Below the pieces are notes generated by a model. That model was not told where the DNA came from, did no database searches, and saw only the letters and a list, made by a program, of their open reading frames with translations. From positions 496,001-560,000 of the forward strand of contig BCKL01000006.1 in NCBI GenBank assembly GCA_001600635.1: a DNA stretch of 64,000 bases. The letters run 5' to 3'. Source of the stretch: Leucosporidium creatinivorum. Its lineage: Eukaryota; Basidiomycota; Microbotryomycetes; Leucosporidiales; Leucosporidiaceae. Below, piece by piece: positions 1-64,000 of this stretch. The position numbers and the translations under genes were made by a program. Every line of letters starts with the position of its first letter. The first letter of the stretch is position 1.

Positions 1-71
1 GGCGAGACGGAGGAGGCAGAGACGGCGCGGATAGGCTAGCTGACGCGTCGCGCTTTTTTGATCTACTACAG

Positions 72-537
72 TGATGATACTCCCAGGAGCGCTTGGCGTA
101 CTGTGAGCTGCCCTGCTCTCATCCCTCGCCTTCTCGCCGAGCTGACCATGCTCTCTCGTCTCCGCCCCCTCCCCACAGTACTTCAGTGCAAGGCCTCTCG
201 TCCTCACTTTCACCTCCAGCACTGTAGCTGACTCGCTCTACCCCACGAAACAGGCCAAGATGGCAGAGTTGAAGGAGACGAACCCCGACATGGACGGCAA
301 CGAAAGGAGGGCCGAAGGTGAGTCGTTCGAGCGAGTGACGGGGGATAGCGAGGGGGCTCGGTGGGAGTGAAGTCGGGCGGAGAGCTGACCTTCAGTCCTT
401 TTGACGCTTCACAGCCTGCGAGATCTGGAAGGCGAGCTTCTCTTCTTCACCTCGAGCTGAGACGAGCGCCGAGGCTGGAGCTGACGTCTCGCCTTCGCTC
501 GCAGACTCACCCTGACAACCCCAAGGCGAACATGTGA
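72..537 (+). CDS. Small HMG/YABBY-like protein, 3' part
   Basis: The gene is cut by the window edge, so upstream exons are missing. The exons that can be read are 72-102, a 9-nt microexon at 179-187, 254-317, 415-431 and 505 onward. Together they give a peptide running from DDTPRSAWRT through YFS and AKMAELKE to ACEIWK and THPDNPKANM. It aligns residue for residue with the complete gene at 29089, including intron positions, and both resemble the helical part of HMG/YABBY-type small nuclear proteins. That family name is tentative. Two introns appear to be GC-AG, after the microexon and after 431. The TGA at 535-537 overlaps a good donor (GTGAGG), followed by a CTGAC box and a CAG acceptor. Either a 3'UTR intron follows, or splicing there extends the protein to a TAG at 686-688. 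Confidence 0.6.
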
Positions 538-1459
538 GGGTGAGCTGGCTCTGATCGCCACTCCTACCCCCTCGACGGCACTGACTGACGTGCTCGCACT
601 GCTCTCTCCCTCTCCCTCGCGCAGCCCCTCAAGCTCGCCCGAGTCGACGCTATTACCCCCTCGCTGGTCTCTGGTCTCCTATGTATAGCTCCCCTTCTTC
701 TTTCTCAGTACCCCCTGTTGCCGTGAATGTCGTCACGTATCCAAGTGCAAGCTTGCCCCAGCACCGAACAAGCGCCGAAGCGAGCGCCGAGAGAGCGAGA
801 GAGAGAGTCTGCTGGCAAGAGCGACGAGGCAGCAGCTGCTCCACAGCGACCTAAGAGGCTCCACTACTGCTCCCCTACAGCTCGCTGAAGCTAGTCGAGC
901 CAAATAATTCGACAGCGAAACGGAGCCGCCTCGCCCCTCAAACGGCTCTCTCTCCTTCGCATCTCTTGACATCACTCGTCTCAGCAGCCAGAATTTCTCG
1001 ACACCTCAATGAAGCATCTTCCAGCTCTTCCTACACCCCACGACTTCCACTTTCAGCCCTACAAGATCCTCCGCCGACAAGTGCCTTTCGACGCGCCAGC
1101 GGCTCCCTCCTCCTGCCATCGCTACCGGGCTAAACGGCGCTTCTCAGGATCACCTGTAGTCCTGTTCTGATGTGATCCACCTCCCCACTCCTCAAGGTGG
1201 GCCACCGCGAGGTTGAAATGCTCGCTAGCGTTGGCCCTCCGCACTAAGACCGGAGTCCCTCCTTCACCGAGCGAGCTGCCCGCCGGAATGAGCAGAGGAA
1301 TATGGGCCGCGCATCGATCGCTGTATACCGGCAAGTCTGTTGTACAGCGACCCGGTCGGTAAACTCGGCGCTCCCCACCTCGAGCGACAGACACTAACCC
1401 TTGGCTTTGCCGCTCTGCAGCTTGCTTCCCTTCATCTCACACCTCGGAGCTACACCAAC
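538..1459. other. Intergenic region with probable 3'UTR intron
   Basis: The first 150 bases look like a 3'UTR intron and exon of the preceding gene. The remainder should hold the GH3 promoter and leader. No gene, tRNA or repeat was recognised. Open frames here are short and have no coding character. Confidence 0.5.
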
Positions 1460-4400
1460 ATGCTCAAGACTACGCTCCTGCTCGCTTCGGCGACAGCTTT
1501 GGCTTTAGCCAGCACTACACCCGATGTCGTCGAGCTCAACATCCAAAACGGCCAGTCCGACGCTGCACCATATGCAGACTAGTGAGTCGGCCTCGGAATA
1601 CGCTCTAAAGCTATGTAGCTAACCCCCCCCTGCTCTCCCGTAGCGTCTCACCTCTTGGTGAGCTCTAGCTTTCGTCTCACCGACCTCCGAGCTGACCTTC
1701 CGCTCCCTCAGTCCTCCCCGCTCGCAACCTCTCTGGCGAAGGCGACTGGAAGGATGCAGTGGCTAAAGCGAAAGCCTACGTCGCCGACCTTACCCTCCTC
1801 GAGCTCGTCAACATCACGACAGGGCAAGGTCTCTTCGGTCGTTGCATCGGCCAGACGGGAGAGATCACCAGGAAGGGCTTCAGAGGCTTCTGTCTCGAAG
1901 ACTCGCCCCTTGGAGTTCGTCATGCCGATTTGGTCTCCGTCTTTCCTGCTGGGTGGGTCGTCGCTCAGGCGGCCAGAGCCTTCGCCGAACTCTTGCTGAC
2001 TTTGAGCTCCATCTCCCTCAGCATCAACGCCGCCGCGACCTGGGACAAGGACCTCATCCGCAAGCGAGGAGAAGCCATGGGAGCCGAGTTCCGTGGCAAG
2101 GGAGTCAACGTCGCCCTCTCGCCGATGATGAACCTCGGACGAGCTCCCGCCGCCGGTCGAGGCTGGGAAGGGTTCGGCGGAGATCCTTTCCTCACAGGTG
2201 TCGCCGCGGTCGAGACGATCAAGGGCATTCAGAGTCAGGGAGTCATCGCTACCGCTAAGCACTTGATCGGCAACGAGCAAGAGCACTTCCGTGGCGGTAG
2301 CGGCTCGCAAGCATCTTCGAGCGACATCAACGACCGAACTATGCACGAGGTATACGTGAGCCATCTCACCGCCTTGACTAGCGTTGACATAGCTGACCCC
2401 GACCGTCTCTCCCCCACAGCTTTGGCCTTTCGCCGAATCCGTTCGCGCCGGCGTCGGCGCCATCATGCCTTCCTACAATCGCATCAATCAGACCCACGCC
2501 TGCGAGAACTCCAAGGTACTCAACGGTCTAGTCAAGGAAGAGCTCTCCTTTGAGGGCTTCTACATGAGTGACTGGGGAGCCATGGTCTCGGGTTAGCTTC
2601 TCTCGCCTTTCGGCGGTAGCCCTCGGCGAAGCTGATCTCGACTCTTTTGCAGGCGTCAACTCGGCTCTTGCTGGTATGGATATGAACATGGTACGTTCCC
2701 TCTTCCCTTTCCCTTCGCGCGCTAGGCTCACTCCTACTTTCCCTGTCTTGCCTTTCTCCCCCTCCTCGCCGCTCTTCCTACTCTCCCCTCTTCTCCCGCT
2801 TCACCCTTTGTTCCTCTGTCTCTCGCCCAACTTCTTCGCTCCTGATTATCTCTCGCAGCCCGGGTTCACTGCGTACGGTGTCGTGGACGATCAGTCTGAT
2901 CCTTCCAAATCCAACTCTTCCTACTGGGGCGCCGAGCTCGTCAAGGCCGTCAACAACGGTTCGGTGCCTCGGTCGCGAGTCGAGGATATGGTCACTCGCA
3001 GTGAGCTTCTCTCCAGCCTCCACCACAGTCGCTCGTCCTTCGAGCCGCCGGCGGTCATGCCTCTCGGCGTTGACGAGCTGACGTGTCTCTCTCCCGCAGC
3101 CTTCGCCGCCTACTTCAAGATGGGACAAGACAAGGACTACCCCGCGCCGAACTACAGTCAGCTTACGACCGCGACCTACTACAATGGCCAAGTCGTCAAC
3201 GAGCACGTCAACGTCCAGGCCGACCACTACAAGCTCATTCGGGAGATGGGAGCCGCCTCGATCGTCCTGCTCAAGAACAAGAACAAGACTCTCCCTCTCG
3301 ATCCTGCTTCCGGCAACCGCTGGGGCATCTTTGGCTCGGAGTGAGCTCGCCGGATCCCTTCGTACACTTGACCGCAGCTGACCTTCTACGAGTTTCTCTT
3401 CACTCGCAGCGCTGGACCTCTCCTGAATGGCCCTAACGGTGGCGCGGATCGTACACCACCTCTCGAGGGAGGTACCCTTGCCGTCGGATGGGGCAGTGGT
3501 GAGCAGCTTGCTCTGTTGTCGCCGCCGAGCTTCGGCTGACTCTCTCTCTCCTTGCAGGCACTTCCAACTTCCCCTACCTCGTCGACCCCCTGCAAGCCCT
3601 TCAACGCGAGATATCGGCTGCCAACCCCATCGCCGGCGTAGAGGGAGTTCTCAAGGATTGGGATTCCGAGGCCATTGGCAACGTCGCCTCGGTCGTCGAC
3701 CGCTGCCTCGTCTTCGCCAACAGCGCTTCGGGAGAGGGCTACGTGAGTCGGCAGGGACGCTCGGTCACATCGAACTTCACTGACGTGTCTCCTCGCGCAG
3801 ATCACCGTCGACAAGAACGCTGGCGACCGCAACAACCTCACGCTTTGGCACGGAGGGGAGACTCTCATCAAGAACGTCGCCGCCAACTGCTCGAACACCG
3901 TCGTCGTCCTGCACACCGTCGGTCCTGTTGATATGGAGGCGTTCTACGACCACGAGAACATCACCGCCATCGTCTACGCCGGACTTCCTGGCCAGGAGAC
4001 GGGCAACTCGCTCGTCGATGTCCTCTTCGGCAAGGGTGGGTCGCTCGCGTTCGCTTCGGAGTCAGGTCAGCTTGCTCATCCTCGTTCTCGCTTTCGCAGT
4101 CAACCCCTCTGGTCGGCTTCCTTACACCATCGGCAAGCAGAGGAGCGACTACCCTGCCGACGTTGTTTGTGGGCGCTCTCGCTTGTCTCGTCGGAAGAGC
4201 ACAACTGACGTTGTGTCGCCGCAACAGACACCAATAGCTCCCTCGAGGTTCCTCAGATCCCCTACAGCGAGGAGCTCGAGATCGATTACCGCTGGTGAGC
4301 TACGCCCACTTCTCTCAGGCCTCGCTCGGCGCTCATTGCTACCCTCCTCGACAGGTTCGACGCGAAGAACATCACTCCTCGCTACGAGTTTGGATTCGGA

Positions 4401-4994
4401 CTTAGCTACACGACCTTCTCCTACTCCTCTCTCGGCGTCAAGTCGACTGATCTGAAGCGGAGGAACAACGACGGCTCCTCGGTCCACTCGCTCGGCCTCT
4501 ACGACGACGCCTACACGGTCTCGTTCGACGTCAAGAACAGCGGAGATGTCGACGGCCACGAGGTATCTCAGGTGTACATCGTGAGTCCGCTTTTGAGCCT
4601 TCGTACCTTCGCCGAGCGCCCCATGCTGACCTCACTTCTTCATCTACAGGGCTTCCCCAAGTCGGCCGGAGAGCCTCCAAAGCTGCTGAGGGGTGTGTAG
4701 TATCGATCGATTCCTTCGATGGTTTGGAGCTGACCCTCAGACTTGCAGGCTTCGAGCGCACTTGGCTCAAGAAGGGCGCCTCGTCGACCGTCTCGGCCAA
4801 ACTCAACAAGAAGGGGCTGTCTATTTGGTGAGCTGCACTCTGTACAGTCGTTAGCGCTTAAGAGAGCAGAGCCGACCCGTCTCGCCCACAGGAACGTCGT
4901 CAAGCAGGCCTGGGAGGTGCCCTCGGGCGAGTTCAAGGTCTATGTTGGCGCCTCGTCTCGCGACATTCGCCTGACGGCCAGCTTCACCGTTTAG
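1460..4994 (+). CDS. Secreted GH3 beta-glucosidase
   Basis: The product is predicted to hydrolyse terminal beta-linked glucose outside the cell. The start gives a signal peptide (MLKTTLLLASATALALAS). The spliced protein of roughly 850 residues, from about fifteen short exons, shows the GH3 order. The N-terminal barrel carries GKGVNVALSPMMNLGR, GFGGDPFLTG and KHLIGNEQEHFR. The nucleophile segment GFYMSDWGAMVSG holds the catalytic Asp. The C-terminal sandwich has GLPGQETGNSLVDVLFG and NPSGRLPYTIG. A fibronectin-III-like tail contains YEFGFGLSYTTFSY and VSQVYI. This layout matches fungal GH3 beta-glucosidases of the Bgl1 type. Nothing appears truncated. Substrate preference (cellobiose, other beta-glucosides, saponins) cannot be told from sequence. 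The gene is convergent with ORC4, 289 bp away. Confidence 0.9.
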
Positions 4995-5215
4995 TCTTAG
5001 TTAAGTCAGTAGTCATGTCCATAGATTTCAAGTGCATCCAGCTTCCCACCACAGCTGTCACTTGCGAGCTCAGTGCGCCTCGAAGCGAAGCTCGGCGCTC
5101 GGCGTTTGCTCTCTGCTCTCGCTCGAGGGCCCTTTGTACGATAGACGACTAAGCACGTTCAGCAAGCAAGGGATAAGAGGAAACAAGAAGTCAATCTGCC
5201 AAATTCTACAACATC

Positions 5216-5272
5216 AAGACACAGCGCACCCCCCTCCCCCTCCCCCTTCCCCTGCCCCTCTCCTCCCGTCTC
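5216..5272. repeat. Pyrimidine-rich low-complexity tract
   Basis: A C/T-rich run of mostly CCCCTC-type units lies between the convergent ends of the GH3 and ORC4 genes. It is simple sequence with no gene. It may belong to a 3' processing region, but nothing specific is visible. Confidence 0.6.
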
Positions 5273-5283
5273 GCCGCGCCGCT

Positions 5284-8200
5284 CTAAGCCACCCAATCTT
5301 TGCACCACTTCTTCAACTCCTCGGGCACGTCCTTCTTGGTCTCATTCCTCATCTTGAACGCCTCCTCGATGGTCGAATCCCAGGGGACGAGGCGGAACAT
5401 TTTGAAGGGGTTGGATTGGGAGGGAGGGATGTAGTGAGTGGGTTTGCCGACGTGGGGCAGGAAGAGCTCGAGGGAACGGAGGTGGTCGAAAGCCTGTCCA
5501 ATCATCATACGCAGAGAAAAGTCAGCGAGTGGGAGAGAGGAAGGAGATAGGGGAGAAGAGGAAACGGACCATGCAGAAAGCGGCGCGAGTGAAGGGCTTG
5601 CTCGAGATGTTGATCTTGCCGCGCTGGACGTGCTCGAGGTAGGCCTTGTACAGCATCTCGAGGTTGAGAGTGTTGTCGTGCTGAGGGCGCAGGTGCTTGG
5701 CGGCGACGAGGACGTTGAGCTCGAGGATGGTGAGGTCTGCGCGAGTGGGCGGGAGCGTCAGTCGCCGAGAAGAGAGAGAGAGAGAGGACTGGGGCGTACG
5801 AGACAGAGCGAGGTCGTCTCGGCTGCCTTTGGGCTCGGGGAGGAGCATCGAGACGCTCAAAGTGGGGATACGAATCTCGGTGGGAGCGCGCGAGGTCACC
5901 TCCGAGGTGGAGTGACGGGTCGTGTGGTCGACCGAGTAGAGCATGTGGGACTGTGGACGGGACAAGGTCAGCTCTAGAAGATCGGAGGAGGAGGAGAGGC
6001 GAGGCGAGCGTACGATGGCAGCGCGAAGGTGAGTGGGAGTGTTGCCGTAGATCTGCCAGCAGCGCTTGAAGTAGGCGACGACCTGCGAATCCTTCAGGAA
6101 GGCCTGTGGTGCGAAGCATACTCGTCAGCTCGAGTCCTCGCTATTCCAAAGTCCTCAACCGAACTCACCTCAACCTCAGCCATCCACTCTTCAGCGACAG
6201 CCGCATGCTCCTCCCCTTGCTCCTTCCACAACCCGACGTCACAGCTCATCAACTCCTTAGCCAGCCTGAGGTACTCCTCAAAATCATTCCTGAGCACCAT
6301 CTGATGCACCTGACTCTGACACCTCGACCTAACCCTCTTCTCCAAGATGCTCAAGCAATCAGAGCGGGAGCTCAACCCAATCACGCCCATGCCCTTCTTC
6401 CTTCGGTTGCCCTGGACAATGTCGAGGAGGCAGTAGAGGAAGGATTGACGGGGGTGCTGGGCGAAGAGGTCAAATTCGTCGAGGAGGATGATGATGGGCT
6501 TGCTGGCCGAGGTGTCGGTGGGGCGCTTGGATTTGGTCGGGGAGGAGCCGGTCACGGTGGAGGGCTCGAGGAGACGGAGGAGGGTGGTCATCGTGGCGGC
6601 GTTGGATCCCTGTGGACGAGAAGAGGAGAGTCAGCAAGTGCTAGAAAGCGAAAGGAGGAAGTAGGACTTGCGAAATCCCCTCCCTCTTCCTCGAGACCGC
6701 TGATCTTGAGCTGCCATGCGATACTTCTCAACGCCATGCGGTCGGTCGTGTGCACGAGACCGCTCAAACGAACGGGGATGAATCCTTCGGCGCCGTAGGT
6801 CCGAGTGAGGAGGTCGATCGAGCGCTCAAAGATCTGTAAGGATAGAAGAGTGGGTCAGCGCGAGCCTACGACGAAGGTAGGAATTCGACAACGACTCACC
6901 ATGCTCTTGCCGACGCCCCTGGGTCCCAGCAAGACGAGGCAGTTGCCCACTCCCTCCTCGACGACGCTCTTGAGGGCGTACCGCATCGGCTGCTCCCACT
7001 TTTGGTAGCCACCCTCGAGGTAAGGGAAGTCCATCAACCCCTGTTGCTTGCCCTTGCCCTTGGCCAAGGACGAGGCCGAAGCGGAGGAGGAGGAAGAGAA
7101 GGGAACGGGGAGGGCCGCGCCCGAGAGGACCGAAAGGCAGCGACGAAGGAGGAGGTGGAGGTGCTGAGGGTTGTGCGGGGTGGTGTGGTTGCGGGAGATG
7201 GATGAGGTAGTCGCCTTAGTCGTCGACTTGGCCGCTGAGCGCTCGACTCCTGCAGCAGGATGACCCTCGACCTCCAACTCGCTCTCCTCGCCGCTGTCCT
7301 GCTCCTGATCGCTCTCCACCTCGGCCGAAACCGTCCTCGAAGCCTTGTTGTACGCGTCCTCCTGATGCCATCCCACGAGCACGCTCCTCAGGTTGAGAGG
7401 AACCGCCTCGATATCAGCCTGAGCGATAGGAAGGCGTTGGGTGCGATTCGAGGAGCGACGAGGGGTAGGGAGTGTTGCGGAGGAGAGGCCGCGCTTCTGG
7501 GGAGAGGGGGTCTTGGGCTGGGTAGTTGAGGAAGCCTTGCGTTTGGTGGGAGAGGCGAGAGGGGTGGTGGTGGTGAGGGCGAGCTCGTCGGCCGAGGAGG
7601 TCTCGCCTTCGTCTTCGGAGGTCGCATGATCCTCCGAGTCGACGAGCATGCGGGAGGAAGTGGAAGCGACGGAAGATGCGCGAGATGGGGATTGGGAGCG
7701 ACGAGGTGCGCGAGCGACGGCGGGTTTGGTAGGAGAGGAGGAGGAAGGTGCGGTGCGCTGCTTGCTGGTAGGAGTCTTCTTGGGCGTAGCCAATTGGCGG
7801 ACGACCTTTTTGCCCTTGTTGGCGAGTAGGTGAGAAGTGACGATAGCGGAGGAAGCGTCCGAGTCGTCGTCGTCGGAGGCGGAAGGAGTGGGACGCGTCG
7901 AGGTGCTCAGCTTGTGCTTGGTTGGAGTGCGCTTGAGGGAGGAAAGTGCAGCAGAGCGAGGCGAGTCTGTATCGACCTCAGACACGCTACGCTTGGGTTG
8001 GGTGACCTTGTTGGCTTTAGTGGGTCGGTTGTTGGTGATGGGAGGTGCTGCTGCTGCTGCTGATTTGTGAGCGGTAGGAGGAGTAGGTTTGGGAGGAGGT
8101 GCGCCTTGTAGTGGTACTTGGATGATTTGTGTAGTAGAAGAACGGGAGGAGCGAGGCTGGGAGAGAAGTTTAGAGTCGACTTCCAAGGTGAACTTGGGCT

Positions 8201-8288
8201 TGGACGAGGAAGAGCGGGAGCGTTTGAGGGGTGACGGTGAGGGGGAGTCCTGTCCTACAGAAGCCGAGGTGGTCGAAATGGAGGCCAT
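5284..8288 (-). CDS. ORC4: Origin recognition complex subunit 4
   Basis: This is the ORC4 AAA+ subunit of the complex that marks replication origins. The Walker A motif is GPRGVGKSMV, the Walker B stretch is IIILLDEFDLFA, and the sensor region reads GVIGLSSRSD followed by LEKRVRSRCQSQ. A winged-helix C-terminus ends in EELKKWCKDWVA. The start at 8288 opens the long first exon. About 330 residues precede the conserved core, rich in Ser, Thr, Pro and Lys and probably disordered. They carry many S/T-P-x-K/R motifs (SPLK, TPTK, TPKK, SPSR, SPTK twice, SPQK, TPRR). A GCT repeat near 8047-8062 encodes an alanine run. The extension is much longer than in most ORC4 proteins. The gene has several introns and faces the membrane-protein gene at 8964. 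Confidence 0.9.
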
Positions 8289-8963
8289 CCTGCTGAGTCG
8301 TAAAAGTGAAGAAGAGAAGAGAAGAGAGAAGAGACGAGTGAGACGGAGGAAAGAGAGAGGTGACAGCTTGAAGAGTTGAATGAGGACTTAGACGCGACGA
8401 GAGATCGACCAGCCTCCCTCTTGTCCTCCGTCACATCACTCGTGACTTAAGCTGCCTCGACTACACCGCTCGGGGAATACTCCTACTCGGCTACAACTAC
8501 ATCTCTGCTCCTTCTACAGCTCTTCCGCCTCCACTTTACACGACCTCAATTTACACGAGCCTGAATCAGTCGCGTCCAAGCCGCTCCGACCCTCCGACCG
8601 TCCGTCCTATGTACAGCTCCTTACTGCGCCGAGGGTCATCACCAAACAAACAATGGCGCTCATCACCTGTATCGGACTACAACCAGCGCTCGAAGCAGGT
8701 GAGGTTGAGCAGAACAGGCCACTCTCGCCGAGCTGAGCAGTCGCGTCGACCGAGCAGCTAGCAGGACAGCTCGCTCCAAGTCGAGCACCCCAGATTCTCA
8801 ACCAAATCGCCAGCTCTTCCTCCTTCCATTCGCGCCTCATCTCACCCACTCGCTCAGCAAGTAGACTTCGACGCTTCCAGAGCCTCTGGACAGGCTTCTG
8901 TACCCTCTACCAACCCTCTTCCCGCCTCTTGACACCTCGGTCAAACCTCAAAACACGGTCAAC
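8289..8963. promoter_or_regulatory. Shared divergent upstream region
   Basis: These 675 bp separate the divergent starts of ORC4 and the membrane-protein gene at 8964, so both promoters should lie here. No TATA element or clear operator was recognised. A pyrimidine-rich leader precedes the ATG at 8964. Confidence 0.5.
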
Positions 8964-11900
8964 ATGGCCTCACCACCCGCTCTCAACCACACCACCCTCC
9001 TCCTCACCCTGTCCTCCACCCTACCGCTCACTCTCCTCCTCCTCGGCCTCGCCCTACTGCCCCTCATCCTCGCCCGTAGACCTCGCGCTTCAACGAGCAG
9101 GATCAACTTAGCTCTCGCTTCGACTGGAGCCATAGCGCTGGGAGGGATCGCTGGACTGGCTGCCATCGCGGGAGCAGGAGCGAGTGCGAGAGCTGCTGCA
9201 GGGGCGTTTGGCTTACTAGGAGTACTGCTACGTGAGTTGGGGGGGGCATTGAGTGATAGCAGGAGATGAGAGCGGTTTGTTTGTCGAAGGACCGAGCACT
9301 GACCCTCTCGCATCTCTCGTACCGAGCAGTGGATGGCTACATCCCCACCGTCTCCCTCGCTGGTGTACAAGACCGCCGCTTCTTACTCCAAGCCACCCTC
9401 TTTACCCTTCTGGCATTCTGTAAGCTCACCTCATGACTCTCGCGTGATTCCAGCGCTGACCGCACTCCGCTTTTCCTCTGCTCGGCGCTCGCTCCTCACA
9501 GCGACTCTGCTGCACATCCTCCTCCTTGCGCTCAAGCTCGACCATCACAAGACTACAGCTCTGGTAGCTACTCGCGCGGTCGTGCATGTCGCGTTTGACA
9601 GCGTCAATGCGGTGCTGTTAGCGAGGTGGGGGAGGAAGGGGAACGAAGGCGAGGGGAGGGGGAAGGAGGTGAGCTCTTTCGTTGTGGGATAGAGCAAAGA
9701 GCACACAGCTGATACGGTCCAATGTGTCTCACAGAACTTGAGGAATGCCGCTGAACAGCAAGACGGACCGGCGCCGACGACGACGACCGGCTCGATCGTC
9801 TACCACGGCTCGCAAGAAGATTCGAACGCCAGCCAGCTTGACTACAGACGAGTGAGTTTTCTATCTACAGTCTTAAAGCCCTCGGGACACGACTCTGACG
9901 CTCTACTACCTCACAGCTCGCTCTTCCCCTCCTTCAAGTTCTCTCGATCCTCCTCTTCGTCCTCTCTGCCGCCCTTCCTAGCGCCTACGACTACTCGACG
10001 CTCACTTCGGATCGGCCAGCTCCGACCTGGATGGGCACGACTACCTCGCCGGCGGGCTATGTCGTCCTCGCGCTGCTCGGCGTCATTCGCTGGACCGGAA
10101 TACTCGTCGACCTGGCTGGTGAGCCGTTTCAGCTTTCCAGATCGCGAGTAGACACAGCTGACCATCCTTATCCAATAGTCGCGGATCCCTCTTCATCCAC
10201 CGAAGACTCAAGATGGGACGACGAGCCGTCGCTCCTCAGCGCCGAGATCGCCGAAGCTCGCCAGTACCACCAGCAACAGCAACGCAACTCAATGCTCAGC
10301 ACATCCTACAGTCCCACCGACTCTCGTGCACCCTCTCGCCTCACCATCACCGACACTCACTACCTCCGCGCCGACTCGACCGTCGCGCGAGACAACCACT
10401 CCCTCGCGCCTTCGCCCAACCCCGACACTCACCGCACGAGCCTCAGTACCATGGGCCGTCCGATCAGCCAGGTGTCGAGCTTCTTCGCGTCCACCTCGCC
10501 GGCGAGAGGGAGCGCGGCCTCACCCTTCCAGTCTTACTCGGCGAGTCGAGGGCGCCCTCCTACTCCCGGCGCCGGAGGCTACAAGAAGCATCGCACGCAC
10601 CACTCACTGCCTTCCCTTTCGTTCCCTTCGCTCTCGGCTACCTCCTCGCGCGAGTACTCCGCCCGCCCACCGAGGTTAGCGACCCCTCCTCTCCTCTTTC
10701 ACTCGCACACCTCGCCCTCGCCTCTCGGCTCCGCCTCCACTCCAACTTCTCCCTACTCCCCTCCTACTCCCAACCCCTTCTCCTCAACTTCAAGCCGTAA
10801 ATCCCGTCGCCCCTCCCTCTCAGCTCTTCAACTCGCCTTCGACTCGCCGAACCTCTCCTTCGCCAACTTGCGCGAATTGGTCTCGCCGACGCCGAAGACC
10901 CCCGGGAGCGCGACTGTGAGCAATTCGGAGGGAGGAGGAGGAGAAGGAGGAGGGATGGAGTTGCAGATGGGAGAAGGGGAGGCGGAAGATCCCTTTGCGA
11001 GGGGGCCGAGTAGGGAGGCGATGGTTGAGAGTTGGAGGAGGGCTAGTGTGATGGAGAGAGCGGAGGACGGTGAAGTAGGAGGCGATCAGGAGGAGTTGGT
11101 CACGCCCGCTGGGACGGGAGGGAGGGTGTCGATGGTCGTTGAGGAGGAGCAGGAGCACGAGAGGATCACCGAGGAGGATGAGGAGCAAGGTAGCGGAGGC
11201 GATAGGACGGGGGAGACCGAGTATCACGATGTCGGGCATACGGGATCAGGAATCACCACCGCTCAGTACTCGACGCCTCCTCGCCCTTCTCTCCCCACCC
11301 TCGCTCATCACGGCCGTGACCGCTCGGCGTCGCATACTTCGACTCGCAGCGCCTTCCTCGAGGAGTTCAGTCGTACGCTCGCTACGGATCTGCACCTCCA
11401 AGCGCAGACGATCGATTCCGAAGGCGACTCGGAGGAGGAGAGCAACGCCTCCGATTCGGACGAGCAAGTTTACCTCGACCCCTTCCCCGCGCCTGGCTCG
11501 CCACAAACACTCGCTGCAAAGCTCCATCGTCACTCGGAGGAAGCCAAGCTCGGTCTGCACCCCTCGCCCGCGAGACCGACGCTCAAGGCGCACATCTCGG
11601 CTCCTCCTCGCGTCGCTCCTTCCTCCTCCTCTGCCGCACCCGCCTCCCCCATCTCGCCACCTCGCCCCACCCTCCGCAGACCTTCCATTTCTTCCCTCAC
11701 CCTCCCTGCCGGCTCAGCCTTCTCCATCCGCCACCTCACCTCGCTCCGCAAAGACCGAGCCGCACAGCTCGCCGTCGCTGAGGGAGACGGCGATCGCAAG
11801 TCGGCGTACTCGGAGTTGAGTTTCGCGTGCGTGGGAGATTGTTCGGCGGAGAGTAGTGTTGAGTTTGAGATGAGGAGGAGGGGTGGGATGGGAGTGGGAG

Positions 11901-13339
11901 CGGCGATGGGAGCGGCGGTGGAGGGGGAGTTGGAGGAGGATTTGGTGGGCGTTGAGCCGAGGGGAGTGGAGGATGGCAGGCAAGCGGCCAAGGAGCAGGA
12001 GCAAGGGAAGGGTAAAGGACGACGCGGCCCCGCTTCGAGCACTCGAGGCAGCGTCAAGCGCGGTGCGTGGTGGAGTCGACTCTCCTCCCGTCCCAACAGC
12101 TTCATCGGCACTCCTCATCGCTCTAGGTCCGCCTCCTCCCCTATCCCTGGTCACTCAACTACGACCTCCGGCTCCCTCAAGTCTAGCTTCGACTTTACGA
12201 CCTCGGCCTCGCTCTCGGGGAGGCAGACGCCCTACTCGGTCGCTGGGAGCAACGCCTTGGGACTCGAGTTCCGCTTTCCTACGCCCACCAACCTCTCGCC
12301 GCTCTCGTCGATGGACTTTGGAAGCCAGGATGGCTCAGCAGAGGGACATCACGGCGAGGGAGGACAGGGACGCTCGCCCGCCGAGCAGCAAGGCGCCGGA
12401 CGCCCCTCCCTCGATTCGCCTATCCGCTCGACTCATTCGTCCTCTTCGCCTTCCTCTCGCCACTCGCATCAGTCTCACCTCGCCCAGCCGAGCCCTCAGC
12501 GCGCCACTTCGCTTACGTCCCTCGAGGAGCTCACCGAGCTCGTCAACTCGTTTGAGCGGAAGAAAGCTGCTGAGGAGGCTCAGGCTCAAGCGGAGGCGGA
12601 AGTAGCCGATGTCGTCACCTATGGTACTCGTTCGAGCCCCAGCGACTCGCCTATCGCTACCACCGACGGACAAGCCAACTTCTCGCCTTCAGTCACCGAC
12701 AGCTCCTCCCTCCCCTCTTCCTCGCGACCTGGCACTTCCTTCTCCTTCTTCCCTCGCGTTGGTGGACGTTCGACCTCCCCTTCCTCGACCTCTCCCTTCT
12801 TCTCCACTGCCAGCATCGGGCGCACCCACACCCGCACCATCTCGGCGCCGCTCAGCTCGCCCGCTTCCTGGAGAAAGGAGTACGCGCTCTCGAGCTACGC
12901 AAGTACGGGCACCGAGTCCCTCCACCTCGAGTCGCCCATCTCGCCCGCCTTCTCTCGCATCGTCGACTCGCCCAGCCCCTCGGCTTTCTCTCCCTCGGCG
13001 TCCCCCTCGCCTTCCCCTTCCATCGCCCCTTCCTCCCCCGACGATCTCATCGGCTACGGCACCCTCTCTTCCCCCACCTCCTTCGCCTCTCTCTCCCTCC
13101 CCTCCACCACCTCCTCCTCCTCGGCGTCCACTTCCCCCGATTTCGCCCTCGCCTCCTGGTCGCGCGCTACGAGGGTGCGCGCGAAACGCGGTACTCGTAC
13201 GGGGAGGGAGAGGACGATGAGCGAGGGTTTGTGGAGTCCTATCAGCTCGGTGGGGAATGAGTTGGGGGAGGAGAAGGGCGAGTTCGGCGTTGGTTGGACA
13301 GGTGAGGATGAGGGGGACAGGACGATGAGGAGGGGCTGA
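8964..13339 (+). CDS. Multi-pass membrane protein with long disordered tail
   Basis: Function not recognised. The first about 300 residues, from six small exons (exon 1 is 8964-9231, exon 2 starts at 9330), hold about six hydrophobic segments: LLLTLSSTLPLTLLLLGLAL, a Gly/Ala-rich segment, FLLQATLFTLLAF, a weaker one with VVHVAFDSVNAVLL, LALPLLQVLSILLFVLSAAL and GYVVLALLGVIRWTGILVDL. A single large exon from about 10180 then encodes about 1,050 residues dominated by Ser, Pro, Thr and acidic patches, with many SP and TP sites. This looks like a disordered cytoplasmic tail open to phosphorylation. One short likely coiled-coil stretch (TSLEELTELVNSFERKKAAE) breaks the disorder near the middle. 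It could be a fungal membrane scaffold or signalling protein, but I cannot place it in a family. Confidence 0.75.
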
Positions 13340-13897
13340 GGTCGGAGGTCGTCTCGGGTGAAGTTTATTGTACATCTTTTTCCTTCTGTTGCCTTTTCGC
13401 TGTAGATTCGTTGGATTCCCTCTTCGGCGCCGGGTGCCGAACTTGATTTTTGGGAGCGCTGGATGCGCTGGGATCTGCAAAGCTGTATGTTCGTCAGCTT
13501 CCAATGCTGAAGTCGTGCTCATGAGCGAACACCGAGAGCCTTCTTGGCTGAAGCGACCCGGGCGAGCGAACTGGAAGCCAGCTCGGCGATGGCTTCGGAC
13601 ACCTCTGAGGTGCAATCACCGCCTTACTCAACTTCCATCGGCCTTTGAACGTAAGACTGATGCACTGGTTACACTTCGAAAGGTGCAAAGCGCTCTCACC
13701 CGCTTCAATCAGTCGCCGAGGGCACGGAGCGCCGAACTGAGGCGTACGGACTTCCATCGCTCACTCCTCTCGTCGTCTCCTGCTTCGTTTGCAAAAGGAC
13801 GAACTGTACGACAGCATCACCATCGTCCACTCCAGTACACTCCCAGCCTCATCCTCACCCCCTTCCAACTCGGTCGACTCGAAAGGCCCAGATCGAC
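13340..13897. other. Intergenic region
   Basis: This is the 3' end of the preceding membrane-protein gene and the promoter and leader of the coiled-coil gene at 13898. An open frame crosses it but has no recognisable content or splice signals. Nothing else was seen. Confidence 0.5.
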
Positions 13898-16699
13898 ATG
13901 TCCAGCTCTCCCTCGTCGACTCCGCCAGCTCGCAGAGGTTCAGTTCGTTCGACTCCTTCGCCAGAGCAGACGCCATCGGCTACACCTCAGCAACAGCGTA
14001 CAGCCCGGGCGCACGCTCTCGCTACGCTCAACCGCTCAGCCTCCACCAACAGCTCACCCTCCCCCGCCCCCTCGAGCTCGTCTCGTCGTCGCGGTCACCT
14101 CGGTTCGGGAGGATTACCGGGCAGATCCAAGTCCATCTCGCATAGCAGGACTACAAGCACAAGCACTATGGACGAGCATCCCGAGCTGGACCGCTGCTCT
14201 AGGTGAGCTCCACCTCTGCTCGCGTGCAGCCTGAGAAGTGCGTGTTACGGCGACTGACCCATCTCCCGTCTGCTGTACACCAGGGAGCAACTGATCGAGA
14301 TGGTAGCGCGACACAAGGAGGAGCTCAACGAGGTGCAGCAGAAGAATGAGGAGCTCGAGCAGACGAGGTCGAGTCTCGCCAACGAGAGCTCCCTGCTCAG
14401 CAAGGATCTCGAGTCGGCAAAGGGGAGGATAGATGAGCTCATGGCAGAGGAGGGTCGAATGTGAGTCCCGTCTGCTCGGCGCTAGTGAGCTACCCGCTGA
14501 CCAGGTTCGCAGGGAGGAGGAGCTCGCCGGACGCATCGAGGTGCTCGAGAAGCTGAGATCTTCTGTGCGGGAACTGGAGCGGGAGAAGAGGGATGCTACG
14601 AAGCGCTACAGGGAGCAGGTGAGTCGACTCTCTCGCTCTATTCGGCGACGAGCTTACCCAACCTCCTCACTCTCGCAGGCCGACTCCTTCGACTCGGAGC
14701 GACAGTCCTGGTACGATCAGGAGCAACACTACAAGCTCCGCATCTCCAATCTCACATCCAACAACCGCAAGACCCCGCGCGCCAGCCTCGGCAGCGACCT
14801 TCCCAAGCCCAAACCGGCCGCCTCGACCAACGCCGAATCCGACGTCTCCGAAGCTGAGAACGACGACGACGAACCCCGACCCGCTGGACCTATCTCCCCC
14901 GCGACCCCTTCCCTACGATCCTCTACCGCCTCACCCACTCCCTCCGGCTCCGCAGGTCCTACTCCCGCCGAGCTCGCCCTTCAAGATCAACTCGCTTCGC
15001 TCACCACCGCTCACGATTCGCTCTCAAGCACCCTCCGAACCCTCCAGACTGAGATGTCGGATCTCAAGCGCGTGTACCAAGATCTGCAGGAGGAGAACGA
15101 GTCCTACGAGATCTTGCTCGGCGAGAAGACGTTGAATGGAGAAGTGAGGGGTAGCGAGCTCTTCCGACAGAGCTTCCAGTGGAGCGAGAGTGGGGAGGAT
15201 GGACCGGCGCAGGGACTGGGCTTCCTCGGTGGATTGGAAGCGATTGGAGAAGGCGACGAGGACGACTTCTCGGATTTGGAGGGCGAGGACGACTACGAGT
15301 CGGGCGAGGAGGATGATGTCGACCGCATCCTCCTCGAAAGCAGAGGCGTCGGATCGCCGAACGCTGGAGCTGTGGCAGCTGGAAGCACGTCTCGGCGCAA
15401 CTCGAGGCAGGCGAGGAAGAAGCGACCGAGCGGTGGGCTGGATCTGGCGGCTGAGCTTGAAGCAGCGCAGATGGAGGATAGCGATGCGGAGGAGATTGAG
15501 AGGAAGAAGCAGGCCAAGCTGGAGAGGAGGAGTGCAAGTCAGGCGAGGAGGCAGTCGGCGGCGCAGAGTATGGGGGAAAGGAGAGGGTCGATCATGCCCG
15601 GCAGCATCGAAGGTGAGCCGTTTCCGATTCTCGTGCGACGTTCCCGAGCGCATTTGCTGACTGTTCCCATTCAACAGGTCTCCGCGACGAGGTCAAGCAG
15701 CTTCGCGAGGCCAACAAGGCGCTCACCCTCTACGTCTCTAAGATTGTCGACCGCGTCTGCAGCCAAGAAGGCTTCGAGAAGGTCCTCGCCGTCGATTACC
15801 GTACCGGCACTCCCAAGTCGGCTGGCGTTCCCTCCCCCAATCCCCCTCAGCAAGACGAGCTACCGACCGAGCCCGTCAAGTTTCGCCCCGGCTCCCTCTT
15901 CCGCTCGAGCAGCATCTCTACCCCTGCCGCCAAGGAAGTTGGCCCGAAGGACAAGGAGCCAGCAACTCCCACCTCCGCTACCTCGGGCGCTGCAAGTACG
16001 CCCACCAACAGCGGCCATCGCAAAGGCGGCCTCGGCTGGGACTCGTTCTCCTCGGTCTTCTCCAGCGCCCTCTCGCGGACGTCTGCATCCCCATCTCCAT
16101 CCCCTTCCGGCAATCAACCTCTCCCTCCGACTCCAGTATCAGGACTCAAGACTCTCAACCTCCCAGCTGAGATTTCGGCGCGCAAGCTCGAGGTCGAGGA
16201 GGACGAGGACGACATCAGGGAAAGGGAACGTCTGCGCGCCACGATGGCTCAGCATGGACTCGAGCCTGCCAGCGCAGGAAACCAGTGGGGAGGTCCTGCA
16301 CCTCCCAGCGCACCCGACTCACCGTCACCTCCTCCACCGCCCAAGGACGTCCAAGCCGAAGCAGCGGCCGTCATTGTCTCCACCAAGCAGCGCGAGGAGG
16401 ACGCAAAAGCCGAGCTCAACCAAGGGCGAGCGTCAGGTTTCACCGATGCGCCGACGAGGAGGCGACCGGGGAGCATGAGGACCAACAGCAGAAGCTCGAC
16501 CGTGAGCATGAGCGGGCTGGGGATCGGCATCGACGGCAGAGTGACGCCGGAGGGATCATTGGGAGGTAGTGTCACGGGTAGCCCTCGACCTATGCCGAGC
16601 CCCAAGGCTGGTGAGGGCGAGGCGGGTGAGGAGCAGCCGATTTGGGGGAAGGCGATGAGGCGGTTGAGCCGAGGGTGGGCGAGTCCGCCGTTATCGTAG
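13898..16699 (+). CDS. Coiled-coil, Ser/Pro-rich protein (TinC-like?)
   Basis: The N-terminus (about 95 residues) is Ser/Pro/Arg-rich. It is followed by Glu/Lys heptad stretches (EQLIEMVARHKEELNEVQQK, EELAGRIEVLEKLRSSVREL) that should form a coiled coil. A second helical part (LASLTTAHDSLSSTLRTLQ, DLQEENESYEILLGEK) follows, then acidic patches. A conserved-looking segment reads LREANKALTLYVSKIVDRVC and then SQEGFEKVLAVDY. The tail is rich in Ser and Pro and ends in WGKAMRRLSRGWASPPLS. From memory, the KALTLYVSKIV segment resembles one in fungal coiled-coil proteins annotated as NIMA-interacting TinC or 'M protein repeat' proteins. That link is only suggestive. The ATG at 13898 opens the first exon, and introns lie near 14202, 14461, 14620 and 15612. 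It is convergent with the XRCC2-like gene, 145 bp away. Confidence 0.75.
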
Positions 16700-16844
16700 A
16701 GCAGCATCCTTGGTTATCTTCCAATCTCGTTTTGCATTAGTCATTCTCCGCTCCTAATCATTAGATCAATGCAGTCGATTTCGTATTATCCCCGACGCCA
16801 GCGCCGAGCGAGCCTCCTCGATCCTAATCTTACGACAACGCACA

Positions 16845-18086
16845 TCAAGCAATCACACCACCCTCGCTCGTCAGCTCCCACTCCCACATTCCGACTTCTC
16901 GCCCTCCTTTCTCCCTCAGCACGCACCGAAACCCCTCCTTGCCTTCCCCTCGTCCCTCCATCCTGCTCTCGAACGCTTCGACCAGCGAGATCCCCTTCCG
17001 CATCACGCGCAAAGGCGGTGGATGACAGGTGATGTGGTAGTTGAAGGCGAACGAAGGGAGAGTAGTGCCGGGGATGGGAGCAGGAGGCGCGAGAGGGTCA
17101 TCGGAGGGGTTGGTGGAGCGCACCGAGCGGTCAATGGAGGGCCAGCCGGTCGAGGCCGCGAGGTGAGGGTGGTAGAACGGGAGACCTTGCTGGTTCCCGT
17201 CCCCTGCGCTGGTCGAGTAGCGCGAGACAGAAGTCGGCCGAAACACCCATTGCGTGAGGAGGAGGATGGGCGCGAGGGAGGAGCGAAGGCGCGACATGGC
17301 GGCGACGAGAAGACGGAGAGAATGGCCGGGCGTGGGTGCAGTGGAGGGCGCGTAGTTGGTCGTAGTGGAGAGCTTGCTGAGTAGCTCAGTGGCGTACATG
17401 TCGGCCCAAGCGAACTCGGACATGCCATCGCTAGTGAACGAGAGTCGGGTCAGCGGCGGGTAAGACGGCCAAGGAGGGCGGCGACTCACATCATCACGTA
17501 TGCGAGCTGTTCCTTCCCATTCTCCTTGTACCAATCTGGGAGCATCTGCACCGTCGCGGCGAGTTGGAGCATCGAGCTCGGCTCAAAGAGGACGAAGCGC
17601 TTCATGCACCGGTCCACCTCCCTGTCCAGCACCTTCTCATCAACACCGCCCAGCACATTCTTGAGATGCGCCCTGCACAAGCTCGCCAGCTTGCGAACGT
17701 CGAAGCGAAGGGTGCAATCGAGCCAGGCGACCATCGACTCCTTGCCGCCGACTTGAGCGGTTCCACAGCGGCGAGGAAGGATGGCGGTCATGGTGAGGTA
17801 CGACAGGAGCTGAGTTTTGCCGGCTCCAGTCACACCCTGTAGCTCGACGATGTCGCCTGGGCGCAGTGGAGCTCCCTCATCGAACAGCGACTCGAGACCA
17901 GAGATGTAGGAAGATGAGCGACAGGTGGTCCAGCGGGCGGATGAGGTGAGGTGCAGAGCCGACTGAGACTTGATCCCCGAGAGTAAGGTTGCCGGATCCA
18001 CGATGAAGCTGAGGCCGACCGAAGCGGGGGGAGGCAACCTTGAAGTTCAGCGAAGCGACCAGCTCGTTGCCTTTGCTCCACATCAT
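16845..18086 (-). CDS. XRCC2: XRCC2-like RAD51 paralog
   Basis: This is a RecA-fold protein of the RAD51 paralog group, expected to assist homologous recombination. Visible parts are a leader like that of XRCC2 (DPATLLSGIKSQSAL), a Walker A motif (GVTGAGKTQLLSYL), a strand-plus-Asp segment (VAWLDCTLRFDVRKLASL) and, across an intron, VMIDGMSEFAWADM. The last matches the XRCC2 signature around LDSLSAFYW. About 390 residues are recovered, longer than human XRCC2 (280). The 5' end is uncertain: the reading frame before DPATLL has no ATG. The best model is a 5-nt first exon (ATGAT, 18082-18086) followed by an intron with donor GTGGAG and acceptor CCTCAG. The ATG at 18086 overlaps the SLX9 start codon on the other strand. 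Confidence 0.65.
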
Positions 18087-18974
18087 GGTCCGTCATTCTG
18101 CTGCGCAGTAGGAATGGGATCACCTCAGCTAACCTCGTCTACTCACAGCCGCGCCCTACTCGTGCTCGCACTTCGCTGCCAGGCCACTCTCGCGCTCCTC
18201 AGGTCGCAAAGCCCGCGCAGGAGGATGTAGACGATATGATGGCTGAGCCAGAGATCGAGGCAGCACCAGAGGTACGTCTAAGTGTCGAAAAACAGCTCTC
18301 CACTCTGCTAATAACCCTCTACAGCACCAGGAAGCGGCGGCGTTCGAGGAGGAGTCGCTCGCTCCGGCCAAAAAGCAGAGCAAGAGCGACAAGCAGTATG
18401 CCAAGCGCGAGGCTCTGCTAGCGAGTATGTGCAGCTGTCAAACGATGCTGTATAGGCCCAACTGACCCTCGCTTGTCCCTAGAAATCACCGCCGGCGCCA
18501 ACCCTTACTCGAAATCTACCACTCGGCGCATGAAGCGAGCGGCGCGCCCCTCCGAGAACCTCGTGACGGGATTGAGTGAGGTCGAGGATGTGCTGCAGCA
18601 AGTTACGGCGCAAGCAGAGGAGGAGAGGGCTCAAGCGGAGGAAGAGCAGATGGATCAGGGTCAGGCGAAGGGATCATGGAAGGAGCTCGGTGGAAAGGGA
18701 CAGCCGAAGCTGACGGTCAAGAAGCGGAATCAGGTGCTGTGAGTCTTGTTCGCTTTTCGTGTGCGCCTGCAGAGTTTCCCCGGACCGAGCTGACGCTTGA
18801 CCTTCGTGCAGGACCGAGGAATCGCTTCGCTTCCCTGCCGTCCTCGCCAACCCTGCCTTCGCCTCCAATCCTTTCGCGACGATCCGCACCCACACCCTCA
18901 ACAACCTCGCCCTCATCAACAAGGCCGAAGCGGAAAAGAAGGCAAAGGCCAAAGCCAAGGGCAAGGCGAAGTGA
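18085..18974 (+). CDS. SLX9: Ribosome biogenesis protein SLX9
   Basis: A small basic protein of the Slx9/FAM207A family, which acts in 40S subunit maturation and export. Family features are a KREALLAKI-type helix, NPYSKSTTRRMKRAARP, a charged middle, and the C-terminal pattern KKRNQVL then LRFPAVLANPAFASNPFATI with a helix and an Ala/Lys tail. Four introns interrupt it, with acceptors before residues HQEAAAFEEE, KITAGANPYS and TEESLRFP. The first exon is probably short (MVRHSAA, ATG at 18085). Its donor is not canonical in the needed phase, so the N-terminus is uncertain. The later exons are secure. It is head to head with the XRCC2-like gene and convergent with the bZIP gene 280 bp away. Confidence 0.75.
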
Positions 18975-19254
18975 TGATAGGTGCTCGGCGGGCGATTTCG
19001 AATTGAGGGATCTGTTGTAACGTTACTGAGCCTTCGCGCATCACAAACTGCGTGTCAAGTTGTCTTTGTGGGATCGAAGAGGTGCTTAGACTCCTTCCTG
19101 AGAGTTTGCTCATCGGCGACCCAACCCGCTTCACCGAGACTGATCCAGTTCGCCGACTTCTCGCTTCCTCGCAGTCTGCGAACCGCCGAAGAGTATCAAT
19201 ATCGCTCGAAAACAGCTAGAGCATCACTGCCTACACCCTGCGCCCTACAAACCC

Positions 19255-20870
19255 TCATCGGCTCATTTCCTCCTGCTCCCTCTTGACCCTCGCCCTCGCT
19301 GGGATGCTCCTGAAGACATCGCAGACGTCCGCCTTCGAGATGACGAGCCGACCGTCCTCTGAGCAGCGCGTGTTGTCACGCAGGGCGGTGCAGAGTTCGT
19401 TCTGCGATGCGAATGGAGGGCGGCGCAGCGGAGGCGAAGGAGAAGGGAAAGAGGCGTTGCCAGGCGAGGAAGAGGTGGGTAGGGTGGCAAAGACAACGGG
19501 TAAGAGTCAGCGAGCGAACTGGGGACTTGGGGTAGCAAAACGGGTGGAGCGGGAGGGCAGGAGGAAGGACCGAGGTGGGAGCGGAGAGGCGATGGGAAGG
19601 GAGGGGTGATGGAGGAGGGAACACCAAGGAGGCACGCGGAGACTCACCACATCACACTGCGCAAACAGAGGGTGCGAGCAAAGCTTTGCCCACGCCTTCT
19701 GCGACTGCCACACGTCCTTGCTGAGGATCTCCCTGCCGATGGTCGCTGGCCGCCATGGCGACGGCAGAGCGCACGACACCACACTGAAGTCGCACTCGGG
19801 GCAGGGCATCTTGTCGGCTCCGAGCGGTGCAGGATCATCGTCATCTCCGCCAGGGCAGACATCGTCGCCGTAGTCCTCTTCGCCAGCCTTGGGAGTCGAC
19901 GCCCCCGAGATCCCTTGCATGGGGGCTCCTTCGAGTGGGGCGGCGTACTGGTCATAGTCGAAAAGGTTCTGGAACAGCGGTGGTAGAGGGATGGCGTCCG
20001 AAAGGTCGAAGGGCGCGTCAAAGTCGAAGTTGACGTCCATGTTCGTGAAGTCGGCCTCGAGGGGTGTGTCGTTTGGAAGACCACCAGTGGAGAGAGAGCT
20101 GGGCGCCAGAGGGAAAGTGGGAATCGATGGGAGAGAGGAGGAGGCCGGCGGCTGGATGGAGAAAGACTGCTGCGACACCGGTGCGGGAGGAATGAAGGTG
20201 AAGCTGGACGAGTTCGGTGGGAGATTGAAGCCGGCAGAAGAAGATATGGGGAGAGGAGGGAGAGTAGGCTTGATGTCGTCCGTGGTGGTGAGAAGAGCCA
20301 CTGGTGTCGCCTGCGAAAGATCGCCGAGGGGCGCGGGCGGTGGTGGAAGCCGACCAGCAGGGACGTTCTCGCCTCGTCGGAGCGCTGCGTTCTCGGCGTA
20401 GAGACTGTGGAAAGTACAGACCATCAGCAGGGAGTGCGAATAGGCTGTCAATCTGCTCACCTGTCGCAAAGGGTCCGAAAGGCCTCCAGCTGCTCGGCTT
20501 GCTCTACCACACGCTTCTCGAGATCTGCCAGATGCTTCTCTTTGCGATCACGGAACGCACGTTGCGCTGAGCGGTTCTGAATTTTGCGCTTGACGGTAAT
20601 GTCCATCTCTCCGTCGCTTGGGATGACTGAGGGTTGCGAGACGGGGTCAGCTCTGCAGACTTGAACGCGCCAGGAGGAGCATGTGAAGCAATGAAGCGTA
20701 CCTTCATCCTCCTTCTTCTTGCGCCCACGCTTTGCCGGCTTCTTGACCGTCTTGCCATCGTCTGGCGAGTGCGAAGCGTCCTGATCCAGCACAGGCGAGC
20801 CCTGCTGCCTTGCTCCTCCTGCCTTTGCTGCACCAGCAGCTGCCGAGTCTGCCTGATTTCCTACTGCCAT
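19255..20870 (-). CDS. YAP1: Yap1/Pap1-type bZIP transcription factor
   Basis: The basic region KRKIQNRSAQRAFRDRKEKH carries the Gln and Phe that distinguish fungal Yap factors from other bZIPs. A leucine zipper follows (LADLEKRVVEQAEQLEAF). The middle is Pro/Ser-rich with an acidic stretch (DFTNMDVNFDFDAPFDL) that could activate transcription. The C-terminus matches the Pap1/Yap1 cysteine-rich domain: CSHPLFAQCDV joins across an intron to NELCTALRDNTRCSEDG, then ADVCDVF. Extra cysteines occur upstream (DDVCPGG, MPCPECDFSVVSC). This suggests an oxidative-stress regulator held by redox-controlled nuclear export, as known for Yap1. The last exon begins after an acceptor near 19402 and ends at the TGA at 19255-19257. 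About 1.16 kb separates it from the divergent gene at 22032. Confidence 0.85.
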
Positions 20871-22031
20871 CCGAACTTGCTTTGACGAGCTCGTAGCGTC
20901 GTTTCGCTGCTTCAGCGAGGTGCGTTTGTTCGAAGTGGAGGCAGCCGGCGGAGCTGTTGGAGCGAGACGCGAAGGACCTGGGCAGCGCGGAGGAGAGCGA
21001 GGTGTGATGTAGTGCTGTAGCGATGTGGATGCGCCGACCGCTGCTGCCGGAGCTGCTCAAAAGTTGAAGCTCGGCCTTTCTTGAACAGGACCCGAGCGAG
21101 CTGAGCGCCTTTCTCGAGTTGTAGTAAAGCTAACTGGCTTCGAGGGGTGTGTAGGAGAAGGAGGAGCTCGAGCAAGGTGTCCTTCACTGCAGTCGAGCAG
21201 AATGACAAGGATGAGGTTTGAGTGGAACTTGCGAGCGTTCGCTCTCTGGCTGTATCCTCCATCTCGCCGTTCTCGAGGCCTTCTTCGCCGTCGACAGTCG
21301 CCGAGCAGCAGCATCTGCAACGTACCCTTCGAGCTGGGACATCGTTTGCCACTTCATCAGCAGTAGCGCCATCGCGAGGTGCAGGCAATGAGCGAGCTTG
21401 AACTGTAGTCTCGTCTCCCACCGGGCTCGGCGGGCCAGGAAGCGCGGGAGCTCTGCGGCTGATGCACAATATACTTTCCCGAGTGCTATTGACATTGACG
21501 AGCTGATTGGGAGCCAGCGCCGGAGTCGCTTGCCTTTGAACAAAGGCCGGCGGCCGGCTTCAGCGATGATGCTGTCGGCGCCGAGGTACAGCGTCAACCC
21601 CGCCGCACGAGAGATAAGGCCATCTGGGAGCTCCAGCCCTGTAGTGTACTAAAAAGCACGAGTCCGTCGACTGCAGACGGGCACTCCCAGGTCCTCTCCT
21701 CATCCGCTCACTTCACCTTCCGCTTGCGGTGCGCCGAGGTCTCAGGCCGAATTTCGACCCGCCTCTGGGAACATTGCCTTCAGGTCGACGAGGGCTTCTG
21801 TAGATTGTCATGCTATTTTCTGTGCCCGGCGGCAGTCGAATGTCCTGCGCTGCTCCTCGCTCTTCTCTTTCTCTTCTTCACTCACCTTCGCAGTCACCTT
21901 TCGCCCGTTCTCCCCCTTCGCTTTCCCTTTCCCCTTCTTCTTTCTTTCCCCAGGCTTGACGCCTATCCCTTTTATTCCCTTTCACTTTATCACCTTCCCC
22001 TTTTCAACCCACCTTTAAGACGACAGCTGGC
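20871..22031. promoter_or_regulatory. Long divergent promoter region
   Basis: This is the longest non-coding stretch in the left half. It lies between the start of the Yap1-type gene and the secreted-protein gene at 22032. The last about 200 bases are strongly C/T-rich, as is common just upstream of well-expressed fungal genes. Open frames on either strand lack splice signals or family features. Confidence 0.5.
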
Positions 22032-24798
22032 ATGTCGCGCCTTTCTACTTCTCTCCTTCTTCTCGCCCTCGCCCCTGCGGCGCTCGCTCACATGAGCATC
22101 TGGGCTCCTGGTATGTACGGACTCAACGCCGACGGATCGTGGAACTCGGATGGTGAGTTGGTCAGGTTGCGTCCTTGCATGACGACCTCGAGCTGACCTG
22201 AGCTTGTAATCCTCTTCGCCGCTTTAGTCGGAGACCCAGTTTCTCCCATCGGACCGGACTGGAGCGACATCAACGACTGGTGGTTCCGTGGTCCTGAATG
22301 GAGGGCTGCTAAGCCGGCCAATGGAGCAGTCGAGCTCCTTCCTGCCGGCGGAAAGTGGGACGTCGAGGTGAGCCTTCGCCGAGATCCTCTCTCAGCAGAC
22401 GCAGAAGCTGATCTTTGTCCCTTACTCTCTTCCCTCCTCTTGGACATACCTCTATACACCTCCCGCCCACCCCGCTGCGCTCCTCGCCCTCTCATCGACC
22501 AACTCCCCGCCCGTTTCCCTCTTCGCCGAGCAGATCGCCTGCCACTACGCCTGGACCAAATACGGCTACGCTACCACCACTCCAGGTTCTCTACTTGACG
22601 CGTGCCCGTTTCGTCTATTTCACTGCTATACTACTCCCGAGCATGGCGCTGACCTTGATCTTGCTCCCCCCACTCGCTTCCCTCCCCTCCGCCGAACCTA
22701 CCATCCACCTCCGCCTCTCTCTCCAATCTTGCTCGCTTGCCCTTCATAACATCAGTGGTAACCCTGGTACGTTTCATCTCCTCACATCAGCCCCAAGGGA
22801 TGAGCTGGAAGGAGCGCCGACGCCGCACGGATTATGCGAGGACCGACGCTGACCATGCCCTTCTCCTCACCCTACAGGCGCCTACCACTCTGGAGACCCT
22901 GGAGCCGCCGACATCGACCGCTCCCTCCTCTCTGGCTGCGCTCTTGGCATCGCCGACGTCGACGACATCAAGGATGTCACTCAGGAGAACTTTGCCATCT
23001 TCTCGGTCAAGCACGACTGTGTCGGACAGAAGCAGAACTCTTTCGAGATCCCCGCCGCCATGCCCGCCTGCACTGGAGACAAGTGCATCTGCGGATGGAG
23101 TGAGTGGCCTTCTCTCCTTCTTCGGCGCCGAGCCTGCCGAGAGCCTCTCCGCTGACCTCTTGCTTCTTCTTGCTGTACAGTGTGGCTCGCCAACAACGGA
23201 ACTGGAAACTTCTACATGACCGCCTTCGACTGCAAGGTCACCGGCGCCACTTCGACGGCCAAGATTGCTGCTCCCGTTGACCCTACCTGGTGCGATCCCG
23301 CCGAGTACAAGGCCGGCACCTGCAAGATCCCCGGAGGAGCCAAGCGCCCTCTGTACGCCTACAACTCCGAGTCCAACATCGTCTGGAAGGGCAACTGGGA
23401 CAGGCCTGGGTGAGTTTCTCGGTCCCGCTCCTCGACTCGGTCTTGTCCCTCGACTTTGTAGCAGTAGCTGACCGAAGGAGGAGGGGGAAAACAGTTACCA
23501 CGGCAACTGGGGCTTCCCTAATGATGGCGCGCAGAACGACATCTGTACGTCTTGAGGTCTTACGAGCCTTCGTAGCATCGCCGAAGCCGTTCGCTGACCT
23601 TTCTCCGTCCTCCCGCAGTCGAGACCGCCGCTCCTGCCATCACGACCACCGTCCAGCCTACTTCTACTAGTACACAAGCCCCTACTTCGACCACGACCAC
23701 CCAGGCAGCTCCTACCACCACTCAGGCTCCTGTCGTCTCGACCTCGAGTTCGACCTCCAGCTCCAGCAGTTCGACCCAGGCTTGGAGTTCGGTCAAGACG
23801 ACGACCACCACGAAGGCTGCTTACAACCCTTCGAGCTCTGGAAACGTTGCCGCTGGGTGAGTCTGAGCTTCGAGGCGCCTTCGTCTGGCCCTTTCGCTGA
23901 TCCTCCCCGCCCATTCCTCAGAGCCACCAAGTCCTCGTCGACCACTCAGGCCCCTACAACGACGACGACGACCACCCAAGCTCCTACTACAACCACTACG
24001 ACCACCACTCAAGCTCCCACAACCTCGCAGGCTCCCGCTCCCGCCGCCGCTCTGCCGACCAACATTGCTCTCTCGGCGCGCGCTCAGGGTTCGACTTCGG
24101 AGAACGCCTCGCCTGGTAAGGCCGCCATTGACGGTGTCATTGACGGCTACAAGGAGGACAACTCGGGCGACGAGTCCAAGGAGTGGGTCACCCGCCACCA
24201 GAAGGTCGGCGCCTGGCTCAAGCTCTCGTGGAAGAACCCCGTCAAGTTCAACCAGATTGTCCTCTACGATCGCCCCAACCTTGTGGATCAAATCACCAGT
24301 GAGTTTCAGGGAGTTTTCATTATCCCTCGAGCTGTCGCTGACCGACCTTGCTCTCCCACAGGCGGTACCATCACTTTCAGCGACGGCACCGGCATCCTCG
24401 TCCCCGAGCTCAACAATGATGGCTCGGCTACTGTTCTCAACCTCGCTTCGACCAAGACGGTTTCCCAGCTCGTCCTGACCGTCACCTCAGTCAAGCGTGG
24501 AACTAGCATGATCGGACTGAGCGAGATTCAGGTGAGCCCTCCTTCGCCGAGCTTGCCGTCTCACCGTCTCAAGCTGACTCTTTCCTCACAGCTCTTCCTC
24601 GCCGACTCGGCCAAGTTCACCAAGACGATCAGCAACGCGAGGAACATCCCTCGCGTCAAGGTGACCCAGTACAAGGCTCGCCACGCTCGCGACTTCTCGG
24701 CCACTGGCGAGGACTTTGGCGGCGACGAGCTCATTGTCGATGCCGCTGTGAGGCGTTCCGTCGGACAGGATCTTGTTGAGGAGGAGCTTTTCGAGTAG
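22032..24798 (+). CDS. Secreted LPMO-like protein with discoidin-like tail
   Basis: A signal peptide (MSRLSTSLLLLALAPAALA) ends just before His, so the mature protein should start HMSIWAPGMYG. An N-terminal His is needed for the copper brace of lytic polysaccharide monooxygenases. Further LPMO-like signs are IACHYAWTKYG, DACPGNPGAYHSGDPG and the Cys-rich part ending NFYMTAFDC, whose aromatic residue could sit at the copper axis. Two Thr/Ser/Gln/Ala/Pro linkers (TTTTTTTQAPTT type) follow. The C-terminal part (ARAQGSTSENASPGKAAIDG, KLSWKNPVKFNQIVLYDRPN, MIGLSEIQ) resembles an F5/8-type C carbohydrate-binding domain. Introns of about 162 nt and 148 nt flank the IACHYAW exon, and an 11-nt microexon (22756-22766) completes DACPGNPG. 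Catalytic activity is inferred; family membership (AA14-like or other) is unproven. Confidence 0.7.
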
Positions 24799-25210
24799 AC
24801 CCTTCGCTTGCTCTTCTTTACAGCATCGCGTTCCCATGTAGCCCCCTTCTCTCCTTTACGAACTGTTCTTAGCCCTCACCTCACCTTTATATCAGGTCTC
24901 TTTCATGATAATGTAGCCACCCTGTCTTGGATCCCATACTCAGGCCTTCGTTGAGAGCCAGCAAGCCGCGAAGCGACTCGAGCAGAGCTCTCCTCGTCCA
25001 GCGCCGAGCAGCTCTCTGACTCAACAGACGCAAGACTCGTGAGTGTCGGTCTTGGAAGTGCGAGTCGATATAGAACAGGTTACAGTCTAGCGCACAAGAG
25101 GAAGAGAGAAGAGGGGGTATGTAAGGAGGGAAAGGTCGGCGAATCTGCAGCGAGCGACGTAGGTCAGCGAAAGAGCCCGAGTGAGTGAGTCAACGCTACT
25201 CACGTTCCGC
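24799..25210. other. Convergent intergenic region
   Basis: These bases hold the 3' ends of the gene at 22032 (+) and RRB1 (-). Around 25140-25200 there are intron-like signals (CTGAC, GTGAG in reverse), possibly a 3'UTR intron of RRB1. No gene was seen. Confidence 0.4.
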
Positions 25211-26945
25211 TCATGCGAAAGGCAAACTCTTGAAGATGTTGAAGCCGTCGAGGGCGGTGCTGACGACGACTCCGGGGATCTGAGGGTGCCAGTGAACCTC
25301 CTTGATGTCCTTCTGACCCTGGTGGACGAAGAGAAGCTGAGAAGGGACGTCCTTGAGACGCTCGGCCTCGCCCGGCTGTTGCGAAGGCTTCTCGTCGTGG
25401 TCCTCCTCGACCGAGAGATCCCAAAGGGTGACCTGGTCGTCGGCGCCCGAGGCGGCGAAGCACGAGTCCTCGGTGGGGTGCCATTCGATTGAGGTGATGG
25501 GAGCGGTGTGCCAGTTGAAGGAGGCGACAGGAGTGGGAGCGGGCGCCTTGGTGCTGTGGGAGCGTGGGGCGCAGGTCAGCTTCGGATCGACTCGAAGTCG
25601 CCAGGCTCGGCGATTGATGCCGAGCCGAGCGTCGAGGCGAGTCAAGAGAAAGCTCGAACGTACCCCTTGAAGTTTCGAAGATCCCAGACCTTGATTCCGC
25701 CCTCGTCTCCTCCCGAAGCAAGGAGGTAGTTGGTCTTGAGGTTCCAGCTGATGACGTTGACGTCCGAGTCGTGGGCTCCCGCTACACCAATAACGCTCTT
25801 CCTGTCCTTGACACGGATGTCCCACACGCGCACACTCTTGTCGGCCGAGCAACTAGCGAAGACGGTAGGCTCTGACGGGCTCCACTGAAGATCCTCGACC
25901 GAGTCGGTGTGGCTGAGGAAGGGCTTGGGCGAAGTGGTGAAGGAGGAAGGACCCATGGTGGTGAGGAAGATCTTGGAGGCGACATCTCCCGAGAGAAGGC
26001 GAGCCGAAGTTGAGGTTCCGATCGGGTTGCCCCAGGCGAGAGCATATCCCTCGTTGCGGCCGTGAGCGTCGACGGTGTAGAGGGGGACCTTGGACAGCGG
26101 TGCGTTGGCGGCACCAGGGTTGAGGAGGGATTGGAGCTGAGGAGCGACGTCGAAGATGTGGACCTTGCCCGTCTCGGAGAAGGTAGCGACCTCGTAGCGG
26201 TCGGGAGCGGTGGGAGGACCCTGCGAGAGAGGTTCGGGGAGGATGCGAGCGCGGATGCGGTTGACGCAACCTTGGTGGGGAATGGCGCGGAAGGTGAGGA
26301 TGGGGTCATCCTCGGCTTCGTCGTCCGAATCGTCCTCATCATCGTCGAGGTCTGCGAAAGCATCGCCGAAGTCAGCGGCGAGCGACTGAGGGAGCGCAAG
26401 AAGGCGAGCGTACCGTTGTCCTCCTTCCTTGTCTTTCCAAGACCCTCCCACCGCATTACCGTGATCTCGTTGGCCGTCCTGTCCATCGACTGAGTGCCGG
26501 AGACGAGCGAGCAAGAGACGGGGTACCCCCTACGCTCCTCGCCAAGGTTGTCGCGAAGGATGTCGAAGGAGAGACTGGGCCAGGTGGGAACAAAGTTGTG
26601 GAGGAGAGGGTAGGTGGTCATGTCGGGCTGCAGGGTTTCGCCCTCCTCCATAGCTCCGCCGGGCAAGTAGGGGATGGGCGAAGCGGCGCGCGGCTCCTCC
26701 TCGATAGGCTCGGGCTCATCGTCGACCTCCATCTCTCCATCAGCTCCCTCTCCCTCCTCGTCGTCGTCCTCCTCGGCGGCGTCGATGACCTCTCCAGCGT
26801 CGGCGTCGGCTTCGAACTCGTCCTCCCACTGATCCTCGAACTCGCCCATGCCCTCATCGTCGAGCTTGGTACGATCTCCCTCTGCTGGTGCTGTAGTTTG
26901 CTTGCTGGCCGAGTTGCCGGTAGGAGACGAGGCGCGCTTTCCCAT
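25211..26945 (-). CDS. RRB1: Glutamate-rich WD40 protein RRB1/GRWD1
   Basis: Rrb1 is the nuclear chaperone that binds ribosomal protein uL3 (Rpl3) during 60S assembly. The acidic N-terminus ([20 protein letters not shown]) is followed by the family's leader YLPGG, then [19 protein letters not shown] repeats follow: [88 protein letters not shown] and [11 protein letters not shown]. It ends [10 protein letters not shown], as usual for the family. About 520 residues are encoded in few exons. The ATG at 26945 starts [11 protein letters not shown]. An in-frame upstream extension exists but has no family similarity, so I did not use it. It is head to head with the F-box-like gene, 247 bp away. Confidence 0.9.
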
Positions 26946-27192
26946 GCTGAACTGCTGCTCTGTTGCTTTTTCTGCGAAGGGCAAAGCGGAGGCTGGTGAG
27001 CTAGTTGTAAGGTAGCGGGCGAGCTCGCTACGTACTTGAAGGGTTGATATGCTACAGCAAAGCCTCGAAGAAGGACTCTGAGAGCTGAAAGGGGTGTGGA
27101 GAGAAGCAGAGAGATTTGACGCTCTGCGAAACGCACTTTCGAGCTCGGATCTGACCAAATCGCTTCAGCTTCGTCGACTGCTCTCGTACAGG

Positions 27193-28587
27193 ATGGAAAG
27201 CTCTACAGAGACTCCAACTACGCTTACTGTAAGCTCTGCACTTCCACAGCCTCCTGAGCAAGCTGATGAGCCGCTCCTTCTCCCCCCACTGCAGCTCCTC
27301 CCGCCTGAGATCCTCGGTAGCATATTCCGCCTCGTACGCGAGCTCAATGGTCAAGAGCAGATGAGGGGAGCTATCTGCAAGCACCTCCTCCCCTACATCC
27401 GCGCCAACCTGTTCGCGTCTGTCAAGCTCACGACTTGGAAGCAGTTCCGCCTCATCGCGGGAGCTTTCGAGGAGCACGAAGCGCTGGGAGAGCTGGTCGA
27501 TACGCTCAGGATCGAGGTCGAGGATACTCTCGACCCTCAAGCGACATCTGGGAGGGCGAGGAGCCGGCGTTCATCGTGGAGGACTTTCTCGGCGCTCTGC
27601 TCCGAGTCGACAGGGTCTACAGCTCCACCTCCCTCTTCACCGAGGCGCTTCTGTCGACCGAAGTAGCCGACACCTGTCTCCCCGAGATTAGCTCTCCCGA
27701 AATCATGGACTCCTTCGCCGAGCTCTCGAATCCCTTCGACATGGAACACTTCGGCGTGCTCATTTGCTACGAATCACTCGACGACCTCTCCCTCACAATC
27801 ACCAGGACTCGAAACTCTATCACTGGACGCCCTCCTCGCAGCTCCTACAAATTGCCCAATATCTTCTCCCTCGAGATTGTCGGACCTCTTTCGAACCCGC
27901 CAGCAGCGCCCTTCGTCGGCGCTTTGGACCTAGCCCTCGTCGTCACGCTCGTCAACGACTCGCCCTCGCCCAAGTTCAAGCACATCCTCCGCAAACTCAA
28001 CCCCGCTTTGAAGAGCCTTACTCTCGCCAACGAAGCCGGTCCCGACCCCTCGCTGCTCACACCCGTCGACAGCGCCCTCTCTCGTTTCGCCGAGCTCGAC
28101 CACCTCTACATCGACGCTCGAAATATCGTCGGCCCCGACTACTATCAAAACATCCGTGAGCCGCTTCGAATGCTTGGCTTCGGCTATCGCGTCGAAGTCT
28201 GCGAGACGGCGCTGCTCGACCTTCTCCGAGGTAACTCGTCGCGGCCTCGTCTCGCCAGCCTCAAGCAGCTTGAGCTTCCAGCTGGGGGACGGCAAGCGCG
28301 GTACAAGGGTCGAGGAGGATATGGATGGCGAGTACTACTACGACCAGGACGACAAGCCGGCGCCCTACCCCGACTGGCGACCTCCTCTCTGGACCGAGAA
28401 CTTCAGCGAGCAGGACGCAAGGGAGCTCGTCAAGGTGGCGGAACAGGTTGGGGTCAAGATCATCGGAACCCTGAAGCATGCGCTCGAGGTGGAAGATGAG
28501 TGGATGAACGAGATTGATTGGGTCATCGCGTGGGAGAAGACGTGCAAGGACATCGCCGCCGAAATGATGGCCGATGGCTACTGGTAG
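27193..28587 (+). CDS. F-box-like protein with two frame changes
   Basis: The N-terminal part has LLPPEILGSIFRLVRELNG, an F-box-like helix set, followed by CKHLLPYIRANLFASVKL. A long helical/LRR-like region follows (FSLEIVGPLSNPP, HILRKLNPALKSLTLANE, RFAELDHLYIDARNI). The C-terminus is YYYDQDDKPAPYPDWRPPLW to MMADGYW. It would be a substrate adaptor of SCF ubiquitin ligases if the F-box is real. Coding is split over frames. Near 27540 the sense moves by one base (apparent one-base loss), and near 28283 it returns (one-base gain). No consensus intron explains either. The segments between are clearly coding. Sequencing error, a real decaying gene, or an unusual splice are all possible. Such proteins are often multi-copy in red yeasts, which is general knowledge and not shown here. 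Confidence 0.55.
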
Positions 28588-29088
28588 AGGTCGACGAATA
28601 CTTGCTTCGCTTTTGCAAACGAGTTGTCTCGCTTCTGTCTATCTGCGAGAAGTCTGAGAGCGCGACAAGGGCCGTCGTTCGCGAACGCCGAGTTGGCGGA
28701 ACGGGTCGGTTGGCGCTCAAGCTGCACCCCGCTGACAGCTGCCAGCCATTTCTTGAGCATCAGAGATCACCTTCGAGCGCTTCTGCTCGCTACCAAGCTG
28801 TATCTCAGCGAGCCGGCTCGAACGGTGGTCCAAGCTCGGCGCGAGGACTGAGTTCGAGCGAGACGAGATTTTATCTCTTTCCTTCCCGCCACAACCTCGC
28901 TCTCGCCTCTTCTAATCTCTCTCTCAACTCTGTAAGGCTCTCTGGGTCGCTGCAGCACATCTGCACCTCACTACTGTCTCTTCCTCCTTCCCCACCGCTC
29001 CCGGTCCTCTCACTGACGAAACGCGCTGTCACCGGTGACAGCACACCCAAACTCGCTCAACTCACCTTCTTACTCGCTACAAATCAAC
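28588..29088. promoter_or_regulatory. Upstream region of the HMG/YABBY-like gene
   Basis: This is the end of the F-box-like gene and the promoter and leader of the small gene at 29089. The last about 230 bases are C/T-rich. No other feature was seen. Confidence 0.45.
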
Positions 29089-29732
29089 ATGGCTCGCACC
29101 AAGAAGGGTGAGCTCAGTCTCATGCACTTGTTAGAGGCCCTTTGTCGTCGAGCGAGCGACTGCCAGCTGACGCGCTCCTTCTGCCTGCTTCCACGCACAC
29201 TCCGCTGCTCTCACAGCCGCCTCGGAGGGAAAGAAGAAGTCGGGAGACCGTGTGTAGGTCGCTCACCGCACTCCTTGTGCTCTCCGCCTCCCTAGAGCTC
29301 GACTGACAGATCGACCTCGCTCCTTCCCACTCTCAGCCCCAGCCGCGATGCCTACAAGAAGGTGGGGCCGCTCTGCAGTGCAGCACGAGCTCGAGCTGAC
29401 CACCATTCTCCCGCACCTACAGTTCAAGAAGGTATTGCACACCTTCAGCTAACTGCAGACGCGCTGTCCCGCTCTGCGCTGACTCCCTCCCTCGCCGTCC
29501 CTTCGCAGGAGAGGAACGAAGAGTTGAAGAAAGATACGAGTATCACTGGCACGGAGCGTATGCAACAGATCAACGAGGAGTGGAAGGTGAGTGCTCCTCC
29601 GAAGCCCCTTGGCGCTGGCGAAGCGAGACGAGGGGATCTCGGCGATGAGGCCTCGAGGCTGACGGAGTCCGTGTCTCTCTCTTGTAGACTCACGAGGACA
29701 ACCCCAACCGCGCCCAGCAGGAGTCCGACTAA
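29089..29732 (+). CDS. Small HMG/YABBY-like protein, complete
   Basis: Six exons encode only about 70 residues. The exons are 29089-29107, an exon ending in GDR, an exon with SRDAYKK, a 9-nt microexon at 29424-29432 (FKK), an exon ERNEELKKDTSITGTERM and on to EEWK, and a last exon THEDNPNRAQQESD ending at the TAA at 29730-29732. The Lys-rich start (MARTKKAASEGKKKSGD) suggests nuclear or nucleic-acid binding. The helix pair after it resembles HMG/YABBY-type proteins. It is a paralog of the gene at 72-537, with matching intron positions. All donors here are GT. A likely 3'UTR intron follows (donor GTAAGT near 29750, CTGAC, acceptor before 29820). It is convergent with YJU2. Confidence 0.7.
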
Positions 29733-30177
29733 GATTCTACATACCGACGTAAGTCGAGAGTCGTCCCTTCCGATTGAAGGCGACCCGCAAGCTGACATCT
29801 CGGCGATGACCTCCAGCAGGCGTTCTCCTCGCCCACCTCGCTTCGTCTCGCTTCTCGTATGACCCTCCGCCTGTTCAGTGCCCTCTCTTTGACTTTCACA
29901 TTAGTACCCCCCCTTTACTCGACGGCTAGCTTTTGTTCCCAACGCGCCTTTCGATCTCGCAGATCTCAGCGCGACGAGATGAGAGCGCGAGCCGAGAGGC
30001 AAAGAGAGCAGCGAGCAGCGCCGGAGCACAGAGCAGAAAGACGAATCTACAGCGCTCAAGAATGACCTCGAGAGCTTCGAACCGCGAGAGACGATTACGG
30101 ACCCCTCGGCGCAGCCTCTCGGCCGAAGACCGTCGAGCTGCTGCACATCGACGCATTACAAGCTATTACACCCTAGA
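29733..30177. other. Convergent intergenic region
   Basis: It holds the probable 3'UTR intron of the small gene at 29089, then the 3' flank of YJU2. A palindromic-looking purine/pyrimidine mix near 29950-30060 has no clear role. No gene was seen. Confidence 0.4.
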
Positions 30178-31532
30178 TTACTTCTTCAGCTTGATACCCA
30201 GCTTGGCCGCGAGCGCTGCGTTGCCCTTGCCCTTCTTCTTAGGAGGAGGCGCCGCTCCTCCGCCGAAGCTCTTGTCGACGATGGACTTCGACGCCGCCGA
30301 GAGGAGAGAAGCGGGGGTAGGCTCCACAGCATCGAGCTTCCTCTTGATGGACGCGGCCGACGGTGCTGGCTTTGGTGGTGCAGAGGATCCCGAACCGCTG
30401 GCTTGAGGTTGGTCGCCTTCGTCGTCCCTCGGCGTGCCCGGCTCCGAATCCTCCTCGGTCGTCGTTCCTCCCTCCTCCAGCTCGATGTCCGGTACTCCTG
30501 CAACGAACGCCCTTCCAAACACCTTCCTCACTTCCTCCTCATCTTCCTCCTCCTCCTTCTTCCGCTTCAATTCGAACTCGGTCAACTTGCGCTCGACCTC
30601 GCGATCGCCGACCTCGACGCCCGAGCTGACCCTGTCGAGGATCTTGTCCGTCACGTCGCCCTTGCCTGCTCGCTCATGTCGGGCGTTCCTGCTCCTCAGC
30701 TCTTGCAGGGCGTCGAGGATGTCCATCTCGCGCTTCGAGTCGACCGCCTTGCTCTCCAGCGACGCCATCGGGTCGTTCTCTTCCGCCTCCTGCGCCTCGA
30801 GCTGGTCCAACTTGTCCTCGTCGTTATTGGTCTCGGTACCGTCCCGCCATGGCTCGAAGTTGCGGTACGCTCCATGCTCGACGGCGTAGTCGGTGTTCCT
30901 GCGAAGCGAGAGAGGGTCAGCGAGGGTTTGCTGAAAGCTGAGATCACGGGCGAGCTGACTTTGGATCTGTCTTGAACGTGATTTCTGACGAGCAAGTGAT
31001 GCACTTGATGTAGAAGCGGAAGATCTGTAGGGTGAGAGCGGGGTCAGCGGCCGGCTCCCTTCGCACGCCTGGCTTGAGCAGCTTACCTTGATCCCATAGT
31101 ACTCCTCGCCTATCACAGTCTCCTTCCTAGCGTTGAACTTCTTGCCCTTGTACATGTACTCGCCGCAGGTCCTGTAGAGCGAAGGCGCCGGGAGAAGGGA
31201 CGGTGGACGAAGGTCAGCTGCCGCGCTCTGAGCTGCAGAAGGCTAGGAGGCTACTGACGAGCAGCGCATGGAGAAGGGAGCCATCAAACGAATGACCTGC
31301 TGCTTGTCCTTGGGCATCTTCCTCCTTGGGATCTACAGAGCGGCAGGGAGCACCTCGAGTCAGCTTGCGGCTCGCGCTGTAGGACTTGTACGAGAGAGCT
31401 CACCTTCGAGGGATCGAAGTCCGCGGGGAAGTACTGTGTATCGGAGCATGGACAGCTTTAGCGAGCTGAGGCAGAGACGAGCCGAGCAGACCAGCGAGAA
31501 CGCACCTTGTTGAGAACCTTACGCTCAGCCAT
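30178..31532 (-). CDS. YJU2: Splicing factor YJU2 (CCDC94)
   Basis: Yju2 promotes the first catalytic step of splicing, acting at the branch helix. The protein starts MAERKVLNK, joined across introns to YFPADFDPSK and IPRRKMPKDKQQVIRLMAPF. The zinc site is formed by SMRC and TCGEYMYKGKKFNARKETV, then YYGIKIFRFYIKC and CSSEITFKTDP. The conserved NTDYAVEHGAYRNFEPWRD follows. The C-terminal half is a charged coiled-coil (EVERKLTEFELKRKKEEEED) with a Lys-rich end (PPKKKGKGNAALAAKLGIKL), as in the CWC16 family. The order is canonical and nothing is missing. SF3B1, another spliceosomal protein, lies next to it on the same strand. Confidence 0.92.
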
Positions 31533-31914
31533 GGTGACGGCTTATAGGGTGGGAAGGTGAAAGAAAGATGTGATAGACGGCGCGCAAAGGCGAGGAGTAA
31601 ACCTGTAGCTGTGGAACTGCTGCTGCCGGACGAGACGAGGCGGGCGCGATGGAAGGGTGGCGCGGGCGCTGAGCGTGCTGCTGGCAAGCAGGAGCGTTCA
31701 GAAAGTGTGGGCGAGGCTGTGTAGACGAGTAGCTAACTACTCGTGCTGCAGGACGAGGCGACGAGAGCAGACGAGGTAACGGGCGGAGGCAAGAGCTGAG
31801 TTGGCCTCGAAGTCGACCTTTGATCTCGCTTGGACGGGTCGAGGTCCTTATAACTGCTATTGATTTACACTGCGACCTCTCTGGTCAATCCTACTGCTAC
31901 CACCCTAGCCCAAC
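31533..31914. other. Intergenic region between YJU2 and SF3B1
   Basis: The 5' flank of YJU2 and the 3' flank of SF3B1, both on the minus strand. No gene or repeat was recognised. Confidence 0.45.
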
Positions 31915-34900
31915 CTAGATCCACATCATTAACAGCTGAGATCGGCCCTCGTAGTCGTTGCGGTCGTCCGAGACGTCGGGGACTGTGGGCGCTGAGGTCA
32001 GCACATTGTCGAATAGAGGGTAGCAGGAACACGTACTGGTAGGGTAGTAAGGCACCAGCGCATCCTGAGCTCCCATGTAGAGCGACGAGTAGATCTGCGA
32101 GAGGAGGGCAAGGCGAAGGTCAGCTCTCAGCTCGGCGATGGAACCGCGTGGATTCGGCTTACCTGCCAGAAGACCTAGAGTAGAGAGGGAAACGACAAGA
32201 TTAGCTGAGAGGTCGAGGAAGCAGACTGAGAGATGAGCTCACCTCGCGGACTCGGCGGGCAGGGTGCCAGAGTCCTTGAAGGACATAGTTGAGGACGACA
32301 CCAGGACCGAGGGCGATGCGCATAGCCTCGATGGCGTCGAGCATGGATCCGATGACGTGAGGACTCGCTGCAGAACATTGACAAGGGTCAGCTTCGAGCC
32401 GCCGAGAAGGAGAGAGCGGCAAGACTCACTCTCGTAGACGTTGGGCCAAATGAGGTTGAGCAAATGGAGGTGAGCATCCTCGTTTCCGAGTCCAGCGGTT
32501 CCGAGCGCGAGATGCTTGACGATAGTTCCCGCCGTCTGGCGATGAACCTGGTCGCGGTCGGTGAGGGCGTCCTCGAGGCAGGTGACGACCGAGTGGATGT
32601 AGTCCTTGCCCATCTCGCCAATGTACTCGAACAAGAAGGACATGGCCTTCAAGCAACCGTTGCGGACGTTGAGCTCGGGCGTGCGGTACTCGTTGAGGAT
32701 GGCGGGGATGCAGGTGAAGGGACCGCAAGTCTCGGCGACGATGGCTGTGAGACGTCGAGGCGGGGTCAGCTTGGCTCGGCGTTTGCTATGTACAGTGGGG
32801 AGGCTCACCGATAGCGACGGTACTGCACACACGACTCTGACGCTCCTGGACCCTCAAGTTGGTGAGGAGAACGCTCAATACATCCTGAGGACCAATGGCC
32901 TTGGCGATGTAACCGAACGAGTTGACGGCCGCACGACGAATGGCCTTCTTGTGCGCCTTGAGCAGGTCGAGTAACTCGAAGCAGATGCGCATCCACTCGC
33001 GCGCAGAGACGAACTCGGCGCCGCGATCGGCGATACGTCCGATGAGGTTGATGGACGCCTCCTGCACCTTTTCGTGCCGGTTGCGAAGGATGGGAGTCAT
33101 GCGAGGGACTGTAGAGGGCGAGGGAGGTTAGCTTCGGCGCTGATGAGGAACGGAAGAACCGGCGCACGGAGGTCCTTGACGGGCGGGCTCATCTGGGTCA
33201 TTCCCACGACGTTGGCGATGGCGGCGATGGCGGCGATGATACTGTAGACGACCAGTCGAGTCAGCCATGCTCTAAAACGCCTCTCCGCCGCCGCAGCTCA
33301 CCTTCCGAGGGTATCGGGGTACTCTTCTCCGAGCTGCTCGAAGAGGACGACGCCGAGCTTGGAGAGCAAGCTGTCCTCCTCGCACTGCTTGATGACGACC
33401 GCCAGCTTGCTCGTGAGATCGGCGGCCTGCTGACGGACCTTGGCGCTCTTGTTGTTGAGACGCCAGAGAATGGTCGAGACGATCTGAGTGAGGTAGGGCT
33501 TGACGCGAATGCCTGAAGAAGCGAGCGAGAAGGTCAGCTAACCATCGAGGGGAAAGAGAAAGGCCAGCGAGGGGCTTACCAAGAGCGTTGACAACGGTGC
33601 CAAAGCCATCGAGCATGACCTGATCCTCGACCGACTGCTCCTGGAAGGCGTAGATGATGCCGTCGATGAGCTGCACCTCGAGGCGCTCGTCAATGTCGGC
33701 CGCTCCCAATCCCGCGACGACCTTGGTGATGATCTCCATGATCATCTTGCGGTAGGGCTCGCTCTCGTCCTTGAGATCGTTGACGACGCGACCGACAATC
33801 TCGGCGACTCCAGCCTTTTGCGCGAGCTCGACGGTCGTCTCGACGACTTGGCGGTAGTTCCTCCTGTCCAACGCCATGCGACGAACGAGGAAGTTCTTGA
33901 AGAACTCGGGGAGGATCTCCTGCTTGACGTAAGAAGGTTGGACTCCATCCGTGCCGGCGCACTGCTTGACGACCTTGAGCACAATCTTCTTCATTTCCTC
34001 GTCGGGCGACTGGAACTCGCGGATGAGGATGACCATGACCTCCTTGGTGTAATAGTTGGCGTACTCGGGGTCCATGAGAGGGATGATGAAGCCGATGGCC
34101 TTGAGGAAGGCGGCGAGTCCCTTGCCTCTGTGCTTGCGGATGCCCGTCCACAGCGGCTTGAGGACCGAATCGAACGACTCGATACCGTACGGCGCGGCGG
34201 CTTCGGCGAGAGCGGCAATACACAGAGCGGTCATGGTGCGGACCTTCTGCTGGTCGTCCTCGAGTCCATGGGCGACGGCCTCGACCAGGTTCTTGAGATG
34301 GGGGAGGACGGCGCAGCCCATCATGATGGCGATCTGCTGGATGATCTTGATACCGGTGTGGCGAGCTTGCCACGACTTTTTGGAGCGGCAAACGGCCTTG
34401 AGGAAGGGGAGAAGGGAGGGGATACCGAGGGCCGAGGCGACGACCGAGAAGGCGCGGGCGGTGGTGTTGCGCACGTACTCGTCGGCGTGGTCGATATCTG
34501 TTGGGGGAGAGCATTAGCTTAAGCCTTCGATGCTAACTCGGAGAACGCACCTGGTCGCATGGTCGAGATCATGTGGGCGAGACCGGCGGCCTTGGAGAGG
34601 TTGGAGATGATCTCGCGACCCTCACTGTCCAGCGAAGCGAGTCAGCGTTCCGTTACGCGAAAGAAAGCAGAGCCAAACACTCACACTCGAGCGTAGTAGT
34701 CCTCATCAATGAGCAAGGGCTCGATGACGACGAGAATCTTGTGAACGTAAGGGCGAACGAGGTCGTCGAGCTTGTAGAGGACGCGGTCGATGACCTTGAC
34801 GAGCAAGTGGCGCTCCTGGTCCTCGAGGGTGCGCTCCATGAGAAGAGGAAGGATCTTGTCGAAGAGGGCACCGGCGCCGAACTCGCGCGCCTTGTCCGTG

Positions 34901-36410
34901 ATTTGACGAAGGGCGGTCTTGCGCATGGGGGGCGTTCCGTTCTTGATCTTCAGTAGCAGGCGCATGATCTTGCGCTCCTTGAGTTCCTCGATCGAGAGGG
35001 CGCTCTCGTCCTGGTCGCCAAGAATCTGTAGGGAAGAGCAGGACGGTCAGCGAGAACGATTCGGCGGAAAGCGCCGAAAGAACTCGCCTTGGCAAAGTAC
35101 TGAGCGTCCTCCTGCTTGAAGAACTGGAGATCTCCGACACCCTCAATCTCGGTAGGGAGCTCCTGCGTGAGGCCGAGCATGGAGGCGCTGGCGGCATCCT
35201 CCTGCATCGTGAAGCCTCCTCCGTTGGCGGCCATGGGCGTCTCCTGCAGCTTCCTCGACGGGGTGCGGATGGGTGCGTAGCCTGCTGGCGGCTCGACAAT
35301 CTCATAACCCTCCATGGGAAGCATGGCGTTGAGCTCCTCGTCCGAGAGGTAACGGTTCCGAGGGTCGACGACGACTCCTGCTCCTCCGACACCTTCTCCT
35401 CCGAGTCCAGCGACGGGGGTCATGCCGTAGGGAAGTACCGCGCCCAATCGTGGGGTAGCGGCAACTCCTCCTACTGGCGTCTGGTCCCAACGCGAGCGTT
35501 TGGGCGTCTCGCCTGGTCCTGCTGCTCCTCCTGCGCTGGTCGTTCCGACGGGCGTCTCGTCCCATCGTGACCTCTTCTTCTTGGGGGCGGCGGCGGCAGC
35601 AGCTTCGGCCTCCTTTCCTTGCGTGTTGGCATCGTCCCATTCTCCTCCCCTCGGGCGAGTGCCATCGCTCATGTCGACGTCCTTGATGGCGGCGGTTGGC
35701 CTCGCGGGCTCGCCGTCGTCCCATCGCTTGCCTCGAGGGGTCTCGTCGGGCGCCTCGATCTGCTTGAGCTCCTGCCCATCGGCTCCCACGCCCTCCTCCT
35801 GCTGCTTCTCGATGGCGCGCCTGACCCTCAGCTCCTCGCGCTCCAACTCAGCTCGACGCATCTGGTCGGCGTAAGTGTTGGTCTCGCCCTGCACGCCCTT
35901 GTCGGCGTCGTCGGCGGCGAAAGCGTCGACCTGTACACCGGTGTCTCGGTCGAAGCGGCGGGCGTGGTACTCGGATTGACGCGAGGCGATCTGGCGAGAC
36001 TTGGCTGAGGCGGCGAATGGGTCTTCGGCATCCTCGTCGGCGAACTCGTTGAGGAGGTGTTTGGGAGCGGTGACTGTTGTGGTAGATAGCTGGTTAGTAT
36101 GGTGAGCTGTTACGGCGACCAGGAAAGCAGTCTGTAGCTCACAAGAGTCGAGAAGGCGGACGGTCTTTGCGTTGCCTTCGTCGTCCAAGTCATCATCCTC
36201 GTCTCCAGCAGGGCCCGCAGCGATGGACAGGTCGTGGTTGGCGAAACGAGAGCCCTTGCGCGAGTCGTAAACGTCCATGTCCATTGATACGCCCGTCATG
36301 GAGACCTTGTCGCTCTCGGATTCTGGACGCTGAGTCGACTCTGCTGTCCTCTTGGCTTCCCTACGAGCAGCCTGAGCTGCGCGAATCTCGTCTGCCGTTG
36401 AATCGCTCAT
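31915..36410 (-). CDS. HSH155: Splicing factor SF3B1 / Hsh155
   Basis: This is the largest SF3b subunit, whose HEAT superhelix clamps the branch-point adenosine in U2 snRNP. The N-terminus has the U2AF-ligand style RSRWDETPV and RSRWDQTPV motifs and [20 protein letters not shown]. The HEAT region begins [20 protein letters not shown] and is almost unchanged from other eukaryotes. The residues around human hotspots are kept: RNTTARAF (R625), [10 protein letters not shown] (K666) and QQKVRT (K700). About 1,270 residues are encoded in about a dozen exons. The last intron precedes the C-terminus [20 protein letters not shown], ending at the TAG at 31915-31917. The ATG at 36410 gives [18 protein letters not shown]. 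It is divergent from the chitinase gene. Confidence 0.95.
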
Positions 36411-36928
36411 GGCGGGCGAGAGTCGGGAGGGAGGAAGAGAGGGAGAGGGAGAGGGAGAAAGTGGCGAGCGGGAGTCGAGGTGGAGGAGGGGGCAGAGGGT
36501 CGCCTGGCTGAGGCTGAGTAGGGCTGACTACGTGGCGTGTAGGAGACTAGCTAATGAAACGAGTAGCTAGCTGATCCTGTAGCCGTGTAGCTGTCGAGCT
36601 GCTACAGACGAAGGTGTTGGTTCAAGTTGAACCTTGGCTCACCTCGAATCGCTCAGCGCTCTTGGTCCTTAGCTTCTGTCGCTTCTCAACAATCGCTACT
36701 CTCAGCTTCTTCTGCACCTGATCAGCCTCCACAATAGCTTCTCGCTGCAGCTGCTCGGCGCTCGGCCGTCTCTGAGAGCTCCGTGCTGCAACTCCGCCGA
36801 AACGCGAGGGGCCTTTGCCCCTGTTCCGCTCTTCTCACCGAGTCCTTCGCACGTCCGCCTCTCTTCTTCCTGACTCTCACTGCTCGCTCGTCCAGCTTCC
36901 AGCTTCCAGCTGCTCCTCAGCCTCCGAC
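36411..36928. promoter_or_regulatory. Shared divergent upstream region
   Basis: These 518 bp lie between the divergent starts of SF3B1 and the GH18 chitinase. The bases just before 36929 are C/T-rich. No specific operator was recognised. Confidence 0.45.
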
Positions 36929-38747
36929 ATGGCTCCGCTGCTTCGTTTCGTTTCGTTGCTCGGACTCACGTCCCTCCTCACGCTCGTTACTGCCTCCAGA
37001 CCCATCATGTGAGTCAATCAACTACTCGGAACGATTCATAGCTGACCTCTAGAATCCTCAGCGCGCAATACTACCCAGCCTACTCGGACCAAACCGTCGC
37101 CGAGATTCCGTTCTCGCAGGGCAACCTCGCCCTCTACTTCGGTACAGCTTCCGAATCGTCAATCGTCCACTCCATCGCTGACTCTTCTTAACATGCTACA
37201 GTCACCGTCACTACTGTCACCGGGTTCGAGGTTCCCAGCGATCAAAAGCTCGCCGAGATCCCTCGGTTCGTCAAGGCTGCTCATGCCGGTTAGTCTTAGG
37301 CCAGCCGTCGTCCCCTCCTCGAGGTAACAATGTGACTCACACCCACCTGTTTGGCACAGCCGGCAATAAGGCTCTCTTCGTCGTCGGGGGATGGACCGGC
37401 TCCCTCTACTTCTCCGACCATGTCGCCTCGTCCACCAAACGCACTCGTTTCGCTAAGCAGCTGGCTGCTTTTCAGAACAAGTATGGATTTGATGGGATTG
37501 ACCTGGATTGGGAGTATCCGAACGGAGAGGGTGTCGGTGAGCCGCTCTTTCCCTCGCTTCGAAGCTCGGCCGAAGCTGACCCCTCGCTTCGCAGGATGCA
37601 ACACCGTCCGTACTCACGACGCGGCGAACTTCCTCTCCTTCCTCAAAGTTCTTCGCTCCACCATTGGCAAGGGGAAGCTCATCACCGCTGCCGTCTCGGC
37701 GTCTGGCTTTATCGGCAGCGACGGCGAGCCCATCACCACTGGGCTCGGCGCGTATGCCAAATACCTCAACTATGTCAATCTGATGACCGTGAGTTCAGTC
37801 TCTAGCCCCGCTTTACAGACTCACTGATCTTGCTCTACGTGCAGTACGACTTTGCGTGAGTCTGCGCCGAGCCATCGTTCTCTTGCTTGACCTCGAGCTG
37901 ATCAGGTTCTTGCCTCTCGCAGCGGCTCTTGGTCAACCACTACCGCCGCCAACTCACCTCTCCGCACCTGCCTTGGCGATGGAAGTGTCGAGGACGCCGT
38001 CGCGCTGTGGACCAAGGGCGGCTTCCCTGCCAAGCAGATCCTTCTGTGCGCCGAACGTCTTCCTCGCTTCTTCGCTAGCTTGCTAACCTCGTCTCCCGCG
38101 CCAACAGCGGTATTCCGTCCTACGCCATCTCCTTCACCACCACCAAACAGCCCCTCAAAGGCCACAAGATCATCGCCGACGGCAAGACCTACCATTCTAA
38201 GCTCTACCAGAGATGGACCGGCGTGACTCCCAAGGGATCTCGCTCGGACAGCAACGCCAAGACGAAGGATGTGTGCGGTGTCACCACCTCTGTCTACACC
38301 GGTCAATGGCAGTACACCGACTTGATCAAGGAAGGAGTTGGTCTCGGCTTTCTCCTCTCGGCTCGTGCTCTCCAGCTGACGCACTTTTCCGGCAGGTCCT
38401 CTCCGCCGACGGCAAGACCGGCAAGAAAGGCTTCGTCCGCCATTGGGACGAGTGCACTCAGACGCCCTTCCTCTATCACCGCCATCGCCGACAGCTGGTC
38501 AGCTACGACGATGCTCAGTCGGCTGGCGTCAAGGCCGAGTACGCCCGCAAGAAGGGATTGGGTGGAGTGTGAGTTATTTCGCGACTTTACAGGGTCAGTG
38601 CTTCTGCCCGGAGAGGGAGTGCAGGAGATCGGTGGAGGCAAAGCTCGGCGATGCTAACCCAAGTCTCTCGCGCTCCACAGCATGATCTTTGACAGCACAG
38701 GCTTCAACGCAGCCGTGTACAAGTCGATCAAACGCCACCTCGCTTGA
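36929..38747 (+). CDS. Secreted GH18 chitinase
   Basis: An endo- or exo-acting chitinase that would cut chitin in the cell wall or environment. The signal peptide is MAPLLRFVSLLGLTSLLTLV to TA. Substrate-barrel strands are seen in LFVVGGWTGS and in the active-site motif FDGIDLDWEYP, which carries the DxxDxDxE residues with the catalytic Glu. Further conserved parts are TAAVSASGFIG, VNLMTYDFAGSW, GGFPAKQILLGIPSYAISF and GVMIFDSTGF. About 440 residues are encoded in about ten exons. There is no visible chitin-binding module and no GPI-type tail. The protein ends YKSIKRHLA. Its role in autolysis, cell separation or feeding cannot be decided. Confidence 0.9.
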
Positions 38748-38997
38748 TGTAGGTGAAGTTCGGCCTCGCAGAAAGCTCGATGCTCGGCGCTGACCTCCCT
38801 CGGCGATCTTCACAGGCGAAGGAAGAGCGTCTCGGCTGGTCCGTGTAGTCTTTTTTGATATCTTCCTGAACCCTGCAAACGATTTCGATGCTACTACCGT
38901 TCTTTCTCGCCAAGAGCCCCTCTCCATCAAGCGATCCTCCTCGAAAGCTCGCCTCGCCCTTCCTCTTCTCACTATATCTCGCCCGCTTCTCACCAGC

Positions 38998-41743
38998 ATG
39001 CCTCGCCTCTCAAAACGACAGCAACGCGAACAGGAGGAGCTCGAGCAGCTCGAAGCACAGAAGGCAGCATCGGCTGCTTCGCCAGAGCCTTCAGATGACG
39101 AAGGCGAGGAGCAAGCTGAGCAGAAGGAGGTGGGAGGGGCGTTTGGAGCTGTGAGTGGGAACTGTAGAGCTGTAGAGCTCCTTAAGCTGACGGACTGTGC
39201 TGCAGCTGAATCTTGGGGATGACGATGGCGAGGATAGCGAGGAGGAGGAGGTCGAGGAGGTCGTTGCGGTCAAGGTGAGTCTCTGGGGAAAGCTACAGCA
39301 GCCCAGCCCCGTGGCTAACCTCCCAATCGACCTACAGAAGAAGAGCAAGAGCAAAAAGAAGAAGAAGAAGGCCGCCAAAACGCCCATCGACTCTGCGGCG
39401 ACAACAGACGGTCCTCCTACTCCCGTCTCAGCAGCAACGAGCAAGAAGGGCGGCAAGCAGCAAGGTACCGATTCGCCTCGCAAAGCAGCAGCGGCGGACG
39501 ATGGCATGGACGAGATCGACCGAGCGCTGGCGGAGCTGGCAGCCAAGGGAGGCGAAGCGGCGCCGGTGCAGAGCAGCGAGGGGAGCAGGCCGGCTAGGCT
39601 CGAACCCAAGTGGCAGGCAGTCAAGGAGGTGTTCTCGTTCGAGCCGAAGCTGCTGGACGCCGAGGCCGAGTTGCGCAAGATGTTCGGCAGCAAGGTCGTG
39701 AGTCGGCTTTCGCTCGCTGCTGCTCCTTTCTCGGCGCGAGCTAACCGAGCTGGAACATCTACAGATCAGCACCACTTCTGCACCTCAACGCTCTATGCAC
39801 CACGCCCGCTTCGCTAATAATCCTCATCACGCAACCTCGCTCAAGCGATCCGCCTCCTACCTCGCCAACCCCGAGTCTGGCTGGTACCCCTCAGCCGGCG
39901 TCCTCAAGCTCAGTCGCTACTCCGGACCTGAATCCAACAATGATGAGGGAGAGTGGTACACCTTCGACCATTCTTGGGAGTACCGAGCCGCCCAGCTCTC
40001 CTTCCTGGAGGTGCTGCAGCAGGCCGACGGCAACCGGCTGTACGATGTGCTGCAGAACTCGCCTTACCACGTCGATACTCACATGCAGCTGTCGGAGATG
40101 TCGACGCAGCAGGGTGACCTCGGTGAGTTGCTCTCTACTCGCCTGTGCCCATCCTCGGCGATCGCTGACCGGAACCCTTCTCGCAGGCGCCTCCTCCACG
40201 CACCTCTCCAAGGCTCTCTACGCTCTCTCCGCACCTCTCCCCGTTTCCTTCCCATCAGGATCCTTCCGTCTCCCCTACTCGCAGATCGAGAACCGCGCCT
40301 TCTATCTCGGCATCTCGCGCAAGGTCGCTCTGCTCGTCAAGCGGGGTACGATGAGGGCTGCTTGCGAGTGGGCGAAGCTCGGGCTGGGTTGCTCAGGTGG
40401 AGAAGACCCTGTCGGGATGCTGCTCTAGTGAGTTGACTTAGGGCCAGGTGGAAAGCGGGAGGCTGACCGAGCCTCACCACCCCCAGCCTCGACTTCCTCG
40501 CACCCAAGGCAAGGCAGAACGAGTGGTTCCTCGCCCTACTCGAGTCGATCCCCAAGGCCTACACCAACCAGCCCGAGATGAAGCTCGAGGCGTACCCCGG
40601 ACTCGCTTACGCCAAGGCGCTCTGCCTTCGCAACATTGAGGAGGAGAAGAAGCAGGTGAGTACGGAAGTCGGGCGTCTCGAGACGCAGCGCTGACCTCTG
40701 AGAGTACACAGGACGATACCAAGAGTACTGCAGCTCTCAAGTCGGCCATCCTACGTTTCCCAATGGTCGTCCCTCTCCTCTTCACCACCCTCGGCGGCAA
40801 CGCACCTCCATCTCTTCTCTCCCACCGTCGCGCTCAAGTCGACGGGGAGTTCTCGTACGTCATCTTACTTACTCCTTCCCTCGCTCTGCCACGCTAACCC
40901 CTCCCGCGTCAGCAACAACCCCTCCTACCTCCTCCAACTGCTCTCAGCACTCTACTCTGTCCGCTCAGGACCACTATGGAAGCCACCTCCCGTCCTCGCA
41001 TGGCTACAAAAGACGGTCAACGCTGTAGCTCCCTCGCTGAACGACTCTTCACTCGAGGACGTTCGCGCAGGAGAGAAGCTCTGGTCGCAGGGTCCCTGGG
41101 AGAAGGGCGTCGCGCCGGCGGGGATCATTCGCGCCGCTTACCTCGCTGGTGGGTTTCCATTCGCTCCCTCCCCACCCACAGCATACTGACTCGCGCCCTC
41201 GGCCTCGCAGAAATCCCCTCGGTCCGCCCTTACCTCCCTCCCGCGGTCATGTCGGGCACCTCCTACTCGTTCGATCCCGTCCCTCCCGCCCGCACCTCGG
41301 GGGCAACCTTCTACGACGATACCTACTTTGCTCCCCTACACCAACAACGTTCCTTCCGTCGACGAGGAGCACCGGGTGGTGGACGAGCTGCCGCTGGAGG
41401 AGCAGGGGGAGGAGCTCGAATGGCCGAGATGGCAGCGGCGATGCGAGACCAATTGGCCAATCTGTTGGGATTGGGACCGGCGGGCCCGCAGGTAGATTTG
41501 AACCCGGAGTTGAGGGCGCAGTTGTTGGCCGAGTTGGAGCAGCTCGAGGCGGGGGGAAGAGGGGAGGTGCCAGGTGGGTTCCCTGGCGCTGAGGAGCACG
41601 ACGATGAAGATGATTATACCGATGAGGAGTTTGAGGAGGGAGAAGAGGGGCAGGAGGTTGGTGAGCAGGATCGGGGGAACTTTTTGGGAAGGTTGGGAGC
41701 GCTCTTTGGCGGGGGAGCGAACCCTCCGCCAGCTCAGCAGTAG
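38998..41743 (+). CDS. RQC1: Ribosome quality control subunit RQC1 (TCF25)
   Basis: Rqc1/TCF25 works with Ltn1 and Rqc2 on stalled 60S subunits. The start MPRLSKRQQREQEELEQLEA is family-like. Acidic and Lys-rich stretches follow (KKSKSKKKKKKAAK). The core has FSFEPKLLDAEAELRKMFG, then SGWYPSAGVLKLSRY, FDHSWEYRAAQLSFLEVLQQ, LQNSPYHVDTHMQLSEM and IENRAFYLGISRKVALL. That is the TCF25 helical-repeat order. The C-terminal part has a Gly/Ala/Arg patch (GAPGGGRAAAGGAGGGARMA) and an acidic tail ending in GGGANPPPAQQ. About ten exons give roughly 750 residues. It ends only 81 bp from the convergent gene at 41825. Confidence 0.88.
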
Positions 41744-41824
41744 CAACCTCTTCGCAACTCGAGCTTGATCAATAAGACAACAGTAGAAGATCATATCGCA
41801 TCCCCCTTCGAGGAAAGTCTATAA

Positions 41825-43677
41825 CTACTCAGCAATCACCAACGCGACCCAATCCTCCAACTCCTCCCTCGGCGCCGTCGTCTCCTCCTTCCTACTCCTC
41901 ATCAACCACGCTCCAATCGACCTCCGCACCTTGACCGTCCGATTCGATAATGTCCGTCCCAGTCCCCCGCCGCCGCTGCTTCGAACCGTCTCTGCTCGTT
42001 CGCCCGAGATGGGAGAAGCGACCTGCCGTTCGACGGGGCCGAAGGCGTCGCCGTACTTGCCCGATCCTTTGCCGCCGCCGAGGGCGTATCTGTGGTGTAG
42101 ACGAGGGGGTTAGACAAGGCTCGAATGCTCCGAGCGAGATGTAGAAACTCACGAAGGCATGAGCAAGCTCCGCAATCCGACCTTGAACGGCTTCTCTCGC
42201 GGCGTGTTGGGCGCTGGCAAATGAGCGAGATCCCAACTGAAGAGAGTAGAGTTGGACGCCTTGGCCCTCAGCTCCTGCGCTGTAGGTCTCCTGCTCGACG
42301 ACATGGGAGAGGCGAGGATCTCGCTCTTCCTGACCGGTCGAAGATGGGCGAGCGGAGGGGTAAAGTCGCGGTCGCGTGGGTGAGGTTGGTGTGGCGAGCG
42401 ATAGCGATGTGGCGAGGAATAAGGGGAGGCGAAGGAGGAGTTTGATCGTTGGGAGGAGAGGAGGGACTCGACGACGAGGTCGGAGGGGAAGGGAAGCGCA
42501 GAGGCTGAGGCGGAGGACTGGAGTGGGAGTGTGAACTCTCCGGATGGTCGACGGCTGTAAGGGTCCCAGTCATTTGGATCTTCCTCCTCGAGCTCTTCGA
42601 CATCCTCATCCTCCTCGCCATAAGCATCGTAGTCAAAGTCGGCGACGTCGATCCCGAGCCCCGAAGGATTCATGATGCTGCGTTGTCGAGAGCCGGGACG
42701 GTACTTGGCGCTGGAAGGAGGGGTAGGACATGTCTCCACGAGTACGGGGTGCTGAGCCCTCGCTTTGCCCTTCCATCGAGGCTGGCCGTCGGGGGAAGCT
42801 GGAAGCTCGGCGGCGGAGGAGGGGCGAGGAGGGGTACGTAGAGGAGGAGAAGGGCCGAGGGAGGCAGGCTCGTCGGGCGAGGAAGGGAGAGAGGTGCCGA
42901 GTGAAGAAGGCGAGGGGAGGAGCGAGTCCCATTCGGGTCGTTTGCCGCTGATTCCGAGCGAGGAGTAGGGCTCCGAGTGGCCGCCGGCGCTCGAGGGCTC
43001 AGGAATGAAGCTTAGAGCTTCTTCGGTGGGCGAAGGGAGGGTGGATCGTGAAGTCGAGGCGGTAGGCGCGTGGATAACCTCCTCCTGAGGAGCAGCCACC
43101 TCGTCGAAGCACGAAGGCCCAACTCCGCCCGAGCGCCTTCTCTGCTCGTTCAACGCCAGGGCCTTCTCCGAGTCGATGCCGCGCTCCTTGTGCAGCGATA
43201 CGCGTAGATAGTTGCGTACATCCGAGAAGGGCTGTTAGTGCGTCCGTAAGAGCAGAGCAAGAGCAAGATCAGCGACGCTGTTATGTTGAAAGAATGCCCC
43301 GCGACGAAGCAGGACTCACGCGAGAGAGGGACCGAGCAAGCTTGCCTGGCCTGGATGGCATCGAGCCAAACTCTTGCTGTAGCGATTGCGGATCCTCGTA
43401 GGTGGTGAAAGGCGTCGAGGACGAACCTGGAGGTGCTGAGGTCCGCGTTGCTCTGGAGACGCGCAAGAGACGTGTGGGAGTGAGTTCGAGGACTCCAGAT
43501 ATGTAGCACGTTGAGCCCGTAGCCGAGTCCTACGATTCCAGCCCCCTCCCTGCCTGCTTCTCGCTCGTTGAGCAGAGCAAGAAGCCCGTCAACACTCGCC
43601 GCGCGACCAAAGCTCAAGCTGGGATCTGCTGAGGTGTAGGATGATATAGCTCACCTGTGCTTCATCCTAGAAGGCAT
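41825..43677 (-). CDS. Ser/Pro-rich protein of unknown function
   Basis: I do not recognise a family. Spliced exons read MPSRMKHRATRTSAPPGSSS, then SLQQEFGSMPSRPGKLARSL and, across an intron, PFSDVRNYLRVSLHKERGID. Next come a long Ser/Pro-rich region and an acidic stretch (YGEEDEDVEELEEEDPNDWD). A conserved-looking end includes SWDLAHLPAPNTPREKPFKV and YALGGGKGSGKYGDAFGP, and the protein ends LEDWVALVIAE. The total is about 480 residues, with no membrane segments. The first intron is about 200 nt, longer than the rest; that model is chosen because it gives matching phases on both sides. The repeated MPSR and basic SLSR motifs suggest phosphorylation or 14-3-3 binding, which is only inference. 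It is divergent from the RING gene, 317 bp away. Confidence 0.65.
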
Positions 43678-43994
43678 GGCACCTTGAAGGCGGTCGAACT
43701 CGAGGCGAGATGAAGAAGCGAAGCGAGTGAGCGGAAGCAGAGAAGCGAGCTCGAGCGGAAGCAGGAGGAGAGGGGGAGAGGCCAAGTCCGAGACTATCCA
43801 CCTACAGCTTTGAATAGTAGTAGAGCAGAGTAGACATAAGCCCTAGCTCAATCACTCGCCTGTTGAAGCTACCCCTGATGAGGACTGCCTCCGTACAGCA
43901 CTCGAGCTTCGCAGCTCTCGCTCTCGAGCTCTCCCTCCGCCATATCGAGTCGCCCCAATTTGGGCTGTAGCACATCAGCTTTTCGACTCGGCGC
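43678..43994. promoter_or_regulatory. Divergent upstream region
   Basis: A short region between the divergent starts of the Ser/Pro-rich gene and the RING gene. Purine-rich on one side. No element was recognised. Confidence 0.4.
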
Positions 43995-45825
43995 ATGGAT
44001 CAGACTACACAAACACCACTCGCACTTTCACTTCCCGCTCCTGCAGCACTCACTACAGCTCTCCCTCCATCGCCTACGACGACCCCCGCTTGGACAGACT
44101 CATTCCCTCCGATTCCCGACCGGCAAGCAGCTCAGCAGCAGCAGGAGGATGATACCTTCACTCCAGCCATGCTAGTCAGGCTTAGCTTGGCTCGCAGGGT
44201 CCTCATTGCTATTCAAGGTCAGCTCTTTCCCCAGCCCAGCCGAGACGACGCACTCACCAGGCGCTGACGATTCGCTCTCTTGTCCAAGTGCAGGCGGGAG
44301 GAGGAATAAGACGTTGATGCTCTCCATGGCAGTCACTTTAGCTCAGGTAGGTGTCCCAGCTCGCGCGAGAGGTGCAGAAGAGAAGCGGAGCTGACCCGAG
44401 TCGTGTGCGGCGGTGCCGAACAGCTCGTTGCTTGGGCTGTAGTTCTTGGGATCGCTGGCGACAGCCCTTGCGACAAGCCTCTTAAGCTGTACCTCATCCT
44501 CACCTGCGCTCGTCTCGGGCTCTCCCTTCCCTGTAAGTCCTCGCCGATGCCGCTCTCCAGCTTCCGCCAAGCTGACCGAGCTTCCAATCGCAGTCTCTTT
44601 CTACTCGGCCATCGTGCCTCCTCGACCGAATCGAAGAGATCCACCAGAACGTATCGCAGAACGAGAGTTGACTCGTCAGATTGGATCCGCCGAGGTGGAT
44701 CGCCAGATTCGAAGGTGCGCCGAGAGGGAGACCTCGGCCGGCGGAAGGATAGAGCTGACACGGTGCCCGTCTGATAGGGTCGGCGACCTCATCTCCGTCT
44801 TCTCCTTCATCGTCTTCCTCCTCGGCAACATCTGGGTCGCCACCAGCCACACGTGCCGCGCCTCAGCTCCCACCCTCTACAACTCGGCGCTCGCGGCGCT
44901 CGTCCTCTCGTGGCTCTGGACCTCGGAAGTCATCCTCATCGTCCTCGCTGTCATCCTCTTTCTCCCCTTCGTCCTCGTCGGCATGCGCTTCTTTGGAGTC
45001 GGCACGGCAAAGCACGAGATTGGACCGCTCGGTCAGGCCGAGATTGACAAGATCCCTCAGAAGATCTTTGTGTGAGTTGATCTGTCTCCTTCTCCACTCT
45101 GATGAGCTCGCTGACCGCTCGCATTCATTTACAGCGGCAGCATCTCCGACCCAAGCGTCGCCTCGGCTTCCGAAGACGGCGACTCGAGCAAAGGCGATTC
45201 CAGCAAAGGCGACTCCAACACCGCTCCCACAGCGACCGTCACTCCCGCTCCTCCCTCTACTACTCCCTCGACACCTCCCACGCGACAGTTCTGGCGACTG
45301 TGGCGTCTACCGGCCAAGCGTCGTTCGACTTCAGCGGAAGGAGGCAGCGGAGGAGGAGCTGGAGGAGCAGGCGAGTTCGTCCCCTTGCCCAAAGGAATGG
45401 AAGGTGTCCTCCTCCCCGCCTCTCAGGACGCTTGTTCCATCTGCCTCATGGGTGCGTCTCCTCCCCTTGATCCTTCTTCCTCTCGGCGCGACTGACCGAC
45501 TTCGCCGAGCAGAGTACGAACTCCCACCTCGTCTCAACGACGCTGCAGCCAACGAATGGGAGCCCGAACCCCTCAAGATGCTACCTTGCAAGCATGCGTT
45601 CCATTCGCCGTGCTTGGACTCGTGGTTGCTCGTGTCGGGGAGGGTGAGTTGCTCGCCTCCCTTTCCTCTTCGCCTCTCGCGAGCGGAGCGGTTTGCTGAC
45701 CTCGCTCTCAACCTCTCCAACCACAGTGCCCGCTTTGTCAAGCGCCCGTCATAGCCAAGAAGAAGGGTCGAGGAGGCGGAGGAGCAGTGGAAGGCTCGGC
45801 TGGCGATGGACCGGGTCAGGTCTGA
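43995..45825 (+). CDS. Membrane-anchored RING-H2 E3 ligase
   Basis: Likely a membrane ubiquitin ligase. The N-terminus is Pro/Thr-rich. Hydrophobic segments include MLSMAVTLAQ, EQLVAWAVVLGIAG, LISVFSFIVFLLGNIWVA, AALVLSWLWTSEVILIVLAV and ILFLPFVLVGMRFFG, so at least four helices are expected. The RING-H2 site is spread over three exons: CSICLMEYELPP, then MLPCKHAFHSPCLDSWLL, then CPLCQAPVIAKKKG. The metal ligands are C-x2-C, C-x-H-x2-H-x2-C and C-x2-C, a complete set. A repeated DSSKGDSSKGDS patch lies in the loop before the RING. The basic segment KKKGRGGGG follows it. The layout resembles other fungal membrane RING proteins, but no named ortholog is evident. Confidence 0.8.
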
Positions 45826-46513
45826 TGGGAAGCGGGAAAAGAGACGCTTGCTCGATGGTGGAGAGCCGAGTTGTGTATATCGCTTGAAGCTTGACGGGCC
45901 TTGTTGTAGACATTGTGCATCGAACGATTCGTTACCCGCCGCCCTCGGTCCGGAGGAGAGAGGAGGAAGGGCTCGGCGATGCAGATTCGGCGCGCCTATT
46001 GTCAGGAGACGTGGGCTCGGAGCTGGTCTGCAGGTGAGCCACACGGGGAGTATCTGCATCAGCGCTGTTAGGCCTGGTCGAGGTGGTGCATAGGCTACGT
46101 CGGCCGCCTTTCCTTTCCATTCCTGCTCGGCGCCGACGCTGCCCCTTCCTCCGCTGACTTGGGGTGCTCCCCCAGATCTCTCGACCTGCAGCCTACATCC
46201 TTACACTTCCCAACACCACCACTATAACACCACACTACGCCCAGACAGCTCCTCGTCCTCGCACCACTCTCGCCCCCTTTCTCGGCGAAGAGGTGACTCG
46301 GCTCGTCCCCTGCTCTCTGGCTGCTCGGCTGGGCGTTCTTTTGCAGAGCTAAGCTGGTGCTCCCCTGGTCCTCCGTGGTCCAAGCTCAGCTCAAGCTCGT
46401 CCGCTACAAAAGCGAGCGGCTCGGCCTTCACAGGTTTCCTTCCCATCGATCACTGCTCCTTCGCCCTCGCCTTCGCCTTCGCCCTTTCACCCTTCGCCAA
46501 CTCCTACCTCAAG
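45826..46513. promoter_or_regulatory. Intergenic region; duplicated upstream region of copy A
   Basis: From about 46105 onward this region is almost the same as about 61835-62237 upstream of copy B. It contains an intron-like 3' end (CTGAC then CCCCCAG, around 46152-46175), so a 5'UTR intron is likely. A TATA-like TACAAAAG (46405-46412) lies about 100 bp before the ATG. A 62-codon open frame at 46164 begins with GTG and is probably chance. Confidence 0.6.
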
Positions 46514-47562
46514 ATGCTCGCTCGCACCTTCACTCTCGCCATCGTCGCCGCCCTCTTCGCTACCGGTCTCGCCTGGTCGGGAGACGGAGAGGACATCAGG
46601 GTTGGTCTCTTTTCTCCGCTCACCTTCCTCCTCCGCCGCTGATCATCTCTTCTCGCGCTGTCCAACAGTTCGCCGAGATCAAGGCTATCAACGAGGACAA
46701 GTTCAAGAAGACCAAGTTCAACGTGAGTTCTCCCTCGTTTCCGATCGCTCAGGCCTCCGCCGACCTGACCTTTCCCCTCCCTTCGTTCCTTCAACAGGTC
46801 CACGACGCCACTGAGCACGACAAGAACTTCAACCAGGTCGAGGCCAAGGATCGCGATGTGCTCAAGGTCGTCGACTTCCGCAAGGACGAGGATGACTTTG
46901 GCGTGAGCTCTCTCTCGCATCTCGGCGCTCCCCTCTCTCGTCGTTTCTCGCGGGCTGACTCTTCTGCTCTCTTTTGACACACATACAGCGCTTCGATCGC
47001 TTCGGTGGAGGCAAGCACGACTTCTACCGCCGCGACGTACGTCCCATCTCCCCGTTCATGTCAGTCTCTCCCCTCCAGCTGACCTTGCTGTCCCTCGCCC
47101 TCCAGTTCGGAGACAACGACTACTACCGTGGAGACGGCGGAAAGTTCGGCCATGGTCGCAAGGGCAAGGTACGTCTCTCACTACTCTGTCACACTCCTTC
47201 CCTCTCCCACACTCCTTCCTCGCCCTCTCTTCTCGGCGCTGACCCGCTTCTTCCCTCTTCCCAGGGCGGCTACGGAGGAGGATACGGAGGTCGCAAGGGT
47301 GGTGACTTCAAGCACCGCAAGGGAGGTGACTTCAAGGTTCGTCTCGCTCGCTTTCATCCCTCCCTCCCTCAGCTCGCCGTCTTGCTCCTTCTCTCGTTCT
47401 CTTCGCTGACTCTGAAATCTCTGCCCACAGCACCGTCCTTTCAAGGGCGGCAAGGACCACGGCTTCAAGGTCAGCCATCCGTTTCCTCGCCCTTTCCCTC
47501 CTTCCCCCTCGCTGACCTTGACCTTCTCCTCTCCTACACAGGGCAAGCACGGCGACTACTAG
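46514..47562 (+). CDS. Small secreted Lys/Gly/His-rich protein, copy A
   Basis: A 162-residue protein in eight exons of 29, 18, 35, 16, 21, 24, 13 and 6 codons, all separated by phase-0 introns. The signal peptide (MLARTFTLAIVAALFATG) is followed by WSGDGEDIR. The mature part has FAEIKAINEDKFKKTKFN and VHDATEHDKNFNQVEAKDRD. The second half is a repeat-like run rich in Gly, Lys, Arg, His, Phe and Tyr: RFDRFGGGKHDFYRRD, FGDNDYYRGDGGKFGHGRKG, GGYGGGYGGRKGGDFKHRKG. There are no cysteines. No family is recognised. It may be a cell-wall or surface protein, or a secreted peptide precursor with dibasic sites, but nothing is proven. Copy B differs at one residue in the signal peptide. Confidence 0.8.
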
Positions 47563-48019
47563 ACTCGTCTACCCCGCAAGTCGCTCTCTCATTCTCTCCT
47601 CCACCTACATCTCGCTGACCCGCCTCCCTCTCTTCCACAGCTGCTCCCCCTCGCCCTCGGCTTGAGCCTCCTCCTCCCCATCTCCCCTGCTTAGCTTTTC
47701 TCCCCGAGTCTCTTTGTTCTTCCCCTTTCTTTGTACATAGCTTGGGAGTCTCACCCCCTTGTGCTTTCCCCCATCTTCTTCGTCCGTCTCTCCCCCTTCT
47801 CCCGCGAATCGGCTCGTGCTCTTCGCCGAGAGAGCCTCGCGCCGAGATTCTCGCCTGCTTGCGCCCTGCCCACTAGCCTGCACTTCGATTCGCCTCCTCG
47901 GCTCGGCTTTCACTTGTGTTCTTGCTTGCCATATCGAACTCTACGCTGCCTCACATCCGCACTCGCCTCGTCTGGTCCGCTGCTCTCGCTGCCTCGCCCG
48001 CCATCCCATCGCTCGCCTT

Positions 48020-48020
48020 N
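48020..48020. other. Ambiguous base
   Basis: A single n. The matching position in the copy B flank is c. Confidence 0.95.
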
Positions 48021-48260
48021 TGCATCTCGAGCAACCCCTCGCGCGAACCTCCTCTCATCACAACTCAGCTCGTCTTGCTACGCTACCAGTCTCTGGCGCA
48101 TCGCTGGCAACAGAATCTCTGGAGCGCTCGGCGCTGTAGTTCGACGGGGGAGTCGAGCTCGCTTCACTGTCGGGCTGAACGTAGCCTTCGCCTCTAGCAT
48201 GATCGAAGTCTGCTGAGCGAGCTGCAGTTCCAACATCGAACTCTATACACCTGCGAGTGA

Positions 48261-48462
48261 TTAGAACTGCGAACAGAACGAAAGCGAGGTCAGCGTCTCG
48301 TTCGCCGACCCTTCAGACGGCCAGGGAGCATCAACTCACGTAGAGACTGGCGCAGAAGACAATGTCCCTCCGAATCTTGAGCTGACATTGCTCCATCTTG
48401 GTGAAGAGATCGGCGTTGCCCACGATGCGAGCGGCGTCGCGGACTTCTCGGCACGTCTCGTC
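48261..48462 (-). pseudogene. Inverted fragment of the SKI2 3' end
   Basis: On the minus strand it carries the last 39 codons of SKI2's penultimate coding exon ([16 protein letters not shown] to IVFCASLY). A typical intron follows (GTGAGT donor, CTGACC branch box, CGCAG acceptor), and then the tiny exon TTCTAA at 48261-48266. It has no start and no helicase core, so it is a non-functional fragment. It lies 78 bp past the end of the cyclophilin-40 gene. Confidence 0.88.
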
Positions 48463-48540
48463 TAAGCAAGTGACGGCGCAGATGGCGAAACTATGTGCGA
48501 AACGATGTGTTGCAGTGTATGAATCTCCCTGGCGAACCCC

Positions 48541-50214
48541 CTACTGGAACATCTTGCTGTAAGCTGCACGAGTGGCCTTCTTCTTCGCCTCGGCGCGGGC
48601 CTTAGCGCTGTTCAGCCTGCGGAAAGGAAGAGAATGGTCAGCTCGAGCCTTCGACTGACTACAGCGTTGCTCAAGCTCACTCCTTGGTGATGGCACCATC
48701 TCCCGGCGCAAACTTGAGAGCCTGCTCCAAGTCCTTGATGGCATCGGCCTCCTCCTTGACGGCGAGCAGTCCCAGCGCCCTGCGGTACAGGCACTTGGCC
48801 TTCTCTCCATCCGCTAACTTGCGCTTCATCTGCTCCTTCTCTGCGTCTCCGTCGAGGTCGACTGCTCGCGAGGCCTGCTTGATGGCGAGACGGGCGTCGG
48901 TCGCGGTGATGGGAGTGGAGGTCTTGAGGGCGGTGAGGGCGGAGTTGAGGAGGAGGGAAAGCTTGAGGGCGGAGAGGGAGTCCTCGACCACGAGATCACG
49001 CTCGGCGAGGAAGGGGTGAACATCGAGGTCTGCACGAGGAGGAGAGCAAGATCAGCCTCGGTCGGGCAAAGGTTGAGAGGCGGAGGACTCGATGGCTTGA
49101 CTGAATGGTGGAGCGAGCTCAGAGAGGTAGCTTACACCTAATAGCCTTCTGGTACTTCTTCTGCGCAGTCTTGAAGTCGCCCTGCTTGAAGTACTCAGTT
49201 CCCTTGGTCTTGAGGTCGGTGGCGATCTTGAGGACGACCTTGGGGTCCTGGGTGTCGTGCTCATCGTCGGAGGGGTAGGACTCGTATCCATCGGCGGTGG
49301 GGTCCACCGGCTGGCCGTCAGCCTCGCCGTCCTTGAGCTCTCCGCAGTCGGCGATGAGGATGGTCTCCGAAGGCGAGTCGTTCTGGCAAGGCGAGTCCTC
49401 CATCAGGCGAACGGTCGAGCGACCGCTGACGACCTTTCCGTAGACGCAGTGCTTTCCGTCGAGGTGAGGGGTGGGGACGGTGGTGATGAAGAACTGGAGG
49501 GAGACGAGAAGGGTCAGCTCGGCGATGGGTATCAAGTCGGCGAGGGCGCGAGCGCACCTGACTGCCGTTGGTGTTGGGTCCAGCGTTGGCCATGGAGAGG
49601 AGGAACGGCTTCTCGTGCTTGAGGGTGAAGTTCTCGTCCTCGAACTTCTCGCCGTCTGCGAGGGGGGCAGATTGGAGAAACGGCGAACAGATAGTCAGCG
49701 GGAGCCGCGAGAGCGACCGAGAGAGCACAGAGACGTACAGATGGACTCTCCTCCAGTTCCGTTGCCGTTGGTGAAGTCTCCGCCTTGGCACATGAACCTG
49801 CAGCACCACATCTAGCGGTCAGCTCACTCTCGGTACTCGTCTGAGCCTCGGAGAACGCACCTCTTGATGATACGGTGGAACTTGCTACCCTTGTAGTGCA
49901 GCGGCTTGCCACTCTTGCCGACTCCCTTCTCTCCAGTGCAGAGCGCGCGGAAGTTCTCCGCCGTTCGAGGCGCGACGTCGGCGAAGAGCTCAAAGACGAT
50001 GCGACCAGCATGGTTGCCGTTGATGGCGCTGTGGTAGAGTGTAGAGCCGTCAGCGCAAGCTCGCTGAGGTGTAGTGGGGCAGGAGGATGACAGCTTACAT
50101 GTCGAAGAAGACGCGGGGGTTCTTGCTGGAAGCAGCAGCAGCCTGAGCAGCTACAGGAGCGAGAGGAGCATCGGCAGGGGCCTGGACGGCAGGGGGAAGA
50201 TCGCTAGCAGACAT
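48541..50214 (-). CDS. CPR6: Cyclophilin 40 (Cpr6/PPID) peptidyl-prolyl isomerase
   Basis: An Hsp90 co-chaperone with a cyclophilin domain and a TPR domain. The cyclophilin half has [47 protein letters not shown]-type substrate loop [13 protein letters not shown] and [13 protein letters not shown]. The TPR half has [46 protein letters not shown] and [15 protein letters not shown], and it ends [13 protein letters not shown], the usual family end. A hydrophilic N-terminal extension of about 30 residues ([18 protein letters not shown]) is unusual. Several introns follow. It is head to head with SKI2, 82 bp apart, and lies inside the inverted repeat. Confidence 0.93.
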
Positions 50215-50296
50215 TGTCGAGGTGCAGCGAGTGAGTTGGAAGAGGCCAACCCGTCTCCGAATTCCCGAACTTTGTCGCGCTCCTCTCACTTTCGTC
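50215..50296. promoter_or_regulatory. Very short shared promoter
   Basis: Only 82 bp separate the start codons of cyclophilin 40 (-) and SKI2 (+). Both 5'UTRs and core promoters must overlap here or lie inside the neighbouring genes. No TATA-like box was recognised. Confidence 0.5.
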
Positions 50297-53200
50297 ATGG
50301 CTTCAACAACACCGCTGAGCGCCGAGGAGCGGCAGCAGCTGCTCAAGGATCTAGGAGTAGGAGTGCCACCTTCACCAGCAGAGATCAAGCACGAGCTCGA
50401 ACAGGAATGGCTCCGGCCCAGCAAGGGAGGGAGGAAGGAGCTCGGCGAGCCTTACTGGACCATGTAAGTCTGAGCCGTACCGCTAAGCAGCTACAGGCTA
50501 ATGCACTCTAATCTGTACAGGCACTGGAATCGCCCTACCGACGTTCGCTCCTTGCTCCACATCGAACCGACCTTCCCTACTACCTCGCTCGAGTTTCGCT
50601 CCGCCGGACTCAACGGCGACATCACTGGTTACCGCGAGGTCACTCAAGCAGCAGCACCGCGCACTGCTCTCAACAGCACCAGCGTCGATCGCAAGCCTAG
50701 CAGCTACACGGGCAGCTTCGTGAGGGGCAAGAGCTCCTACTTCCCTTTCCGACCTGGAGGGCTCGCCGAGGAGCTCGGTCTCAGGGACGACGATGAAGGA
50801 TTGGAAGGGGCTGCTGAAGGGCTAGAGAAGGCGTTCGAGAAGGGCCGAGGTGAGCTACATTTCGGCGAGGGCTTGTTTATATCGAGCTAACCCCCGGCCC
50901 CTTCGCAGGCGGCATCCTCACCATCCCGCCAGGCTTCACGCGTGGTCTCGACTTTGGACCATTAGCCGACGACGTCGAGGGTGGTCTTCTCGACGAGGAG
51001 GAGGAAGTTGAAGTCACGCCGATCTACCGACCGATGCTCGACCTCTCCAACGAGAGCAAGACGACCGCCGTGATTGTGAGTGCTCGGAGGCGTCCTCGGT
51101 TCGTCTAATCGCTCACGAACTTCTTCTCCAGCACAACCGACCCGCACCTTCAGCGCCAAAAGTGCAGCTCGACTCAACAATCGAGGAGCTGCTCCCCGCC
51201 CGAGTTCGTCTCGTGCTCAGCTCGGTCTTCGCATTCCGCTAATCTTTCGCCACACAGCGACTCGCCAAGATGCCTGCTACCTCTACCACTCGTCGGCGAC
51301 CTGTCGTGGCCAAGCGCGATTGGGCTCACGTCGTCGACGTCAATCGCGAGATTGTCAACTTCCGCGAGCTCGTACCGGACATGGCTCGCGAGGCAAGCTG
51401 ACTGAGGGTACAGAGAGGAGCTACAGCTGACGTCTCTATCTGCTACAGTACCCCTTCGAGCTCGATACCTTCCAGAAAGAGGCCATCTATCACATGGAGG
51501 TCGGCGAGTCGGTCTTCGTGGCGGCGCACACCTCGGCTGGAAAGACGGTCGTCGCAGAGTACGCCATCGCACTCGCAGCCAAGCACATGACTCGCGCCAT
51601 CTACACTTCCCCCATCAAAGCCCTCTCCAACCAGAAATTCCGCGATTTCCAGCACACCTTCCCGCCGAACCAGGTCGGTATTCTCACGGGAGACGTGCAG
51701 ATCAACCCCGAGGCGAGCTGTTTGATCATGACGACCGAGATTCTGCGGAGTATGCTCTACAAGGTGCGCAGCTCGTTCTCTCATGCGCATCGAACGGTCC
51801 TAGTCTAACTCTTCGACTCGCCTCGCAGGGAGCCGATCTCATTCGCGACGTCGAGTGGGTCATCTTCGACGAGGTGCACTACGTCAACGACCTCGAGCGC
51901 GGAGTCGTATGGGAGGAGGTCATCATCATGCTTCCGGACCACGTCAACATCATCCTGCTCTCGGCGACCGTGCCGAATACCAAGGAGTTCGCCGATTGGG
52001 TCGGGTGAGGCCTTCCTCTCACTTCGTTTACTTGTCGCTTCCACTCACACTGCTCTCGTTCACAGTCGCACCAAGAAGAAGGACATCTACGTCATCTCCA
52101 CCCCGAAACGACCAGTCCCGCTCGAGCACTTCCTCTACTCGGGCAAGGAGCTGCACAAGATCGTCGATTCCAAGGGCCAGTTCCTCGGCGCAGGCTACAA
52201 GGATGCGACCGAGTCCGTCAAGCGCAAGCAGGAGAAGGAGCGCGAGGCGGCCGGCATTCTGCCTCCTGGCCGAGGAGGAGCAGCCGCTGGTCGAGGTGCA
52301 CCAGGGCGAGGCGGCGCTCAACGAGGCGGAGGTCAGAACCGTGGTGGAGGAAACGCGGCGAGGCAGGTGGCAGCGAGGGGAGCAGCAGCAGCAGCACGAG
52401 GCGGTCGCCCCGGACCCAACGCTCGCTCGATGCAGGCGAGGGACTCGACCCTGTGGATCCACCTCATCGGCCTACTCAAGAAGAAGGAGCTCTTGCCAGT
52501 CGTCGTCTTCACCTTCAGCAAGCGTCGATGCGAGGAGAACGCCGCTAGCATGCCCAACACAGATCTCTGCACCGCGGCCGAGAAGAGCGAGGTGCACATC
52601 GCGATCGAGCGGAGCTTGACGAGGCTGAAGGGTGAGTGGAGTTCTGTTTCTGCACTTTATAAGGAACTGAGCTGATCTTGCTCCGCTGCAGGATCCGACA
52701 AGCTTCTTCCTCAGATCACCAACATGAGGCACTTGCTCGGCCGAGGCATTGGAGTCCACCACGGCGGCCTGCTTCCCATCGTCAAAGAGGTGAGTGTCTT
52801 TCCTCAGTCTCTCGATCCAACGACCCTTTGCTGACCACCTCTGCTGTAGATCGTCGAGCTGCTCTTCGCCCGAGGACTCGTCAAGGTCCTCTTCGCAACC
52901 GAGACGTTCGCCATGGTCCGGATCGTCAGGCTATCGACCGCTCGAGGCCTTCCACTGACTTCGCCTATATCTACAGGGAGTCAACATGCCCGCCAAATGT
53001 GTCGTCTTCTCTGGTATCCGCAAGCACGACGGCCGAAGCTTCCGCGACCTCCTCCCCGGCGAGTAGTAAGCTGCGCCGAGCCTCACCTTTCGACGCTCGC
53101 AGCTCATCGCCTTTCTCGCAACAGTACTCAGATGTCGGGACGAGCAGGTCGTCGTGGGCTCGACAAGACGGGAACGGTCATCATCGTCGCTGATGGCGAG

Positions 53201-55315
53201 GTCCCGGAAGTGAGTCGTCTTTTCGCGCTGGATACAAGCTCGCGGCTGACCTTCTACTCGCACAGACGACGACTCTCACCCACATGCTCCTCGGCCAACC
53301 GACCAAGCTACAATCGCAGTTCCGCCTCACCTACTCGATGATCCTCAACTTGCTTCGCGTGGAGGCGCTTCGAGTCGAGGAGATGATCAAGCGCAGTTTC
53401 TCGGAGAATGCAGCACAGAGGCTACTTCCCGAGCACCAGAAGAAGGTCACCGAGGTGCGATCAGCTTCCATTCGCCGCTTCTCGAGCTTCGGCTGACCCT
53501 TCCCTCGGCGCTGCAGGGAGAGTCTGAACTCAAGGCGCTTCGCAAGCTCGAGCCGGGACCCAAAACCGAGCAGCTTAAGCGGTTCTACGACCTCTCGCAA
53601 CGCATCGTCGAACTCAACACGGCTGTCGTCGAAGGCGTCCTCAGTCATCCAGCGACGGCCAAGATCCTCTCGAGCGGCCGAGTCGTTGTTCTCTCCGATG
53701 GGGTGAGCCTTTCTGTCCCTCGCCGAAAATCTTCGAACTAACCCTTTCTCTCCTCCTAGCACTTCCGCGACAACGCTGCTATTCTGCTGAAGTCGGCGCC
53801 GCTGGCAGTCGACGCCTCGGGAGTCATCGACTCCACGAAACAGTTCTTCGTCCTCGCTTTTGTGCCGCCAGACATTCGTGCAGCCAAGAACGGTGCGTAG
53901 TACTGATCTCCTCTCTTCTGAGGCGCTTGACTGAGGCAACTTCCGCAGACGTCGCCACCGATGCTGTCCCGCCGAGATGGCCTCCTCATCCCGCTACTTC
54001 CACCGCCGAGACTCTCACCTACGAGCTCGCGATCGTCCCCATCACCAGCATCTCGCTCGTCACTTCTACCAGCATCAAGGTCGGTTCGGCCGCTCCCCCG
54101 CGTTTCTCGATCTCGCTCATCCGCCCTCTCTCTGCAGGTCGACGCCGAGGGCATCGCAGAGCGTCATCGTCGTTCCTTCATGGAGAACGCGCTGGCCGAG
54201 TATGTCAACCTCTCCGCCTCCGGCTTGCAGCTGCAGGAGGCCGATTGGAGCAAGGTTCGCGGCCTCGAGTTCCGCGAGGCGATGGGCGAGCGAGACGAGC
54301 TGGTCGGCCAGCTGGCCTTCATCGAGGTTGACGTCGAAGAGGATGGCTTCTCAGAGTTGGTGAGTCACCTCAGATCTCTTTCTGCCTCGAACGCACGCTA
54401 ACCCTTCCTCCTTCGCAGTACCAAACTCTTCACGGCGAGCGCGTGCTGCAGGACAAGATCGCAGGGTGAGCTCATCTTGCATCGTAGTTGAACCTCGGTC
54501 TGATCGCCCCTCTCACAGCCTGAGGATGGCCCTGAGCGAGCAAAACCTCGAGCTCCTCCCCGACTACGAGCAGCGCATTGAGGTGCTCAAGGATCTCAAG
54601 TTCATCAGCGACGACCAGACCGTCCTCCTCAAGGGTCGCGTGGCTTGCGAGGTATGTTTATTTGCTGCCCATTCGCTTCTTACCGCTTACGTCTCGCTCC
54701 GCCAGATCAACTCGGCCAACGAGCTTGTCCTCACCGAGCTCATCTTGGAGAACACCTTTGCCGCCTACGAGCCCGAGGAGGTCGTCGCTTTGCTCTCCTG
54801 CTTCATTTTCCAGGAGAAGACAGATGTCGAGCCTCTGTTGACGTCCAAGCTCGAGGAGGTACGCTCGCTGTTCGGTTTTGCTCCCTCTCGCTTTGCTGAC
54901 TTGTTGCTCGGATGCAGGGCAAGGCCACCATCTTGGACATCGCCGAGCGTGTGCGCGCTGTCCAGACCAGGCATCGCGCCGACTTTGCCGACGAAGGCTT
55001 CAACAACGACCTCAAGTTTGGCCTCGTCGAGGTCGTCTACGAGTGGGCGAAGGGAATGGTGAGGCGTCTGCTGGTCTTCATCCTGGGCCAACACTGACTT
55101 CGCTTCTCCCGCAGGCTTTCAGTCAGATCACCGCTCTCACCGACGTCCAGGAGGGCACCATTGTTCGCGCCATCACTCGCCTCGACGAGACGTGCCGAGA
55201 AGTCCGCGACGCCGCTCGCATCGTGGGCAACGCCGATCTCTTCACCAAGATGGAGCAATGTCAGCTCAAGATTCGGAGGGACATTGTCTTCTGCGCCAGT
55301 CTCTACGTGAGTTGA
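50297..55315 (+). CDS. SKI2: Ski complex RNA helicase SKI2
   Basis: The DExH helicase of the Ski complex, which feeds mRNA to the cytoplasmic exosome. The N-terminal part (LPPGF-type [34 protein letters not shown]) joins to the helicase core. That core has [29 protein letters not shown] (Walker A), [22 protein letters not shown] and LLSATVPN, followed by [22 protein letters not shown] and [15 protein letters not shown]. An arch insertion (52255-52440) is rich in RGG/GRG. About 20 exons give roughly 1,290 residues. The visible end is DIVFCASLY followed by GTGAGT; an in-frame TGA at 55313-55315 would give YVS. The inverted copy shows that splicing probably goes to a tiny exon, TTCTAA (F-stop), now hidden in the gap. 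Confidence 0.93.
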
Positions 55316-55341
55316 TGCTCCCTGGCCGTCTGAAGGGTCGG

Positions 55342-55916
55342 NNNNNNNNNNNNNNNNNNNNNNNNNNNNNNNNNNNNNNNNNNNNNNNNNNNNNNNNNNN
55401 NNNNNNNNNNNNNNNNNNNNNNNNNNNNNNNNNNNNNNNNNNNNNNNNNNNNNNNNNNNNNNNNNNNNNNNNNNNNNNNNNNNNNNNNNNNNNNNNNNNN
55501 NNNNNNNNNNNNNNNNNNNNNNNNNNNNNNNNNNNNNNNNNNNNNNNNNNNNNNNNNNNNNNNNNNNNNNNNNNNNNNNNNNNNNNNNNNNNNNNNNNNN
55601 NNNNNNNNNNNNNNNNNNNNNNNNNNNNNNNNNNNNNNNNNNNNNNNNNNNNNNNNNNNNNNNNNNNNNNNNNNNNNNNNNNNNNNNNNNNNNNNNNNNN
55701 NNNNNNNNNNNNNNNNNNNNNNNNNNNNNNNNNNNNNNNNNNNNNNNNNNNNNNNNNNNNNNNNNNNNNNNNNNNNNNNNNNNNNNNNNNNNNNNNNNNN
55801 NNNNNNNNNNNNNNNNNNNNNNNNNNNNNNNNNNNNNNNNNNNNNNNNNNNNNNNNNNNNNNNNNNNNNNNNNNNNNNNNNNNNNNNNNNNNNNNNNNNN
55901 NNNNNNNNNNNNNNNN
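55342..55916. other. Assembly gap (575 N)
   Basis: Flanked on both sides by the right arm of the inverted repeat. In the left arm the corresponding span is 47884-48304 (421 bases). So the gap should contain roughly the reverse complement of that span, including the last SKI2 exon. The size difference may mean the gap length is only an estimate. Confidence 0.95.
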
Positions 55917-56250
55917 GTGCAGGCTAGTGGGCAGGGCGCAAGCAGGCGAGAATCTCGGCGCGAGGCTCTCTCGGCGAAGAGCACGAGCCGATTCGCGGGA
56001 GAAGGGGGAGACGGACGAAGAGGTGGGGGGAAAGCACAAGGGGTGAGATTCTCAAGCTATGTACAGCGAAAGGGGAAGAACAAAGAGACTCGGGGAGAAA
56101 GAGGCGAAAGCTAAGCAGGGGAGATGGGGAGGAGGAGGCTCAAGCCGAGGGCGAGGGGGAGGGGGAGCAGCTGTGGAAGAGAGGGAGGCGGCTCAGCGAG
56201 ATGTAGGTGGAGGAGAGAGATCGAGAGAGCGACTTGCGGGGTAGACGAGT

Positions 56251-57011
56251 CTAGTAGTCGCCGTGCTTGCCCTGTGTACAAGGGGAGAGGAGGCCAGGAG
56301 GTCAGCGCCCACGCAGGGCAGCAGGGAGAGGAAGAGGAGAGGGAAAGCTCACCTTGAAGCCGTGGTCCTTGCCGCGCTTGAAAGGACGGTGCTGTGGGCA
56401 GAGATTTCAGAGTCAGCGAAGAGAACGAGAGAAGGAGCAAGACGGCGAGGCGAGGGAGGGAGGGACGAAAGCAACCGAGACGTACCTTGAAGTCATCTCC
56501 CTTGCGGTGCTTGGAGTCACCACCCTTGCGACCTCCGTATCCTCCTCCGTAGCCGCCCTGTGAAGAGGGAAGAAGCGGGTCAGCGCCGAGAAGAGAGGGC
56601 GAGGAAGGAGTGTGGGAGAGGGAAGTAGTGTGACAGAGTAGTGAGAGACGTACCTTGCCCTTGCGACCATGGCCGAACTTTCCGCCGTCTCCACGGTAGT
56701 AGTCGTTGTCGCCGAAGTGGAGTTAAGGAGGGCAGGCAATGTCAGCTGGAGCAGAGAGCTGGAGAGAGACGGGCACGTTCGTCGCGGCGGTAGAAGTCGT
56801 GCTTTCCTCCACCGAAGCGATCGAAGCGCTGTGTGTTTCGAAGGAGAGCGGAAGAGTCAGCCCGCGAGAAAAGACGAGAGAGGAAGCGCCGAGATGCGGA
56901 AGAGCACTGACGCCAAAGTCATCCTCGTGAAGTCGACGACCTTGAGGACATCGCGATTCTTGGCCTCGACCTGGTTGAAGTTCTTGTCGTGCTCGGTGGC
57001 GTCGTGGACCT
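56251..57011 (-). pseudogene. Copy C of the secreted-protein gene, broken
   Basis: On the minus strand the later exons survive: HDATEHDKNFNQVEAKNRDV, RFDRFGGGKHDFYRRD, FGDNDYYRGDGGKFGHGRKG, GGYGGGYGGRKGGDSKHRKG, HRPFKRGKDHGFK and GKHGDY, with the TAG at 56251-56253. The promoter, the signal-peptide exon and exon 2 are absent. An 8-base loss in exon 3 breaks the frame (VVDF then TRMTLA). The donor after exon 3 is lost. The donor and acceptor of intron 4 (56717 to about 56784) are both altered. There are also two replacements (F to S, G to R). It is a non-functional remnant. Its intron 4 resembles copy B more, but its 3' flank resembles copy A more. Confidence 0.85.
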
Positions 57012-57044
57012 GTTGGAGGAGGGAGGGGAATGAGAAGGTCAGCT

Positions 57045-57350
57045 CGGCGGACAAGGCGAAAGGGCTAATGGAGCTGAACTCGAGCTTATGTTGGACTTCG
57101 TCTGCCCCAGATGCTCTTGGACCTCAGAAATGCAGCAACTAGGACTCTCTCCCTCTCCCTGCCTCTCAGCTCCCCACTTTCGTCTTCGCGCGGTCGAGGC
57201 CTCGGTGCCGCCGTCTGCTCGGCGCTGTCGTCTCGCCTGTCTCGCTTGTCTTGTCACCTTATCGGGCGAAGCGCGGAGACGAACACTGCTGAATGACATC
57301 GCTGACCACGAATTAAGCTACTGTAGAACCACGACACCTTCACTTTCCTC
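57045..57350. other. Junction region beside copy C
   Basis: Sequence between the truncated end of copy C and the end of the acetyltransferase-like gene. It has no match to the upstream part of copies A or B. No gene was seen. Confidence 0.45.
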
Positions 57351-58909
57351 CTACTCCACCATCTGCTTGAAAGCTGGATCGGTGCCAAGCGTCGAGCTTG
57401 CGATGCGGAGCAGGACCTTCTCGTACGTCCTCCAGAAGGTGTCAACTACTTCGTCGGCGACGACGCCTTCCCTCCATGTCAAGGTGATGTCAAGGGCCCC
57501 CCTCTGAGTAGTGAGAGCCTGCGAGTTGTGGAAGTGATTGGAGAGGGGAAAGCAAGGTCAGCGGTCTCCCCTCTTTCGACTCGACCAAGAGCTGGAGGGA
57601 AACTCCACCGAACTCCACTCACATTCGAACAAAAAGCAGGACCGATCGCCGGCCCAGTCTGCGCCCAACACACCTCAATCCCGCCACTCTGCTCGTCCTC
57701 TTCCCTCTCCCATCCCGTCGCTGGCAGAACACCGAGGTTGCTGACCTCGAACGCCCCCGAGTAAGGGCTTCTACTACCACACTTCTCTTCAATGTACCTC
57801 TCCCATCCCGTCTTCTCGCCCTCAGCACCCGAGAGAGGAGGATCGGGGATGTAAGCGAGCATGCCCATCCCGCTCTGTCCTTTTGGTCGGGTGGCGAGTT
57901 GCGCCGCGTAGTCGCGACAGGAAGGCCAGAATCTTGTGTCGAGTTGCAAAGAGGAAGGGAGGGAGGAGGTCGGAAGGCCGTCCACGTAGTTGCCTGTGGC
58001 GGAGGGGTGGCCGAGCGCGGCGGAACGGAGGGAGAGGGGAGTTTCGCCGATGAGAGGGGGGAGGGTGGTATCGGAGGTAGAGCTGTGCTTTGCGAGTGCG
58101 ATGACGAGGGAGGCAAGAGCGGCCGTGTGCAGGACCGGGTGGAGCGTTTTGGTGTGGTTGGATCCTGCCTCGCCCTTGATGGCCGCGACGACGCTTCGCG
58201 GAACGGACAGATATTTGATGGCGGTACTTTGGTCGAGAGGTTTGAGGAGAGGAGGATTGGGCCAGCAGGGTGGAGATGGTTTGGGCTGGAGGAAGGTGGG
58301 AAGGCGAGGGACGACGACCTCGGCGAAGATGACTCGAGCCAGGTGGGCGTAGGAAGGGCGCAGGTCGATCTTCGACTCTTGCGTGGGAGGGAGATCAAGC
58401 TCACCCTCTTTCGAGGAGGGAAGGGAAGTTGGCGGGGTGTGGAGAAGAGCGATGAGCTCGGCGAAGAGGTTGCGAGTGCCGGTCCCATCGGAGAGGACGT
58501 GGTTGAGGATGAGAAGGATGCGCTGCTTCGACTCGGCGTTCTTCCCCTCCCCGAAAAGCACCACTTTCCACAGCGGCCCCTTCTCGATATCAAACGTCTT
58601 GCCCTCCACCATCCCTCGCTGCAAGACGACCTCTGGCATGGCTCCATCCTCCTCCCTCACTTCTACCAGCTCTCCTGCACTCAACTCCTCCATAGGAACA
58701 TATCTCGGCTCCCTCGTCTGCGCTCCCTGCACCGCACACCTCAAGATCGGGTACTTCCGCAGCAGCTCGGCCACGGCGAGCTCGATGACCTCCTTCTGCA
58801 CCTCGTTGGCGGTCTGTGGGAGGTTGGCGAGGAAGGCGAGGATGGGTGGTGTGCCGACCAGCGTGCGAGAAAGCGAGAAACGCTCGTAAAGTCCGAATTG
58901 GCGCGACAT
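57351..58909 (-). CDS. Alcohol acetyltransferase-like / condensation-fold enzyme
   Basis: Predicted acyltransferase of the AATase (Atf1/Sli1) group, related to the condensation fold. The start gives MSRQFGLYERFSLSRTLVGT. The catalytic motif HxxxDG is seen in ILNHVLSDGTGTRNLF. A second conserved part is YSGAFEVSNLGVLPATG, then AFCSNVSGVRWSFPPALG, and across one intron (acceptor near 57520) ALTTQRGALDITLTWREGVV. It ends at LGTDPAFKQMVE. About 500 residues are encoded in two exons. No signal peptide was seen. Possible substrates are alcohols or sphingoid bases, and sequence alone does not decide between them. Confidence 0.8.
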
Positions 58910-59215
58910 TGAGGCGATGTTCGAGCAGCGAGAAGCAGGAGGGAAAGAGCTGAACTGGCCTGGGAGGCCAAGAAAAGGGACTCTCAGGGGTCTAGTCGAG
59001 GACTCAGCAAACATGTTGCTTCCGCTGCAGTACAGAGCATCTTTTACCGCCGTTACGGCACGTTCTGGTCTTCCGATGTTGCTCGCCTGCAGGACCACCA
59101 ATCCCTCGCCGAGCTCGCTGTCCCTCTCTCTGCGCCGATCTCCTCAGTCGGAGGATCGCAGACAGCTCAGATACAGTGAAAGTCCATCGCATACATCTCC
59201 AACATCTACAGGAAG

Positions 59216-61267
59216 GGGTTGCAGTGGCAGATAGCGGCGCGCACCGGGAAGGAGACGAAGGAGCCGAAAGCGAGTCCCCTGCGAAGCGAGAGCCAAAGCG
59301 TCAGCGGTCGCCCTCGCACGCAGAGCAGAAGGATAGAGAAGGAAACTCACGACGTTAGATAGAACGCCATACAAGTTGCTGCGATGTCGACTTCATGCTC
59401 CTCGAGGGTCGGCTCCACGACGGCGGCGAGCATGACGAGGGTCGAAACGTAGCCGTTGGAGAGTGAGAAGAGGAACATGATGATGAGGTAAGCTGGAGAG
59501 GAGAGAGCGTCAGCTATTAGCTACACAACCAGCTGCCACACGCTGAATTTCGAGGCAGCAGAGCGACCGTCGAAACTCACCGACGTCCGAGCCGATGAAG
59601 GGAGCTCCTGCTGATGCTGAGGTGTTGCACATGAGGAAAAGAGGCTGTAGAGAGAAGAAGGGTCGGCTCGAGAACCTTGCTCTGAAAGTCCAAAGCCATC
59701 AGCTTACGATGAAGACGATCCTCGCCGCCGAAGCCACCGCCAATGCGCGCCAGTCGGTGAACGTCAAGAATTTGGCTTGAGGCAGAATCCGTCCGGTCCA
59801 GTCTCCCAGCGCAAACACCATGAAGCCGATGGGCAGGAAGACGGCCGCTTGACTCCATGTCGGTCCTCCGCTTCCTTCCCCGTGCACGCTCAGGATGCTC
59901 GAGGTGACCGCAGGAAACACGGACAGCGTGACGGCGAAGACGCCAAACATCGCGATGCCCAGCTTGCGGATCTTGCGTTCGACGCCGCGGAGGGATGCCT
60001 TTGGCGAGCTCTTAGAGGGCTTGGACGTGGCCGAGTCGTCCTCATTGGCGCGGACGACGAGCTTGTAGAGAGGTAGGCGCAGGAGAAGGGCGTAGGCGAG
60101 GAGAGAGAAGACGGCGAAGCAGCCGATGGTGAGGAAGAAGGTGAAGGCCGAGTTGCGAACGCCGTCGGCCGGTTCGGGGTTCTCGGCGGAGGCGAGCGCA
60201 CGGCGACGAAGGCTGAGAGGGAGTTGGAGCGAAGGGAGGGAGTCGGTGAAAGATGTCGCAGGTTTGAGAGACGTGTAGGCTGCGATGAGCTGTATTCCTG
60301 CGACGCCAACCGAGATGGCGCCTTGTCCGGAGAGGATGGCTTGGAGGAAAGTGGGGCCGAACGAGGCGGAAAGGGCGACCACAGCGTTCTGGAGGTAGGA
60401 AGCGGAAGCGGCGAGGATGATGGTGCAGAGGATGAGGGCGGCGAAAAAGAAGCTGCGAGGAGAGGTAAGATCAGCGAACAGCCGGGGTGGGAGAAGCTCG
60501 GCTTGGCTCACTCGGGATTGATCTCCTTGACGCGGGTGGAGACGATGTAGAGGGACACGGTAACAATGATAGTAGTGATGGACCATGAGATGCGGCGGCC
60601 AAGGTGAGCCTGTAGGAAGGGAGATGAGGATCAACACCAGAGCTGAGTTGGGGCGCCGAGGGGGCTTGGACTCACGCCTTGCTGAGTCGCGTTCGCGCGC
60701 GCGAGGAACAACAGGTTCCCAGTAGTCTGAGAGTAGTGTAGAGAGGTCAGCGAACGCTGCAGAACAAGAGGGAGGACGACGACGTACGAAGGTCAAGGCA
60801 ACCCAGCTCGAGTATGACGTCTCCCAGGCAGATCCCTCCAGCCGAGCAAGGAAGTAGGCTCCAGCTACAATCTCGGCGTTCCATGCGAGTAGAATGCACG
60901 CTCCGAGGATGAAGAAGCAGCCGTAGGCGATGGCGACCTCGAGCGAGCGGGCCTTCTTCTCCACGGTCTCCTCAGCAACGCCCGACCTGCCCGTCAACGC
61001 GCTCTCGTAGCTAGCCGACCTGCCATGCGATGGTCGGCCCCTGCTGCCGCCTTCCTCGCCTTCCATCAACGGCCGGTACTCGTCCTCTAGTTCCTCCCTG
61101 GCCTCCTCGGGCGTCTCGTCGCCTTCATGCTCTTCCGCATCCCTCACCAGCGTCTCAGCTACTTCTCTACCCTCCTCCCATGCTTCTCGGAGGGATGCCC
61201 TCGTCTTCGAGGCCGATTCCCGTGCTCTGGAGGTCGCGCGCTGAGCAACTGTGAGCGTCGCGAACAT
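59216..61267 (-). CDS. Equilibrative nucleoside transporter (ENT)
   Basis: An 11-helix style transporter. The long N-terminal cytoplasmic region is acidic (about 110 residues, MFATLTVAQRATSRARESAS). Hydrophobic segments include IAYGCFFILGACILLAWNAE, ISWSITTIIVTVSLYIVSTR, FFFAALILCTIILAASASYL, GPTFLQAILSGQGAISVGVA, TFFLTIGCFAVFSLLAYALL, IAMFGVFAVTLSVFPAVTSS and AVFLPIGFMVFALGDWTGRI. The GDWTGR motif and the GQG loop are typical ENT signatures. The end reads GLAFGSFVSFPVRAAICHCN and then PFL. It probably moves nucleosides at the plasma membrane or vacuole (compare yeast Fun26), but location is not shown. Several introns interrupt it. Confidence 0.88.
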
Positions 61268-62237
61268 GGCTGGCTCGATTCGAGTGTCGGGAAGAGGGTG
61301 CAGCGAGATCCCTGATGATAGGGAAGAGGTCGATGGCGAGGAAGGGGCGAGTAGAGGGTGGGAAGCCAGCTTAGTCGAGGAGCGCGTGACGAGGGAGATG
61401 CGGAGGAGGCCAAGGAGCGGGCGCTGGCTTCTGCGTCGAGTCGGTCTCTGTAGAGGTACTCTTGCAGTGTCTGCAGATGTTCCGTGTCGCTACCTGCTGT
61501 ACTTGATCGCGCCGTACAGCGCGCTCAAATTCGGCGAGGGGTCGGTGGAGCGTGAGATGATGAGCAGAAGGACGGGAGTGGCCTACATGTTCGAGTGGAG
61601 CATCAGCTAAGATGGCAAAGCTTCACGCCGGCGCTTGGGATCAGGTGCCGACGACTTCGTGGGCCGTCTCTTCATCCGGCGAGCGGTTCGGCGCTCGGCG
61701 CAGACCTCGGGGCTTTCAAGAGCGACTTCTGGGGCGATCGGGCTGCAAGCTCGCCGTTAAGGGGAAATCATTATATCAGAGAACTGCTAAGATGCTCGGA
61801 CCAGCATGTAAGTCCTCGGCTCGTACATCAGCTGCCTTTCCCCTCCCTGCTCGGCGCCGACGCTGCCCCTTCCTCCGCTGACTTGGGGTGCTCCCCCAGA
61901 TCTCTCGACCTGCAGCCTACATCCTTACACTTCCCAACACCACCACTATAACACCACACTACGCCCAGACAGCTCCTCGTCCTCGCACCACTCTCGCCCC
62001 CTTTCTCGGCGAAGAGGTGACTCGGCTCGTCCCCTGCTCTCTGGCTGCTCGGCTGGGCGTTCTTTTGCAGAGCTAAGCTGGTGCTCCCCTGGTCCTCCAT
62101 GGCCCGAGCTCAGCTCAAGCTCGTCCGCTACAAAAGCGAGCGGCTCGGCTTTCACAGCTTTCCTTCCCATCCATCACGGCTCCTTCGCCCTCGCCTTCGC
62201 CTTCGCCCTTTCACCCTTCGCCAACTCCTACCTCAAG
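61268..62237. promoter_or_regulatory. Divergent region; upstream region of copy B
   Basis: The first part is the promoter side of the transporter gene. From about 61835 the sequence matches the region upstream of copy A almost exactly, including the intron-like 3' end and the TATA-like TACAAAAG near 62129. The stretch 61600-61834 has no match to copy A and contains no recognisable gene. Confidence 0.55.
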
Positions 62238-63802
62238 ATGCTCGCTCGCACCTTCACTCTCGCCATCGTCGCCGCCCTCTCCGCCACCGGTCTCGCCTGG
62301 TCGGGAGACGGAGAGGATATCAGGGTGGGTCTCTTTTCTCTGCTCACCTTCCTCCTCCTCCGCTGACCATTCCCTCCTCTCCCTTGACAGTTCGCCGAGA
62401 TTAAGGCTATCAACGAGGACAAGTTCAAGAAGACCAAGTTCAACGTGAGTTCTCCCTCGTTTCCGATCGCTCAAGCCTCCGCCGAGCTGACCTTTCCCCT
62501 CCCTTCGTTCACTCAACAGGTCCACGATGCCACCGAGCACGACAAGAACTTCAACCAGGTCGAGGCCAAGGATCGCGATGTCCTCAAGGTGGTCGACTTC
62601 CGCAAGGACGAAGATGACTTTGGCGTGAGCTCTCTCTCGCATCTCGGCGCTCCCCTCTCAGCTTTCCCCCCAGCTGACTCTTCTGCTCTCCTTCAACACA
62701 CACACAGCGCTTCGATCGCTTCGGTGGAGGCAAGCACGACTTCTACCGCCGCGACGTACGTTCCCGTCAATCTCCAGCTTTCTGCTCCAGCTGACCTTGC
62801 CTGCCCGCTTCTCTCCAGTTCGGCGACAACGACTACTACCGTGGAGACGGCGGCAAGTTCGGCCATGGTCGCAAGGGCAAGGTACGTCTCTCACTACTCT
62901 GTCACACTCCTTCCCTCTCCCACACTCCTTCCTCGCCCTCTCTTCTCGGCGCTGACCCGCTTCTTCCCTCTTCCCAGGGCGGCTACGGAGGAGGATACGG
63001 AGGTCGCAAGGGTGGTGACTTCAAGCACCGCAAGGGAGGTGACTTCAAGGTTCGTCTCGCTCGCTTTCATCCCTCCCTCCCTCAGCTCGCCGTCTTGCTC
63101 CTTCTCTCGTTCTCTTCGCTGACTCTGAAATCTCTGCCCACAGCACCGTCCTTTCAAGGGCGGCAAGGACCACGGCTTCAAGGTCAGCCATCCGTTTCCT
63201 CGCCCTTTCCCTCCTTCCCCCTCGCTGAGCTTGACCTTCTCCTCTCCTACACAGGGCAAGCACGGCGACTACTAGACTCGTCTACCCCGCAAGTCGCTCT
63301 CTCATTCTCTCCTCCACCTACATCTCGCTGACCCGCCTCCCTCTCTTCCACAGCTGCTCCCCCTCGCCCTCGGCTTGAGCCTCCTCCTCCCCATCTCCCC
63401 TGCTTAGCTATTCTCCCCGAGTCTCTTTGTTCTTCCCCTTTCTTTGTACATAGCTTGGGAGTCTCACCCCCTTGTGCTTTCCCCCATCTTCTTCGTCCGT
63501 CTCTCCCCCTTCTCCCGCGAGTCGGCTCACGCTCTTCGCCGAGAGAGCTTCGCGCCGTGATTCTCGCCTGCTCCCGCGCCCTGCGCACTAGCTTGCACTT
63601 CGATTCGCCTCCTCGGCTCGGCTCTCACTTGTTATCTTGCTTGCCATATCCAACTCCACGCTGCCTCATATCCTCACTCGCCTCTCCAGCTGCGGTTGCT
63701 CTCGCTACCTCGCCTGCCATCCCATCGCTCGCCTTCTGCATCTCGAGCAACCCCTCGCGCGAGCCTCTCCTCATCGCGACTCAGCTCGTCTTGCTACGCT
63801 AC
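61835..63802 (+). repeat. Direct duplication unit, copy B
   Basis: Counterpart of 46105-48090, covering promoter, gene and 3' flank. It ends at TTGCTACGCTAC. Beyond 63802 the two differ. No SKI2 fragment follows here. Confidence 0.9.
62238..63275 (+). CDS. Small secreted Lys/Gly/His-rich protein, copy B
   Basis: The same eight-exon layout as copy A, all phase-0 introns, 162 residues. The only difference from copy A is one signal-peptide residue (ALSATG here, ALFATG in copy A), so the mature protein is identical. Introns 5-7 and the 3' flank are nearly identical to copy A, while intron 4 (62756-62818) is clearly different. The upstream regions also match. Both genes therefore look intact and able to be expressed. 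Function unknown. Confidence 0.8.
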
Positions 63803-64000
63803 TGGACATTTATACGTCGCTCCTCGCTCGCAATAGGTTCCCTTGGCCGCTGGCCGAAGCGGGAGCGCCGAGCCGAGCCGTGACTGGTCACTGGCGACGT
63901 CCGACGGGAACGGGAGGAGAGCAGCAGCGCATAGCTGATAGTGCTGAGAGACGGCGAGCAGTATTGCCGACCATCCTGCGAGCTGTAGACGAGCAGCGAA
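63276..64000. other. 3' flank of copy B and window end
   Basis: The 3'UTR with an intron-like segment (CTGACCC, CACAG near 63354) is shared with copy A to about 63802. The last 200 bases show no recognised feature. Confidence 0.5.

Follow-up and report, generated by a model that had tools for sequence, protein, structure and literature searches.

The two intact genes, A and C, in the stretch of DNA analyzed here (the window; 64,000 nucleotides, G000:C6:496001-560000) probably belong to a family of secreted precursors that has at least nine loci in the genome and would be processed by a Kex2-type protease. An initial annotation had described a three-member family of secreted Lys/Gly/His-rich proteins. 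It missed six further loci, a duplicated module and Kex2-type sites, and with these the likely nature of the products shifts from an intact rich protein to processed precursors. Its account of the composition fits the tail of A and C, but what the family has kept in common is an acidic module. The class is ordinary, an orphan fungal secreted family, and the build is unusual. The step from the pattern of KR dipeptides to actual processing, and to any role, is one that we infer from sequence.

Copy A (46514..47562) and copy C (62238..63275), both on the plus strand, are intact genes with eight coding exons that encode 162 amino acids each. The exons of A lie at 46514-46600, 46669-46722, 46798-46902, 46989-47036, 47106-47168, 47265-47336, 47431-47469 and 47542-47562, and those of C at 62238-62324, 62391-62444, 62520-62624, 62708-62755, 62819-62881, 62978-63049, 63144-63182 and 63255-63275. 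A single substitution among the 162 residues (F15S) separates the two proteins; it is inside the signal peptide, and the predicted mature proteins are identical, as originally reported. Other elements of that description were also borne out: both proteins are cysteine-free, both, like the readable paralogs described below, have a hydrophobic start ending in small residues that is signal-peptide-like by inspection, and the tail is spread over short exons of 16, 21, 24, 13 and 6 codons, all introns being phase 0. A spliced-ORF script returned the same eight exons for A, although A and two paralogs had served to train its codon table and the result is therefore not independent support for the model. 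Introns are short, with CTGAC-like branch sites, and together with the gene content they suggest, in our judgment, a fungal and probably basidiomycete origin. By eye, a probable 3'-UTR intron follows the stop codon of A (window about 47563-47645), with similar ones after the stops of two paralogs, L039g and L040g.

Whole-genome searches covering 27.7 Mb in 63 contigs, with DNA, protein and an exact pattern, found at least nine loci, including B and a second broken locus. These are located on contig C6 at 85, 141, 542 (A), 552 (B) and 558 (C) kb, and on contig C24 at 301, 343, 384 and 451 kb. The motif VHDxTEHD is encoded at 13 places in the nine loci, with none found in the backwards control, and the family can no longer be counted as three members. 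Four paralogs gave readable models (L039g, L040g, L042g and L043g, with a few N within the first two), while the middle of L041 (C24:384 kb) is interrupted by an assembly gap, and L044 (C6:141 kb) looks broken as read by eye. Members of an F-box-like/LRR-like gene family adjoin all six non-window loci (L039, L040, L041, L042, L043 and L044); none was matched in the window by tblastn at E 1e-3, and one of the two such genes tested had a Pfam F-box-like match below the cut-off (E 0.0033).

On these comparisons, what defines the family is an acidic module some 60 residues long and not the Gly/Lys/His tail. In A the conserved module, which consists of WSGDGEDIR plus exons 2 and 3 and is common to the paralogs, spans 46574..46902, and in C it spans 62298..62624 (both plus strand). 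Modules have a pI of 4.5-4.9 (4.9 in A) and a GRAVY of about -1.1 to -1.3, which makes them strongly hydrophilic. The pattern FK.T.FNVHD.TEHD..F is invariant in all nine modules compared, one of which has diverged to 57% identity; in that module, one of the 14 changes falls within the opening eight residues of exon 3 (P 0.056). A special role for HDxTEHD is at this point a lead, and the invariant motif could bind metal. Purifying selection acts on the modules, whose pairwise dN/dS is 0 to 0.35 in the 42 of 45 pairs that allowed dS to be computed. A and C differ by 10 synonymous changes and one nonsynonymous change over about 102 and 384 sites, respectively. The window modules have a dS of 0.25-0.52 to the second modules of the paralogs compared with 0.72-1.10 to the first, a closeness to which codon bias may contribute. 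In a module tree, only the first modules of three C24 loci form a firm group, and the rest is without resolution. AU tests on this tree gave p-values of 0.02, 0.12, 0.08 and 0.15 overall, with the grouping of all four first modules mildly rejected (p-AU 0.02) and the joining of the window modules with first modules not rejected (p-AU 0.12).

The evidence for processing comes from the paralogs. All four readable paralogs carry the module twice, while A and C carry it once, and the order is a signal-peptide-like start, module 1, a KR-bracketed linker, module 2 and a C-terminal exon. The linker starts with FGIFKR and ends with ILRKR before WSGGDGEDIR in three paralogs; in L043g it starts with RFISHKR and ends with SLVKR before GGGGDGEDIR. 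L042g has an additional KR within the linker and another after module 2. In three of the four, the last exon reads HRRFRGGKKGGDFY or HRRFRGGKKGGDYY. The C-terminus of L042g differs in being acidic and cysteine-bearing: a Gly/Ser/Phe-rich end with four cysteines (CSFGCFGGCGC; L042:3935-4117) replaces the basic tail. The L042g linker contains SSFGDSSF strings similar to this C-terminal stretch.

Ten KR dipeptides are present in the four precursors. None falls within their eight modules, where shuffling predicts 2.9 (P of none 0.038), and the four linkers hold nine against 0.67 expected, a count reached by none of 5000 shuffles; these statistics overstate the independent evidence because the sites are shared among related genes. 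Position P4 is Ile or Leu at nine of the 10 sites, or in four of five when distinct five-residue contexts are counted (P 0.016), with SHKR of L043g being the one site without an aliphatic P4. Kex2 has Arg at P1, with a preference for Lys at P2 and for an aliphatic residue such as Leu at P4 (PMC8528282). RK and KK do occur within the modules, so that a laxer protease would cut them. The residues after the 10 KR sites are GV, GS, WS, GV, AR, WS, AR, WS, QV and GG. The predicted mature start of A and C, WSGDGEDIR, which signal peptidase would generate, has its counterpart in the KR|WSGGDGEDIR of three of the four paralogs (L043g has GGGG in place of WSGG after its second KR). This mature start is closer to the start of module 2 than to that of module 1, which is LPWGDGEDIR in those three. 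We find it highly probable that Kex2 cuts the paralogs. Cleavage after KR, in the late Golgi, would release two module peptides of about 60-80 residues together with linker pieces.

A and C look like single-module versions of these precursors with a longer tail. They contain no KR, and a single RR follows the module. Under our reading, one module has been joined straight to the signal sequence and is then followed by a longer Gly/Lys/His/Tyr-rich tail. Exon 4 of A (46989..47036, plus strand) is homologous to the paralog last exon (HRRFRGGKKGGDFY followed by a stop), with an alignment score reached by two of 2000 codon shuffles. The alignment ends at ...GACTTCTAC, where the paralogs stop and A reads RRD, and the window tail thus extends past the paralog end. 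The RR codons, at 47028..47033 in A and at the same position of exon 4 in C (62747..62752; both plus strand), are a candidate but noncanonical Kex2 site, and a poor one given Phe in place of an aliphatic residue at P4. RR is also found in the short tails (HRRF) of L039g, L040g and L043g. Carboxypeptidases of the Kex1 type trim the residues left after a cut at a dibasic site. If the RR of exon 4 were cut and the product trimmed in this way, the outcome would be a module peptide ending in ...HDFY, the counterpart of the paralog end ...GGDFY, and a separate basic tail peptide of 65 residues. Cleavage at this RR is possible, although we lean against it.

Tail exons 5-8 of A (47106..47562, plus strand) are Gly/Lys/His/Tyr-rich, and those of C (62819..63275, plus strand) are nearly identical to them, introns included; a genome search with the long Lys/Gly/His-rich tail matched the window copies only. 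Tails are basic, with a pI of 10.0-10.4, in A and three paralogs, while that of L042g is acidic. It is here that the original proposal of an intact, unprocessed secreted protein, with a tail that binds wall polymer, polyanions or metal, finds its support, as A and C lack both KR and cysteine and have a strongly basic tail (pI 10.1, net +11) after an acidic module. Yet the long tail is confined to the window copies, the module is what the family has conserved, and the paralogs carry Kex2-type sites; we consider the intact protein unlikely. The tail exons were also described as modules, a term that is fair for phase-0 exons but not for repeats, since copies of one unit could not be demonstrated. 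Among the ten pairs of exons 4-8, the closest (exons 4 and 8) had a score reached by 21 of 1000 codon shuffles, followed by exons 4 and 5 (77 of 1000) and the remaining eight pairs (166 or more). As relatives of the paralog last exons, exons 5-8 did no better than 79 of 2000 shuffles (exon 8 with L043), which leaves exon 4 as the only tail exon with a convincing relative.

The third copy, B, is broken and inverted, as first described: alignment places its homology, from intron 2 to the stop codon, at 56251..57051 on the minus strand (nothing was restored). Homology stops in intron 2 near 57051, and a search of 55918-61500 recovered neither exon 1 nor exon 2. B also lacks 7 nt of exon 3 through a deletion and shows damage at two or more splice sites. 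Two stretches of 175 nt (window 48305-48479 and 55167-55341) form an inverted repeat at 98%; the repeated sequence is the 3' end of a SKI2-type gene and adjoins A just as it adjoins B; the SKI2-type gene has a Ski2_N match. Taken together with this SKI2 end, A and B resemble a single inverted duplication that surrounds the SKI2 gene and a neighboring gene that we take, by eye, to be CYP40. Next to B, where the SKI2-type gene ends, there is a run of N (55342-55916). Between B and C lies a minus-strand gene, with its start codon at 58909 and extending down to about 57300, that has an alcohol acetyltransferase match over the cut-off (E 2.6e-07) and a condensation-domain match below it.

Introns 5-7 of A and C differ at only one of 262 aligned columns, against 50 of 286 in introns 1-4, from which it follows that the 3' half was probably homogenized by gene conversion and the 5' half was probably held by selection on the protein. 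One could also regard the loci as a decaying, self-multiplying duplication block that makes nothing useful, which would account for the two broken loci (B and, as read by eye, L044) and for the related F-box-like genes beside each of the six non-window loci. This is very improbable given that A and C have kept their protein despite the divergence of introns 1-4 and that dN/dS is low between paralogous modules.

In A, codons end in C at 51 of 57 positions and in G at 28 of 28, compared with 14/14 and 24/25 in a histone stretch (L046) and 10/10 and 10/10 in a stretch that by eye we take to be of the EF1A type (L056). This richness in preferred codons fits a well expressed gene without being proof, since the presumed CYP40 gene is equally biased (72/84 and 74/75). 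A promoter shared between A and the paralogs was considered and is weak: the best match was reached by 9 of 300 shuffles for L040 and L041, 20 for L039, 36 for L042 and 149 for L043. For the peptides of the processed precursors, we favor a bulk product over a signal because of the several copies, the gene conversion and the fairly strong codon bias; that they are extracellular or wall-associated peptides made in quantity is nonetheless a speculative proposal to which we give a low probability. A signaling or pheromone-like family resembling the Kex2-processed repeat proteins (KEPs) would likewise build its precursors from a signal sequence, repeated units and KR sites. We rate it as quite improbable, as there are just two units of about 60 amino acids each, the XA or XP of alpha-pheromone-type precursors (the STE13 signature) is absent after all 10 KR sites, and copy number and codon bias suit a bulk product better.

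All introns are phase 0 in the six readable genes (seven each in A, C, L039g and L040g; eight each in L042g and L043g). This layout is not simply a habit of the genome because the CYP40 gene, the one comparison gene, has mixed phases (2,2,1,0,0,1,2, or two of seven in phase 0); CYP40 alone was used as background as it reads clean, and the SKI2, transporter and acyltransferase models, which are partly wrong, were left out. The idea that exons can be gained or lost without frame damage agrees with the paralogs, which differ by whole blocks (two modules versus one, one tail exon versus five). A bolder reading, which we hold to be less likely than not, is that the phase-0 exons, carrying the signal sequence, the halves of the module, the KR linkers and the tails, are reshuffled as cassettes to change the peptide mix per transcript, and that in the window branch the stop was replaced by RR and new tail exons, giving a second, chemically opposite peptide from the same precursor. 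If the family does consist of processed precursors, the exon layout would be a clear case of peptide cargo added without a break in the frame.

That no known family fits, as the initial annotation stated, agrees with our searches, in which neither Pfam nor NCBIfam gave a match over the cut-off. Pfam had no match for A, only matches below the cut-off for three paralogs (best E 0.013) and one weak DUF1822 match for nine modules (E 0.011); NCBIfam had nothing near the cut-off for two proteins. With A alone, the best PDB match had an E of 0.11. A module profile matched five designed TIM barrels in PDB (E 0.0013-0.0048) over a charged helix, with no TIM barrel stretch passing alone, and two weaker matches; we took these as composition. 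Searches of prokaryote and viral contigs (non-fungal collections) gave 173 and 193 pattern matches, of which none was confirmed. Separately, a weak match on C38 (E 0.64) was read as chance. An amphipathic helix was rejected, as the moment was not above shuffles (380 and 455 of 2000), and AlphaFold2 predicted one helix for exon 3 alone, with a pLDDT of 66.5 that is too weak for use. A literature search for the core string HDATEHD gave no match, and no title or abstract start on the A/C family was found (supplements were outside its scope).

Among known systems, an ustiloxin-type RiPP was considered by searching for UstYa (DUF3328), which had no match in the genome or in control genomes. The proprotein-convertase P domain PF01483 matched over the cut-off in two pieces at C1:694970-695312 (the match covers the P domain), which points to a Kex2-type protease in this genome. 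Rep1 of Ustilago maydis is likewise a basidiomycete secreted precursor from which Kex2 produces several peptides, as described in PMC8528282. Compared by description, the A/C family differs from Rep1 in its strongly hydrophilic modules, of which a protein has no more than two, and the hallmark of Rep1-type repellents is amyloid-forming surface peptides. In Kex2-processed pro-domain (K2PP) proteins, according to the same paper, a Kex2 motif also precedes the mature domain; here, however, the part before the site includes a homologous module rather than a plain pro-domain (PMC8528282).

KEPs are the closest comparison. As described in two surveys, they share with the A/C family a signal-peptide-like start, KR-separated repeats, units below 100 amino acids and several genes per genome (PMC6339444, PMC7329392). 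One of them sets the repeat unit at 8 to 100 amino acids and accepts KR and also RR, KK and RK as Kex2 sites (PMC7329392), and an Agaricomycete study is reported to have detected KEP peptides and found no function for them (PMC9769878). Both surveys require at least three repeats between Kex2 sites (PMC6339444, PMC7329392). The paralogs have two modules and A and C one; the module falls within the unit size and the KR sites fall outside it. Other differences from KEPs as so described are the ~60-residue units, the long non-repeated linker and the placement of each segment on its own phase-0 exons. By that definition, the A/C family is not a KEP family, though by analogy it appears to work like one. 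Two-module precursors would be excluded from these two published surveys by rule, and if our reading is true, such families, whose units are of a size that could fold, would be an overlooked part of fungal secretomes.
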